Position numbers and translations under genes: made by a program. From Mugil cephalus (taxonomy: Eukaryota; Chordata; Actinopteri; Mugiliformes; Mugilidae), in NCBI RefSeq assembly GCF_022458985.1, contig NC_061772.1, forward strand, positions 11,832,001 through 11,896,000: 64,000 bases of DNA, read 5' to 3'. The stretch's first letter is position 1. Each line of letters opens with the position of its first letter. A model generated the notes under the pieces. It did no database searches and was not told where the DNA came from. It saw only the letters and a program-made list of their open reading frames with translations. Shown here piece by piece: positions 1-64,000 of this stretch.

Positions 1-3000
1 ACGCCCCAGCGCTGACTGGACTCATGCAGAGAGGTATTAGATACACACTTTATGATAAGGCTGTCACCTTAACTCCTATATGGTTATATTATCATGTACT
101 GTACAGGACCTGCAGTGTGTTCAACTACAATGACAAAACGGTATTTTTAAGAGTTTCTCATGCCTTGGAAACTACCACTACTATACACATGTTGAAGATT
201 CTTTCCAAACTTCAGGGGATAAATGAACTAATTTGGGTCCATATTGGACATTTCAACTGTTTTTCAGAATATACTGATTATTGTTAATGCATTTCTGACC
301 TCACAAAGAGCAGATGAAGATAGTAATTAAGAAGGAAAGAGAAAAGTGACTTATCATCTTTATCTATTTGTTTGTGTCCTTTTGTCTTCCCGTAGTAATA
401 TCATGAAGGAGACTCTGTCCATGCCTCCACCCTGTGGTCTGTCTATGTCTTGTCCCCAGCGGAATTCACAGTTCTCGTCCCTTCCTAGGTATCACCTTCA
501 GTTCCACCGTCTCTTAATAATGGAAATGAAATAATGATAGAAAAGCACAGATATGATTCTGTGAAATACTGTTACCAAGATAAAGACAGAAAATAGTGCA
601 TGCATTTTAAAGTTTACTGTTTACAAGGAGCTTGTTTATCTGTTAGACTAACTGATCTTGTCTCGCACGTCACTTTCCACGCAGCCATGACGATTCGCGG
701 TCATCGACACCGAAGAGTGACTCAGAGCTGAGCAATCAGTCTAAGGACAACCCGGAAATGCTGTGGACCTGGGGGGAGCTGCCGCAGGCGGCCCAGGTAT
801 CTACACAGTGATAATATCATGTGGGAATGTTTATATGCATCTTCATCTGTTTGTCACATCTGTTTGACGGCAGCAGCCACTGAATCGATGTAGTTTGTTG
901 ACTGTCCTACTGGTTTCCAGGGCACTGTAAAACAAGATTAGGAAAGTTGTTCATATTTCAGCTTGTTATCTTGGAACGGGAAACAAACCTGCACCTTGTG
1001 TTTTTTACACATTGGACAATTTTTTCACATATTTTTTCCAACCCTAACCCTTGATAGGCAGAAAGCGTAGGAGAGCAGGTTCAGTAGTTCAGTGCCTTGC
1101 TCAAGACATTGTATGATTAGTTATATAGCAGCAACAGCAACAAAAATGAACACATGTGGCTTATCTTTGTCTTTTACAGCCATCCTTCCTGACTTCCCAC
1201 CAGAAGCAGGACTCTGACAGAGTTTCCATCCCAGTGTCAACCAGCACCCACTTCAGAGCCATCAGTGATGCAGGACCTCCCTCCCTTACTCTCTATAACC
1301 CCCCACCAGAGGACACTGCTGCTCATGGCGGGGACAAAGACGCTAACGAACTAACCATCAAACACGAGCAAGGTAATTATATGGAGGATAATCAATCTAA
1401 TGGAAAGGCTAACACTAGCTAATAAACTGTAGGAAATACACACAAAACACATTTAAGAATACTATATTTCGTATCTGTTAACAATAACAATTCTACTTCA
1501 TTGACAAATTCCAAGGAGCATATTTCTGTTGATAATAAATACTTTACTACTTTAACTGGTTGAAGCCTTTCTTTTGTGACCGCTAGTGGTGTTTTAGTAG
1601 AAGACAACTTCTTGAGCTTGAGATGCTGCAATTGTAACCTTCACATCCATGTGATCTGTGTGGTTATTTCATCAGTCTGTTGATTTACTGTTGTGTTGTG
1701 TTGTGCAATAGAGGTGGAAAGTGTTGGGCCACTGTGTGCAGAGATGGAGGCTTTAACGGCCTGCTCAGTGTCTCCGAAGATTCTCCTTGATCACCTGGAG
1801 GAAGGCAGGAACAGAGGAAGTCCCGTCAGAAGGACGGATTCCCCATCAAAGAGGAAAGGTACAGTCTGAGGCTTACATTTTTAAACTAAAAGGTGTCTGT
1901 TAGTGTGACAATTTGTTTCTGCTTCAGATTAAGTTTAATACTGTTCCTTCCAGAAAAGAGAAGCCAACATCTAGGTGCTGACGGCATATACTTGGATGAC
2001 ATTACGGAGCTGGACCCTGAAGTAGCTGCTCTCTACTTCCCTAAAAGGTATGACAACAGACATATACGTCTACCGTGTGTGTTTCGTCAGTGGGGTATCC
2101 TTCAAAATCTCTTGGCTTTTGCAAAGGCTGGCTGGTCAGCTCAGGTAGCAATACCACCAGTGACCACTAGATGGCAAACAAAACACAAAGATTTCTCCTT
2201 ACAGGCTGCACCAGGGATCTTCAGCATCCACATACGAGTGGATGGCAACATCCTGGCGTTTCCAGCTTCTGTAATGAGTATGACTTTAATATGAGTAGAC
2301 ATTCCACAGTGATCATCAACAGATCAACAGTTTGCCTTTTATCAGCTCCACAGTCTAGGATGCAAAGGCACTACTACTACTGTAGCTGTGATTAATTTTA
2401 ACTCCTCGCAATCTAATTCAGCATGTCACATTTCATTTGAGATACAGGAATCCAGAATTAAGAGCAGGTGAACTGGGGGCGAGATTGTGCAGTTAGTTAA
2501 ATAATAAATGCAGTAATCTAACTGAATTATTTTGACATATTGTCTCTCCTTTAAAGCAGCAGAATTTGTTCAGCAGGATTGCTAGCTAACTGGCTGCCCC
2601 ACACAAGAAAGTCAAACAAGCAAACAAACAAACAAACTTGAGTCTTCTGACTCCATATAAGAGTCTGTGAGAACAGTTTGGTCGATTTGTGACCAGAATT
2701 AAATCTCCAAAATGGGGCAGGCTCAGCAGTATTTATGGAATACAGCTTGACGTTGACTAAACTATATTTAAAAGACAAAATGTCTATAGCAGAGACGCTG
2801 GCAGCTAGCCAAAATGTGGTGGAATCTTGTATAAAAATATTATTTCCCCATTGGTGGTGCTGCCCAAATCCCCCCAAGGAACAAATTGCCCTCTATTTCC
2901 ACCCTAAACATGGGGGTGGTCTATGTGGTGCTATAAAGGAGATCCTCAGCTGTGATCAACACATATTAAACTTCTGTGTCCTCTTTTACAAAAGCCCTTT

Positions 3001-6000
3001 GTTTCTTCCTCATCAGTGACGGAGGCAGCAGCTCAATGAAGGGGGACACGGAGATGATGATGATGGGCGTGAGGAGCGCTAATCAGTCCCCACAGTCAGT
3101 GGGCAGCAGTGGGATGGACAGCGGTGTGGACAGTTTGTCGGACCAAATGGTTGACCTGCCTCACGTCGCCATCTCTTTGTGCGGAGGGCTGACAGACAAC
3201 AAGGAGATAACAAGGGGTAGGACAAGGAACATGAGTGACAAGTAATAGCACACATGTGTCACACAGTTTATAACACAGATTCAGCTCATCTGCTGCATAA
3301 AAGAAACTCAATATATATATATGGATATATATTGTTAGAATATTAATAAAATGTTTGAAATCAGGAGACCGGAAGCGAAATGTGTCACACTTCTGTCCGC
3401 TTTTTCAAATTTGCAAACAAAACATATGTGTGTCTAACTTTAAGTAAAACAATGTTTCTTTAATACACGTGCCTGCTAATCTGTCTGTGGTCTTAACCTA
3501 TTTTATTTCATTATTTCATGCCACAGAGCAATTCTTGGAGAGGGCAGTTTCCTTCCAGCATTTCTCTGAAAACCCTTCCGTTATTGATGACCCTAACCTG
3601 GTGGTCAAGATAGGAAGCAAGTACGTATCAACTAAATTCAGTAACATCATGAGTGCATTGTTTCTGAAACACAGTGTATGTGTTTTCAGCTTCACAATTT
3701 GTTAAACTGACATTTTTACTTAACGGTCAGCGTGTATTCCCATGCTTTCAGGTAGGAGTGTGTCTGGGGAGTAAATTGTTTCATGTATCTTGCTCTGTCC
3801 TCTGTTGTAGGTACTACAACTGGAGCACAGCAGCTCCCGTCATGTTGGCCATGCAGGTCTACCAGAAACCCCTACCGCAGGTAAGACCACCACAGTGACA
3901 CATACTCACTTTCATTTGTTTCCCAGGTTGAACATATTGAGTTAAAGTGGCTTGGGAACGAAAACAGCATGTAGTATTTTTTTTTTTTTTTAAAAAGTAC
4001 CTTGTACTTAAGTAGTGGAGTGGATTGGATTACTCTTAGTTTGACAAATATAATGAGAACTTTTATGTCACAAAGATTAAAGACCAGAGTTCAAATTATT
4101 TGTTGTTAGATTGCTTTTGGTGTGTTTCATTTTTTTTGTAGCTGCATCGCCTTTCTCCTGTGCACTCCCAGCATTTGACAATTAATTCTCTTTAACCTGG
4201 TGTTTCGCTTTGGCTCCGTGTTGTCATTTCCCAGCATCCTCTCATTGTCTCATGTCAGTTAAACACAATGCTACCAGCTGATGTGTGTTCACAGTAGTTT
4301 TGGATTTCTCATTATCAATATTTACACACAATGGGACATCTGTTTTGGATAACACATGCTTCTATATGATATGTAATTTTGAACCTTATGAACATTATGA
4401 GCATTATGTATACATTGTCAGAACTGGCAGTAATCGAAATTAGTCATTTATGAACACACTTGGAAATGCTCAAGTGATTGCTCTCAATCTTACACCACAT
4501 TGAAATACTGCCTTAAATCTTTTGTCCTAACACTTGAATAATGTCATGTTTCTATCCCCCCCTCCTTATTTTCTCATTTATTTACATACATGCTTCCTGT
4601 CACCATCCATTGGATGTTTGTGTTTACCAAGTGTTGGTGTTTGAGTTATGTTTTTTCTGCTTTTGGCCTCTTCTCATACTGCCTCCCTGGTCTGTTTGGC
4701 TCCAGCACTTCCCAGCCTGTATGATGCTTTCTTGTCAGGGCATGTCTCTGTGTTTTGTTTCTATTACTGCCTCTATCATTCTCCTCATGTTGTGCCTTGT
4801 TGTCTCCCCCACGTGTCCACACTATCCAACCTGAATCTTTCATTTTCAGGTTTTTACTTTGCACCTTTTGCCTTTTGCCAACATGTGTTTCAGTTTTCAC
4901 CTCCAACTGCCTTTGGATTAGTTGGAGGTTAACGTGGTTTGAAATGTTGTGTTTGTCATGTTTTACGTCTGAGTCTTTTGGCTTGTTGATTTGTCTCTGT
5001 GATTTGAGTTTTTTTTTAACCCCCATCAGTTTTGAGTTACAATTTTCAGTCAGTTTTGAGTTGTATGTGCATGGTTCTCTCCAGGCCTCGGTGGAGAACA
5101 TCATGAAGGAGAAGATGCCAAAGAAAGGAGGACGCTGGTGGTTCTCATGGAGAAGCAGGAACAGTGACTCCAAGTCAGTAAGTACACAGATAGGCACACA
5201 GTCGGAGACATTTTCTCTTCTCTTAGTCCAGTTGAATCAGGTTTGTTTCCTCCTTTGTTTTGGATGCATGCCAAAAGAAAGACATCACTCAAAGTGCATG
5301 CGGTAGTTTACTTGAATACTCATAGAAGTTATGAGTGAATGTGCTCAGAAGTTTCTTTATCTGTATTTATTCGCTCCTGTGACAGGCGCATGTGACCACT
5401 TGGCAGAGTGAACGTTCTCACGTGGTTTATTTTGATGCGTTTTGGTCAATTTGGAAATTGAACCGCGGGGAAACCAAGAAACTCACGAACAGACTCTGGC
5501 AAGAAAAGAAAACGTACCATACGTGTGAAAAAGTTGACTGAGTCAGTTGTTGCCTTTGTCCCTTTGTGCGCTGCAGGAATCGGCGACAGAGGCAGGAGGA
5601 GACCGAGAAGAGAGCTCACTCACTATGTCCTCAGTGAACAGGTAAGACAAATTTTTTGTACGTTTTTGTGTGTCTTTTTCTTCCATCTTTACATGACAAT
5701 GTTTCCCTCTCACGCACCTGCATTATCATCACTTTTCTTCTTGTGTTTTTTGGACTTTTCAGGTTGAAGGATGAATCGTCCTCAAGTGACGAGGACCACA
5801 CATCATCCAACCTGGTGTCGGGATCCTATCAGTCAGAGCCCCCCATTAGTTCTGGCAGCGTCTGTTATAAGAAGACTCTTCGGCTCACCTCAGAGCAACT
5901 GGTACAGTATTTAATCCTGCAGCCAGCCTTGAAGCTGTATAGGGACTTATTACATATTGAACACATGGTTTACAGCGATAAAGTAAGGATATTGGCAAAT

Positions 6001-6489
6001 TGACATCTTGACAAGTTTACTTGACAAACCTCATTGTATTCACATGGATTTCAGAGGATCATTGTGGTGTTGATTAATGAATAGTTACTGTGTCTTTAAA
6101 TTAATATTTAGATATTACATTCATGTGTTGACAGGAAACTAAGACGTTTTCGACATGTTTTTATATGTATTCCATATGTGGACCACTCTAAAATGTTTGT
6201 GTCTGCCCTTGTCTTGTGTGTATGTCTGTGTTTACAGGCTAATCTGCAGCTGAAGGAGGGTCCTAACGATGTGGTGTTCAGCGTGACCACTCAGTATCAA
6301 GGCACCTGTCGCTGTAATGGCACAATCTATCTCTGGAACTGGGACGACAAGATAGTGATCTCCGATATAGATGGAACCATCACCAGGCAAGAGACGCAGG
6401 GATAGCAGTTATCTGGTCTGTTCAGTTGCAGCAGATCACCAGTAGATGTCAGTGTTTCGATTTCATGGCATTGGCGTTTGTGTGTGAGT

Positions 6490-6542
<53 letters not shown>

Positions 6543-7882
6543 GTAAGCTCTAGTGCAGTGTTTCCCAACCTTTCTTGAGCTATGACACATATTTTGTAAT
6601 ACAAAATAAAAAATTGTGCAAAAATGCTAAAAGTAAATCAGGCGAATTGTCTTGAGTTCACCACCATTTTTGCTTCCTTCTGACCATTACTCATACGAGG
6701 ACCTTCATCTGGGTCAAAATTTTCTCCATGTCCCAGTTTAAGTTTGAGTACTTTTTCTTTTATGGAACATCTGAATTAATTTCGTGATGGCGCCTCTCTT
6801 GTCACACATTTTAGGTCAGACACGCTGGGTCACATCCTGCCCACACTGGGTAAAGACTGGACTCACCAGGGTATTGCACAGCTCTACCACAGAGTCAGCC
6901 TGTGAGTGCTGCCCCACAATAAGTTAAACATCTGTATGTCCCAAAGTTAAACATCTGTATGTCCCTTTTTCACAGGAATGGATATAAATTCATGTACTGC
7001 TCAGCAAGGGCCATCGGAATGGCTGATATGACGCGAGGCTACCTGCACTGGGTCAATGAGAGGGGAACCATGCTGCCTATGGGCCCAGTGCTGCTCAGCC
7101 CCAGCAGTCTTTTTTCTGCTTTGCACAGGTCAGACACACAGTGCTCCGCTGAGTTCTAAAACCTTACTCATGAATAATGGACATAGATGAATATGTGAAA
7201 ATGTGTTTATTATTATGTTTTGTACAGGGAGGTGATTGAGAAGAAACCAGAGAAGTTTAAGATCGAGTGTCTTACAGACATCAAGAACCTCTTCTACCCA
7301 AACACTGAACCGTTTTATGCTGCTTTTGGCAACAGAGCTACGGTGAGACTATGAGCAAAGACACACAAACCAAGAACCCTATTTTTATTTTATTATTCTC
7401 ATTCATATTGTGATCTTGTGGCTTATTCTTCAGAAGCTAATTGTTTGTGTCATTTCAGGATGTGTATTCCTACAAGGAGGTGGGCGTCCCTCTGAACAGG
7501 ATATTCACTGTCAATCCTAAAGGGGAGGTGACACAGGAGCAGGCTAAAGCCAATATCTCCTCGTAAGCTATACTCTCAGTCGCTTTTGTATTTTCAAAAG
7601 TGTCAGCCAACACTTCTCATCTTCCATAGTCGTTTGTCCTCCAGAGGGTTGCAGGGGTGAATTCGGTGTTTGTGCAGCAAAAACTACAAAAGTCTGTTTG
7701 TCTCTCCTAGGTTTGGGCACCTGTGCGAGATGGTGGACCACGTCTTCCCACTCCTGGTTCAAGACGAGGAGGCAGACTTCCACTGCTCTGACCCTTTTGG
7801 ACAGAGCGACTACTCGAGCAAACCACTGTCTCGTGGCACCAGTCAGGAAGACGAAGACCCGCTGCCTCTTGAAACAAGCTGA
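1..7882 (+). CDS. lpin1: Lipin-1 phosphatidate phosphatase, 5'-truncated by the window edge
   Basis: Lipins dephosphorylate phosphatidate to diacylglycerol at the ER and act as nuclear co-regulators of lipid genes. Exons by splice signal and phase: 1-33 (weak), 396-488, 685-796, 1180-1372, 1712-1858, 1954-2047, 3017-3216, 3527-3620, 3811-3880, 5085-5177, 5577-5641, 5763-5901, 6238-6386, 6815-6901, 6976-7128, 7228-7342, 7459-7562, 7711-7882 (TGA). About 704 codons are visible. The middle holds the lipin motifs [10 protein letters not shown] and [10 protein letters not shown], then [12 protein letters not shown]. The C-terminal lipin domain carries the catalytic DIDGT and, just after it, the LGHIL (LxxIL) co-activator motif. 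The pieces [27 protein letters not shown] and [13 protein letters not shown] match my memory of lipin-1 better than lipin-2 or -3. The N-terminal NLIP domain lies outside the window. The intron after the catalytic exon appears to be GC-AG. Confidence 0.93.
6387..6814 (+). other. GC-AG intron of lpin1 directly after the catalytic exon
   Basis: The exon carrying DIDGT ends ACC AG, followed by GCAAGA instead of GT. The next exon begins G TCA GAC after TTTTAG. Only a GC donor restores the conserved reading [14 protein letters not shown]. The donor context AG|GCAAGA fits the known GC donor consensus. A TG microsatellite lies inside this intron. Confidence 0.75.
6491..6540. repeat. TG dinucleotide microsatellite
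   Basis: A nearly pure TG run lies in the lpin1 intron that follows the catalytic exon. Confidence 0.95.
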
Positions 7883-10025
7883 GGAAACACCACCAAAGCT
7901 CATTATGGAAGTCTCTGCATTACAGCTTTTCAGTGCGGCATGACACCGTGATGCATGGTTTTGTCAATTAATCCAGCAGCCAACGTGAAGATCTTCATTA
8001 TTTTAGAATGAAGCACAGTACACGGTAATAGAAGGTGACTCATAAGCTCAAAGACGATACTCACGATAAGTAACTGTAACTATTGACTCACAGTAGATGA
8101 ATGTTTTTCCAGCCTCCTACATAAATAGTGGAATCATTCAGTCATGTGCTGTCCTGGAAGGTAAGATTAAAATAAAGCAAAAATAAAAAAAAATAGCTAA
8201 CCTTAGAGTCCATTATAAATACATTTGCTGTGTGTTAAAACATTTTTTTAAAATAAAAAAAATAAGGTAAAGTAACTGCTGTTTGGGAGTGAAACTAACT
8301 AATAACTCTTCCTAACAAAGACTCAAAGCAGGGTCAAAGACTCACACATCACACATTTGAAAGGGCACTGACTCATAAACACACACACAGTAAAACTTTA
8401 CAGTAACTGTAACACCCCTTTAGGTTTTTTGACATTTTCACATTTCGCACTAAGACTGAACTTGTCCTGTATTCACCAAATAGTGAGAGAAGACTCTTGG
8501 CACAAGCTAATGATCTTTTCTGACCTCAAGAACAGTGGACACGTTGCACCATATACCCCACATTACACTACAGTGAAACCATCCAGGGCATGCAAAAAAA
8601 ATAGCAGAGAGCCAGACGTGTTCTGGGTCCAACTCCAATACAGGTTCAGCTACATGTGCGTTGTCTTTTGACCGTGCTACTGTGACTAAGGCACATTTTT
8701 ACAGTGTTCAGTGATTATATTCAAGACAAATGCAAGACAATGCAATTCACTTCTGTTATTTCTCTACTTTTACAAACATGCAAACAAATGAACTCCAGTG
8801 ATATGCAAGAATGCAATATGTAAATCGTTAATTTTTTCTAAGGACTCATCAATGCAACTAATTTATAAGCTCCCATAGGACTAGTAGTCTTTTCAGTTTG
8901 GTAATGTTGGCACTGCACTGTTATCGTGTACAGCACTAACCTGTCCTGTGGTGACAGGTGGGTTTCTTTAAAGACATATTTCTACATATTCTTTTTTTTC
9001 CATTTGTTTTCAGACGTTTGTGTTTTGATCAAATAACATCTACCATACCGCATTAATGAGAGATTGAAGCCTGCGTTTCTACTTAAAACTTACAACAGGA
9101 CAAACCACTGTAAATTAAGTTTTTCTAAGCTCTTGAATTTCTGTTGTATTGTCAAACATATTGTGGTACTGGTGGTCATTGTTACTGTTGTTTTATTTTT
9201 ATTTTTTTCAACCCAACTGCCTCACGTTGCACTGAGAGGTGGAATTTTCACCATGTTACCACTGAAGCAATAGAGGAACATGCAGTATTTTTAAGAAAAA
9301 GATCAATTGCCTCTTCTCTCATTTCATGATAAATCATGAATGAAGTCATTTTCCTTTTTTCTGTACCTCTGGTTTAATATGGATCAAGATGGAAACATTA
9401 TGAACTGCAGTATTTTTTGCAACTTGAAGGAGGAGAAGAGCGACATCAACTCACACATTGCAAAACCTTCACTGTGCATGTTGAAACTAAATTATTTAAA
9501 TCAACTGATGACAAAATCTGTACTTAATTTGATTCTATTTTTAAATTATTTGCAGTTAAAGAGCCCTCCGACTGACTGTTATACTGTCATATAGTGTTTC
9601 TATACTGTTTCTGTGTGTACATAGTGTGAATGCTGTCTGATGCCATGCTGTGGATGGCTTTGCGTAAAAGAGAACTTAACGGGAATTAATCTTTCTCTGA
9701 ATCTAAAATTGCTGATGTTAACATGAATCTGTGAAGTTAAGTTGCTCACGAAGAAAGAAAGCTTGCTGTTGTAAAGTTAAGATGCATGTTTATGTGGATA
9801 AAACGATCACCGTCCTGTCGCCCGATCGTTTAGGGAGGTACATTGCTAAATGCTAAATGTAAGTGATATAAAATGCAAAAAGAAACCCCAGAGATTAGAT
9901 GGTTTGGTTTCCATGCCCCATGTAATTTTAATTTTAAGTCCAAAATGTGTAGAAAGTCATCTTGATGATGATCATCTAATTCTTTCTGTGAAAGATTTAA
10001 TAAAATTAGACTAAAAAGCAGTCAC
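7883..10025 (+). other. lpin1: lpin1 3' UTR with polyadenylation signal
   Basis: An A/T-rich stretch of about 2.1 kb follows the stop codon and has no recognisable coding content. AATAAA at 9999-10004 is the best polyadenylation signal, so the transcript probably ends near 10,020. The short open frames at 8429-8671 and 9064-9594 lie inside this UTR and look like chance. Confidence 0.7.
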
Positions 10026-10539
10026 TGAACATGTGTTTTTTACTCCTTCCTTTCACCTCTGATGTTTAGCCCTAGAGGAACAGTGGCCATGTCAGATTTG
10101 TATTTCAGTTTTAATGTGTGTCCGAGATGATAGAAATACCCCAGAGCTCAAGTTTCTGCTGCAGTACAAGAGAAGTTTGTCCACTGCAGACAGGAGATGC
10201 TTATTTTTCTTAAAGCATCTGTTCCATATTAAGGACTGAGCCCTAATTTAAATGAAGCCCAACCCATCAGTCCCTCTGCTTCCACTACCTCCCCTTGTGA
10301 CCATTTTCTCTTCCTTTGTGCGCGTTTTTTCTTTCATTTCATCTTTTTTCGCCTCTCTGGCATTGATGGGTTAACAGGATTAATGCCACAGCAAACAGAT
10401 GTGTTACTTTTGAAGAAAAGAGGATATCCTGTGTCTGTCTCTCCATCTATTTCATCACATTCCTTATACTTCTCACTTTAAGCCCTACCCCCTTTTAACC
10501 CATGTGTGCACCCCCACAAACACACAGATCATCGTGTGT

Positions 10540-10560
10540 CCCCCCCCCCCCCCCCCCCCC
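10540..10560. repeat. C homopolymer, 21 bases
   Basis: An uninterrupted run of cytosines. Length is unreliable in such runs. Confidence 0.9.
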
Positions 10561-10954
10561 TTTGGCAAGAGTGAAGGAAAGTTTGGCTCTCTTTTAGGAG
10601 TGGATCATTTGTCACGTTTCTCGCTGTCTTGCATCAGTCTTGCAAAAAAAAAGCAAATATCTATTTTTCAGCCATTTTTAAGCTGCTGTTCCTGCGGTGG
10701 GTTTAGGATTATAAAGCACGTAATTACTTACTGAACATACTGACACGCACACTCCGACACTTAGAAAGACACTAAAACAGTTGCGACTTGTCAGAGGATG
10801 GACATGAGCCTGCTGAGGGTGTCCTGTGGTGTGATAGCTAAATCGTTTTTGTGTGTGTGTCTGTGTCAGGCTGCATCCTGCTGGGGATGGTAGCTGACAT
10901 CAAGGGGTGTCATTGCTGTGGGGTGGGGTTACCTGATCTGGTCTAGGTCCAATC

Positions 10955-11030
10955 GTTTCTCATTGTCACAAGATGTCATTCACTGTCGGTGGTTTTAATA
11001 TTATGCCTGATCGGTTTATATGGGCATGTG
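10955..11030. mobile_element. Degraded terminus of a Tc1/mariner-like element
   Basis: The stretch GGTGGTTTTAAT followed by an ATTATGCCTGATCGGT tail matches the 3' end of the fish Tc1/mariner family whose better copy ends at about 22,447 in this window. No transposase reading frame accompanies it here. Confidence 0.4.
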
Positions 11031-11144
11031 AGTCTTGTTACTAATACCATCCCATCAGTCGCAACAAACATTTTAATGACTGATCTATAGATCTTAGAAA
11101 ATATCAAATGAAACCATTAAATTAAAAATCCCTGTAACTAAAAC

Positions 11145-11240
11145 GAGCCGGTTAGTCTGGCGGTGGAGTTCCTAATGAACCGATCGTTCAGGGGTCGCCC
11201 ACCAGTGTAACTTCGCTCCAGATGGGAGAGTTAGTGTGAG
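11145..11240 (+). repeat. Possible tRNA-derived SINE remnant
   Basis: The stretch GGTTAGTCTGGCGG resembles a degenerate pol III box A. It is followed by about 40 bases and a poor box B-like stretch. No cloverleaf or proper B box can be drawn, so this is only a suggestion of a decayed SINE. Confidence 0.2.
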
Positions 11241-12004
11241 GTCAGACGTACAAACACTGGACTACAGCTCCGACTACAGAATTACACAACACCTGGCATT
11301 TATCCGTCTTCTAACGTCTCTTTTGGTTGTAACAGGTTTGTAATTACTTCTCCAAAGCAGCGGGACTCGCACGGGGCAGGATACTCGGTTTTTTGTGTGG
11401 GGTCCACCTCAGGATTCACATTTTGGTGTTAAGTTTAAAGATCGTACGTAACAGCTGAGCTGAGCAGCAAGTGGACCAAACTTAAACGTGGACTCAGTCC
11501 AAGGTAGTGAACGAACTTGTTCGGTGTTAGTCCGCGACCTACGGAGAGACTGTGCATATCTGGTGCTGCACTAAACAGCGGAGCAAGTTCAAACTTACAA
11601 ATATTTTTTAATTAATCCCAGGAATGCATGTAACTATGCTGGCACCCGTTTTATTGACATTTAATTTAAATTCGTCGGTTTCATTCATTTATTTTCAAAC
11701 GTAGCCTACAAAGTAGCCCCATGACTACAACCATAAATATGTTGTGCAATGCAAAAATTCAGCTTGTGTCAGCAAACATGTTTATTACGTAATATAGGCC
11801 AGAATATTCCCTGCAGCCTGAATCTGCAGTGAATAATATTTTTATACCTTTTTTTTTTTTTTTTTTTTTTTGTGGTGTATTTTTTCTTCAAAAGTGTTAA
11901 GAATCTATGTCAACATTTGAAAAGACCGCAACACGGCTGCACCACCTGAATACCCAAATTCATGCAGTCACTCTCTCTGTGTCGGGTTGGTGTTTGTCTA
12001 GTAG

Positions 12005-13628
12005 ATGTCTGCTGAACTCTACGCTGAGGCTGGACCAGGTGGGAGTAATGGCAGCGCTGCTGTCACCTCATTGGAAGGAAGCAAACCAATACACCGCTTC
12101 ATTAGGGGCCAACCCAAGATTATTGGCGTGAGACAAACACACACACCAATTAGTAACAATTAGTAATACTGACACTAATAATCACTGATACTTCCGCATT
12201 ACCATCACAGCAAATGGAAACACTGCTAATGCTTATGCTAAAAAAGTGAAGCCGTGCTGAAGACGTCACGCTAGAAACAGTTTTTGTTTTTTCTTTTAGA
12301 CTGCTGTGCTGATCATGGGCGTGTCCTCCTTCATCTTCACCTTTTCGGTTATGGCAGCTGCAGAGATATCAGTCGTGCCTAGTTTCTTGCAGGGATCACT
12401 GGTTGGTAGTTAGCATGGGGAATATTCACATTGATCTATAGAGACAGATCCGAAACCAAACACTTATAATAATAATAATAAATAATCTAAACCTATACAG
12501 AACAAGGACTTGTAAGCATTTGAGGGATCACCTAATGAGACCACTTTTCTCTTTACCTGTCTGTAGTACGTCACAACTGGGATCCTGTATATTGTGACAG
12601 AGCACAACCCTACCAAGAAAACAGTAAGTTCTATAATAGCGTATTACAAAAGCTAGCAATTAGAAGACCAACAAAGATCTAAGACCCCCCTCCATTTGAC
12701 AAACATGATTTACTCAATTAAAACAGTGTTTTCACTAGCCTAATTCTCTTATTTATTTGCAGAGCTGTCAATTTTGTCATATATTGTGTGAACTATTGGC
12801 AGGATTTGTTCTATTTCTTGATGTCTCCATGCTGTAGGTAACCATATCATTAGCTCTGACCATTGTAACCATATTGTGGATATGTTGGACTATCCTGCAC
12901 ACTGTGTCACACTTAGGACACTACTACCACTATTTGCACAATCACGAGCAAGAAGAAGGATACAAGAACGTGACAGACTCCTACAAATGGGAATTGTATT
13001 CTGAGGTGATTATTATTTCCTTTTTTCTTTTTTTTTTACTCTTCTTGTTATTGATGACTATTTAGTAAAAATGCACAGCTGCACAATATATATTTTTTTA
13101 ATTTAAAGCTGAGAGTCTATAACTACAACTTTAATATAAGAGATTGTTCAAAAAATATAAGGACCTATTTGTGTTTATACAATTTTGTATTTACTGATCA
13201 TATCATATGACTGGTCCACGGGAGAAAGTAGACATAAAAACTGGAGGTGGAGTAAATATAAGAAATGAAGTGTCATCAAACAGTTGTGGGTTTTTGAGAT
13301 GTGTGCTCTGTTTGTGTTTATTCAGGCCATTAGGCTGAGTGTGGACAGCGTCGTTGCATTCCACAATTTGGTTGGCGTAATAATTATGATAGTAATGACA
13401 TCTCTGGCCGTGGCAGCCCTGCGTTCCACAAAGAGCCAGGTAAAATACACAGGTGCACAGATATGGGTGCGAGCTGCGCATGTCCCACTAAATGAAGCTT
13501 ATCGCACAATATTTGCAAAGCTTAAACAACGTTGCAACATTAGACCCAGTCAAGTTGAGCATTCTCTCTTCTCTCTTTAGGCCATTGTAGTGATGACTGC
13601 TGTGGCGAATGAAACCCCAGTTGAATAA
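12005..13628 (+). CDS. MS4A-family tetraspanning membrane protein, 203 aa
   Basis: MS4A proteins are four-pass plasma-membrane proteins, often in immune cells, linked to calcium signalling and receptor complexes. Six exons, all phase 0: 12005-12127, 12300-12401, 12567-12623, 12838-13005, 13326-13439, 13581-13628 (TAA). They total 612 nt. The N-terminal exon ends in the family signature just before TM1 (FIRGQPKIIG). TM1 is in exon 2 (AVLIMGVSSFIFTF). TM2 spans exons 2 and 3 (LYVTTGILYIVTE). TM3 is in exon 4 (VTISLALTIVTILWICW), followed by a His/Tyr-rich loop. TM4 is in exon 5 (LVGVIIMIVMTSLAVAAL). The ATG is preceded by in-frame stops. I do not recognise which MS4A member it is. Confidence 0.82.
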
Positions 13629-14150
13629 CGAGCACAAGAGGAGGGTCTGAAATGAGCAGAGAGAAACAACATGAAGCATACGAAGACATGAAATCGTCCG
13701 TCTTTGCTAATGCGTCATGACTTCTAAACAGTAGCCGGTTCTCACTAACATGCTTGTCACTGTGTATAATGTACTAAAATGTATATCCTGTATGATATGA
13801 AATGTGTTGTGGTGATTCTGTGAGTCCTGCTTCCTCCACTGTGTTACGGCCGTATTTACCTCTTTTGACGTTTGCCACCAGGATCAATAGAACCATGGCA
13901 CTGAACTTTCCACACAGTACAGCATCTAACTGCAGTCTGGCTTGTCTCCACGTTATGTTTGCGCAACGTCTAATACACGAGTGTAGCTTGTTAACGCTTC
14001 TTGAATTTCTTAAAAAACAACCAAATTAGTGAGATTAGAATCGTTGGTGTCTTTGCTACAGTGAACAAGAACCAGAATCTCAAGGATCAGTGTGCAGGAT
14101 TAACAGGGATCTATCTGTAGACATGGAATAAAATACTACTGTTAATGACA
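13629..14150 (+). other. 3' UTR of the MS4A-like gene
   Basis: Non-coding sequence follows TAA. AATAAA at 14127-14132 is a suitable polyadenylation signal, placing the transcript end near 14,150. Confidence 0.6.
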
Positions 14151-14779
14151 ATGTGTTTGTGTTGACTTAGAATGAGATCCTTATGTCTGCAAATGGATCT
14201 AGACCTCTTCCTATAAGTTTTACATGCTGCCCCGACTCTAGAGAGGACCTTTAAAGCAGAGAGTGGGTGGGGGGGAACTTCACTTGGCTGAAGTCTGCAA
14301 CCTCACCTTAAGAAGTCACTAAATCCTTCACACTGGACATTTGATATGCCACTTTTTGCCAACGGTTTATGGCCTATTACGAATGGCTGTGTCAACAGCT
14401 TATAGATCATTTACTTGATAGATCAGTTATAAGCTAAAAATAAGAATGCCAAATGAGAAAAGAAAAATATCCTTATTTATCTTGAGCCAGCTCTCAGAAA
14501 CGTAGTTGACTTGTTTCCTTTCACCACCAGAACCATTTTCTGGTTGTTAACAGCAATAAATCAAGGTTTACGATGGGCTACACCCACAGATGTTTCTGTT
14601 AAAACCTCAACAAAACTCTGCAAGTCCGGTTGCCTTTCATTAATGCTCTTTGGATATGCCATGACCTGGATGACAGAACCTTCACAGACATATAGCAGAC
14701 ATTGGAGTTCATTATGAAATGGAAACACGCTGTGCGTTAATTTTAGACATTTTAGGTGAATGTGATACAAGTTTCTTTT
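14151..14779. other. Intergenic gap between convergent genes
   Basis: This is the space between the 3' end of the MS4A-like gene (+) and the 3' end of the BTB zinc-finger gene (-). The short open frames here match nothing I recognise. Confidence 0.5.
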
Positions 14780-16230
14780 TTTATTCATACAACAGAATGG
14801 GAACTTCAGAACATCAGCCACATGTGTTGGACTGTTCTTGGTACCTGAAGTGTTGAATACTGAACAAAGCAATCCAATGCCTCCTTTCCATCCCTTGCAG
14901 AAGAAGTTTGGCATTGACTAGACAACATGTACAAAGCCTCACAGCTGCCCTTGACAGCTCATGTTTCATAGCACAGCACACTATTAGCACAAACACTCAA
15001 CACATCTGATGTACAGAAGACAGTATGAAACATATGGCAAATGAACTTCTCTGTAAACAAAGACGACAGAGTAATGTTTGATGAAAAGTAGTGACTGCTG
15101 ACTACAGATACACTAGAGTACTAAATGGAATGGAGTCAACACATACAGTAAATATGACAAAGAGCGACATGCACATGTAAGAAAAACAGTTCTGTTTAAA
15201 ATTAGAGCGCACTACAGAACCTCTCTGCATTAGCACACACTGAAATTACATTTTTCCTCTTAATGTTTAGCAAAATCTGCATTGAAGCGCTTAGATGCAC
15301 TAGATTTTTGTTCTACATCTTTCATTATTATCAACGACCACTTCTTCTGCAGTCAGAGAGAAGTCTGAGCAAAAGAAATATTTAGGTTGCTTATGGCAGA
15401 AAAAAGAAGCTGTTAATCCAAAATTAACATACAATATCATCATACCGTAAATAGATGCTGCAAAGCACAAAATTAATTATACATCCAGCAGATGTGGGAA
15501 AGCAACATGGCAACATGTTAAGTTGTCAGTCTCCAAACAACTCCTACCAAATATCTGCCTCTTTCACTTCCAAGTATGTATCTGTGTTCAATCTTGATCT
15601 GCTGCCTTGTGCAGGAGACATTCTGTATAGTAGCTTTTTCGAGCACTTTAATTGAAAATAGCTCGCAGGGCATTAAAGCGCCAACTCAGCTGAATAATGA
15701 GCTGGAGCTCACTACATACTTGGTAAAGAGGAAATACAGTCCTGTGATGTTCTCTGTAGATTTGTCACCATGAGACACTCCTTTCACATTGTCACACCAT
15801 TACAAAAATATCTGTTCTACCTGCTTAAGGCATTAATTTGGTCTATACCACAGCAATGTCACTTTCTTCCCAAGCTAGCTGCTAGCTGTGGCTATCTGCA
15901 GGTGAAACCGAACAAACAAAGTTACGAACCTGACACCAAAAACAGCTGAGATATGACTGAAAATCCTCATAGATCAGGCTGTAAAAGTGTCCGTGAGTGA
16001 CTGCATCCTTCAAGAGTTATGTTTCACTATTGACATAGAAAAGAGTCTACCATACATGCTACTTTCTGTGTTCTGTTCTCTTCTCCACGCCAACCTCTAA
16101 AATAGACAATTTCCATTACATTTCAGTGATATCTGGCACAACTCCATTTGCAAAATATGGAAGAAACTATCCAAATCTAGTGAAAACAAAGTACATCTTT
16201 GTTTCAGTTTTGTGGCCTCTCATCATTGTC
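14780..16230 (-). other. 3' UTR of the BTB zinc-finger gene
   Basis: This lies downstream, on the minus strand, of the stop at 16,231. The minus-strand AATAAA (TTTATT at 14780-14785 on +) is the likely polyadenylation signal. The A/T-rich sequence has no coding pattern on either strand. Confidence 0.5.
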
Positions 16231-19200
16231 TCATACCGAAGAAGGAGGAGGCTTCTGAAAATCATTCCCCAGGGCGCAGCGCTGGTGAACACGCATGTGC
16301 TCTGTGACACGGTACTGACGTGAAAAGGTCATAGGGCAGTGGGGGCAAGGGAAGGGCCGCACACCAAGGTGACTCCGCACATGTCTATTCAGAGAGCCCC
16401 GCTGGCTGAAGGAGCGATCGCACAGTGAGCACTGGAAAGGGTGGTGAACAGGAGTTGACAGATGAGCTGATATATTTGTTGGCGTGCTGGCTGAAAGGGT
16501 AGATGGTATGCAAACAGACAAGGTGGATGACATAGAGGCTTGTACAGAGTCTGGCACACTAGGGGATGAACAGACTGTCCAGGTACTGATCTGGTGGTCA
16601 CCCTCTTTAGGGTTGGAAACCACCCCCACAACCGCAGCTTTTTTTATGACCTGACCTCCTGCCCTGCTTTGTCTTTTTCTTTCAGCATTTGCCTGTCCAA
16701 ACAATGACTGTGTCTCAGACTCATCAGTACTCTCAGCCTGAACTCTAGATATTTTCATTGCTTGCTTATGGACCCCAGTTGCAGATATGTCCCTCTTGCA
16801 AGACATAAGCAGCTCAGCAGGTTTGGTGCTTATGTTCAGCAGGACAACCTGGTCTGTAGCCTCTGTAGCAAAGTGCTGCTTCAAGGGATTTTGTCCTGGA
16901 CTGGCAAAGGCACTAACCCCCTCCTCATCACTGGATTCTGAGTGGCTAGGCTGAGAAAATTTGAGATCAGGGCCTCCGTGTGGTAAGTCCTCCCGTGATA
17001 GGCAGTGATAATGAAGGTGTCCACGGTATGACTGGCCCACAGCACCATCCACAGGTGTTGTGAAAGTTATACGTGGCTCTGGGATCTCAGTGCCCGAGAT
17101 CTTTTCAGGTTCTGGAGATGTGCAGCATTCAAAGGGAGAAGGACAGCCAGTGCCATTATACAAACGTGATTCTGCCCTTGTGGAGAAAGGCAGGCTTGAA
17201 TCAATACGGTGCTCTTGGTTTTCCATAGCTCTATGTATGTTGTTTGAATCACAGTCATGCTGGCTACCTTTTGTGCTCGCCTCAGCTTGACACATGTGCG
17301 GGTACCAGCTCGTCTTAGGTTTGCAGAGGTTATAGCTGTCCTGTGTGTCAGCTGGACAACTGTTACAGTAACTGTGTTCCTCTTTCGCTTCTTCCTGGTT
17401 ACACATATATTCACAGTGAGTGTTACTCCCTGTGTTTGAATCCCTTGCAGGAACTGGAACTACTGCATTCACATCTTGTGAGTGTTCCTCTGCTGCAGTT
17501 GCATTGGAGACCTTGTAGCACTCCATACAATGTAGGTTGGAGCGTTTATGGTTTGAGGAACAATCTTCAAAACTGAGATCTCTTTTAAGCTTTAAGCCTT
17601 TGCTCAATTGCTGCAAGGAATCACAATGAGTCTGCTGATCATTATAGTCTGTAATGTGGGATAATCCACTGTCCATATGTCCATTGTACTGTATTATACA
17701 TTGATCTGCATTGCATCTGTTGTGATCCTGCTTCAGCACATCATATCTATCTGCATTGGATCTATGATGTGAATCTTCTGTAGCACCTTGATCCGTATCA
17801 TCCTGACTCTTCGCCCCATAATGATTCTTATGTTCAGTGGAAAAAGCTTCAAAATTGTTGTCACTGTCTGCGGCTACTGACTGTGAGACAGGAGCCTTGC
17901 TGGAGCTGACTAAAGCCTGGGATGCTGGACGGTAGGGAGGCCCTGCAGGCTCTTCTGTTAGCTGCAGGATAGCTGCTCTGCTGCTGTGACAGATGACAGG
18001 CACAGCTTCACAACATGGTTGTGGTGATGAGGAAGAGGATGTAGAGGAGCTCCTCCTGTCCTCAAGTGACCTCACTAGCACCTCCCCTGTGCTCTTATGC
18101 CAGATATCTGGTTTTATAATGCCAGCTAAATGAAATGGATCCTTTTGTACCTCTTTGTCCTCTCCAAACATGTCATGCACTTCAGCAGTGGTGGGGATAT
18201 TTTTAATCGAATCCTTTGGTGTCAGAAAGGTTACTTGTCTGTAGTCATGTGCATTTGTGTTACTTCCAATGCTTTCTAGCACACTACTGCAGGTACTTAT
18301 ATTATTAAAAGCAGCACGTGCATTTGTTCTGCTACAGTGGGTTGCACAACTTGTGCTGCTATTTAAACTTGCATCTGTTTCTGCATCTTTACTACTTGAA
18401 TCTATACTGGGTGAATGTCTCTGACCTTCATCACATGTCTCCATACTGGCTGAATACTGATGAGTTGCTCTCTCTGGTGAACTTGCAGTACTTTGCATAC
18501 TGGAAGTGTCTCTTACTTCAGGTCTTCTAAAGGCATCAGTACTGGATGTTGGTGGCAGATCTCTCATGGTGTGCACACTCGTCCCATTAACAGTATTGGT
18601 TGTTTTATATGACTGATTTTCAACTCCAGTCGATGCATGTTCAGTATCAACAGCATTGACCTCAGACTGTTGCCAAGTCCTCAGATCCTCCTCCAGTTTA
18701 TCCATCTGCAGGTGGCAGGCCGCAGTGAGCAGACTGTAATACAGCTGCTGGCTATGAGTGTGTGGCAAAGCTCCCGTGTAAATGTACTCCAAAAGCAGTG
18801 CAAGCACAGAGTCAGTCAGACACGGAGCCTGCAGTTCCACCAGGGCACCAGTAGAGGACAAGAGAGATGCCAGTACTGGACTAGAAGCAGCCAGGACGCA
18901 CCTGGGGGAGGAAAGAACACTGTATTTGTGATAATGCCTGAAATCACATCATGTGAGATGTCCACAGCGATTATATTGTATTGATTATATTCTATTGCCC
19001 TAATGAATATTTCTGCAATATATACACAAAATGTTTAAGTAATAATGAAAAAAAAGTTGAGTTACTCACCTGTGTGCAGAATATAGTTGACCCGGGCTTT
19101 GTCTCTGTCTGAGAACACAGTCACAGAACTGAGCTTGTTGTCTCTGAATGTTTAGATATGCCAACAGTGATGCTGCATGGTTGTTAACCTTCTGGGCACA

Positions 19201-20107
19201 GGTTGGCACCTGGAGAGTGCAGGGTGGCAGTTATGTGTAGTTATCCAGATATAACGCATGCACACCAAAGGAAATCTCAAACCCTCCACTGGAGCAAATG
19301 TAAAATCTCAAACTTTTTACATTTTTATTTTGTTACACGCTTGAATTTTGGTTTGTGCCTCCATTCCATTTGTATGTCCTCTCAGAGTAAGATGACGGAT
19401 TTAATCATTTGAAGTCAGACAGGCTTTAATGTTCCTACTTTACAGCTTCCTAAATCTCCTTGGCGTGATCAAAACAATCCATTGACATTTTTCTTTACCA
19501 CAATGAAATTAAAGGGCTAGATACGTTTAACATGAGGCTTCCGCCATATAAATTTCATAAAATGAATTAGTATTTTCTAATGTTAGAAAGTTTTTTTTCC
19601 CCCTTTTGTTGAATATTGTTCAATGGCAAGGAAACAGAAAGAGGACATTTCATACCAAAATGGGTAAATTCTTTGCAAGATACTAATTTATATCACTCAG
19701 CCATTTAAAGCCTCAAGTTTGTTTCTGATAAACAGAATTAGATCTTTGCATTGAGTGAGCACTGAGCAGATTGTTTCCCCATTCACTTACAGTGAAAGCA
19801 CATTTGGAAGGCTTCTTTAAATGACCACAGAGATTTGAGTTTTGTCTTATCATGCATTATGGGTTTCTACTCACATCTTCAAGTGATCCTCAACTTTCAT
19901 TTCCGAAGTTAACCAGTTTTGGGAAACTGTTTTGTACTTTTAGCAAACAAAGACAATAAATCTATAACTTCAATGAACACGACTGTTAATAAAAGTTTAC
20001 TCTCAGCTAAAATGCATGACAAGAAAAAACAAAGACACACTGCCTCAATTAGCAAAGTGTTATTAGACTATTTGAACATGTAGAAATAAATACTCCCTTA
20101 CCTCCAT
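16231..20107 (-). CDS. BTB/POZ and C2H2 zinc-finger protein (ZBTB family), 938 aa
   Basis: ZBTB proteins are nuclear DNA-binding regulators that dimerise through the BTB domain and recruit corepressors. Exons on the minus strand: 20107-20102 (ATG GAG only), 19209-19070, and 18901-16231. The total is 2817 nt. The BTB domain spans residues 3 to about 110 and crosses the exon 2/3 junction, with typical pieces LLAYLNIQRQQAQFCDC, the splice-spanning SAHR-CVLAASSP, and LLLEYIYTG. A long Ser/Thr/His-rich, low-complexity middle region follows. Two C2H2 fingers sit at the C-terminus: FQCSLC...HVRSH (about 871-893) and FPCPHC...HMRVH (about 899-921). The start was chosen because the tiny ATG-GAG exon has a GTAAGG donor and joins in frame. 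I compared it in memory with ZBTB3 and BTBD18 and neither fits. It may be a fish-specific or divergent member. Confidence 0.85.
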
Positions 20108-21640
20108 GTTAAATTGAAAGAGGAGCAACAAATACCCACAGTCTTGCTTGCAGTTAAATGAAGAAAAGAACCTCCATGGAGGATATATAGTCCCAGTTTA
20201 CCATCTACGCACACTGTATCATTCGGAAGACAATCACACGCTTTTCATCTTGAGGTTGGCATGACGCGGAAGGACAGGTGCTTAAAAGGAGTGCTGGCAT
20301 CCACGTCAGAATCTCCATCTCCTGTTATGGAGGGAGACTAAGACCAGCCCACTGAGAACCAGCAAGAGACCACAGAACTGGAGCAAGCATAGACAGTATT
20401 TCTACTGGAAGTTAATTATACTTAATAGCAGAATAGTTACTTAAAGCTCTTAAGGAGTTTTCCTTTTGGCAGGGAGGTCAAATGTTATGGTCAATCACAA
20501 AATAGTCTGTAGTCTCACGTGAGCGTGATTTTGAGGGGGAAACGTCTGAACCCAGAGCTACAGGAGTGTTACATTGCAGGTGTCAAACTGGATCTGTTTA
20601 GAGCGTTAACTGGTCTCCACAGGAATCTCCAGCTGCATCGTAAACCTAACACACACAGGCCATCTCGTGTTTGCACTGGGGAATAAATGTGTGATGCACA
20701 TCAACATTTCTGTCTGCTTTGGTTCTATGGAGGGAAGCTTCTCCAGTGTCAGGACTGTGAGCCGGTCCCACTCAGCTGACGTTTTGTTGACAACTCCATA
20801 CTAAGTCATTTCTCCACCCTTCCACACCATGTGCTTGTCACGCCTTTTAATCTCTGCAGCACTGGCGTCTGCGCAATGGAAATACTACTGCATCACACAG
20901 TGAACCATTTAAAATTAGTCTCATGGCTCCAGCGAATAACTGCACAACTAATTTGATGTCATGGTTAAATATGTGCATTGCGCATATGCAGACACAGAGA
21001 TATTGTTTTCCTATGAAATGAAATTAATTTGAATTATAAAAAGATTGTTTTTAATACAAAACTGGCATTTTATTTTATAGTGCAGGAGACAGCGGTAGAT
21101 GTCCAACGCTAACGTGTACATAAGAAATTTCTTTCAGTATTTGGGTTTGTTGGGCACAGTGATCCACAGAGATATAAAGGGAGGATAGTAGCCTGATGGT
21201 TAAGAGCACTGAGTTTCACATTATGGCTCCAGACAGGTGACCTGTGTCTCCTCATTATTCCAGGCATGATTCCGCAGTGTGACTTTTAAATCAAATATAT
21301 AGACAGTGAGCATACCATATGATAATTAACTAAATAATCCCTCTTGCACACACAGTGAGACAGACACAAATTACAACATGTACAGTATTACTGGCAAGTA
21401 GTGGCTATGAGAGTTTACATTCACTGGGAGTGTGGTGTCATTGCTCACATACTGTACGGGTGGCTGGCAAAAGAAGATGCGTCTCACTTGTTCTCAGACA
21501 CAGCACACACATGTTAGTGAGCTACATACAGGAATGAGTAAAAGTTTAAAAAGAGCTGTTTGCAAACAAAAATGGTCAAGAACACAGATTGGAAGAAGGG
21601 TAATGCACACAGCCCGTTTTTTAATAAGGTTAAACTGATT
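20108..21640. other. 5' flank of the BTB zinc-finger gene and intergenic DNA
   Basis: The 5' UTR and promoter of the minus-strand gene should lie just above 20,107. I could not identify a TATA box or transcription start. Farther along there is no gene, only a possible SINE piece at about 21,184-21,280. Confidence 0.4.
21184..21280 (+). repeat. Possible tRNA-derived SINE fragment
   Basis: TAGCCTGATGGTTAAGAG resembles the pol III box A region of fish tRNA-derived SINEs (TRGYNNANNGG). The following 60 bases lack a clear B box, so the element is truncated or decayed. Confidence 0.3.
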
Positions 21641-21729
21641 TGTGGCTAGGCCTATTTAGCACCACCCTTTAGCAGCACAACCAGTCTGAATGGAAAAAGA
21701 ATTTTATATATCCATGTGCATTAAGGTCA

Positions 21730-22447
21730 AATTGTGATGGCTAGTGAACTCAGTAATGACAGGTCTTGGTGTGGGGTCTTGCTACCAAAAGGAGTCCGCG
21801 GTGAAATTACTGGCGAACTGGCAATAGGGTCACGATTACCAGTGAGCGCAGGAAAGCGAAGGCTGGTGCATGTGGTCTCGTCACACACAAGAGCTTCGGT
21901 AACACAATTTGCTGAAACCCTTAATGCTGACTACTAGAAAGAGATGTCAGAAGACACTGTTCATGGCTGCTTAGCTGCAGATCGTCCAGAATACCAATGG
22001 GTTGAGCGTCAGAACTGGACCATGGTGCAACGCAAGTCGGTGACCTGTTCCGATGAGTCAAGTTTTTTGTGTACACGTACCACCTACCTAGAAATTGTTG
22101 CACACCATCAAGGCAATTCCCTTATGGCCTCTTTCAGCAGGATAATTCACTCTGCCACACAGCAAAAATGGTTCAGGAACTGTTTGAGGTACATGACAAA
22201 GAATTCAAAGTGCTGACTTGGCTCACATATTCTCCAGATGTCAATCCAATCAAGCATCTGTGGGACCTGCTAGAAAAACACGTCCAATCCCTGGAGGCCC
22301 CACTTCAGAACTAACAGGACTTAAACCAACTTCAAGACACCTTCAGAAGTATTGTGGAATCCATGCCTCAAGGGGTCACTGCATTTTTTGGCTGCACTAG
22401 AGGGACCTCCTCAATATTAGACAGGTGGTTTTAATGTTGTGGTAGCT
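21730..22447 (+). mobile_element. Tc1/mariner-type transposase fossil
   Basis: Broken frames match the fish Tc1/mariner transposase, which cuts and pastes DNA at TA sites. Visible pieces in order are WVERQNWTMVQRK, SDESSF, then TRTTYLEIVA with an internal stretch missing between them. Next come the frame-shifted DNSLCHTAKMVQELFE and the C-terminal LTYSPDVNPIKHLWDLLEK. The 3' end reads GGTGGTTTTAATGTTGTGG, the usual terminus of this family. The 5' terminus was not found. Stops, frameshifts and the internal deletion mean it is inactive. Confidence 0.8.
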
Positions 22448-22491
22448 ATTTACTATTTTTATTTTTAAAGCATTGAAGCCAAAATTCTCAG

Positions 22492-22497
<6 letters not shown>

Positions 22498-22529
<32 letters not shown>
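22498..22529. repeat. CA dinucleotide microsatellite
   Basis: A pure CA run lies just downstream of the Tc1-like fossil. Confidence 0.95.
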
Positions 22530-22531
<2 letters not shown>

Positions 22532-23436
22532 CCACTGAACATTAAAATGACTGCATTGGACTAGTCAGCTGCATGCCAGTATGACATAACATCTAAACAG
22601 GCACCACAGGGACACATTCTCCACATTGTTATGTCTGAGGCTGTTGGGTACTCCATTAGCCAATGTCATGTACCATCTTCCAGGACAAGGTACAGGGTAT
22701 TTTACACAAGTGTGTTTCCACATAACCTCTCTGCCAGCAGAAGCTCTGCAAGAACACACTGCCCACCATAGAGCTGCAATCCCATCTATCCTGCGAGTGG
22801 TTGATGTTAATTCCAGCTGGCTTTGGTTGAGAGGCACTTTACACATTCACACCTACAAGCAGTTACATGTTGCCAGCTAATCATCACAATTCAGAGGAAC
22901 CCAGAGCTCCCAGAGGAAATCTAGACATGTGACTCATAGTACCAATTAAAATGTTGGACACACATTCAAGGGTTTTTATATTATTCTTTGTTTACTACTT
23001 TCTAGTTTGTGGAACTATACCGAATATATGAAGTTTAACAATCCATTGACATTTGGATGCGTGTCAGATTTTCCCAAGCAGACCCCTTTGCTTCATTAAC
23101 AGCCTTTCACTCTCTTAACATTCTCTCAGCCAGCTCTCTGTCTTCATTTCACTGTCACAGACCAATGAGACTATTGCAATTTGATCCGATTATGGTCAGA
23201 AGACCAGGAAAATCCAAAAGCTGTCGATACATTTCACTCTGAACTACAGATGTGGACATGCTGGTGGCGCTACAGGACAGGTCAGATCATCAAAAAACTG
23301 TGCCAAACACTCATGTATACTGTCAGTAGGATAAAATAGTGGATGTGGTGCGAGACCAAATGTCGAAGGACCACTTCATTTAGAAGAGTTCTTTTGGTTA
23401 TCATAACTATCTGCGGAAAATTTCATGGAACCTCAT
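22530..23436. other. Gene-poor stretch between two transposon remnants
   Basis: I see nothing I can identify here. Opposing short open frames at 22,565-22,880 overlap each other and look like chance. Confidence 0.4.
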
Positions 23437-23485
23437 TTACAGTTTTTCTCCATTGGTTTGGTTCATTTATTGAAACTGAAATTAC
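23437..23485 (+). repeat. Left terminal inverted repeat
   Basis: TTACAGTTTTTCTCCATTGG and the next 29 bases pair with the reverse complement of 25599-25646, with only a few mismatches. Confidence 0.85.
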
Positions 23486-25643
23486 ATTCTCAAAATTCTA
23501 AGATCACTTTGCAAAACAGTCTTACAGTTCAGTACAACCCCATAGCTCACTTGCAAAAGCTCATATCTCCCCCAAAACGGTTCCCTCACACTTCAATACT
23601 AAATCCCTTTCTCATATAAATAGTCAGTGCCACCAGAATGCAAAAGATCCTTCTCAATTGCTTTGGCTCATTTCTTAAAACCGATGCTTTTGATGCTTTT
23701 GCCAAAATAACCTTGATGGTTCAGCACAACACCATGGTTCACCTGCAAAAGCTCATATCTCACACAAAACACTTCACTCACGTGTCAAAACTAAATTCCT
23801 TCTCTTATAAACAGTCAGTGCCCCCAAAATGCGTCGTCCCTTCGGCATTGTGTAAGCACTGCAAGTCAATAATGTTTAGATGTTTTGTCACTATGACCGA
23901 AGACCATTGAAATATCCACCTCTCAGTCCTCCTAGCCCAGTACTTCATTGACAGTGGTGACTGTACTAGGTTTTTGTCTAGCTTACAGGATACAGTTGTG
24001 AATAAAATTGGGGGAAAAAAGGATTGTACAGTAAGAGTAGCGGTGGATGGGGGCGTGTGGGGGCCTTTCTGGCCTGTACCGGTTTGTGCTCGCCCCGTGG
24101 CTTTGGTGGTTCTCTGGTCTTGGTACCCATGTGCTCCGCACTGGGGTGTTGGTTCTTGTGGGCTGGGTCTCCAGACCCGACTCTGGGCCCTGGTAATGGT
24201 CTCGCTCATATTCAGGGAATGCCCACATGCATGTTTGGTGTCACTTGCCAGCTCACGCTGGGCCACATCAAGAAGAATTGATGAGTCCCGTCTAATAAGG
24301 ACTGGACTGCTCTTTCACTCTATCACTATATGCCCTATCTATGACTTAGCTCCTCTATTGGGACACCCTTACCCTCCTGACCTCTCGCATCTCTCCGGAG
24401 ATCTACAAAGCACCTCCCTGGACCCCGTCAAACCTGAGTGTAGTGACTTGGAAAGCACAGGACCCTACACACCACCAGTTCCTTCCAGCACCACGTCTTT
24501 CTTCCCCTGTCCATCCTTCCACATCTTCTCTGCCCTTTGTTCTCCCCCTGTATTCACCGAGGTGTAGCACTTCAATCACTGCCACACAAAGTCACTCCAC
24601 TTATCAAAGATCAGGGAGGGCCGGTGATTGTCACGCGCACATACTGAAGTGATAAAATATTCAGCTGCAACAATATAACTGCATCAAACTCATATAATGT
24701 TGATATCCTGTGGTGTTTAACTACGTAGACAAATGCAGGCGAAAAAAAAGGGCCCTCCAAGTTTGACACTATGACACCCATACTTCCAAGGAAATTGTAA
24801 CCATTTTTATTCACACACATAAAGTAACTTCCATACATCAGAGTAAAAAGAAAATGTGTTCAACATAATATACTGTAATAGAATCACAGACAAACAAAAA
24901 AAAAAATAAAAAATGGAAAATGATATGTAGCCCACAGTGCTGTAAATAAAACTGGAGTTTCACAGCTAACACTTGTCCACTAATCGCTGTCCTCACACTA
25001 CCTCTCCTGGCCGTCCACATGCTGCTGTCTGTCGGGCCACGGATTCTCGTCCACATCACAGCGTATATATTCTCCCTTGCGATGCAACAAGGGAAGAAAC
25101 GGCGTGAATGTCGCAGCCACCCCCCACACTTATCTCCTGTAATATCTTCACACACAGCGTCCATTGCATGCATTGCAGGGACTATGATTTCGTCAAGTCC
25201 TAGTTTGACCTGACGGTCACTTAATCAGTTGATCAAATGTTCCAAGAGATTCATATATGGTATTCATGGTATAATGTTCTTGACTAATTTTGACAACTGA
25301 ACAGACTACTATACACGTGATGACCATTGACTGTATATACGGGTGATGACCTATACAGTGAAATGATGCCGACATGTTTGGGAGAGAACAACCTTTTGAC
25401 TGAGAATCAGTTTAGATTAACAAGATCTACTCACTTGGAAATTGTGCTAAATGCTAACTGTGCTAATTGTAGTCTGTACTTAATAATTTGCAAAGATCTA
25501 CTGAGAAATTTGCAGTTTGATGAAATGAATGAGAAATCCAATTTTGTTGTGAACAATTGCCAAGTGATTTGGAGGGTTATCCATGTTATTTTGGAAATGT
25601 AATTTCAGTTTCAAAAAATGAGCCAAACCAATGGAGAAAACTG
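23440..25643 (-). mobile_element. Decayed DNA transposon with about 48 bp inverted ends and TA flanks
   Basis: The left end (23437-23485) and right end (25599-25646) are near-perfect inverted copies of each other. The element proper begins CAG and ends CTG, and each end is flanked by TA. A piece of a transposase C-terminus lies on the minus strand at about 25,173-24,950, with the pieces GWLRHSRRFFPCC and CIAREN. It resembles the end of fish DDE_3 (IS630/Tc1-like) transposases. The rest of the transposase is absent or unrecognisable. TA flanks agree with the IS630/Tc1 superfamily. The family name is inference. Confidence 0.7.
23441..23835 (+). repeat. Direct duplication inside the left part of the transposon
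   Basis: Two units of about 200 bp follow each other. Both carry a TTCTC(C/A)ATTG(G/C)TTTGG-type start, then CAAAAGCTCATATCTC, then TATAAA(T/C)AGTCAGTGCC. The second unit starts near 23,650. The similarity is imperfect, suggesting an old subterminal duplication. Confidence 0.65.
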
Positions 25644-25646
25644 TAA
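25599..25646 (-). repeat. Right terminal inverted repeat
   Basis: The reverse complement begins TTACAGTTTTCTCCATTGG and follows the left repeat through to its last bases (GAAACTGAAATTAC). Confidence 0.85.
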
Positions 25647-25649
25647 TAC

Positions 25650-26166
25650 CTGGAGATATGTCTCCACTGACTAACAGACCATTGTGTTGTTACCAGAGCC
25701 ATGCTAGTATTGCAGCAGGGCCACGAAAAAGAGTAGTTACATAATAAATTCAGATTATCTTTCTGACTCCACAGGCTACTGGGAGTGTGAAAGTCCTGAC
25801 ATAAAACCAGACAAAATAGTTTTCACGTGTACCAGACGAGTACTTCGGGATCTGTAGTCTGAGCTTGAAGAAAATGTACAGTACACATGTACATGCTTCA
25901 AATAAAAAAAGACCAACCTAACAGGCACATGCACAGACAATACCGAGCTGGATACATACCAGTCCTGTTTCTGCAACACAAACTGTACGAGGCTCCAGCT
26001 GTTTACTTCTTGTCCCAGTTCCATTTTTACACATGTAATATCATCTTCATCTTGTTCTCTCTCCCTCTCTCTCAGTCACACATCCAGAACATTGTAGTTG
26101 CGGAGGCTGCTATTTTTAACTCTTTGGCATATTGTTATACACACTCATCCTGACATTAACACCCAT

Positions 26167-26226
<60 letters not shown>

Positions 26227-27158
26227 GCAACAGGACAGCGGGTCTGCTTAGGAACTCTCCTGCCAAAAGAAGTACCAGGGAGCAGAGTGGTTCAAATTAG
26301 ACTGGAGAGCATCCAAGAGTGACAGAACATCTTGTTGGCCACGGGGATGTGAGGAATATCATGCCCTGAAATTATAACCTCCCGTATTCAAGTCAAGCTT
26401 GGGATAACTGTCCCATATCATAGTCCTTTCACTCTACCAGTTTTTCGTCCGTGTCTATTTTCTATCAACAAAGATGCAAAATCATTAAGTGCAACAAATG
26501 TGTGTGCATTTTAATTATTGTCTATGACATGTTGCAACAGCTGCAGGACAATAAGCATAATAATAATAATCCACATATCATCCTCACAGACAAGCAACAG
26601 TGAAAGTGCAGAGCAGCAAAAAGCATTCACGTCACATCTACTGGGGCTTAAAGCCTTAAATATTTCCTTCCACTCAAACAACCAATCATGAAAAGCAGAT
26701 TAGACTTATTCCAGATGAGATGTTACAACATCAATTAGGATTTGCTTCATCGTAGCCGTAGACACTTTTGGAAATGATTGCATTGAGTTTCTTTGACACA
26801 TGTATCATCAGCGATGTCAGATGCTGAAGTTGGACATTGTGATCTTCAGTGTATTTAGTGTGTTCTGATGTACTGAAACAGTTTGATTACATTTGATGCA
26901 CCTTTTAGAAATGCTCAAAATTAAGTGAATGAGGGAGGTGAAGTTGGTCAATTATTACATTTTCAGGCGCGGTGCAAATTGCAGAAGACACGGCGAGACA
27001 GTCCCTCTCCTATCTTTAGTATTTAATTGTGCAAACTTGCACAGAGTAATGCAGCGTAGCAGTAATGACAACAGCAGCCGTACTCTTAACAATACAATCA
27101 GTTTGTCTTTCGGAAATAAACTAGATTAAACCTTGAATTCTTGGCAAAAGTAGTGAAG
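25650..27158. other. Region downstream of ddias
   Basis: This holds a CA microsatellite at 26170-26222 and otherwise A/T-rich DNA without a gene I can support. The ddias 3' UTR (minus strand) must occupy the upper part. No clean minus-strand AATAAA was found, so its end is unknown. Confidence 0.45.
26170..26222. repeat. CA dinucleotide microsatellite
   Basis: A CA run of about 26 units. Confidence 0.95.
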
Positions 27159-30100
27159 TCAATCTGCAACAGGACAGGAGTCAGAGAACAGATCTCTAGA
27201 CCAATCACATGTGTGGTTCTCTTCATCCAGGAGGAGATCTTTAGATCCATCAAGACTCCCCGCATCAACTGTCTCACTGTCACACTTTCCCACTTGGACC
27301 AGACTTTTGAACGATGACGAGGGAGTTCCATCCAAAAGCGTTCTTTTACAATAAACTCCATCTCCGTGCTGTCCTTCCCAGGCAAATCCCACATTACCCC
27401 TGCTGTCACCAGTACGCCTTCTTCGTCTCAGCGTCACACTCTCCGGAGGAGAGGGGGGAACAGCTACTTCACTGTGCTCAAAATCACACACAGTTACGTT
27501 ACAATCAGTTGAGTCACATTTGGTTTTGATCGTTCCTGTTGATCCCAGGTTTAGGACCGCTCTTTCTACGCTTTGCTGTTGCTGAGCCTGGAATCTATGA
27601 TTGTCTGGTTTCCAGAAGCTCCTTTTTGGGGTAAGCCTGTAGCTGCGTCTGCTGGATTTCGTGTTCCATGCCAAGTTTTCTTTTGTAGACTCTCTGCCAA
27701 CCTGACACAGCTGATTGGTGTGAACAATGTTCAATTGACAGTTAACAGATGTTGTTGCAGTTTGTTTTTTGCTGTCTACTTCATGCAGATTTCCAAAAAC
27801 AGGTGGCACAGCACCTACTTTTACAATGGGGGTGGACTGAGAGGGAGGGACAAAGTCAAAGTCTTGAGCCCCATGTAGTACTAGACTGTCTCTCTTGTAG
27901 CGCTCACCACTTTTCAGTTTCTGTGTGTCTGGTGTTGAGTAAGTGACAGTGGTGTTTTTAGTCCCAAGCTGCTTTTCATCTTGGGTGGAAAACGGTGTGC
28001 ATGCTTCTGTGGTGGTCCTCACAGGTTCTGCATGTGGGCTGAGCATCTCTGTGCTTGTAGAGTTGTAGAGTGACCTACTGAATAGGTCTGCTGAACAGTT
28101 GTAGGTGTCCCCTCCTGGGTGCTCTTCATCTTCCTTGTGAAAACACAGAGAACTAGATTTGTCACCCTCCTGATTACACTCACAGGAACATATCAGACTC
28201 CTGCTAAAACCTTCCACAGGACTTTTGCATACCTGATCAGATAAATCATGACTGTCGCTGCCAGTTGGTGCACGTGTATTGGTGATGTCCAGTAATATCT
28301 GTGATTGGCTGCCTGATACATGCGCTTTTCTTTGGCATACAGAAGTTGATTCAACTGTTACGTTTGTGGTTTCAAGGTTATTTTCTACAGTTTCTTTGTT
28401 TTCTTTGCATAAAAACTCTGTAAGACTCTCTGAGAATGGCAAATCATCCCAAGCCAATGAGCTTGACAAAAATGTTCTGCGGGAAAACTCATTCGCGGGA
28501 CTAACGCGAGTGTTCAGGTTGGGGCTATTTGCAGCACATTCAATGTGAGACAAGTCTGGGTATTTGGCAAATGATGGACTGCTATAAAAACTGTGATCTA
28601 AAGGGAGCAGTGGAGGTCTGTCTTCTGTGACTTTATGCTTCTCCAGTAAACGTCTGGGTCCCGGATGTGGTGTTGTGCTATTGGCTCTCTGTCTGCTGCT
28701 CTCATCTCCACTATCCTGGGTACTACAGCCTTCCTCCTGCTCCGCCGATGAAGTAATTACTCCTAGTGATTGTTCCCACACGGAAAAGGGAGTGCGGGTG
28801 CAGTCTCTGTGCAAAGATCTAAGATGGAAATAATAACAAGAAACGTTAAATTTCACAAAAGTAAACAGTTCCTCCAGAGATGCTACCACAGGAGGATTAC
28901 ACTTAAAGTTACTTGGTATTATAGTGACACAGTCATAAATTCTGTACTCTGCCGCTAAAATATAAGAAATGAAAAGCTTCAAAAAACTTGTTCTTTTAAC
29001 TTTGATTTTAGATTTCCTACGACAAACTCCTATTCATGTATTAAATATTTGTGGTTGCTATAATCCGCCCTGGAAATAAAAAACTAAGATATACCAGGCA
29101 GATCATTTCTTAATTTCATTACCTGTATGGTGACTGGGAGGGAAGATCAGAGGCAGACAGTGTGACATTAAAGCTGCTGGTTGGAGAATGATCAGGATTG
29201 ATCAGCAGGGTTGTATCTGGAGGTCTGGGAGTTTTGTTGTGATCAACACATCCCAGTTCAAATTCCGAAGCTTTCTGAAGAAGAATCCGATAATAGCTGA
29301 CCACCGTGCAGCCTTCCAGACCCGTAGTTTTGGGAAGAATCATCTGGCTGGCGACAAACTGGGCTGAGTCTTTACCGTTGGAGCCATTTGGAACAGGATC
29401 ACCAAACCATGGGCCACTTTGTGTTTTTGACTGAAAGACACAGATGATACCAGGGACAGTTTAGACTGAATCACCTAAAAACAGATAAAATCTAATTACA
29501 CACATTTTGGACCCATCATTCATTCTTTTTGTGCATAATTAAAATTCTGATACATAAGTAGATACATAGACTTTATTTATCCTGAGGGATGAACAAGGAT
29601 TTGATTTTGAAATTAGTTTATGAATCCAACACCCACAGATTTTAGTACTTCATATAATGAATATGAACTATCTTTTTCTTTTCAGGACAGCCTTTTGAAA
29701 AATGCCGCGATGAAGGCCTTGTGGATTATTTCATATTTATGTGAAACGGATGTCGTAATCAAGATCAGGAGCTGTGCATCGGGACCTCCTTATTTACGAC
29801 TGTTTGATACGCAGTACAAAAGTTGTCTATTCAATCAATATCCCGAATCAGATTGTACATTTACCTTCAAACCAAAGATGAAATGTCTGCCAATGAAACA
29901 GTCCTTGACAGCCTTCAACAACAATGTGAATCTAGTTGATGGAACGACTGGTCCATCCACATTTTCCACTAACCTAAAAAATTATAAACACAACAAAGAC
30001 AAAGACAAAGACATTTTTATATGTTCTATTAAACATGGGTAAAGTATAGCTTTGTGAAGGATTTCCCTCATCAAGTGTTTTAGGCCATTATGGATTAAAT

Positions 30101-31015
30101 TTAAGACCTACATGAAGTATTAAAAAAAATAAATAAATCAGAGACCCAGAATTACTTACAAAATAACAAAATTTATTGTCATTCAAATATCAACTCAGGA
30201 CATTCCTGGTGGGCTTCACGGCTGAGTAACAGAAACATAATAGGCCGGGGCCAGACTGCAAATGAAGCGGTAAATGGATATTTGAGACTTGAATAAAAGT
30301 AATTTAACACCTACAATGGAAAATATGTCCATGTTAAAGACTTTTTAAGGCCTTAAATTGGGATTATCAAGTGAGGTTTGTACAAAACTGGGAGCATGCC
30401 ACAGTATAAGACTGGTGGACTTTGTCTAAAGCAGTGTAAACATTGACAGAAAGATGCCTGAGAGGTCATTTCTTTACTCACTTCTGTAATCCACTTGCAT
30501 CGATGCCAAAGAATGGGTTCAGGCTATTTCCAAATACTGTCACACCAAATATGCACCTGTCCCGGGCCACCTTCAGAGACAGACGATATCTGTAATCCAG
30601 CTGTTCCTTCAGACAACTATAACCACACTTGGAGCATCTGCATCTGCGGTGACAGAGGGTTCGGGGTTAGGACATGTAGGAGAACTTTCTGCTTTTTTTT
30701 TCCAAAGAGGAGTCATTTTAGTTTCAGTTTGAAAGTCGTCCAGATACAGTCCTCCTACCAGCACTATCACTTCACAGATATTCCCTACGACCAGTAATGA
30801 CTCTCGGTGAACTCGGACACTTTTGCCCCATATGAGGTTTCAACAGTAACTTCTATGGACTCAGTGCTTTTAAATCAAGGTTGGTGTTTTTACCTCGTTG
30901 TGTCCTGCTGTTCAACCTCAATTCGTGAGAAACAGCCTTTACAGCAGGGATAAAAAATACACGTATCTTGCAGAGACAACACAGCACAGTCCACCAGAGC
31001 CCGTCTGACAGACAT
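27159..31015 (-). CDS. ddias: DNA damage-induced apoptosis suppressor (noxin), 786 aa
   Basis: DDIAS (noxin) is an anti-apoptotic, DNA-damage-response protein with an N-terminal OB-fold related to the RPA1 C-terminus. Exons on the minus strand: 31015-30894, 30643-30482, 29973-29865, 29430-29123, 28818-27159. They sum to 2361 nt, exactly 787 codons with the stop. The N-terminus has zinc-ribbon cysteines (FYPCCKGCF, then CRCSKCGY), followed by the OB-fold pieces YRYRLSLKVA, VTVFGNSLNPFFGI and FIGRHFIFGLK. The long last exon contains three motifs I recall from human DDIAS: WDDLPFSESLTEFL, DFVPPSQSTPI, and a closing WSRDLFSDS. The gene is transcribed away from the receptor cluster. A truncated copy of exons 1-3 occurs at 40.5-41.7 kb. 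Confidence 0.9.
29545..29600 (-). repeat. Possible L2-type LINE 3' tail in a ddias intron
   Basis: ACTTTATTTATCCTGAGGGA resembles the reverse complement of the fish L2 tail (TCCCTCAGGGATCAATAAAGT type). Only the tail is present. Confidence 0.3.
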
Positions 31016-31860
31016 TTATACGAGTAAAATCAATCTGAAGCGACTAACTGCAGCTAGAGGGCTAACAGAGGCTAGCGGAAACACGTCGAGAGCTATTTCA
31101 ACTTAACTTTATAGCAATAAACTAAAATATCAATTGCTACAACTATCAGAATATTAATATATATAAATATATTCAAATTTAACGTAGTCTATAAACATTT
31201 GTTTCTTTCCCATAATGCTGTTCCTTCTTCTTCTTCACGTTTTGTATGAAAACTCAGATGGTAGACGCGTCACTGCCACCTACTGGACGACGACCGAAAC
31301 AGCGAGTTGGCAAAATGTGTTCAGCCATTGTAACTTTTACTTGTTCTCATGCACAGTGTCAGTGAGTAGCACTTGGCTGTTATCCTCAGTCTCATTACAT
31401 TACAGCAGCTGCAGTCGTTTTAATCATTGATCACTGTGATATTTAAATTACATGCAGAACACATTTATAAAAACAAAAATAAAACATGGGGCTGATGAAA
31501 CCTTTTGTCCTTTCCTGATTTCCAAGTCCGCAACAATCTCTTTCCTTACACATGTCTAAGTTCTGCCTGTTTGTCATTTATTTACTCCTTTGACTTTTGG
31601 TACAAAGCTGATAAAAACTGTTGGATTACAGCTGTAATAAATAGTTTTACTGATGGCTAATGAGAAAACTGTTTAGCCAACACTGAACTTTACAATCTCG
31701 ACTGTATGAAGAATTTTGTAAACCAAATTCAGTGAAAAGAAAGGGATTTTAGTTACTGTGAACATGAAATAGGGCTGCTCTATCATGAATGTGCATTTAT
31801 TCCTTCTCCATTTTCAATCCACTGCCATACATGTTCATGTACAATTATTCATCCTCCTGT

Positions 31861-32015
31861 AGTTTCTATTTTATCCAAAGGCCACTTCCACTGAAACAGT
31901 GGATCAACATTTCCAGCAACAGCTTTCCATATCATGAAGACAGAGAGGCATAAGCAGCGAGTCTGCGCTCATGTTCCTACATTATGCGCTGTTTTTGAAG
32001 GAATAACTGAGGCTT
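31861..32015 (+). repeat. Orphan fourth copy of the il4r-like leader/promoter region
   Basis: This segment matches the leaders of the three receptor copies (shared GACAGAGAGGCATAAGCAGC, then GAGTCTGCGCTCA). No receptor coding exon follows it before copy A. A TTCCACTGAA (TTC-N4-GAA) site is present at 31886-31895. It diverges after the GCGCT motif and lacks the shared AAACAG|GTAA donor, so it is probably a dead leftover of an earlier duplication. Confidence 0.7.
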
Positions 32016-32526
32016 TGCACAGTGCTCAGACTCTCCCATCATCAATACAAGATCTTTTGTTCTCTCATTTCTGATTTTTTTTTTTTTTTTTGGATAGCAA
32101 TGTGTAATTTCATTGTGTTAAACATGTTTTCACACTACAACACATCTAAAATCTGTTTTATGACCAGCTGACACAGTGATGGCTGAAGTGATCTTTGACT
32201 TGTGTGACATTGCAGGAGATCAACTATCTGCTTTCACACAAAGCTGCTGAGTTTCTGAGTCTTCATGACTAATGTATTTTATTTTATTGGAACTCAAAGC
32301 TTGAATCATTATCATTTACCTGAGAAAAATGTACGCAACGGACCAGTCAGCTCAACCGCTCTTGCAACATAAATATCTTTTCCTGTGAAATGAACTTCTT
32401 CTGCATTTTAACAAGAATCACACACATTGAAAGAGATGTTCGTGTTGTATAATTATGTTGATTTATAGAATGAGACATCTATATGTATGATTATAATTGC
32501 CATGTAAATCACCTTACATGCATTTT

Positions 32527-32578
<52 letters not shown>

Positions 32579-32579
32579 T
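32527..32579. repeat. TTTC tetranucleotide microsatellite
   Basis: About 13 units of TTTC. Confidence 0.95.
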
Positions 32580-33214
32580 ATTTTTTTAATCTTTTATCGT
32601 TCCACCTTGGCAATGATAAGCCTTCCTCTGTGTGGCTGAGTAGCTGCAAGAAAACAATGGAAAGCCACATTGGTCCTTAAAACAGAGAATGCCCTGAACC
32701 CTCTCTGCTCTCTTTCAGGGATTACAACAGGTGTCTAGTGTGGACTATTGGTATTATTTACTGTAATGTTATATTATGTAAGTTTCCCATTCTTCTGAAG
32801 AAAACATTTGTTTTGTTTGAACATTTTTAATGAGAATGCATATAATTCCCAAGATGATCCAAGAAAACTCTGTTAGTACAGCACGTATCAAATAATTTCT
32901 GTCAGTCTTACATCCGGTCAGGAAGTTTCCATTTAAAAATAATCTGCTAAAACTATCCCACTCGAAAATCTTAATCCAGTTCGCATTGGGAAGAAGAAGA
33001 ACAAAATAACAAAACAACATTTGATGGTCTTTTTTTTTTTTCTTCACAGGTAAGTCAAAAAATGTGACATGAAATAGGACTGACGGCTGAAATGAATGCG
33101 CATTTAAATAGTAAATCCGTCTCCACTTTCAATCCATTACAATACACGTTAATCTACACTTATTGATCCTCCCATATTTTATAATTTATCCACTCCCTCA
33201 AGTTGCGTATTCAC

Positions 33215-33410
33215 AGTTTTCCGCAGACATCTGCTGTCAGCTGCCGCTCGGAAATGAGAGTGGAGATCACTTCCAGTAAAACAGTGGCGCAACATTTTCA
33301 GCAGCAGCTTTCCATATCAGGAAGACAGAGAGGCATAAGCAGCGAGTCTGCGCTCACGTCTCCACAGTGTACGCTGATAAGTGGAATTACCTCATCGTGA
33401 GGTAAAACAG
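33215..33410 (+). promoter_or_regulatory. Leader region and 5' UTR exon of il4r copy A
   Basis: This is homologous to the regions before copies B and C. The untranslated exon ends AAACAG|GTAATG at 33,410. The next exon starts at 33,543 with 16 UTR bases before the ATG. The conserved STAT6-type spacing TTC-N4-GAA of the other copies reads TTCCAGTAAA here (33271-33280), so the half-site is altered. The transcription start was not determined. Confidence 0.6.
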
Positions 33411-33558
33411 GTAATGTAGACTATGACTATGACTATCATGACTATGTTTTTTGTTGTTGTTGTTGTTTTTTATTTATTTATTTACTTGAGTCGTCAGATT
33501 TGCTGCATTAAAAAAAACTCCTCATCCTGTTTTTACTTTCAGGCGAGTTCTAGACAGG

Positions 33559-36500
33559 ATGACTTTTCTCCTGCTTTTTTTGGGCCATGTTGTGACTGCA
33601 ATAGCTCTAACTGGTGCGTACTATTAACACGGAAAGAGTCGCTAAATAATCTTTGTGTGCCTGAGGTCGGTAATTATTTGTGTTTGACACAGGAGTCCAC
33701 AGTGAAACAGCCCTAAACCTTGACTGTACCAACGACTTTGAGAAGATGTTTTGCCAGGTAGAGGCTCAGAACTGTACTGAATACAACTTGACCATCGAGA
33801 GTGATCTCGGCGATGGGTACGTTTTCAATAAAAAGGAGCTGCATCCACATGAGAATGACTAGTAGATATTTAATATATCCCCAACATGTTGTAAGATTAA
33901 TGTCTCTTGTACTCCACAGTACTGAGAGCTGCAGTTTACAGCAGTGTGACAGTGGACGCTGTTGTTGCACTGTCACAATGAAGCTCATCCTGGGGGAGAC
34001 TCATACAGCAACAGTCTGGAGAGCTGGAAAAAGCTTAGAGTCGAAAAAAATCAGTGTCACAGACACCGGTATGTTGACTTCACTTTAATGAAAGTCCACA
34101 GATGTGCAGCAGCCAGAAACAGACTGATCAGAGGTTAGGAAGCACTCGCTTTACTTTTCTTGTTTCTGTTTCTGTACAGTAAAGCCCAAAACTCCAACTA
34201 TCATCTCAGTCAATGAATCCAAGGGAAATTTTGAAGTTAAGTGGATTTCAAACATGGAGGCTTCTTTCCCTCTGACTGCTGAAGTGACTTTCTATAAAAA
34301 AGGAGACACAAAAAAGGTAGGAACAATGTCACAGACACGCTATAACAGTTCACTATGACATGATCATGTCTACATCTCCAAGATAAATGAGCTATGATGA
34401 GCAAACTCTCCTTTTCATCACTCTTTTTTGCCATGCAGGTGACTGAATCTATTACACGGGCTATTGTTGAGGGACTGAATTACTACGAAATAAATGGTGA
34501 ACGCCTGGAATCAAGCACAACGTATATGGTCAGCGTGAGAACCCACACAAATATAAGTGGAAAGTTCAGCGACAGCAGCAACGAGTGTGAATTTACAACC
34601 TGTAAGTCGCTTTGTAATGTCACTTTGTAATGTCACTTTGTAATGCATTAAATTCTACTTTTCTAATCACATTAAGAATTCTCAAAGTATACTCCATAAG
34701 TTCCAACGTAAAAGTCCTGGTAAGATCCATACATATCTAATGTAAAATAAAAAAAATTAATTTTTAACATTTTTACAAAAAAGACAATGCAGTACGCAAC
34801 GTTAACAGTAATACAAGGTGTCATTGTTATGTGTAATCCAAGCTTTTTTGCGAACCTTAAATTCCTAAATTTATACATTTGCGTCTGTACTGTGCGCATT
34901 TTCAGCAAGCACTGTGATTTATTTTCTGTACATGTTATTTCACAGCTTCCTCTCTTGTTATCGTGCCCCTGGCTATAATCATCAGCCTCAGTATGACTGC
35001 CGTCATCCTCGGCGGTGTCCTATATGTCTGTTATATAAAGTAAGTCTTTCTGCTGTGCCTCTGTCAGTGCATTATATGATTTGCAGCATTTGAATCGATC
35101 GTGTTCCTGTATCGTGCACGTTCCTTTGTTGTTTATTTATACATTTGCTTTCAGGTACAAAAGAAAGTGGTGGGACACAGTTGTCAAAGATCTAAATCCA
35201 AAACTTCTTAACATGCATCCCAGCAAGACTGAGGTAAGACACTTCATAAGACAATTCATAAATTTGAACATTTTCATCTATCTTTATGATGTTACAAAAC
35301 CCAAAAGCCACTCAAGAGAAAACACCGCTTCTGAACTTAATGCAACACCTTGCATGCAGTCAAGCATTTTGTTGTGTAACCACATTTGCATAGTGTCCAG
35401 TTAGTTAGAGTTCCTCTGTTGTTTTCTGACAAAGTAGTTACCAAATCGGAGTTTGCCACAGCACAACACCACATGCTAATGTGGTAATCATAAAAAACAT
35501 TGTGATTACCACAAAAAACAGGCAAAAAAAGCATTTTGTTGTGTCACCACATTTGCATAGTGTCCTGTTAGTCTGGTAAGAAATGGGCTCTAATCCACAG
35601 AGTAAACCACAGGACCAGTCAGACAAAACCGGGCTTTTTAGGAGCTAGTATTTAAATAGACAGGAGCTAAAACGTAGCGTTCCAAACAGAGAATGAAACA
35701 AGATGCCCCAACAGTGTCAGAGTGTGGAAATTTTTGAACATTAGTACATTTGAACCTATTCTGGACCGGGCCCCACCCTGGAGCCAGGCCTGGGGTTGGG
35801 GCTCGTGGGCGAGCGCCTGATGGTCAGGCCTTTGTTACAGGACTTACATGGTTACATGGACTCGCCTCCCTGTGGGCCCACCACCTGCAGTAGGTCCAGG
35901 AAGGGTCCAGTGCAGTGTGGATTTGGCGGCAGACCACGGCGAGGGTCTTGGCGGTCTGATCCTCGGTTATGGAAACTGACTTTGTGGACATGGAACGTCA
36001 CCTCTCTGGCGGGGAAGGAACTGGAGCTTGTGGAAGAGGTGGAGTGTTATCGACTAGATATAGTTAGCCTCACCTCAACACATAGCATCGACTCCGGAAC
36101 CCAAGTCTTGACCAAAGACTCTCTGCCTGTATGTTGGAGAAAGGGTTGCTGCCCTGCGCCTTCGGGTCAGGGAACGGGTTCTGACTGTTGTTTGCGAACA
36201 CGCGCCGAACAGCAGTCTCCTTTTTGGAGACCTTAGGTGGGGCGCTGGATAGTGTCCTGACTGGAGACTCCATTGTCCTTCTGGGGGACGCCCATGTGGG
36301 CAATGACAGCGTAACCTGGAGAGGCGTGATTGAGAGGAACGGCCTGTCTGATCTGAACCCCAGCAGTGTTCAGTTATTGGACTTCTGTGCAAGTTGCAGT
36401 TTGTCCATAACTAACACCATGTTCGAACGTAAGGTTGTTCATCGGTACTCTTGGCACCATGACGGCCTAGGTCATAGGTCGATGATCAACTTTGTAGTCG

Positions 36501-37730
36501 TATCATCCGACCTGCGACCGTATGTTCTGGACACTCGAGTGAAGAGAGGAGCAGAGCTGTCAACTAATCACCACCTGGTGGTGAGTTGGATCAGACCGCT
36601 GACCTCACGACCCGGACCCGGATAAGTGGAAGAAAGCGAAACGAAATGAAACTTTGGCTGCTCTCAGTAACATGACAGCATCAATTTAAAATGCCTTTCT
36701 TTTAAATTAAGTTTGATGGTTTGGGACCTTCTTGTTTCAGCTTTTGAAGCCTTCGCCGGTGGTATTCTCCCCTCTCACTGTCAGCATTAGAGATGATACC
36801 CATTCTCTAGATGACTCCAAAAAAGGGTTAGTATGGCTGCGTAGATACATCAGCGTACAACATATCTCCTTAATGATTTATACGTCATTTTTTGGCAATT
36901 TAAGTAAAGATTTGTCTCTTCTCAGGTCGAAGCTATGTGACACTAGCAGCTGGAGCCTGCAGCAAAGCAGTGGAATCAGCACGGGATCCTCAGCTCTCCG
37001 TCATGCTAACCCAGAACCTGCCCAGTTTACCATCGCTGACGCCGTTAGAGACGCCCTTCATGAAGCCCTGCCCACCATCGGTCAAATGACACCCCTAACC
37101 ACAGATCCCTCAATAGACCTAAACAGCGACTATAGTGTCAAAGTGAAAGATATACGTTCCGGACCATCTTGTTTTGTAAATAGAACCTATTCCCCCCTCA
37201 TGCCAGGAGAATCCACAAACCCTCCCAGCGAGAGTAACACTGTTACAGTGACCTGTCCAGATAGTCTGTCCCCAGTGCAACAACTTATCATTTCAGCATC
37301 TCTGGATATGGTGGTAGACGATTCATATCAGCAGTGCAACGCTGAATCTGGGAGGTTTTCATATACTGAAGACCCCAGCTTGTCCTCCATCTCTAGTGAC
37401 ACCAGCACAGCCCCCTGTTGTGATCTTATGTCCAGAGTTGAGGCAGAGTGTGAAGACAGTGGTGGATCCAACCTAAATGCCAAAAGTGAAGAGGACAATC
37501 TATGTGACAAAAATTCCTGCCATGGCTCTTTGGTGGTGGATAAAGACTATCAGTCATTGCAGAGTCTAGTGCAGCAGCCTGATGTTTCATTTCCAGAATG
37601 GAAAAGTGGAGAGCAAAAGGAACGCTTGGACAAGTATTGGGAGGAACCACCCGCCAAGATCAATCAAAGTGTCTTCGTGTCTACTCAATCTGCCCCACTC
37701 ATTGTGATCAGTGACTATCAGAGCGTGTAG
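33559..37730 (+). CDS. il4r: Class I cytokine receptor, IL-4 receptor alpha-like, copy A, 563 aa
   Basis: IL-4R alpha binds IL-4 (and IL-13 in the type II complex) and signals through JAK1 and STAT6. Exons: 33559-33613, 33693-33816, 33920-34068, 34180-34316, 34439-34601, 34946-35039, 35155-35233, 36741-36826, 36926-37730. They total 1692 nt. A signal peptide ([16 protein letters not shown]) precedes two fibronectin-type domains. Domain 1 has the IL-4R-like cysteine pattern with [10 protein letters not shown] and CCCTV. The hinge reads VKPKTP. A degenerate WSxWS reads [10 protein letters not shown]. The membrane span is in exon 6, at about residues 211-238. A box 1-like [17 protein letters not shown] follows. 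The tail carries tyrosine motifs, among them DYQSLQSLV (like STAT6 docking sites GYKPFQDLI) and C-terminal DYQSV. The receptor class is clear. IL-4R alpha is the best fit by ectodomain pattern, with IL-2R-family alternatives possible. Confidence 0.75.
35780..36650 (+). mobile_element. LINE fragment (AP endonuclease domain) in intron 7 of il4r copy A
   Basis: Broken frames read like the endonuclease part of a fish non-LTR retrotransposon: [79 protein letters not shown]. No reverse transcriptase follows, and stops and frameshifts are present. Copy C lacks this insertion at the same place, so it arrived after the duplication or was lost there. I cannot assign the clade. Confidence 0.75.
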
Positions 37731-38025
37731 ATTAGCAGCAGAGCACAATTTATGGAACTGGAGTTTTCTCTGCTCAGCCTAGAAATGACCTTATGAGCGT
37801 ATATATTTTGGATGTATTTATTTTTGGTTTGCTATATTTTTGGTTTGAGCCAATTAAGTTTGTATGACATTCATGTAAAATGTCAGTAAAATGCTCCTGG
37901 TTTGAGACATAATGTTTTAGATGTGTGCCTTGTATAAATGCTGGGGCAAAGGAGCTGCAGTAGGCTCAAGTAGACTGATGTATCTAGATACCTTAATGTG
38001 ATAATAAATACATAAATAAAAATAC
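37731..38025 (+). other. 3' UTR of il4r copy A
   Basis: A UTR shared with copies B and C (CTCCTGGTTTGAGACATAAT). AATAAA occurs at 38003-38008 and 38015-38020. Confidence 0.55.
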
Positions 38026-38754
38026 ATTTTTATTTTGCATAGTGGATTGGAACTGCATTCCCTAAATGTGTAATCTGAGGTGGTAGTGTATGAAACCTCA
38101 CTTAGACATACATATCAGAGTTAGGGTTAGAGTTTTAAGTACAACAGAAAAACATCAAAACCTTTTAAAGAAAAACACCTTACAAAAGAGTGTGGACTAT
38201 TTGTATTATTTACTGTAATGTTGTGTAAAGCCAGCCACATACAGTACATCATGACACAGTATTTGAGGAACTTTGTTTCAGTGATTTTCATCGTTCTTAG
38301 AAGAAGGCTACTGGGTTTATTGCTCTTCTGAAGAAAACATTTGTTTTGTTTGAACATTTTTAATGAGAATGAGCATAATTCCTGAGATGATCCAATAAAG
38401 GGTGTTAGTACAGCACATATCAAATAATTTCCCTGCCAGTCTTTGAACTTTCCAATTAATAGTCTATTCAAACTGCACAGTGGGTCAGCAGAAAATGTAT
38501 CTATCCCACTCGGGAATCTTAATCCACTTCATATTGGGAAGAAGAAGAAAACAACATTTGATGGTCTTTTTTTTTTGTTTGCATCAAACTTAAGTTAAAT
38601 AATGTGACATGAAATAGGACTGACGGCTGAAATGAATGTGCATTTAAATAGTAAATCCGTCTCCACTTTCAAGCCATTACCATACACGTTCATCTACACT
38701 TATTGCTCCTCCCATATTTTCTATTTTATCCACTCACTCAAGTTGCGTATTCAC
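38026..38754. other. Spacer between copies A and B
   Basis: No gene is present. The part from about 38,041 to 38,140 recurs after copy C at 47,490-47,590. The part from about 38,180 to 38,740 recurs before copy A at 32,730-33,210. The spacer is thus a mosaic of duplicated flanks. Confidence 0.6.
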
Positions 38755-38962
38755 AGTTTTCCGCAGACATCTGCCGTCAGCTGGCACACAGAAAAGGGAG
38801 TGGAGTTCACTTCCACTGAAACACTGGCGCAACATTTCCAGCAACAGGTTGCCATAAGGCATAAGAGAGGCATAAGCAGCGAGTCTGCGCTCACATCTCC
38901 AGAGCGTACGTTGTTTTTGAACGAATAAGTGGAATAAATCCCCTCGTTGTGGAGTGAAACAG
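38755..38962 (+). promoter_or_regulatory. Leader region and 5' UTR exon of the secreted receptor copy B
   Basis: This is homologous to the leaders of copies A and C and keeps the donor AAACAG|GTAATC at 38,962. TTCCACTGAA at 38811-38820 is a TTC-N4-GAA site of the type STAT6 prefers. Since the leader and donor are intact, copy B looks expressible. Confidence 0.6.
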
Positions 38963-39097
38963 GTAATCTAAACTAGTGATAATGTTTTGTTGTTGTTTTT
39001 TTACCTGTGTTTTTAGATTTGCTGCATTAAAAAAATAAATAAATAAATAAATAAAACACCTCATCCTGGTTTTACTTTCAGGCGAGTTCTAGACAGG

Positions 39098-40145
39098 ATG
39101 ACTTTTCTCCTGCTTTTTTTGGGCCATGTTGTGACTGCAATAGCTCTAACTGGTGCGTACTATTAACACGGAAAGAGTCGCTAAATAATCTTTGTGTGTC
39201 TGAGGTTGGTAATTATTTGTGTTTGACACAGGAGTCCACAGTGAAACAGCCCTAAACCTTGACTGTACCAACGACTCTGACGAGAAGATGTTTTGCCAGG
39301 TAGAGGCTCAGAACTGTACTGAATACAACTTGACCATCGAGAGTGATCTCGGCTATGGGTACGTTTTCAATAAAAAGGAGCTGCATCCACATGAGAATGA
39401 CTAGTAGATAGTGAATATATTCCCAACATGTTGTAAGATTAATGTCTCTTGTACTCCACAGTAATGAGAGCTGCAGTTTACAGCAGTGTGACAGTGGACG
39501 CTGTTGTTGCACTGTCACAATGACGCTCATCCTGGGGGAGACTCATACAGCAACAGTCTGGAGAGCTGGAAAAAGCTTAGAGTCGAAAAAAATCAGCGTC
39601 ACAGACACCAGTATGTTGACTTCACTTTAATGAAAGTCCACAGATGTGCAGCAGCCAGAAACAGACTGATCAGAGGTTAGGAAGCACTCGCTTTACTTTT
39701 CTTGTTTCTGTTTCTGTACAGTAAAGCCCAAAACTCCAACTATCATCTCAGTCAATGAATCCAACGGAAATTTTGAAGTTAAGTGGATTTCAAACATGGA
39801 GGCTTCTTTCCCTCTGACTGCTGAAGTGACTTTCTATAAAAAAGGAGACACAAAAAAGGTAGGAACAATGTCACAGACACGCTATAACAGTTCACTATGA
39901 CATGACCATGTCTACATCTCCAGGATAAATGAGCTATGATGAGCAAACTCTCCTTTTCATCACTCTTTTTTGCCATGCAGGTGACTGAATCTATTACACC
40001 GGCTATTGTTGAGGGACTGAATTACTACGAAATAAATGGTGAACGCCTGGAATCAAGCACAACGTATATGGTCAGCGTGAGAACCCACGCAATTATAAAT
40101 GGAAAGTTCAGCGACAGCAGCAACGAGTGGGAATTTACAACCTAA
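39098..40145 (+). CDS. IL-4R alpha-like ectodomain-only protein, copy B (predicted secreted), 210 aa
   Basis: Exons 39098-39152, 39232-39358, 39462-39610, 39722-39858 and 39981-40145 give 633 nt including TAA. The signal peptide, both fibronectin-type domains and the WSxWS-like FSDSSNEWEF are intact. Compared with copy A, an 82-base deletion (A 34602-34683) removed the donor after the last ectodomain exon. The exon's final T now meets AA to make an immediate stop. A second, larger deletion of about 3 kb removed the membrane, box 1 and tail exons and joined intron 5 to the 3' UTR. All remaining splice sites and the reading frame are preserved. It could act as a soluble ligand-binding decoy or carrier, as soluble IL-4R does in mammals. 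That role is inference. It could also be a decaying pseudogene. Confidence 0.7.
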
Positions 40146-40500
40146 AGTATACTCCATAAGTTCCAATGTAAAAGTCCTGGTAAGATCCATACATATCTAA
40201 TGTAAAATAAAAAATAAAACATTTTTATAAAGAAGACAATTTGCAGATGCGGTACGCAACATTGACAAGTAATACAAGGTGTCATTGTTATGTATAATCC
40301 AAGCTTTTTTGCGAACCTAAATCCCTATATTCATACATGTAAAATATCAATAAAATACTCCTGGTTTGAGACATAATGTTTTAGATGTGTACTTTGTATA
40401 AATGCTGGGGCAAAGGGCTGCAGTAGGCTCATGTAAATGTAAATGTATCTGGGTACCTTAATGTGATAATAAGGTCTATTTGCTTTTCACTTTTGTCCAC
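40146..40500 (+). other. Novel 3' UTR of copy B made from intron 5 plus the ancestral 3' UTR
   Basis: 40146 to about 40,335 aligns with intron 5 of copy A. From ATGTAAAATATCAATAAAAT onward it aligns with the shared 3' UTR. AATAAA at 40349-40354 replaces the AGTAAA found in copies A and C, so a usable polyadenylation signal is present. The block ends at about 40,500 where the ddias fragment begins. Confidence 0.65.
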
Positions 40501-40552
40501 AGTACAAAAGTTGTTTATTCAATCAATATCCTGAATCAGATTGTACATTTAC

Positions 40553-41734
40553 CTTCAAACCAAAGATGAAATGTCTGCCAATGAAACAGTCCTTGACAGC
40601 CTTCAACAACAATGTGAATCTTGTTGATGGAACGACTGGTCCATCCAAATTTTCCACCAACGTAAAAAATTATAAATACAACAAAGACAAAGACATTTTT
40701 ATATGTTCTATTAAGCACAGGTAAAGTAGAGCTTTGTGAAGGATTTCCCTCATCAAGTGTTTTAGACCATTATGGATTAAATTTAAGACCTACATGAAGT
40801 ATTAAAAAAAAAAAAAAGAATAACTTACAAAATAACAAAATTTATTGTCATTGAAATATCAATCCAATATCATTATGAAATACACATTTCTGAACAAAAA
40901 CATTAACATTCATATAAAAAGAGGAAATTATACTACACTCTATTATGTTATGTTATTTAACACCATGTAATAAGTGATGTGCACACAGACCTCCCATTTA
41001 ACGATTTCATATGGGAGCCATAATATACGGTTCCTACACCATAAACAACATATGGCCGAGCTTCATTTTAACCTAGTAGAAAAAGCTGACGTTTGTACAA
41101 AACTGGGAGCATGCCACAGTATAAGACTGGTGGACTTTGTCTAAAGCAGTGTAAACATTAACAGAAAGATGCCTGAAAGGTCATTTCTTTACTCACTTCT
41201 GTAATCCACTTGCATCGATGCCAAAGAATGGGTTCAGGCTATTTCCAAATACTGTCACACCAAATATGCACCTGTCCCGGGCCACCTTCAGAGACAGACG
41301 ATATCTGTAATCCAGCTGTTCCTTCAGACAACTATAACCACACTTGGAGCATCTGCATCTGCATCTGCGGTGACGGAGGGTTCGGGGTTAGGACATGTAG
41401 GAGAACTTTCTGCTTTTTTTCCAAAGAGGAGTCATTTTAGTTTCAGTTTGAAAGTCGTCCAGATACAGTCCTCCTACCAGCACTATCACTTCACAGATAT
41501 TCCCTACGACCAGTAATGACTCTCGGTGAACTCGGACACTTTTGCCCCATATGAGGTTTCAACAGTGACTTCTATGGACTCAGTGCTTTTAAATCAAGGT
41601 TGGTGTTTTTACCTCGTTGTGTCCTGCTGTTCAACATCAATTCGTGAGAAACAGCCTTTACAGCAGGGATAAAAAATACACGTATCTTGCAGAGACAACA
41701 CAGCACAGTCCACCAGAGCCCGTCTGACAGACAT
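40553..41734 (-). pseudogene. Truncated ddias copy, exons 1-3 only
   Basis: Exon 1 (41734-41613), exon 2 (41364-41197) and exon 3 (about 40661-40553) of ddias are repeated with few changes. The acceptor before exon 3 has changed from AG to AC (ATTTTTTAC|GTTGG), exon 2 carries an extra CATCTG unit (6 bases, in frame), and exons 4-5 are missing. Similarity stops at about 40,500, where copy B's 3' UTR ends. This copy travelled with the receptor duplication and cannot make full DDIAS. Confidence 0.85.
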
Positions 41735-43199
41735 TTATACGAGTAAAATCAATCTGAAGCAACTAACTGCAGCTAGAGGGCTAATAGAGGCTAGCGGAAA
41801 CACGTCGAGAGCTATTTCAACTTAACTTTATCGCAATAAATTAAAATATCAATTGCTACAACTATCAGAATATTAATATAAATAAATATATTCCAATTCA
41901 ACGCAGTCTATAAACATTTGTTTCTTTCCCATAATGCTGTTCCTTCTTCTTCTTCATGTTTTGATTGAAAACTCACATGGTAGATGCGTCACTGCCACCT
42001 ACTGGACGACGACCGAAACAGCATTTTGGCAAAATCTGTTCAGCCATTGTAACTTTTACTTGTTCTCATGCACAGAGTCAGTGAGTAGCACTTGGCTGTT
42101 ATCCTCAGTCTCATTACATTACAGCAGCTGCAGTCGTTTTAATCATTGATCACTGTGATATTTAAATTACATGCAGAACACATTTATAAAAACAAAAATA
42201 AAACATGGGGCTGATGAAACCTTTTGTCCATTCCTGATTTCCAAGTCCGCAACAATCTCTTTCCTTACACATGTCTAAGTTCTGCCTGTTTGTCATTTTG
42301 TTGATTTATATACTCCTTTGAGTTTTGGTACAAAGCTGTCACTATTATTTTTCTGTGGAGCTTCTGGGCTTGTCGTTGGAACAAATAATATGCATGATTT
42401 GGTATAGCAGCAATTTAGTGCTGTTGTAGGACACAGCTAATATAAGGATGACAGCAATATGTACTTACATTGGAAAAAAACAATAAACATCATTTTTGGG
42501 ATGTGAAGTGTTCATGACAAATATATTATATTTTATTGGGACACAACACTTATTGCAATATAAGCTCATAGCAGTATTGCATACAGTACATGGTTGAATC
42601 ATTATCATTAACCTGAGAAAGTAGTATGTAGTATGTACACAACCGACCACGTCAGCTCAACCACTCTTGCAACATAAATATCTTTTCCTGTGAAATGAAC
42701 CTCTTCTGCAATTGGAAACTTCTGCATTTTAACGAGAAGCACACACATTTATAGAGATGTTCGTTATGTTGATTTATAATTTCTTCTCATGAACTGCAAA
42801 AGCTAAGAAAAGTAGCAAGGTGGGGCCTCTCATGTGTAACTTTGCTGTCCCTCGGCTTCCACCTGGTGGTCACATATGAATACGGTCACAGTGACTTAAT
42901 ATACTTGGTCAAGTTGTTGTTCACAGAATATGAGACATCTATATGTATAATTATAATTGCCATGTATGCCGTCTTACATGCATTTGTCTTTTTTCACATC
43001 TCATGTCCTCTCTTCAACACAACAGAAGAATCTTGTTGTCTGTCTGATTCATCCTGGCTGCCTCTGCAGAGATCTGCAGACATCCAGCCTTCACTGTGTC
43101 AGAGACACTTAATGATCATGTAGCTGCGTATCATCAACATTCCACCTTCTCAATGATAAGCCTTCCTCTGTGTGGAAAGCCCTATTGGTCCCTAAAACA
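41735..43199. other. Duplicated ddias-il4r spacer upstream of copy C
   Basis: This corresponds to 31,016-32,640, with local differences. The TTTC microsatellite and the orphan leader of the first spacer are absent. An extra stretch (about 42,340-42,600 and 42,780-42,890) has no counterpart. No gene was found. Confidence 0.6.
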
Positions 43200-43409
43200 G
43201 TTTTCCGCAGACATCTGCCGTCAGCTGGCGCACGGAAATGGGAGTGGAGATCACTTCCAGTGAAACAGTGGCGCAACATTTCCAGCAACAGCTTTCCATA
43301 TCAGGAAGACAGAGAGGCATAAGCAGCGAGTCTGCGCTCACGTCTCCACAGCGTACGCTGTTTTCGAACGAGTAAGTGGAATAAATCGCCTCGTCGTGGA
43401 GTAAAACAG
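43200..43409 (+). promoter_or_regulatory. Leader region and 5' UTR exon of il4r copy C
   Basis: This matches the leaders of A and B and ends AAACAG|GTAATC at 43,409. TTCCAGTGAA at 43255-43264 is an intact TTC-N4-GAA (STAT6-type) site. The 5' boundary of homology is abrupt at about 43,197, after a stretch resembling 32,600-32,690. Confidence 0.6.
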
Positions 43410-43543
43410 GTAATCTAAACTAGTGGTAATGTTTGTTTTGTTTTTTACTTGTGTCGTCAGATTTGCTGCATTAAAAAAAAAAAAATAAATAAATAAATAA
43501 AACACCTCATCCTGGTTTTACTTTCAGGCGAGTTCTAGACAGG

Positions 43544-46500
43544 ATGACTTTTCTCCTGCTTTTTTTGGGCCATGTTGTGACTGCAATAGCTCTAACTGGT
43601 GCGTACTATTAACACGGAAAGAGTCGCTAAATAATCTTTGTGTGCCTGAGGTCGGTAATTATTTGTGTTTGACACAGGAGTCCACAGTGAAACAGCCCTA
43701 AACCTTGACTGTACCAACGACTCTGAGGAGAAGATGTTTTGCCAGGTAGAGGCTCAGAACTGTACTGAATACAACTTGACCATCGAGAGTGATCTCGGCT
43801 ATGGGTACGTTTTCAATAAAAAGGAGCTGCATCCACATGAGAATGACTAGTAGATAGTGAATATATTCCCAACATGTTGTAAGATTAATGTCTCTTGTAC
43901 TCCACAGTACTGAGAGCTGCAGTTTACAGCAGTGTGACAGTGGACGCTGTTGTTGCACTGTCACAATGACGCTCATCCTGGGGGAGACTCATACAGCAAC
44001 AGTCTGGAGAGCTGGAAAAAGCTTAGAGTCGAAAAAAATCAGCGTCACAGACACCAGTATGTTGACTTCACTTTAATGAAAGTCCACAGATGTGCAGCAG
44101 CCAGAAACAGACTGATCAGAGGTTAGGAAGCACTCGCTTTACTTTTCTTGTTTCTGTTTCTGTACAGTAAAGCCCAAAACTCCAACTATCATCTCAGTCA
44201 ATGAATCCAAGGGAAATTTTGAAGTTAAGTGGATTTCAAACATGGAGGCTTCTTTCTCTCTGACTGCTGAAGTGACTTTCTATAAAAAAGGAGACACAAA
44301 AAAGGTAGGAACAATGTCACAGACACGCTATAACAGTTCACTATGACATGACCATGTCTACATCTCCAGGATAAATGAGCTATGACGAGCAAACTCTCCT
44401 TTTCATCACTCTTTTTTGCCATGCAGGTGACTGAATCTATTACACCGGCTATTGTTGAGGGACTGAATTACTACGAAATAAATGGTGAACGCCTGGAATC
44501 AAGCACAACGTATATGGTCAGCGTGAGAAGCCACACAAATATAAGTGGAAAGTTCAGCGACAGCAGCAAAGAGTGGGAATTTACAACCTGTAAGTCGCTT
44601 TGTAATGACAGTTTGTAATGTCACTTTGTAATGCAGTAAATTCTACTTTTCTAATCACATTAAGAATTCTCAAAGTATACTCCATAAGTTCCAATGTAAA
44701 AGTCCTGGTAAGATCCATACATATCTAATGTAAAATAAAAAAAAAATAATTTTTAACATTTTTACAAAGAAGACAATGCAGTACGCAACGTTAACAGTAA
44801 TACAAGGTGTCATTGTTATGTGTAATCCAAGTTTGTTTGCGAACCTTAAATTTCTAAATTTATACATTTGTGTCTGTACTTTGCGCATTTTCAGCAAGCA
44901 CTGTGATTTATTTTCTGTACATGTTATTTCACAGCTTCCTCTCTTGTTATCGTGCCCCTGGCTATAATCATCAGCCTCAGTATGACTGCCGTCATCCTCG
45001 GCGGTGTCCTATATGTCTGTTATATAAAGTAAGTCTTTCTGCTGTGCCTCTGTCAGTGCATTATATGATTTGCAGCATTTGAATCGATTGTGTTCCTGTA
45101 TCGTACACGTCCCTTTGTTGTTTATTTATACATTTGCTTTCAGGTACAAAAGAAAGTGGTGGGACACAGTTGTCAAAGATCTAAATCCAAAACTTCTTAA
45201 CATGCATCCCAGCAAGACTGAGGTAAGACACTACATAAGACAATTCATAAATTTGAACATTTTCATCTATCTTTATGATGTTACAAAACCCAAAAGCCAC
45301 TCAAGAGAAAACACCGCTTCTGAACTTAATGCAACACCTTGCATGCAGTCAAGCATTTTGTTGTGTAACCACATTTGCATAGTGTCCAGTTAGTTAGAGT
45401 TCCTCTGTTGTTTTCTGACAAAGTAGTTACCAAACCGGAGTTTGCCACAGCACAACACCACATGCTAATGTGGTAATCACAGGAATATAAAGATTATTAT
45501 TTTAGTTACATGACAGCGTCAATTTAAAATACCTTTCTCTTAATTTCAAGTGTGATGGTTTGGGGCCTTCTTTTTTTCCCCCAACAAGTGTGTTCATAAA
45601 TTTCAGAATAAATAATCACACCACAGCAAATACAAATATTACGGATGCGAAACAGAACTGTCACTCTAAGGCTTATTTTCAATGAACAAGACAGAGCAGT
45701 AGCATGCGTTATTTTGCACAGTCCAAAACATAAATGATCCTTCAGATTCACTGGTGGTCCAGAAGTTAACTTAGTTGTCCCTTAGAGAAAGGCAAATAAA
45801 ACAAAGTAAAAACAAGTGGTTTACATACACAGGGAACATGCCTCCAATGCTTTCTTCCTTTCTAAGAGCACCATAAAAGATCTCCACATATTGTCAAAGA
45901 TGAAATATTTACCCTTTAACATGAAGGTGAGTTTTTCTAGTGCAAAAAGTCTGACAGCCCCGCAAGCCAAACACTAATACTTAGTTGGTATACTTGGTAG
46001 TGGATTTCCAAGATTTGGCTATGGTATATTTGGCTTGTAGCATGCAAAAAGTGATCGTAGATTTGTTTGCCTTGCTAAGGTTACGGTTTACTGGAAAAAC
46101 GCCAAAGATACACAGTTTGGGATCTATTGAAAGTTTTATGCCCGTAACATGTAAAATCATATCTAGCTTTGGGCCCTTTTGTTTCAGCTTTTGAAGCCTT
46201 CGCCACTGGTCATCTCCCCTCTCATCGTCAGCATTAGAGATGATACCCATTCTCTAGATGACTCCAAAAAAGGGTTAGTATGGCTGCGTAGATACATCAG
46301 TGTACAACATATCTCCTTAATGATTTATACGTCATTTTTTGGCAATTTAAGTAATGGTTTCTCTCTTCTCAGGTCGAAGCTATGTGACACTAGTGACTGG
46401 AGCCTGCAACAAAGCAGTGGAATTAGCACGGGATCCTCAGCTCTCAGTTATGCTAACACAGAACCTGCCCAGTTTACCATCGCTGACGCCGTTAGAGACG

Positions 46501-47177
46501 CCCTTCATGAAGCCCTGCCCACCATCGGTCAAATGACACCCCTAACCACAGATCCCTTGATGGACCTAAACAGTGACTATAGTGTCAAAGTGAAAGATAT
46601 AAGTTCGGGATCATCTGGTTTTGTAAATAGAACCTATTCCCCCCTCATGCCAGGAGAATCCACAAAACCTCCCAGCGAGAGTAACACTGTTACAGTGACC
46701 TGTCCAGATGGTCTGTCCCCAGTGCAACAACTTATCATTTCAGCATCTCTGGATATGGTGGTAGACGATTCATATCAGCAGTGCAACGCTGAATCTGGGA
46801 GGTTTTCATATACTGAAGACTCCAGCTCGTCCTCCATCTCTAGTGACACCAGCACAGCCCCCTGTTGTGATCTTATGTCCAGAGTTGAGGCAGAGTGTGA
46901 GAACAGTGGTGGATCCAACCTAAATGCCAAAAGTGAAGAGGACAATCTATGTGACAAAAATTCCTGCCATGGCTCTTTGGTGGTGGATAACGACTATCAG
47001 TCATTCCAGAGTCTAGTGCGGCAGCCTGATGTTTCATTTCCAGAATGGAAAAGTGGAGAGCAAAAGGAACACTTGGACAAGTATCAGGAGGAACCACCCG
47101 CCAAGATCAATCAAAGTGTCTTCGTGTCTACTCAATCTGGCCCACTCATTGTGATCAGTGACTATCAGAGCGTGTAG
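43544..47177 (+). CDS. il4r: Class I cytokine receptor, IL-4 receptor alpha-like, copy C, 564 aa
   Basis: Exons: 43544-43598, 43678-43804, 43908-44056, 44168-44304, 44427-44589, 44935-45028, 45144-45222, 46188-46273, 46373-47177. They total 1695 nt, one codon longer than copy A (an extra Glu in the second exon, NDSEEKMF against NDFEKMF). Domains are as in copy A: signal peptide, two fibronectin-type domains, membrane span, box 1-like [12 protein letters not shown], and a long tail with the tyrosine motifs [25 protein letters not shown] and C-terminal DYQSV. The WSxWS-like motif keeps Trp (FSDSSKEWEF), where copy A has Cys. The nucleotide match to A extends through introns and both flanks, which argues for a recent tandem duplication or gene conversion. 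Intron 7 carries about 600 bases not found in A instead of A's LINE. Confidence 0.75.
45575..46170. other. Copy C-specific insertion in intron 7
   Basis: Relative to copy A, about 600 extra bases lie between CTTCTTTTTTTCCCCC and the acceptor of exon 8. No coding match and no clear terminal repeats were seen. It may be an unclassified mobile sequence, or DNA lost from A. Confidence 0.4.
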
Positions 47178-47945
47178 ATTAGCAGCAGAGCACAACTAAT
47201 GGACCTGGAGTTTTCTCTGCTCAGCCTTGAAATGACCTTATGAGCGTATATATTTTGGATGTATTTATTTTTGGTTTGCTATGTTTTTGGTTTGAGCCAA
47301 TTAAATTTGTATGACATTCATGTAAAATGTCAGTAAAATGCTCCTGGTTTGAGACATAATGTTTTAGATGTGTGCTTTGTATAAATGCTGGGGCAAAGGA
47401 GCTGCAGTAGGCTCAAGTAGACTGATGTATCTAGATACCTTAATGTGATAATAAGGTCTATTTGTTTTTCATATTTTTATTTTGCATAGTAGACGGGAAC
47501 TGCATTCCCTAAATGTGTAATCTGAGGTGGTAGTGTATGAAACCTCACTTAGACATACATATCATAGTTAGGGTTAGAGTTCTAAGTACTACAGAAACAG
47601 ACTGACTAAGTTCTCCAAGAATAGTCTATATAGCCACTTAAGTCATCGTTGATAAACCTTTTAAGGAAAAAAACACCCGACAGAATTCTGTAAGTGAAAC
47701 GAGCCACAACAATCATCGGTCATGCAGAGTTGCTGTTCAGTGTTGTGAAATTACTTCCTCATTGCTCTTCTCTGGAACTGGTGAGCCATTTTCACAGAAA
47801 CGCGTCACTCGACTAGGCTCGGCAGTAAACATTTGTAACTGAAAGTAACTTCTTAAGCTGTGAGACTGAAAAGAAACTACGGCATTAAGGTGATCAATAA
47901 TGTGTATACCATTCATGTCTTAAGTCTTATGTAAGAATAAAAGAA
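47178..47945 (+). other. 3' UTR and 3' flank of il4r copy C
   Basis: The first part matches the 3' UTR of copy A. AATAAA at 47936-47941 is a candidate polyadenylation signal. AGTAAA at about 47,332 is a weaker, shared one. Confidence 0.5.
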
Positions 47946-48659
47946 ATAAAAGTTGTTTATACTCTGGCCTGTGGATTGTTCCGTCTATTTCTGCTCACTC
48001 ACTGATAAACTGACCAACAAAACTGCCTTAAATTGGCTTGGTTTCCATGGACAGGACATAATGCTATTGTACATATTTTCAATATACAGTAATTCAACAA
48101 AGAAAGCGCTGTGTCATGTCACGTACTGTGTTAGCTCTGCTTCCATCTGCTGGTCTTAACACAAACAGCCACATGAAAAATCACATGACTAAAATATGTT
48201 GGCACTGACTTTTACCCATCAGGTGACACATGCATGCCAAAATAAGTGCAACACCCATACGGATTAGTACAACGTAAGTGTGTATATATATATAAAAAGA
48301 ACTAACAGTGGTGAATCCAAAGGTAATGTTCATACTCCGCTTGCTAAAATGCAGGAAATCAGTAAAGCTGTGCAACCCCTCATACAGACACTCCTCCATA
48401 CTCCACTCAATATATACAGTATTTCCTGTAACCTGAAGAACCACTTAAGCAGCGAGGTTATTGGAGGAGAGAAGGATTGTCTCAACTGTGCGGGTTTTGA
48501 TTGGAAGAATGCAGCTGAGTAGGAAGGGTGTCCCAGGGCGACCTCTGATTTAATCGGAGCTCCTAAGAATTTTCTCCTATCGCTGACACTCCTGCGTGGC
48601 TGCTGACGCTTCTTCTGCTGCTGGCCACCTTTCTGCACACCTGAGGCTCCCACCGCAGC
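47946..48659 (+). promoter_or_regulatory. Upstream region and 5' UTR of the IRF1-subfamily gene
   Basis: No gene is present. The promoter and 5' UTR of the IRF gene should lie here. I searched by eye for ISRE and GAS sequences and found none I would defend. Confidence 0.4.
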
Positions 48660-51600
48660 ATGCAACAACCAGGCCGGCTGAGGCTGAGGCCGTGGCTGGA
48701 AGAACAGATTCAGTCTGGGAAGTATCCGGGAGTCAGCTGGCTGGACCAGGTAGACCCCTCTGTCTCACCCTCATCCCCCCGCTCACACCTACACACACAC
48801 ACACACACACGCTGAGATACGCACCAGAGATCAAAGTGATTTTTTTGGAGTAATACGGGAGAAATACAGCAGCATTCAGAATAACCCAGGAAATCAGCAG
48901 CATAACAAATTCTAATCTCTTTTATTGTATTTTATTCTGCAGTCAGCACGAATCTTCCAGATCCCATGGAAACACGCCGCTCGCCATGGTTGGAGTATTG
49001 ACCGAGATGCTACGCTCTTCAGGAGTTGGGCCATGCACACTGGTAAGCCCCATAAATACACATGTGCACTGTGAAGGTTCTCAGTCAGGTAAAAGTTGTA
49101 TTGAAGCAAACTCAGGAGGAAAAGAAACTGCAGGGAGGTCAAGACTCCAGGTTTCATCAGGGTCACCGCTGCAAAGGGCATTTTAAATAATTGAGTTTTT
49201 ATTTTTTATTTTTAGATGCGTAGGGTTGTCTTGAAAATGCTTCACCACGCATCCAAGTGGCTTCTTCAGTTCTAAAGAGAGAAATGTCTTCGAGGAAACA
49301 GCTGGTTGACACATCAGTGCAATCACTGCTCTTATTTCCTCCGTCTGACGTTATGTGACATTCTTAGATTCACCATACCACAGCCACAGAACGCACTTCC
49401 ATTACAGTAACGCTTAAGATAGAAATGATAATAATACCAAATTATTGTTCAGAGCCCTTTGATGATGCGTTGATCTCACGAGAAGTAACATTTATGCTGT
49501 CGACCATCCCCAACAACAAAGATTTTCTTTAGGAAAAGGAAACAACAAAGATTTTCTTTAGGCAATTATTATCTGGATAAATGAGACTTTTTGCCACACT
49601 TTGCTTTTACATTTTACTTTGTTCCGTAGGGTTTTGTTATATGGGGTGTTTTCGTAGTTCACATTGGAACAAGTCATGTCAACCACAAGTTGAAGGTTAA
49701 AATGCCCCCAAAAGTCCATTGAAAGAAAGTAGTAAAATTGAATATCGTTCAGTGAAAGGTATAATGTGTCGAGGTTACATACGTTTAGGAACAAATATCA
49801 AGTTTCTAAACCTGAAGTCTATCTGAACGATCTGTCTGAAACTTTAAATCGTGTGCCTGTTCTGCAGGGTGGTTGGATAGTTGAATCACAACAGTGAGAT
49901 TTTCTAGCAGACCGGTTTCATCCACAGTGGAAGCTTTTTCCAGTGAAGAGCTGGCATGGCTGTAGTGTTCAGTCTTTCTAGATCTACCACATTCCTGAAG
50001 CAATTTTCCAGCTAAGTGTGGAGAGCTGCACAGACATCTCAAATAATACTAAGGCTATAACTAAAACATATGGGTTTTAGTCACCAACCGTCTCTGTAAA
50101 GATTTTAGGGACGTCAGTCTAGTCCGTGCAAGTCTCTGCATGGACTGACAAGTGAAATACAAAAGATCCTGTTAGCGCATCCTCTCACACAGTTTCTTTT
50201 TTTAACAATCTGTGTCTGTTAAATATTCACCATCTTATAGTCATGAAACAAATAGCACTGAGTGATTTGTTTTTATTTCTTGTAAGAGTAAACATTTGCA
50301 TTGTGTAACATGAAAGTTTCACAGTCGGATAACCTGATATCTTTACTCTGAGTCACTACTTCAGTTGAGCACATGCGCAAGCGTGCAAGCGCATACCTGT
50401 ACATTTCAGTATATATTTCCGTCTTGGGAAATTTGTGAGTGTAGGTGATTCAAGTCATGGGAAAGCTCCAGTTCACTTGCCGTCAATGCGCAGGGTGATC
50501 ATGTTGCTGTCAAAGTACAACATCAGTTCCTTTCACAAGGTCCAGAAAGAAAATAATCAGCAACACACAAAGTAGGAAAGTTTAACAAAACTTGTACAGA
50601 TTGCTCTAAAATGCAGATTAAAAGAATAATTAAAATGTTAAATTACAAATGCAGAGAAGAAAAGCTTTAGGTATTGATGAGTAGCTGCATGTGTAAAGCC
50701 TGCGCTCCTTCAGCTCTTGTTAGCCCTTGTCCGCTGTAAATGATCCATAGTGGATCTTGAAGCTCCAGTGATTTCATGAGAGCCACATGTCAGTGTGTTG
50801 CTAAATTTGAGAAAGGACTCCACACAGCGGATGAAGTCATTTGACAGCGGGGCTGATGATGGATGGTCTGCCAGCCGGTGATAGATAATGGTAGCGTCAC
50901 AGTCACTGAGTAGTTGCTGTGACATTTCAAGGTGAACGCACTGAATTAACATCAGCGAGGCTGTGTGTAGCTCTGATGTCACCGTATACCGTGTTGCTTC
51001 CATTGAGAAAACACACTTTTTAATAAAGAGAAGAACGGTGGTCATTAAAGGCAGTGGTCTGGGTACAAAGTCTTTAGAGGATAACTGAAAGGTGTAGGTG
51101 AATTACTTAGGTGAAATCCCTCATGAGGTCACCCCGAGCTTTTGTGAAGAGCGAGGCTGAAGGTCAGTGTGGGGGTTGCTATCTTGGCTCTAGAGAACTT
51201 CTTCTAACTCTTGAGAGTTAAATTAAACTCCCCCAGAGTTATCAGGAATGTGCGCCAGGACCCCTTTCTGTTGCAGGCTGTAAACTTATTTACTTCAGTA
51301 AGGGAGACCATGAGGATTTCTAAAGAGTTGACCTCAGTTTGTCGATCTGCAGAGTTTGGCACAACGACTTTGTCTCTCAGCCCTGGAGTTTGCTGCTTGG
51401 TTGGTGGTCTCTGACAGAACATTAATCTACCACTAATTGCTAACAAAGGTCATATGTCTCACACGTTACTTTGAGTATGAGTCACGCTAAAGGCATGTTG
51501 CTAAAATTCTGGAAGATTTTTGTGGACATTTAGCACGTTTCCTAACTTCTCTGCTCTTCTATGTGAGCAACAACTATAAGAAACACACAAGGTCGATAAT

Positions 51601-54549
51601 TTAACCCTCAGTAAATTCTTTTTTGTTGTTGTTGTTGTTGATAATCCCCAGTGTTTTTGTTTGTCGCCATGGTGAAATGATGTCCAGGTAAACCCCAAAG
51701 TAGCGTGTATTACTGTCAGGTGTGGTTACAGGTGCAACAGTGCTCACATCAGGTCTTTTAAGCCCAGTGCCGATTTTGTTATTGAGCTCATTGCCAGCAA
51801 AAATAAACTTGTAAATTTGTTTTCAGTTTGAACTGCTTTATTTTTTTCCAGCTGCTCAGATCTCTGACAAACCGGCATAGCAACAACTGCCAGATATTTT
51901 GTTTTGCTTATGTGTACCGTTTTTTTTTTTTTTTTTTTTTGTTTTTAATCCAGACACACACACACAGTGTTTATTTTGGCTCATGGGTACATAAATCATG
52001 TTGCTTTTTTTTTTTTAAACCAATATTTCTGTTGAACTCGGTAAAGCAGGGGCGGACAACACACAACAGAAACAGAACATTACCAACAAGGGGATTTTAC
52101 ATGATTTATAAACACAAAAAATATATTGAGAAAAAAAGAGAGAAAAGGGGGGGGGGTTATGAGAGCTTTCATGCCCGATCATGCGTTTACCACTGGGTTG
52201 ATGGCAGTGAGACTGTGTCCTATTCCCAGACCAGGTCAATGAGCTCAGATCTCATCCTTGGAGGGGCATTAAAGCCTAAATGAATCCCAAGTTCGGAAAA
52301 ATAGAAAAGGGATGTCCTTGAATGCCACAGAGAATGCTTCAGATGGAATAATATTGGATCGAATTTTCAATCACTGATTAAGGGACAGGCGCAATGCAGC
52401 AGAACGTGCAGGAGCTCTCTTTTAAGTAGATGAGCAGGGGGTTCATCACTGAGACCCAGGAAGCCAGTCCTTGGCCCAAGATGCAGTTGCCGTTTGAAGA
52501 TGAGGTCGAGTTGCTGTAAAATTGTATTCCAGAGCTGCGGGATATGGAGACAGCTCCACAAAAAAAAAAAAAAATGACAAAAAGAGCCAGTAGCTGACTC
52601 ACATTTAATACACAAGCTTTGGCACATTCTGTGTCTGGCCTCTGGGCTCAGGTAGATACTGAAACCCTGGTGGGCTGTCCGATTAGCTCATCCCGAGGCT
52701 CAACATCAACGGCACCCAAATCAGCCTACTGTTCACTTTTGACTTTATTTTGTGTTTAATTAAATGGCCACAAAGTAAACCTGACCCTGGTAATCCAACA
52801 TAAACTGCTCACGGCACCGTTTGTCTCTACACCCGTTCACTTCAGGCCGGTACCATCCAGGCAAAGACAAGCCGGATCCCAAGACGTGGAAGGCAAACTT
52901 CCGCTGCGCCTTGAATTCTCTGCCTGACATCTGTGAGCTGAGGGAGCACAGCAGAAAGCGAGGCAGCAACGCCTACAGAGTCTACAGGATGCTGCCCAGC
53001 TCGCAAACACACAGACGCAAGAGAGGTAAGCGAAGTGTAGCCACTACTTCAGACATACCAAACCAGGTGGCAGCCTCGACTTTTTTCTCTCCTCTCTCAG
53101 GGCTTCGGTTATTGAGTCGACCCCGGGAAAAGCAGAGCAGTTCGGGAGCGTGCCCACGCATTGATACATACGCCACGCACACTTGGCAGCACACCACAGC
53201 AAGACCTGTTCCTGACCCACCGCAGAAGCTGGAGAGTGGTGCGGAGGACACATTTGGCAACACTCAAACGCATGGTGAGATGAGTTTTCTGGTTAAGTCC
53301 ACCGTTGCTGTTCTGGGCGTTGGTATGATGAATGTCTCTGCAGCCTCGCAATTGTTGTTGTTGTTGTTGTTGTGCAGGGATGTGGGAGGCCAAAGCAGAG
53401 GACCAGGAACAAAATGACGCCGTGTTTAAGGTGCGACGTCTGTAACCTTCTGACTGACCAAATACACTGAAACTAGGTTTTACGGCAGACACGCACTGTG
53501 TAGAGACGTTGTCATTGCTGCAGTAACTGTCCGTCAGTCATCTGATGAAACTGCATCACATTTATCAGCTGCAGATATGCTATTCAGGTTCTGTCCACGG
53601 TCCTCTCCATGTCTGTTTGACTAACCAAGTGATTTTGCTCCCTTAGCTGATGGACCATTTAGGCAACCCTGATATCTGGAGCCAGACAGCAGAGCAGAGG
53701 TGGAGAACACACTCTCTGTTGGACCACTGGCACTGTACGACGCTAAGTTTCTTTGTGTCTATTTGCGTGTGGACTGCCCTTGACTCCTTAATATGTTCAG
53801 TAATATCAGTTTGGCCTCACAGATAAAATATATATATATATATATATATATATCAAATAATTGTGAAAGTTAATTAAAACATTTTGTTATCATTATTATC
53901 GGCTATTATGTCAGCATGCAAAATATATGAGATTTGCATTCAGAACAAATCACACAATGAAACATCTTTTATTTTGTTTGGATGATGAGTTTCCAAAAAA
54001 AAAAGAAACACAATTGTAGAGACAAGTATAAACGCAGTAAACCGTTTCACTTCATTTTAAAGTGACATGGGAAATTAATTTCACACAAACGCAAACTTTA
54101 ATTCAGTTTTTAAAAAAAACAAAACTAATTGTGCTGCCCTCAGCACCACTAGAGGTCTTTTGTTTAATTATTTAGAAAATGAAATGCATGTGAGAGACTA
54201 TAAAGCATAAGTAAAAGTCCACCTACATATTTAATGTAGTTCAATTACCAAAAGTCATCTAGGGGCACGTTACACATTAACAGAGTTATAAATAGAAACC
54301 CATTCATGCCAGCGTGGGCACTGGATTTACTGTACGCGTGCTGCATAAAAGCACATTCATTGAAACGTGTTAGTGGTTTAGATAACAGGCACAAGCTCCC
54401 ATGTGTGCTAACACGTTGTCTTGATCTCCTCAGATGCTGGCGATGACAACACCTACCCTCTACACACAGAGAACTACAGTGATTTGTTCGGTCCGAACCA
54501 CTTCAAGGAACTCTCTGACTGGCCCGCACATCAGCAGACACTGATGTAG
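48660..54549 (+). CDS. irf11: Interferon regulatory factor of the IRF1 subfamily, probably IRF11, 266 aa
   Basis: IRFs bind ISRE elements in interferon and interferon-stimulated gene promoters in the nucleus. Exons: 48660-48749, 48943-49042, 52846-53025, 53101-53274, 53378-53430, 53647-53734, 54434-54549 (TAG). They sum to 801 nt. The N-terminal DNA-binding domain (residues 6 to about 115) has the IRF tryptophan ladder at 12, 27, 39, 47, 59 and 78, with [25 protein letters not shown] and [20 protein letters not shown]. These match IRF1/IRF2 rather than IRF3-9. A basic stretch (HRRKR) follows. The C-terminal half is short and divergent, with [12 protein letters not shown]. There is no IAD domain, which fits IRF1-type factors. 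Fish have IRF1, IRF2 and the fish-specific IRF11. Divergence from IRF1 and the length favour IRF11. Intron 3 (75 bases) is open in frame. Confidence 0.8.
50710..51410 (-). other. Antisense gene-like exons inside irf11 intron 2, unidentified
   Basis: Two minus-strand open segments look exon-like. 51410-51294 (39 codons) is preceded by TTCTGTCAG and followed by GTAAAT. 51084-50710 (375 nt) is preceded by CACCTTTCAG and ends in a stop. Both joins are phase 0, reading ...[19 protein letters not shown]... The second contains a helix-rich sequence ([20 protein letters not shown]). I do not recognise the protein, and no further upstream exons were found. A short tail at 50529-50473 ending RIDGK and stop may belong to it. 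It could be a pseudogene or part of a nested gene. Confidence 0.35.
52270..52700 (-). mobile_element. L1-type LINE fragment in irf11 intron 2
   Basis: The minus strand reads CPL-type C-terminal sequence of a fish L1-like ORF2: [20 protein letters not shown], then [15 protein letters not shown]. It is short, interrupted and 5' truncated. Confidence 0.5.
53026..53100 (+). other. 75-base in-frame intron of irf11 (possible retained intron)
   Basis: Donor GTAAGC and acceptor CTCTCTCAG are good, but the length is a multiple of three and there is no stop. Retention would add 25 residues just after the basic HRRKR segment, lengthening it to RRKRGKR. Confidence 0.6.
53827..53852. repeat. TA dinucleotide repeat
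   Basis: A short TA run in irf11 intron 6. Confidence 0.9.
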
Positions 54550-55030
54550 CAGCCATGAACCAACTACGCAACCTCCTCCTCTCTGCGGTTACCGCATATT
54601 TGTTTTTTACCCCAGGCTTTCTTTCTGACCTTTAACAGTTTTCCTCCCGTCTTTCTGCTGAGCTGACCACTGAGAGAGTAACAGGAGAAGGCGAGAGGAC
54701 AGAGGATATTGCTCTGTCAGTCAGCCGGTCGGTCATCCTCTCTGCTCAGCATGCTGAGATAAAGATCCAGTTCCAAGCCAAGCTCTTCTCCTGTCATCAT
54801 CACTTGTGTTCACAGCGGTTCAGTGCCTCAAACTCACTGAAATGACACCAAGCTCACAACACAGCTTACAGAGGAAACACAGCTCATTTCGCTTCAGTTA
54901 TTGTTCTCCTGTTTCGTTGAGCACGTCTGGATGTTTAGCCAACACGCAGTGCACAAAGAGCTGAATAAAGAGGCAGGGGATTTGAGCAAGGCTCCCCGGC
55001 TCTGCCTTAATTTACAGGAAGCTGATTTTG

Positions 55031-55068
<38 letters not shown>

Positions 55069-55285
55069 ACTCTACTGTTGTTTGTTCTTTAATTTTAAAG
55101 TTTGTAAAATGTATTTTTGATGTGATACTAGAGTTTTGTACTAGTAGAGTAGTAGTTTGTGTATTATTTTAAAAAATAGAAAAACATTGGGCATTCATAG
55201 AATGCCAAAGCTACCATTATGCTTGAGTTTGTTGGGAATCTTTACATTCCATGTATATATTAAAAATAAAAAATGAATTAATACG
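54550..55285 (+). other. 3' UTR of the IRF1-subfamily gene
   Basis: Non-coding, with AATAAA at 54964-54969 and a further A/T-rich signal region near 55,260. It contains a mixed TA/TG repeat at 55031-55068. Either site could be used. Confidence 0.5.
55031..55068. repeat. TA then TG microsatellite
   Basis: A compound dinucleotide repeat in the irf11 3' UTR. Confidence 0.9.
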
Positions 55286-55288
55286 TTT

Positions 55289-55312
55289 CAGTGTGTGTGT
55301 GTGTGTGTGTGT
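55289..55312. repeat. TG microsatellite
   Basis: A TG run next to the 3' end of the L2-type LINE fragment. Confidence 0.9.
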
Positions 55313-55349
55313 TAGAGCTGACAGGTGTGTAATGGCTCAAATCAAATCA

Positions 55350-56420
55350 AAACAAATAAAAACAAAACCTTTATTATCCCCAAGGGGGCAATTACCCATG
55401 CAGCCAGTGGTGAAACAAGACACTCACCCACAGCATAACACACAAGACCGCCATGGGACTAAGTAAATAAATAAATACTCCAAAAGAGGGATGTAAAAGA
55501 TTAAAAAAAAAAAAAATACAAAAGAGAGCAATTTGACAATATATGCAACATATAGTGATTAAGGACCTATGCAGGGGAAGTATAAGTCAAGAATCAGGTC
55601 AATAATACAATTGCCGTCTAGACAAAAGAGTTTTTAAGACGATGGTTTGGTTTTACACCGAGGCAGAAGCACGCAATAAGAACTCTTTGAACAATCGGTG
55701 GGTGGAGTCTGCCAAGATTCCCTTGACCTGTACATGTCCGATATATAATCAAGAGAACTACCCATAGTCTTTGTGCACACTTTAGTAATGCCCTGGATCC
55801 TGATCTTGTTGCACAGAGACAGTGTACCACACCAGCAGATTAAAGAAAATGTTAAAACTGATTCAATAAAACATGACTGTAAAATTCTCAAGCACGATCC
55901 ATGTTAAACTTGGCTGTTTTTTTCCACCTGATGCTCAAATGTCAGTTTGAGCATGAAAATGACACCTTAATATTTATGTATTTATCTCCACGTGCTGTTT
56001 TCCAGTGCTGGTTGGGGACCTGGATGAGGGAGATTTCCCAGTATCAATAACCATGTCTTTAGTTTTTGAGGTGTTTATTTCACGATAGCACGGCTGTGCT
56101 ATTGTCAGTTTCCTGGCTGCTCTGCAGAGACACACACTTTAAAATGTGATTCCCCTCATCCCGGCTAGTTTAAACTTAAAGGACGCAGCCTTTCACCTGT
56201 TGAGGTCTCTCGGTTAAAAAGTCCAGCAGCCGGTTTATGAGGCTGGATTGAAAACAATGAGAAATCAACAAAAACAAGACGACTGAGAGTTTTAACGCCT
56301 TCTAACTGAGATCAGGTTAAATTAAAGAGCGTACTTATGGCATCATTAACGCCTCTGCCTGGCCTGTAGGCAAACTGAAATGTCTAAAAGACCATGGACC
56401 TCACTCAAAAGATCATCCTT
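55350..56420 (-). mobile_element. L2/CR1-type LINE fragment, 3' part of ORF2
   Basis: Read on the minus strand, the order is: the reverse transcriptase motif FQFAYRPGRGVNDA near 56,380-56,340; SKTKDMVID near 56,070; then the C-terminal stretch SCFIESVLTFSLICWCGTLS near 55,880-55,810 and LPRCKTKPSS. The element ends in an L2-like tail (CCCTTGGGG, then ATAATAAAGG). Frameshifts and stops show it is dead. It lies between the IRF gene and cdc42se2, pointing opposite to irf11. Confidence 0.8.
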
Positions 56421-57139
56421 TACAGTCTGTTCAAAGACTGCTCTTTAGTCCTTCTTAACCTTGTACCATACAGTGCATCGATGGACTGTGCTGAAGTGGC
56501 AGTTTGGTGTGAGAATCACATTTTACAGTTATTGCAGTTGCGACTGGAAATAAATGAACCAGTGTTTTGAATGAATACAGCAAGTAAGTGTATTTTGTGT
56601 GCTGCATCAGGAGGAAACGTTCACTTTGTATTAGCATTAGCTTTTTCACTTCCGTGCACGTCAGTGTGCATGGTTCCCGTTATTAGTAACTTAAAGCAGA
56701 ACTGTTTGTCTCCACTCAGTTCATCATAATGCAAACATCTAAATATTGCAATACTTTCCTCAGTGGACCATACGTCCAGTCAACATTATATTACCCACTC
56801 AGCAACAGACAATTATTTGACTGGAATTCTTTGAGGGTGCCACTTTCAAGTGGAAACTTTTTGTCATGACAACTAAGATTTAGCTTGAGGGGACGATGAT
56901 GGGTCCCTGCCACTAGACTGAGAATCAGTACATGAAACTCCTTCAGTTTAAACTAACTCCACTGGTATCATCTGCAACTGTAAGAGCAGAGTGAGTAATT
57001 TGACTTAGGTACCTTAACCAATTTACCTGGCACCATTTACTTAACTAAATACTTCAGTAAAGGGGGAAAAGAAAATAAACTGTGCTTTTCCTCTGTAAGT
57101 AAAAACATGAACTAGACAATTGTTCAAACAGCAACAGAT
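56421..57139. other. Intergenic gap between the LINE fragment and cdc42se2
   Basis: I see no gene, RNA or clear repeat here. Confidence 0.5.
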
Positions 57140-59200
57140 AACATTTATTTATATATATATTTTTTTTTATTCTGAAAAATGCAGAAAAAGACAGATGGAT
57201 TTCCCTTTAAAGCGGGAACTACATTTTAGGCAGATCCTGAGGAAAAAAAACACTGTGGCAAAACTAGCTTCCCTGTAATGTTACAGACAAGTGACCAAAA
57301 ATATGTATGAATCTGAATACATATAAACCATGGATCACTTTTATATTTTTATGTATTTACAGTTTCATCACAAAATAAGTCCTATGACAGGAATCCCAAA
57401 ATGAAACATTCAACCAGTCCACTAGCACAGCCTGCTGGTCAGATAATGTACTGCAATGCCAGAGTGACTGCATACATTACAGTGTTTAGCCCAGAGCAGG
57501 AATACCTTTAAAAAAAAAAAAAGTCTACATATACGTGGATCTGTCCTCACACAGGAATAACTACACAGACATTTAAACAGGAACAGATCTGTGTGGCAAC
57601 ATTTTAACCTGATCAATTAAATCCGTCAGAGAATATTGGGAAAGTTAAGGCTGTGAATGATGTTACAAGTGTGACTTTATCCATTCGGGGTGTTTCTTGT
57701 TGCCTGGCACCGACACTAAAAGGTTCCATTCTCCATGTACCATAAATAGTTTGACAGTAACACTCATTAAACATCAATCTACATGCTCGACGTATTACAT
57801 TCATCACACTTTGTTCTTGAAATTTTCAATCGGAGGATGTACATGGAGGACAATCAATCACATGTATTACAAGACCCAATGGATCAGGTTCAGAAATTTG
57901 GACAACACGTGACAATACTGAAGGATGGAAATGTGCATGTTACTGAAAATACATTAGCTCTGGCCTGACACAACAGAGCATTATCAGGCAATAAGAGCTG
58001 CAATTGTTTGCTTTTCCCTTAGAGGGGAAAACTACATGTGCTTGAAGAAAAGGAGTAAACTGGGAACAACATAATATCTACAGAGGGTCAGAAGGTGATT
58101 TAATACATCACATGAAATCATTTAAAACTGAAGCAACTTCATCACACACTGCTACAAAAGTGGGTCACATTTGCCTGAATGTGATTTGGTAGCATCAAAC
58201 AAAAACCTCCAGGGGAACAAACTAATGCCTGCTCGCATTTTGGAACAATAACTGGAAATACAGTTGTGCAGGACAAAAAGCAACAGCTGCTTAAACGAAC
58301 TCCAACGGATATGATGGACATATAGTTGGGGAACTCTGCCAACCCACCATTGTAGCAGTGTTTTCAGTGGTGATTAGGCTCCTTCAAAGTTTAAATCTTG
58401 GTCTACTGTTGGTATACAAGCCTCAAAAAGAGAAAGAAAAAACATGAATCTAAAAACCACTACGCATTGAGCTTTCAAATTGTGCTAATAAAACAAATAA
58501 ACATGACTTCAGAAGGCAGATTAGGAAGTTCATAGTTTATTAAAATTCTATATGGTTCAATCTAAATGAGTATAAAAAAAAACAGTGTAAATCAATGCAA
58601 AATTCCTAAGCAAGTGAGTGTACAATGTGTGGTCCAGTGTACGCTACCCATTTCAAGTTTATGACAAAACAGCAATCTCTAACCCTGAAAGCAACTTAGA
58701 ATCGTGACTATTTCTCAGAATAGAAACTATGAACATATAATTTTTGCCTTGCTACCTTTACCTGTCCTTTGATAAACCTCTGAAAATAAAGCAGAAAATT
58801 GAATGTTCCAAATCTCCAGCGTGGCCCAGCCACCATGAGGTCCGTTTACAAATCAGAGAATAAATACAGGCATCCAAATGGGCTACAACAGCAGACATTT
58901 CGGAAAAAATATTTTCCTCATGCATACACACAAGCATACTTCTGACTGAGATTATGAGCTTTCTAAACCCCCTTATCTACTCTGAACAGTTACTCTTTAC
59001 AGTGCAACAGTATGGCAGCAAATGGATAGCAGTGCTTTCATTAAAAAAAAAAAAAAAAAAGGAATGGAAAATAAAAATATGTACAACATCATGAAAAAGC
59101 AGTAGTTTTATCTTTTGGTCCTCCGCCCATTACAGACGGAACTGCTTTTATGAAAATTCTTCCTTATATCAACAACAGCAGATTCCACAAGACTGAAGAG
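57140..59200 (-). other. cdc42se2: Terminal non-coding exon of cdc42se2 (3' UTR)
   Basis: The acceptor CTCCCCCACAG lies just above 59,200 on the minus strand. The previous exon's stop codon is four bases before its donor, so this exon is entirely untranslated. A minus-strand AATAAA (TTTATT at 57144-57149) could end a UTR of about 2 kb. A nearer signal at about 58,536 is an alternative. Confidence 0.6.
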
Positions 59201-59904
59201 CTGTGGGGGAGAAGGTGGAACACATGTTAGGATTTCAAATTCCCACGACTGGAGGGGTGTGTGTCAAGCCCAAATGCCACAATCTAATCATTAAATGAAA
59301 TGTTGGTTGAAATCCATGTTAAGAGGGAATGCAGTGCTGTTATTTTCTCTGCATGTCTCAGCTACTGTCAGGATGCATCCATCCAAAAGCATACGGTCGA
59401 GGTCACATATGGGTGGACTGTGTGCTGGGTCATAGCCAAGACAGAGCCCTGTCCAGTACATTTACCTAGAAATACTCCATTTCAAATGAGTGTTTCTATT
59501 AGAACCGGTGCAGCTTTTTTTTTTTTTTGTTACTTATTTACTAACCAGCAACACTCACACACCAATTACTTTATGTAGTGTAAGTCAGTTCAGGTGGTAT
59601 AATTAACCAATCAGACCTGTAGCTTACATTTAGATCAGTAATGCTACTTGACAGTCTGAGATCATGGTAGACAAGGAAATGCTCACTTTGCTCTGAACAA
59701 GGGAAACTGGGGTGGTGGCGCTCAGTTCTATTTTTAAACATTATGCAAAAGCTCATAGTATTTCAGAGTAGCACCAGGTCAATGTGGCAACTGTTGGTAT
59801 AGTAGTAAAGAAAAACGTTTGGAATAATATGAACTGGACTTAATTTAAGTCAGTCATTGCCTATAAACACCACTTCACCACATGGTGTCATCAGTATATA
59901 CACT

Positions 59905-60310
59905 CACTAGCCAAAACATTAGGTACACTTGTGAAAACAAATGCATTATAGTATTGCTAGTAAGTAATTATAGTATTGCAGCATAGTAATGCTAGTTCTG
60001 AACAAAATCCTCTCTGACAACTATTAGAATAGTCACTTTATGCTGAAACGTGTAATCCAACACCAAGATCATTTTAGATTATGTAGTTTATAGTGCTCTT
60101 AAATTAATTTAACACAAATAAAATGAGATTGCTAATGTAACAGAAATATGTGTTGTTACAGCTCAATAGTACTACAAACCACAGCCTAGAAAAAAGAAAA
60201 CACATTTGAATCAAGACCTGTCATTTTAGACCAATGCCGAATCATAACCTTCAAGAAACTCACAATTAGTGTACTAACCATTTTCACTAGTACCTAATGA
60301 ACTGACAAGT
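59905..60310. mobile_element. Possible MITE with short inverted ends in a cdc42se2 intron
   Basis: CATTAGGTACACTTGTGAAAA at about 59,917-59,937 has an inverted partner at about 60,281-60,300 (reverse complement CATTAGGTACTAGTGAAAA). About 360 A/T-rich bases without coding content lie between. The ATTAGGTAC core resembles the ends of fish Tc1/mariner-derived MITEs. Confidence 0.5.
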
Positions 60311-61212
60311 TACTTTATGTCAATTAATGAGTACCAAAGTTAAATGTGATGATTATTTTTGCAAGGTTCAGTTTGCTCTACCTCCAAAATAAAAAATAAA
60401 TAAATAAAGTGACCATGGAGATATTAAAAGCAAAACAAAGCCAATAAAGGGGAAGAAGGACATTGATCAGCTCACACAGGGACAGAATTCCCCTTAAAAA
60501 CATGACTATGTAGAGAACAAACATGTGCTGGGTGTGCAGTGTTTCTCTGGTTTCCTCTCAAAGCCACACCAGACAAACTTGCTGTTGTGTGATTTGCATG
60601 CATGATTTGTCATCATTGGTGTTGACACATCGTGGGTGGAGTCAAGACAGGAACCTTTATTTGGGGTGTTCACCATATAAAGTGTGAAAATCCTGACACT
60701 GGTGGTATTTCTAATTGAGAAGGTCAAAGGCTAGAATTTCCCAGGTTATATTTCTGTTTCTGTTTCTGGTCTCTTATTTAAAAGAGGGAGGAACTACAAC
60801 TTTCACCAAAAATAGAAAACACTGTAGGTTGCTAAACAGACTTAATGAAGAACGTTGTGCTGCTGGTGGCTAAGCTAGTTAGCAGCTGACCACTGGCTGC
60901 TGGTCGGTTCTTCAGTTGGACTGGGTTTCTAAAGGAGTTTTGACTCAGATCATGGCACAAGGGATAGTAACATCTCGTCCTGTGTATTAATGTACTGCTC
61001 GGTTAAATATCACAAAGTGATATTTTGGAATAACTAAACCATGGTTTTATCTGTAAAATCGGTGGGAAGTTAAAATGTGACCTTTTTATGGTCACAAACA
61101 GATATTTGCATATACGACTAGTTTATGCTGGAATAGCAGAGCTTTAGGGTAGTGAAATTTGTGTGGCTGAATATCAGTTCCACTAAGGGATGACGCAGCG
61201 TCTCTTACCGTG

Positions 61213-61963
61213 TTACAACTGAGAACCTTCAGAGCCTCCATGCGCGTAACCCCCTTTAGATTTCATCTGGGCTTGAACAAGGTCCACCTAGAAAAGGGTG
61301 TAAATATTAAACAGACTGGAAACATGTTTGCTGTGCCCTACTATTTGAGTATTCTGAAAGGAGAACAAAAACCTACTGTTGCCAATCCCATGCCCATGTC
61401 CCCTGAGCCTACATGTGTGGTGTGAACAAAGTTTGTTGGCTCCCCAATCATGGAGCGATCGATTCGTCGCCGCCGTTTCTGAAAATGAGTATCATGAAGG
61501 TGTTTTAGAGGTTAGGATCACTAACCGAGAATAACTTTAGAAAACATAAGCAATCAGTAAGGATGAAGGAGAAAATTAGCTCAAGATAATCAAGCTCAGA
61601 CTGAGACAGAGGTTGACATTGATAACTCATTTGATCTTAAGTAGACAGGCTGGCTGTCTACAATTAGGAGTAACTGATCGTTCGCCATCCAAATAATAAA
61701 TCTCATTAAATATATTTGTAATGCCAAAAAGTGGACTGTTGTTTGCTGGAAGTCCTGATACTTAAAACCATAAGACTAAAACTATCATTCCAAATAGTGA
61801 AATATAGATGACGGAAGTTTGGGTTGGGATCGTACATTAACCCCAGACGACACTGCAACGTTTATTATCAAAAACCCCTTAAAACCGCTTCAGTCTATTT
61901 CATACTCACAGGCTGTGGCTGCTCTGCAATGCAGCAGCTGAAACAAACCCAGAACTCAGTCAT
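61213..61963 (-). CDS. cdc42se2: CDC42 small effector protein 2, 76 aa
   Basis: CDC42SE (SPEC) proteins are small, membrane-tethered effectors that bind GTP-Cdc42 through a CRIB motif and affect actin organisation. Coding exons on the minus strand: 61963-61910, 61478-61377, 61287-61213 (TAA). They total 231 nt. The N-terminus [18 protein letters not shown] holds the CC pair used for palmitoylation in this family. A basic KRRRR precedes the CRIB core [21 protein letters not shown]. The end reads [12 protein letters not shown]. The N-terminus and the KGGY piece fit CDC42SE2 better than CDC42SE1. The first ATG of the exon is the start. Upstream codons are open but contain no ATG. Confidence 0.9.
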
Positions 61964-64000
61964 CCCGAGGCTGAAGAAGAAGCCACAGCAGTTTCCTCTG
62001 CGTCTGTCTTCCTGTTCAGTGTTACCAGAGTCGCAAACACACGCCGGAAACTGATGACAGATACAAGCCTCTGGTTTTTCTGGGGTAAACCGTTGGCACA
62101 CGAACTGTTCTCCCAAGACAGGGCAGCACACACCTGTTGACAAAGAAATAAAAAAGTTCAATCACATGTTGACATCTTTTGTCTTATTACTGTAATTACA
62201 GGCGTGGATTAGCAACTTATACTCCTGTGGCCAATAGTTAACTACCACGTACATATGTCTACCGACGAGGACTCGAAATGAAAATAACATCACACGCCAT
62301 GACCATATTTTTACACTACCTCGGTCAGTACAGTCATAAGACTGATGACGTTATTAAACCCTATTTTAGATCTTAAAACTGTTAAATAGATTTATCTCCT
62401 CATAAAATGCTAATCAGTTCAAAAACTGAAACCAAGAAAGAAAATATGTTAGACAAACAGTAATATATCTCTCTAAAAAAGAATATATCTTAATTCTGCC
62501 ATATGGTAAGCATGAAGTTAGGACAGAGAAATCAGGTCAGCATGTAACATGTCTTTAAATATAGAATCTTGAGCAGTCACCCACCCAATTGATCAGTAAT
62601 ACTTCTATTTTCTGTCCTGGTAAATAACAGTGTACCACTGCAACAGTAGGTTCTTGTGGTCAATATAGTCATATAGTCAATGATCAGCCACTGAATTCGT
62701 TTTCAGCAGACTATTATTAGCACGGCAGTCTTAATAATGCCTCCATTATAACTGGCATCCCCTTGGAGCTGAAACCATCCAGAGGCTTATTTCACTAATA
62801 GCACATAGAAACTGAAGCCTGTCTGACAAAATGTATGAGCTTCTCGCATGACTACAAAGAGAAACGGAGCTAGCTGGAGCACCTGGTCTCAAGAGGATGG
62901 CCTGAGATAACACTTCACATTACAGATGTACACGGAATGAGTGCTACTTGGTACGCATAATTACTTTGTAAGTTTGGGTACTTTACGCAGAAAAAACTGC
63001 TGTATTTAGACTATGATTGTGGGAAAGGTTGTTTAAGTCACTTGTAAAGCCACACGAAATGCTTGCACTTAATTTCAAAGCGTTAAAGACAATACAGCTA
63101 TGAGTCATTTCTAAATAGGACAACATAATAAAACATCGGTGTGATTGCGAAATGGCAGTGAATATAATGGCTTCGGTGTGTATAACTTGGCAGCATAGGA
63201 CGTTTCTCAGCCGTCACTGGCACTCAAACAGGAGGTAACAAGGGGATCAAATGATGTGCCAAATGCAAAGAGCTCGCTGACAAAGTGCATTTCCAAAATC
63301 GCCGCACTGACTCTGCAGCTGACCATACACACACTCACACTGAATTCACTGGACACTTGTAATGCAGGTGAATCACACTGTCAGGTGGCACGGAACGGGA
63401 GAGAAGGTGCGCAATGTTGATCGCAATGACACGTGAAGTCCTTTGAGGATTAGCAACTTTGCCTCTGATCTTGGATTACACGAAAGAACGTAATTGGTAT
63501 TTACAAACAAATGGACCTTATGTAACTTCGTAGGGCTGCGGCAAAAGAAAAAAACTGTACACAGTTCACACGACGAGTCTGAGGTTAATTCACAAATGGG
63601 AGTAAGCAATTCAATATAAGTAGCAGAGTGTGTTCCGCTGTTTCGGGATTGATTTAAAGTTAATTGGTAGATATGGGTCGTTGCCTCCAGCGAACTAGAG
63701 TTAGCATTTCAGCTGCTAACATAGCTAGCTGGCAAGCTAACGTCCCCGAGCTCGCTAACAGTTGACAGCTAGCTAACCGAGCTAACGGATCCCGTTTTCG
63801 AAAAAGTGTCACTATAGTGTTCAACAAACTCGATATATGAACCAGATAAAGGCCCGCGCAGTTGTTGTGGGTTTTACTGTAACGTATTTTCGGTGTTTTA
63901 TTAGAATTTTAGGCAAAAACTTACCAAATGGTGGCCGGTTTGCGGGAGAAAACGTACGATCAACTGAAAACTAGAGAATGCAAAAAACACCAGGAAGTGC
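61964..64000 (-). other. cdc42se2: 5' UTR exons and first intron of cdc42se2
   Basis: The coding exon extends to an acceptor at 62,133/62,134 (TTGTCAACAG). A leader exon at the window edge (63925-64000) ends with donor TTTG|GTAAGTTTT on the minus strand. The 1.8 kb intron contains AGCTAGC-rich low-complexity DNA near 63,690-63,790 and no gene. Confidence 0.6.

Follow-up and report, generated by a model that had tools for sequence, protein, structure and literature searches.

One of three tandem copies of a cytokine receptor gene in Mugil cephalus has been truncated so that it encodes the ectodomain only, and this much is confirmed by alignment with its two full-length sisters. Whether the copy (B) is an intact interleukin-4 receptor alpha (IL-4R alpha)-like paralogue whose sole product would be a secreted ectodomain, acting as a decoy for IL-4/13 if expressed, is a question to which we would give a chance of yes just short of even. 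The copies lie in a window of 64,000 nucleotides (C3:11832001-11896000), the whole stretch of DNA analyzed here, and the genome searched comprises 634.8 Mb in 24 contigs.

The tandem array and the anatomy of copy B

Self-comparison of the window revealed the receptor gene as three tandem copies, A, B and C, with a neighboring stretch repeated twice beside them. A Pfam family scan placed other domains in the window, namely lipin LNS2, BTB with zinc fingers, and IRF, which mark its gene content as animal. Exon models for the receptors were derived from an alignment of the three copies; all three models are open, with GT-AG at every coding intron, and specify 563 (A), 210 (B) and 564 (C) amino acids. 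The features are as follows, in window coordinates.

31754..32009, plus strand: 5' relict of a further receptor copy (pre-gene region and exon 1), between U1 and A, in pieces 76-87% identical
33559..37730, plus strand: copy A, full receptor, 563 aa, nine coding exons (exon model)
38753..38962, plus strand: 5' block of B including non-coding exon 1, 5' end not fixed; donor CAG/GTAATC kept at 38963 (A/C alignment)
39082..39152, plus strand: B exon 2, with the end of the 5' UTR, ATG at 39098 and the signal peptide (alignment, exon model)
39232..39358, plus strand: B exon 3 (exon model)
39462..39610, plus strand: B exon 4 (exon model)
39722..39858, plus strand: B exon 5 (exon model)
39981..40145, plus strand: B exon 6, coding part, TAA at 40143-40145 (exon model)
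40143..40144, plus strand: junction of the 82-base deletion, donor lost (A/C alignment)
40144..40338, plus strand: former intron, predicted 3' UTR of B, AATAAA at 40206 and 40213 (alignment)
40332..40338, plus strand: junction of the large deletion, intron to 3' UTR (A/C alignment)
40339..40489, plus strand: 3' UTR common to the copies, AATAAA at 40349 (alignment)
40491..42338, minus strand: U2, second copy of the 5' part of the neighboring minus-strand gene (first copy, 29803-31610)
43544..47177, plus strand: copy C, full receptor, 564 aa, nine coding exons (exon model)

The coding sequence of B (39098-40145) comprises five exons and 210 residues, a signal peptide and a two-domain ectodomain followed by TAA. 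By Kyte-Doolittle hydropathy there is no hydrophobic stretch in B after the signal peptide, whereas A and C have one from about residue 205-207. Judged by frame and hydropathy, B therefore has the anatomy of a soluble receptor, with a signal peptide, ligand-binding domains and no anchor, and a search of its remaining frame in the exon model found no disabling mutations. Signal peptide, ectodomain and splice sites are all kept, as the sequence-only reading had proposed, in a five-exon open frame with GT-AG at each coding intron. Bases private to B occupy 19 of the 195 gap-free columns of the exon-1 block. The same block carries a TTCN4GAA palindrome, a STAT6-type motif, at 38811-38820 in B and 43255-43264 in C, and lacks it at the matching place in A; the motif could mean IL-4-driven feedback, although a single match per ~500 bases is nothing rare.

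The 82-base deletion is exact, with A 34602-34683 and C 44590-44671 missing between B 40143 and 40144. Its first base is the start of the donor GTAAGT (A 34602, C 44590), and the exon of B is left ending in ...ACC TAA, so that the immediate stop earlier placed at the end of the last ectodomain exon is indeed there, at 40143-40145. No junction homology was seen at this deletion in the A/B/C alignment. The large deletion, located in diverged sequence, fuses the intron to the 3' UTR (A 34878 to A 37868 on; C 44867 to C 47315 on) and took the acceptor, membrane and tail exons from B. Its size had been put at about 3 kb, which is right against A (2990 bases) but not against C (2447 bases), intron 8 being longer in A. 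The short homology noted earlier at the intron/3' UTR join was found as well, as an imperfect ATACAT/ATTCAT at B 40332-40338.

Readthrough into the undeleted intron adds CKSLCNVTL (A) or CKSLCNDSL (C) and then a stop. With an in-frame stop following the first nine codons of the intron, either deletion alone could yield a soluble product, and the large one could already have been sufficient because it removed the acceptor. The first 67 bases beyond the 82-base deletion are identical in B and C, and this deletion is thus probably younger than the exchange of core sequence described below; we infer that order, exchange and then the 82-base deletion, from the alignment. In the full-length copies the intron after the last ectodomain exon (A 34602-34945, C 44590-44934) has AATAAA at 34746 and 44734, and together with the in-frame stop this predicts that A and C could also make a soluble isoform, by intron retention.

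At the 3' end of B, the good AATAAA that had been read from the sequence is present at 40349, where A and C have AGTAAA, and is joined by two more at 40206 and 40213. A cryptic donor-like site (CTG/GTAAGA) is present at 40180, and an acceptor-like site at 40502 has pyrimidines at 14 of 16 positions. A splice from 40180, if used, would start 34 bases past the stop and so leave the B protein unchanged. By the usual rule, decay (NMD) needs ~50 bases between stop and splice, and at 34 bases the cryptic splice would not trigger it.

Downstream of A lies sequence resembling the downstream flank of C, followed by a copy of the pre-gene block, and the array probably went through at least two duplications and several losses. 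U2, on the strand opposite B and abutting the B 3' UTR, was duplicated along with the receptor; the minus-strand gene repeated at 29803-31610 and 40491-42338 is one that we take to be DDIAS-like. Intron 8 of A contains extra sequence (35750-36640) that is unmatched in C in the self-comparison and looks retroelement-like by eye, but the frame 36185-36622 inside it gave no Pfam match.

A whole-genome DNA search with the core of B returned three matches, namely A, B and C, and all 23 matches of a protein search with C fell within the array, with the best 20 candidates scored, a depth at which a distant second gene could be missed. Beyond this genome, a query made from the three-protein alignment gave 46 pattern matches in genome_contigs and 12 in viral_contigs, none of them confirmed, as would be expected for an animal gene.

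Identity of the receptor

The assignment of the gene family to IL-4R alpha, made at first from the sequence, is highly probable rather than certain, since the juxtamembrane test is specific and the ectodomain and whole-tail tests are not. The juxtamembrane KYKRKWWD of A and C, set against KIKKEWWD of human IL-4R alpha, gave a z of ~7, with 0 of 1000 shuffles reaching the score (provisional human tail sequences). The provisional tails of IL-21R (453 and 927 of 1000 shuffles) and IL-7R alpha (806 and 898 of 1000) scored as chance. This IL-4R-like segment is found in A and C only and is absent from B. For the whole tail, again with provisional human sequences, the shuffles per 1000 reaching the scores of A and C were 58 and 42 for IL-4R alpha, 58 and 298 for IL-21R, and 105 and 199 for IL-7R alpha. 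The ectodomains of B and C, compared with human ones under three settings, gave z values of 4.0-6.5 for IL-4R alpha, 6.4-8.1 for IL-21R and 6.4-7.1 for IL-7R alpha, scores that place only the receptor group and, if they favor any member, favor IL-21R and IL-7R alpha. IL-2R beta was rejected as the identity (ectodomain z of -0.3 to 2.4 for B and C over the three settings).

No Pfam family passed the cut-off for A, B or C; IL4Ra_N had no match at E <= 1 in any of the three, and its five sub-threshold matches genome-wide were all on other contigs. Searches of the PDB gave only non-significant matches to IL-7R alpha (E 0.87 to 1.3), and one hit of the receptor tail, at E 0.003, to a chain that bears the name 'putative serine protease' was taken as chance. 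The class I cytokine receptor motif is C-X(9-10)-C followed by X-W (PMC1963337); the first domain here has C-x9-C, as in human, and then Q-V, so that C-X-W is lacking. Weak scores against human receptors are to be expected, given that zebrafish IL-4R alpha is itself listed at 13.3% against its human counterpart (PMC1963337). In place of a WSXWS box, A, B and C have FSDSS, as placed by eye.

STAT6 docking tyrosines take the form Y-x-x-F, and the tail motif is Y505-QSF in C and Y504-QSL in A. Copy A also has a W-to-C change at residue 205, near the degenerate WS box, which makes a ninth ectodomain cysteine. With these two changes, A may be changing function too.

Sequence exchange and selection

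Divergence was counted over 1535 gap-free alignment columns, 1081 of them in the core (39060-40143) and 454 outside. B and C differ at 11 core columns (1.0%) and 46 outside (10.1%), A and B at 20 and 57, and A and C at 17 and 31. The longest identical run between B and C, 300 columns, was reached in 1 of 2000 shuffles (A-B, 44; A-C, 93). Within the core, the differences between B and C number 8 in 628 exon columns and 3 in 415 intron columns, also gap-free; the introns are as alike as the exons, and so the similarity does not come from purifying selection on the coding sequence. It would seem that recent gene conversion or some similar exchange overwrote exons 2-6 of B together with their introns.

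Outside the core, the exon-1 block of B is 10.3% from C and 15.9% from A (gap-free columns), and the pre-gene block, which C lacks, differs between B and A at 91 of 464 positions. The distal former intron differs at 12 of 119 positions for B-C, 11 of 119 for B-A and 5 of 128 for A-C, and the 3' UTR at 12 of 149 for B-C. A and C are 3.6% apart in exon 10, 2.6% apart over the 3' UTR, and 2.2% apart over most of the neighboring repeat. The flanks of B are thus more diverged than A is from C, so that B looks older than the A-C split, with its core overwritten later. Divergence between A and C also varies along the gene, from 21.6% in intron 1 through 7.0% in both the exon-1 block and exon 9 down to 0-0.8% in exons 7 and 8 and at the beginning of intron 8, which suggests that exchange was not limited to the ectodomain; in the 5' part, some of the divergence is shared by every pair.

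Sixteen ectodomain codons vary among the three copies, 15 of them non-synonymously and one synonymously. The B-C comparison has nine non-synonymous changes and no synonymous one, and the changes seen in B only are five to none (T62N, K125N, T193A, N194I and S196N). The neutral probability of so few synonymous changes is 0.060 for all three copies, 0.072 for B-C and 0.23 for B-only, and 16 variable codons are too few to reject neutrality in either direction. The ectodomains hint at an excess of amino-acid change, which would agree with the fast evolution described for bird IL4RA (PMC7274943). There is no sign of constraint on the B ectodomain, where the B-only changes are compatible with neutrality, and the substitution check by which the sequence-only reading proposed to judge B thus turned up nothing, at five to none, that speaks for purifying selection. 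In the tails, A and C show 27 changes in non-synonymous codons and 8 in synonymous ones.

Codons 191-206 hold 6 of the 15 non-synonymous changes (binomial 0.0005), a stretch that was picked after viewing the data, and the cluster was dropped as evidence for that reason. In B, one sequon is gained at N62 and another lost at N194. Placed by eye on a weak alignment, residues 193-196 of B follow the VR strand and precede the degenerate WS box, a stretch in which human IL-4R alpha has Tyr183, which contacts Glu9 of IL-4 (PMC1479839). The three B-only changes at 193-196 are probably at the position of the ligand-facing loop of the human receptor and could spoil binding.

Soluble receptor or passive duplicate

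In the soluble-receptor reading, the sequence itself displays the tandem duplication, the large deletion of 2.4-3.0 kb that removed the acceptor, membrane and tail exons, the 82-base deletion that removed the donor and yielded the immediate TAA, and a core (exons 2-6) far nearer to A and C than the flanks; gene conversion would have overwritten that core. Transcription would begin at exon 1, as in A and C, and the RNA would end via the AATAAA near 40349 or those at 40206-40213, presumably escaping decay because its stop is in the last exon. The protein would then be secreted, bind IL-4/13 cytokines and serve as a decoy or buffer in competition with receptors A and C. In favor of this reading are the intact frame and splice borders, the lack of an anchor, the poly(A) signals, the harmless cryptic splice, the juxtamembrane match, and an exon-1 donor that has been kept in a block 10-16% diverged. 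Against it stand the five-to-none changes, the equal divergence of exons and introns, the unspecific ectodomain, and a probability of 0.82 that five random substitutions leave the B frame without a stop. On function, the odds are thus near even between a soluble receptor that works and a duplicate that conversion has kept intact.

The second of these, in which B is a non-functional truncated duplicate whose frame is intact only through recent conversion of exons 2-6 from A or C, is a serious contender, if one we hold at somewhat under even. Since the core was recently refreshed, the intact frame is no evidence of selection; there would have been too little time for damage, and B might be idly transcribed or serve as a passive conversion partner. 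A core that, with its introns, is 1.0% from C beside flanks at 10.1% fits such a duplicate, as do the B-only substitutions, the high chance of an unbroken frame, and the presence in the array of another truncated piece (31754-32009). It fits less well with the persistence of all the needed signals, among them exon 1 and a donor that sits within diverged sequence, and with a poly(A) signal in B that is better than its counterpart in A and C. The earlier description of B as a dedicated secreted gene holds for its anatomy beside two full receptors; in the functional sense it is no more than a proposal, the intact core being explained by A/C exchange and the changes standing at five to none.

Returning to the soluble receptor, it is conceivable, if rather unlikely, that conversion of the ligand-binding exons keeps a stand-alone decoy gene in step with receptors A and C, its own regulatory region and 3' end meanwhile diverging independently, in which case receptor and decoy would track the same fast-changing cytokine. 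That the secreted ectodomain works as a carrier or agonist that prolongs the cytokine or presents it, in place of competing for it, is very improbable: the anatomy would be the same, and a soluble IL-6R reported in one fish may allow trans-signaling (PMC4929537), but a soluble form of fish IL-4R blocks IL-4 effects (PMC4929537). More improbable still is an assembly error or rare haplotype, for although near-identical repeats are hard to assemble and one assembly underlies B, its private bases and junctions are not derivable from A or C, which makes an A/C mix-up unlikely.

In zebrafish, a secreted IL-4R alpha is produced by alternative splicing (PMC7274943), a form left out of the sequence-only contrast with mammals, in which splicing and shedding were named as the sources of soluble receptor. 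Like the zebrafish protein, B would present a fish ectodomain in secreted form (predicted in the case of B); unlike the splice isoform, a separate copy such as B can make the soluble form only. Soluble recombinant zebrafish IL-4R is described as ablating in vivo effects of IL-4 (PMC4929537). Zebrafish il-23r is a class I receptor gene for which a lack of the transmembrane domain is reported as predicted (PMC1963337), although it is a different receptor from B, and the passage on it gives no truncated copy beside full-length sisters. IL-13R alpha 2, which belongs to the same cytokine pathway, is regarded as a decoy (PMC4905449, PMC7274943). It is a different chain from B, with a tail that lacks signaling motifs, and is not a copy of IL-4R alpha. 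No stand-alone soluble IL-4R alpha paralogue was found in the literature covered, which consisted of titles and abstract openings, with most subscription journals outside that coverage.

Soluble decoy receptors with functionally proven genes include IL-22BP (IL22RA2), osteoprotegerin and DcR3. Like B, each has its own gene, a signal peptide and ligand-binding domains, and lacks an anchor. They differ in that their function is proven, whereas B is a truncation known from sequence alone. A soluble receptor with its own gene is thus a known kind, and it is the instance of B and its mode of formation that look new. If B is expressed, it would offer a natural experiment on the birth of a decoy receptor, with two deletions fixing the outcome of a splice isoform, and exchange confined to the ligand-binding exons would suggest a simple way to keep a decoy matched to its receptor.
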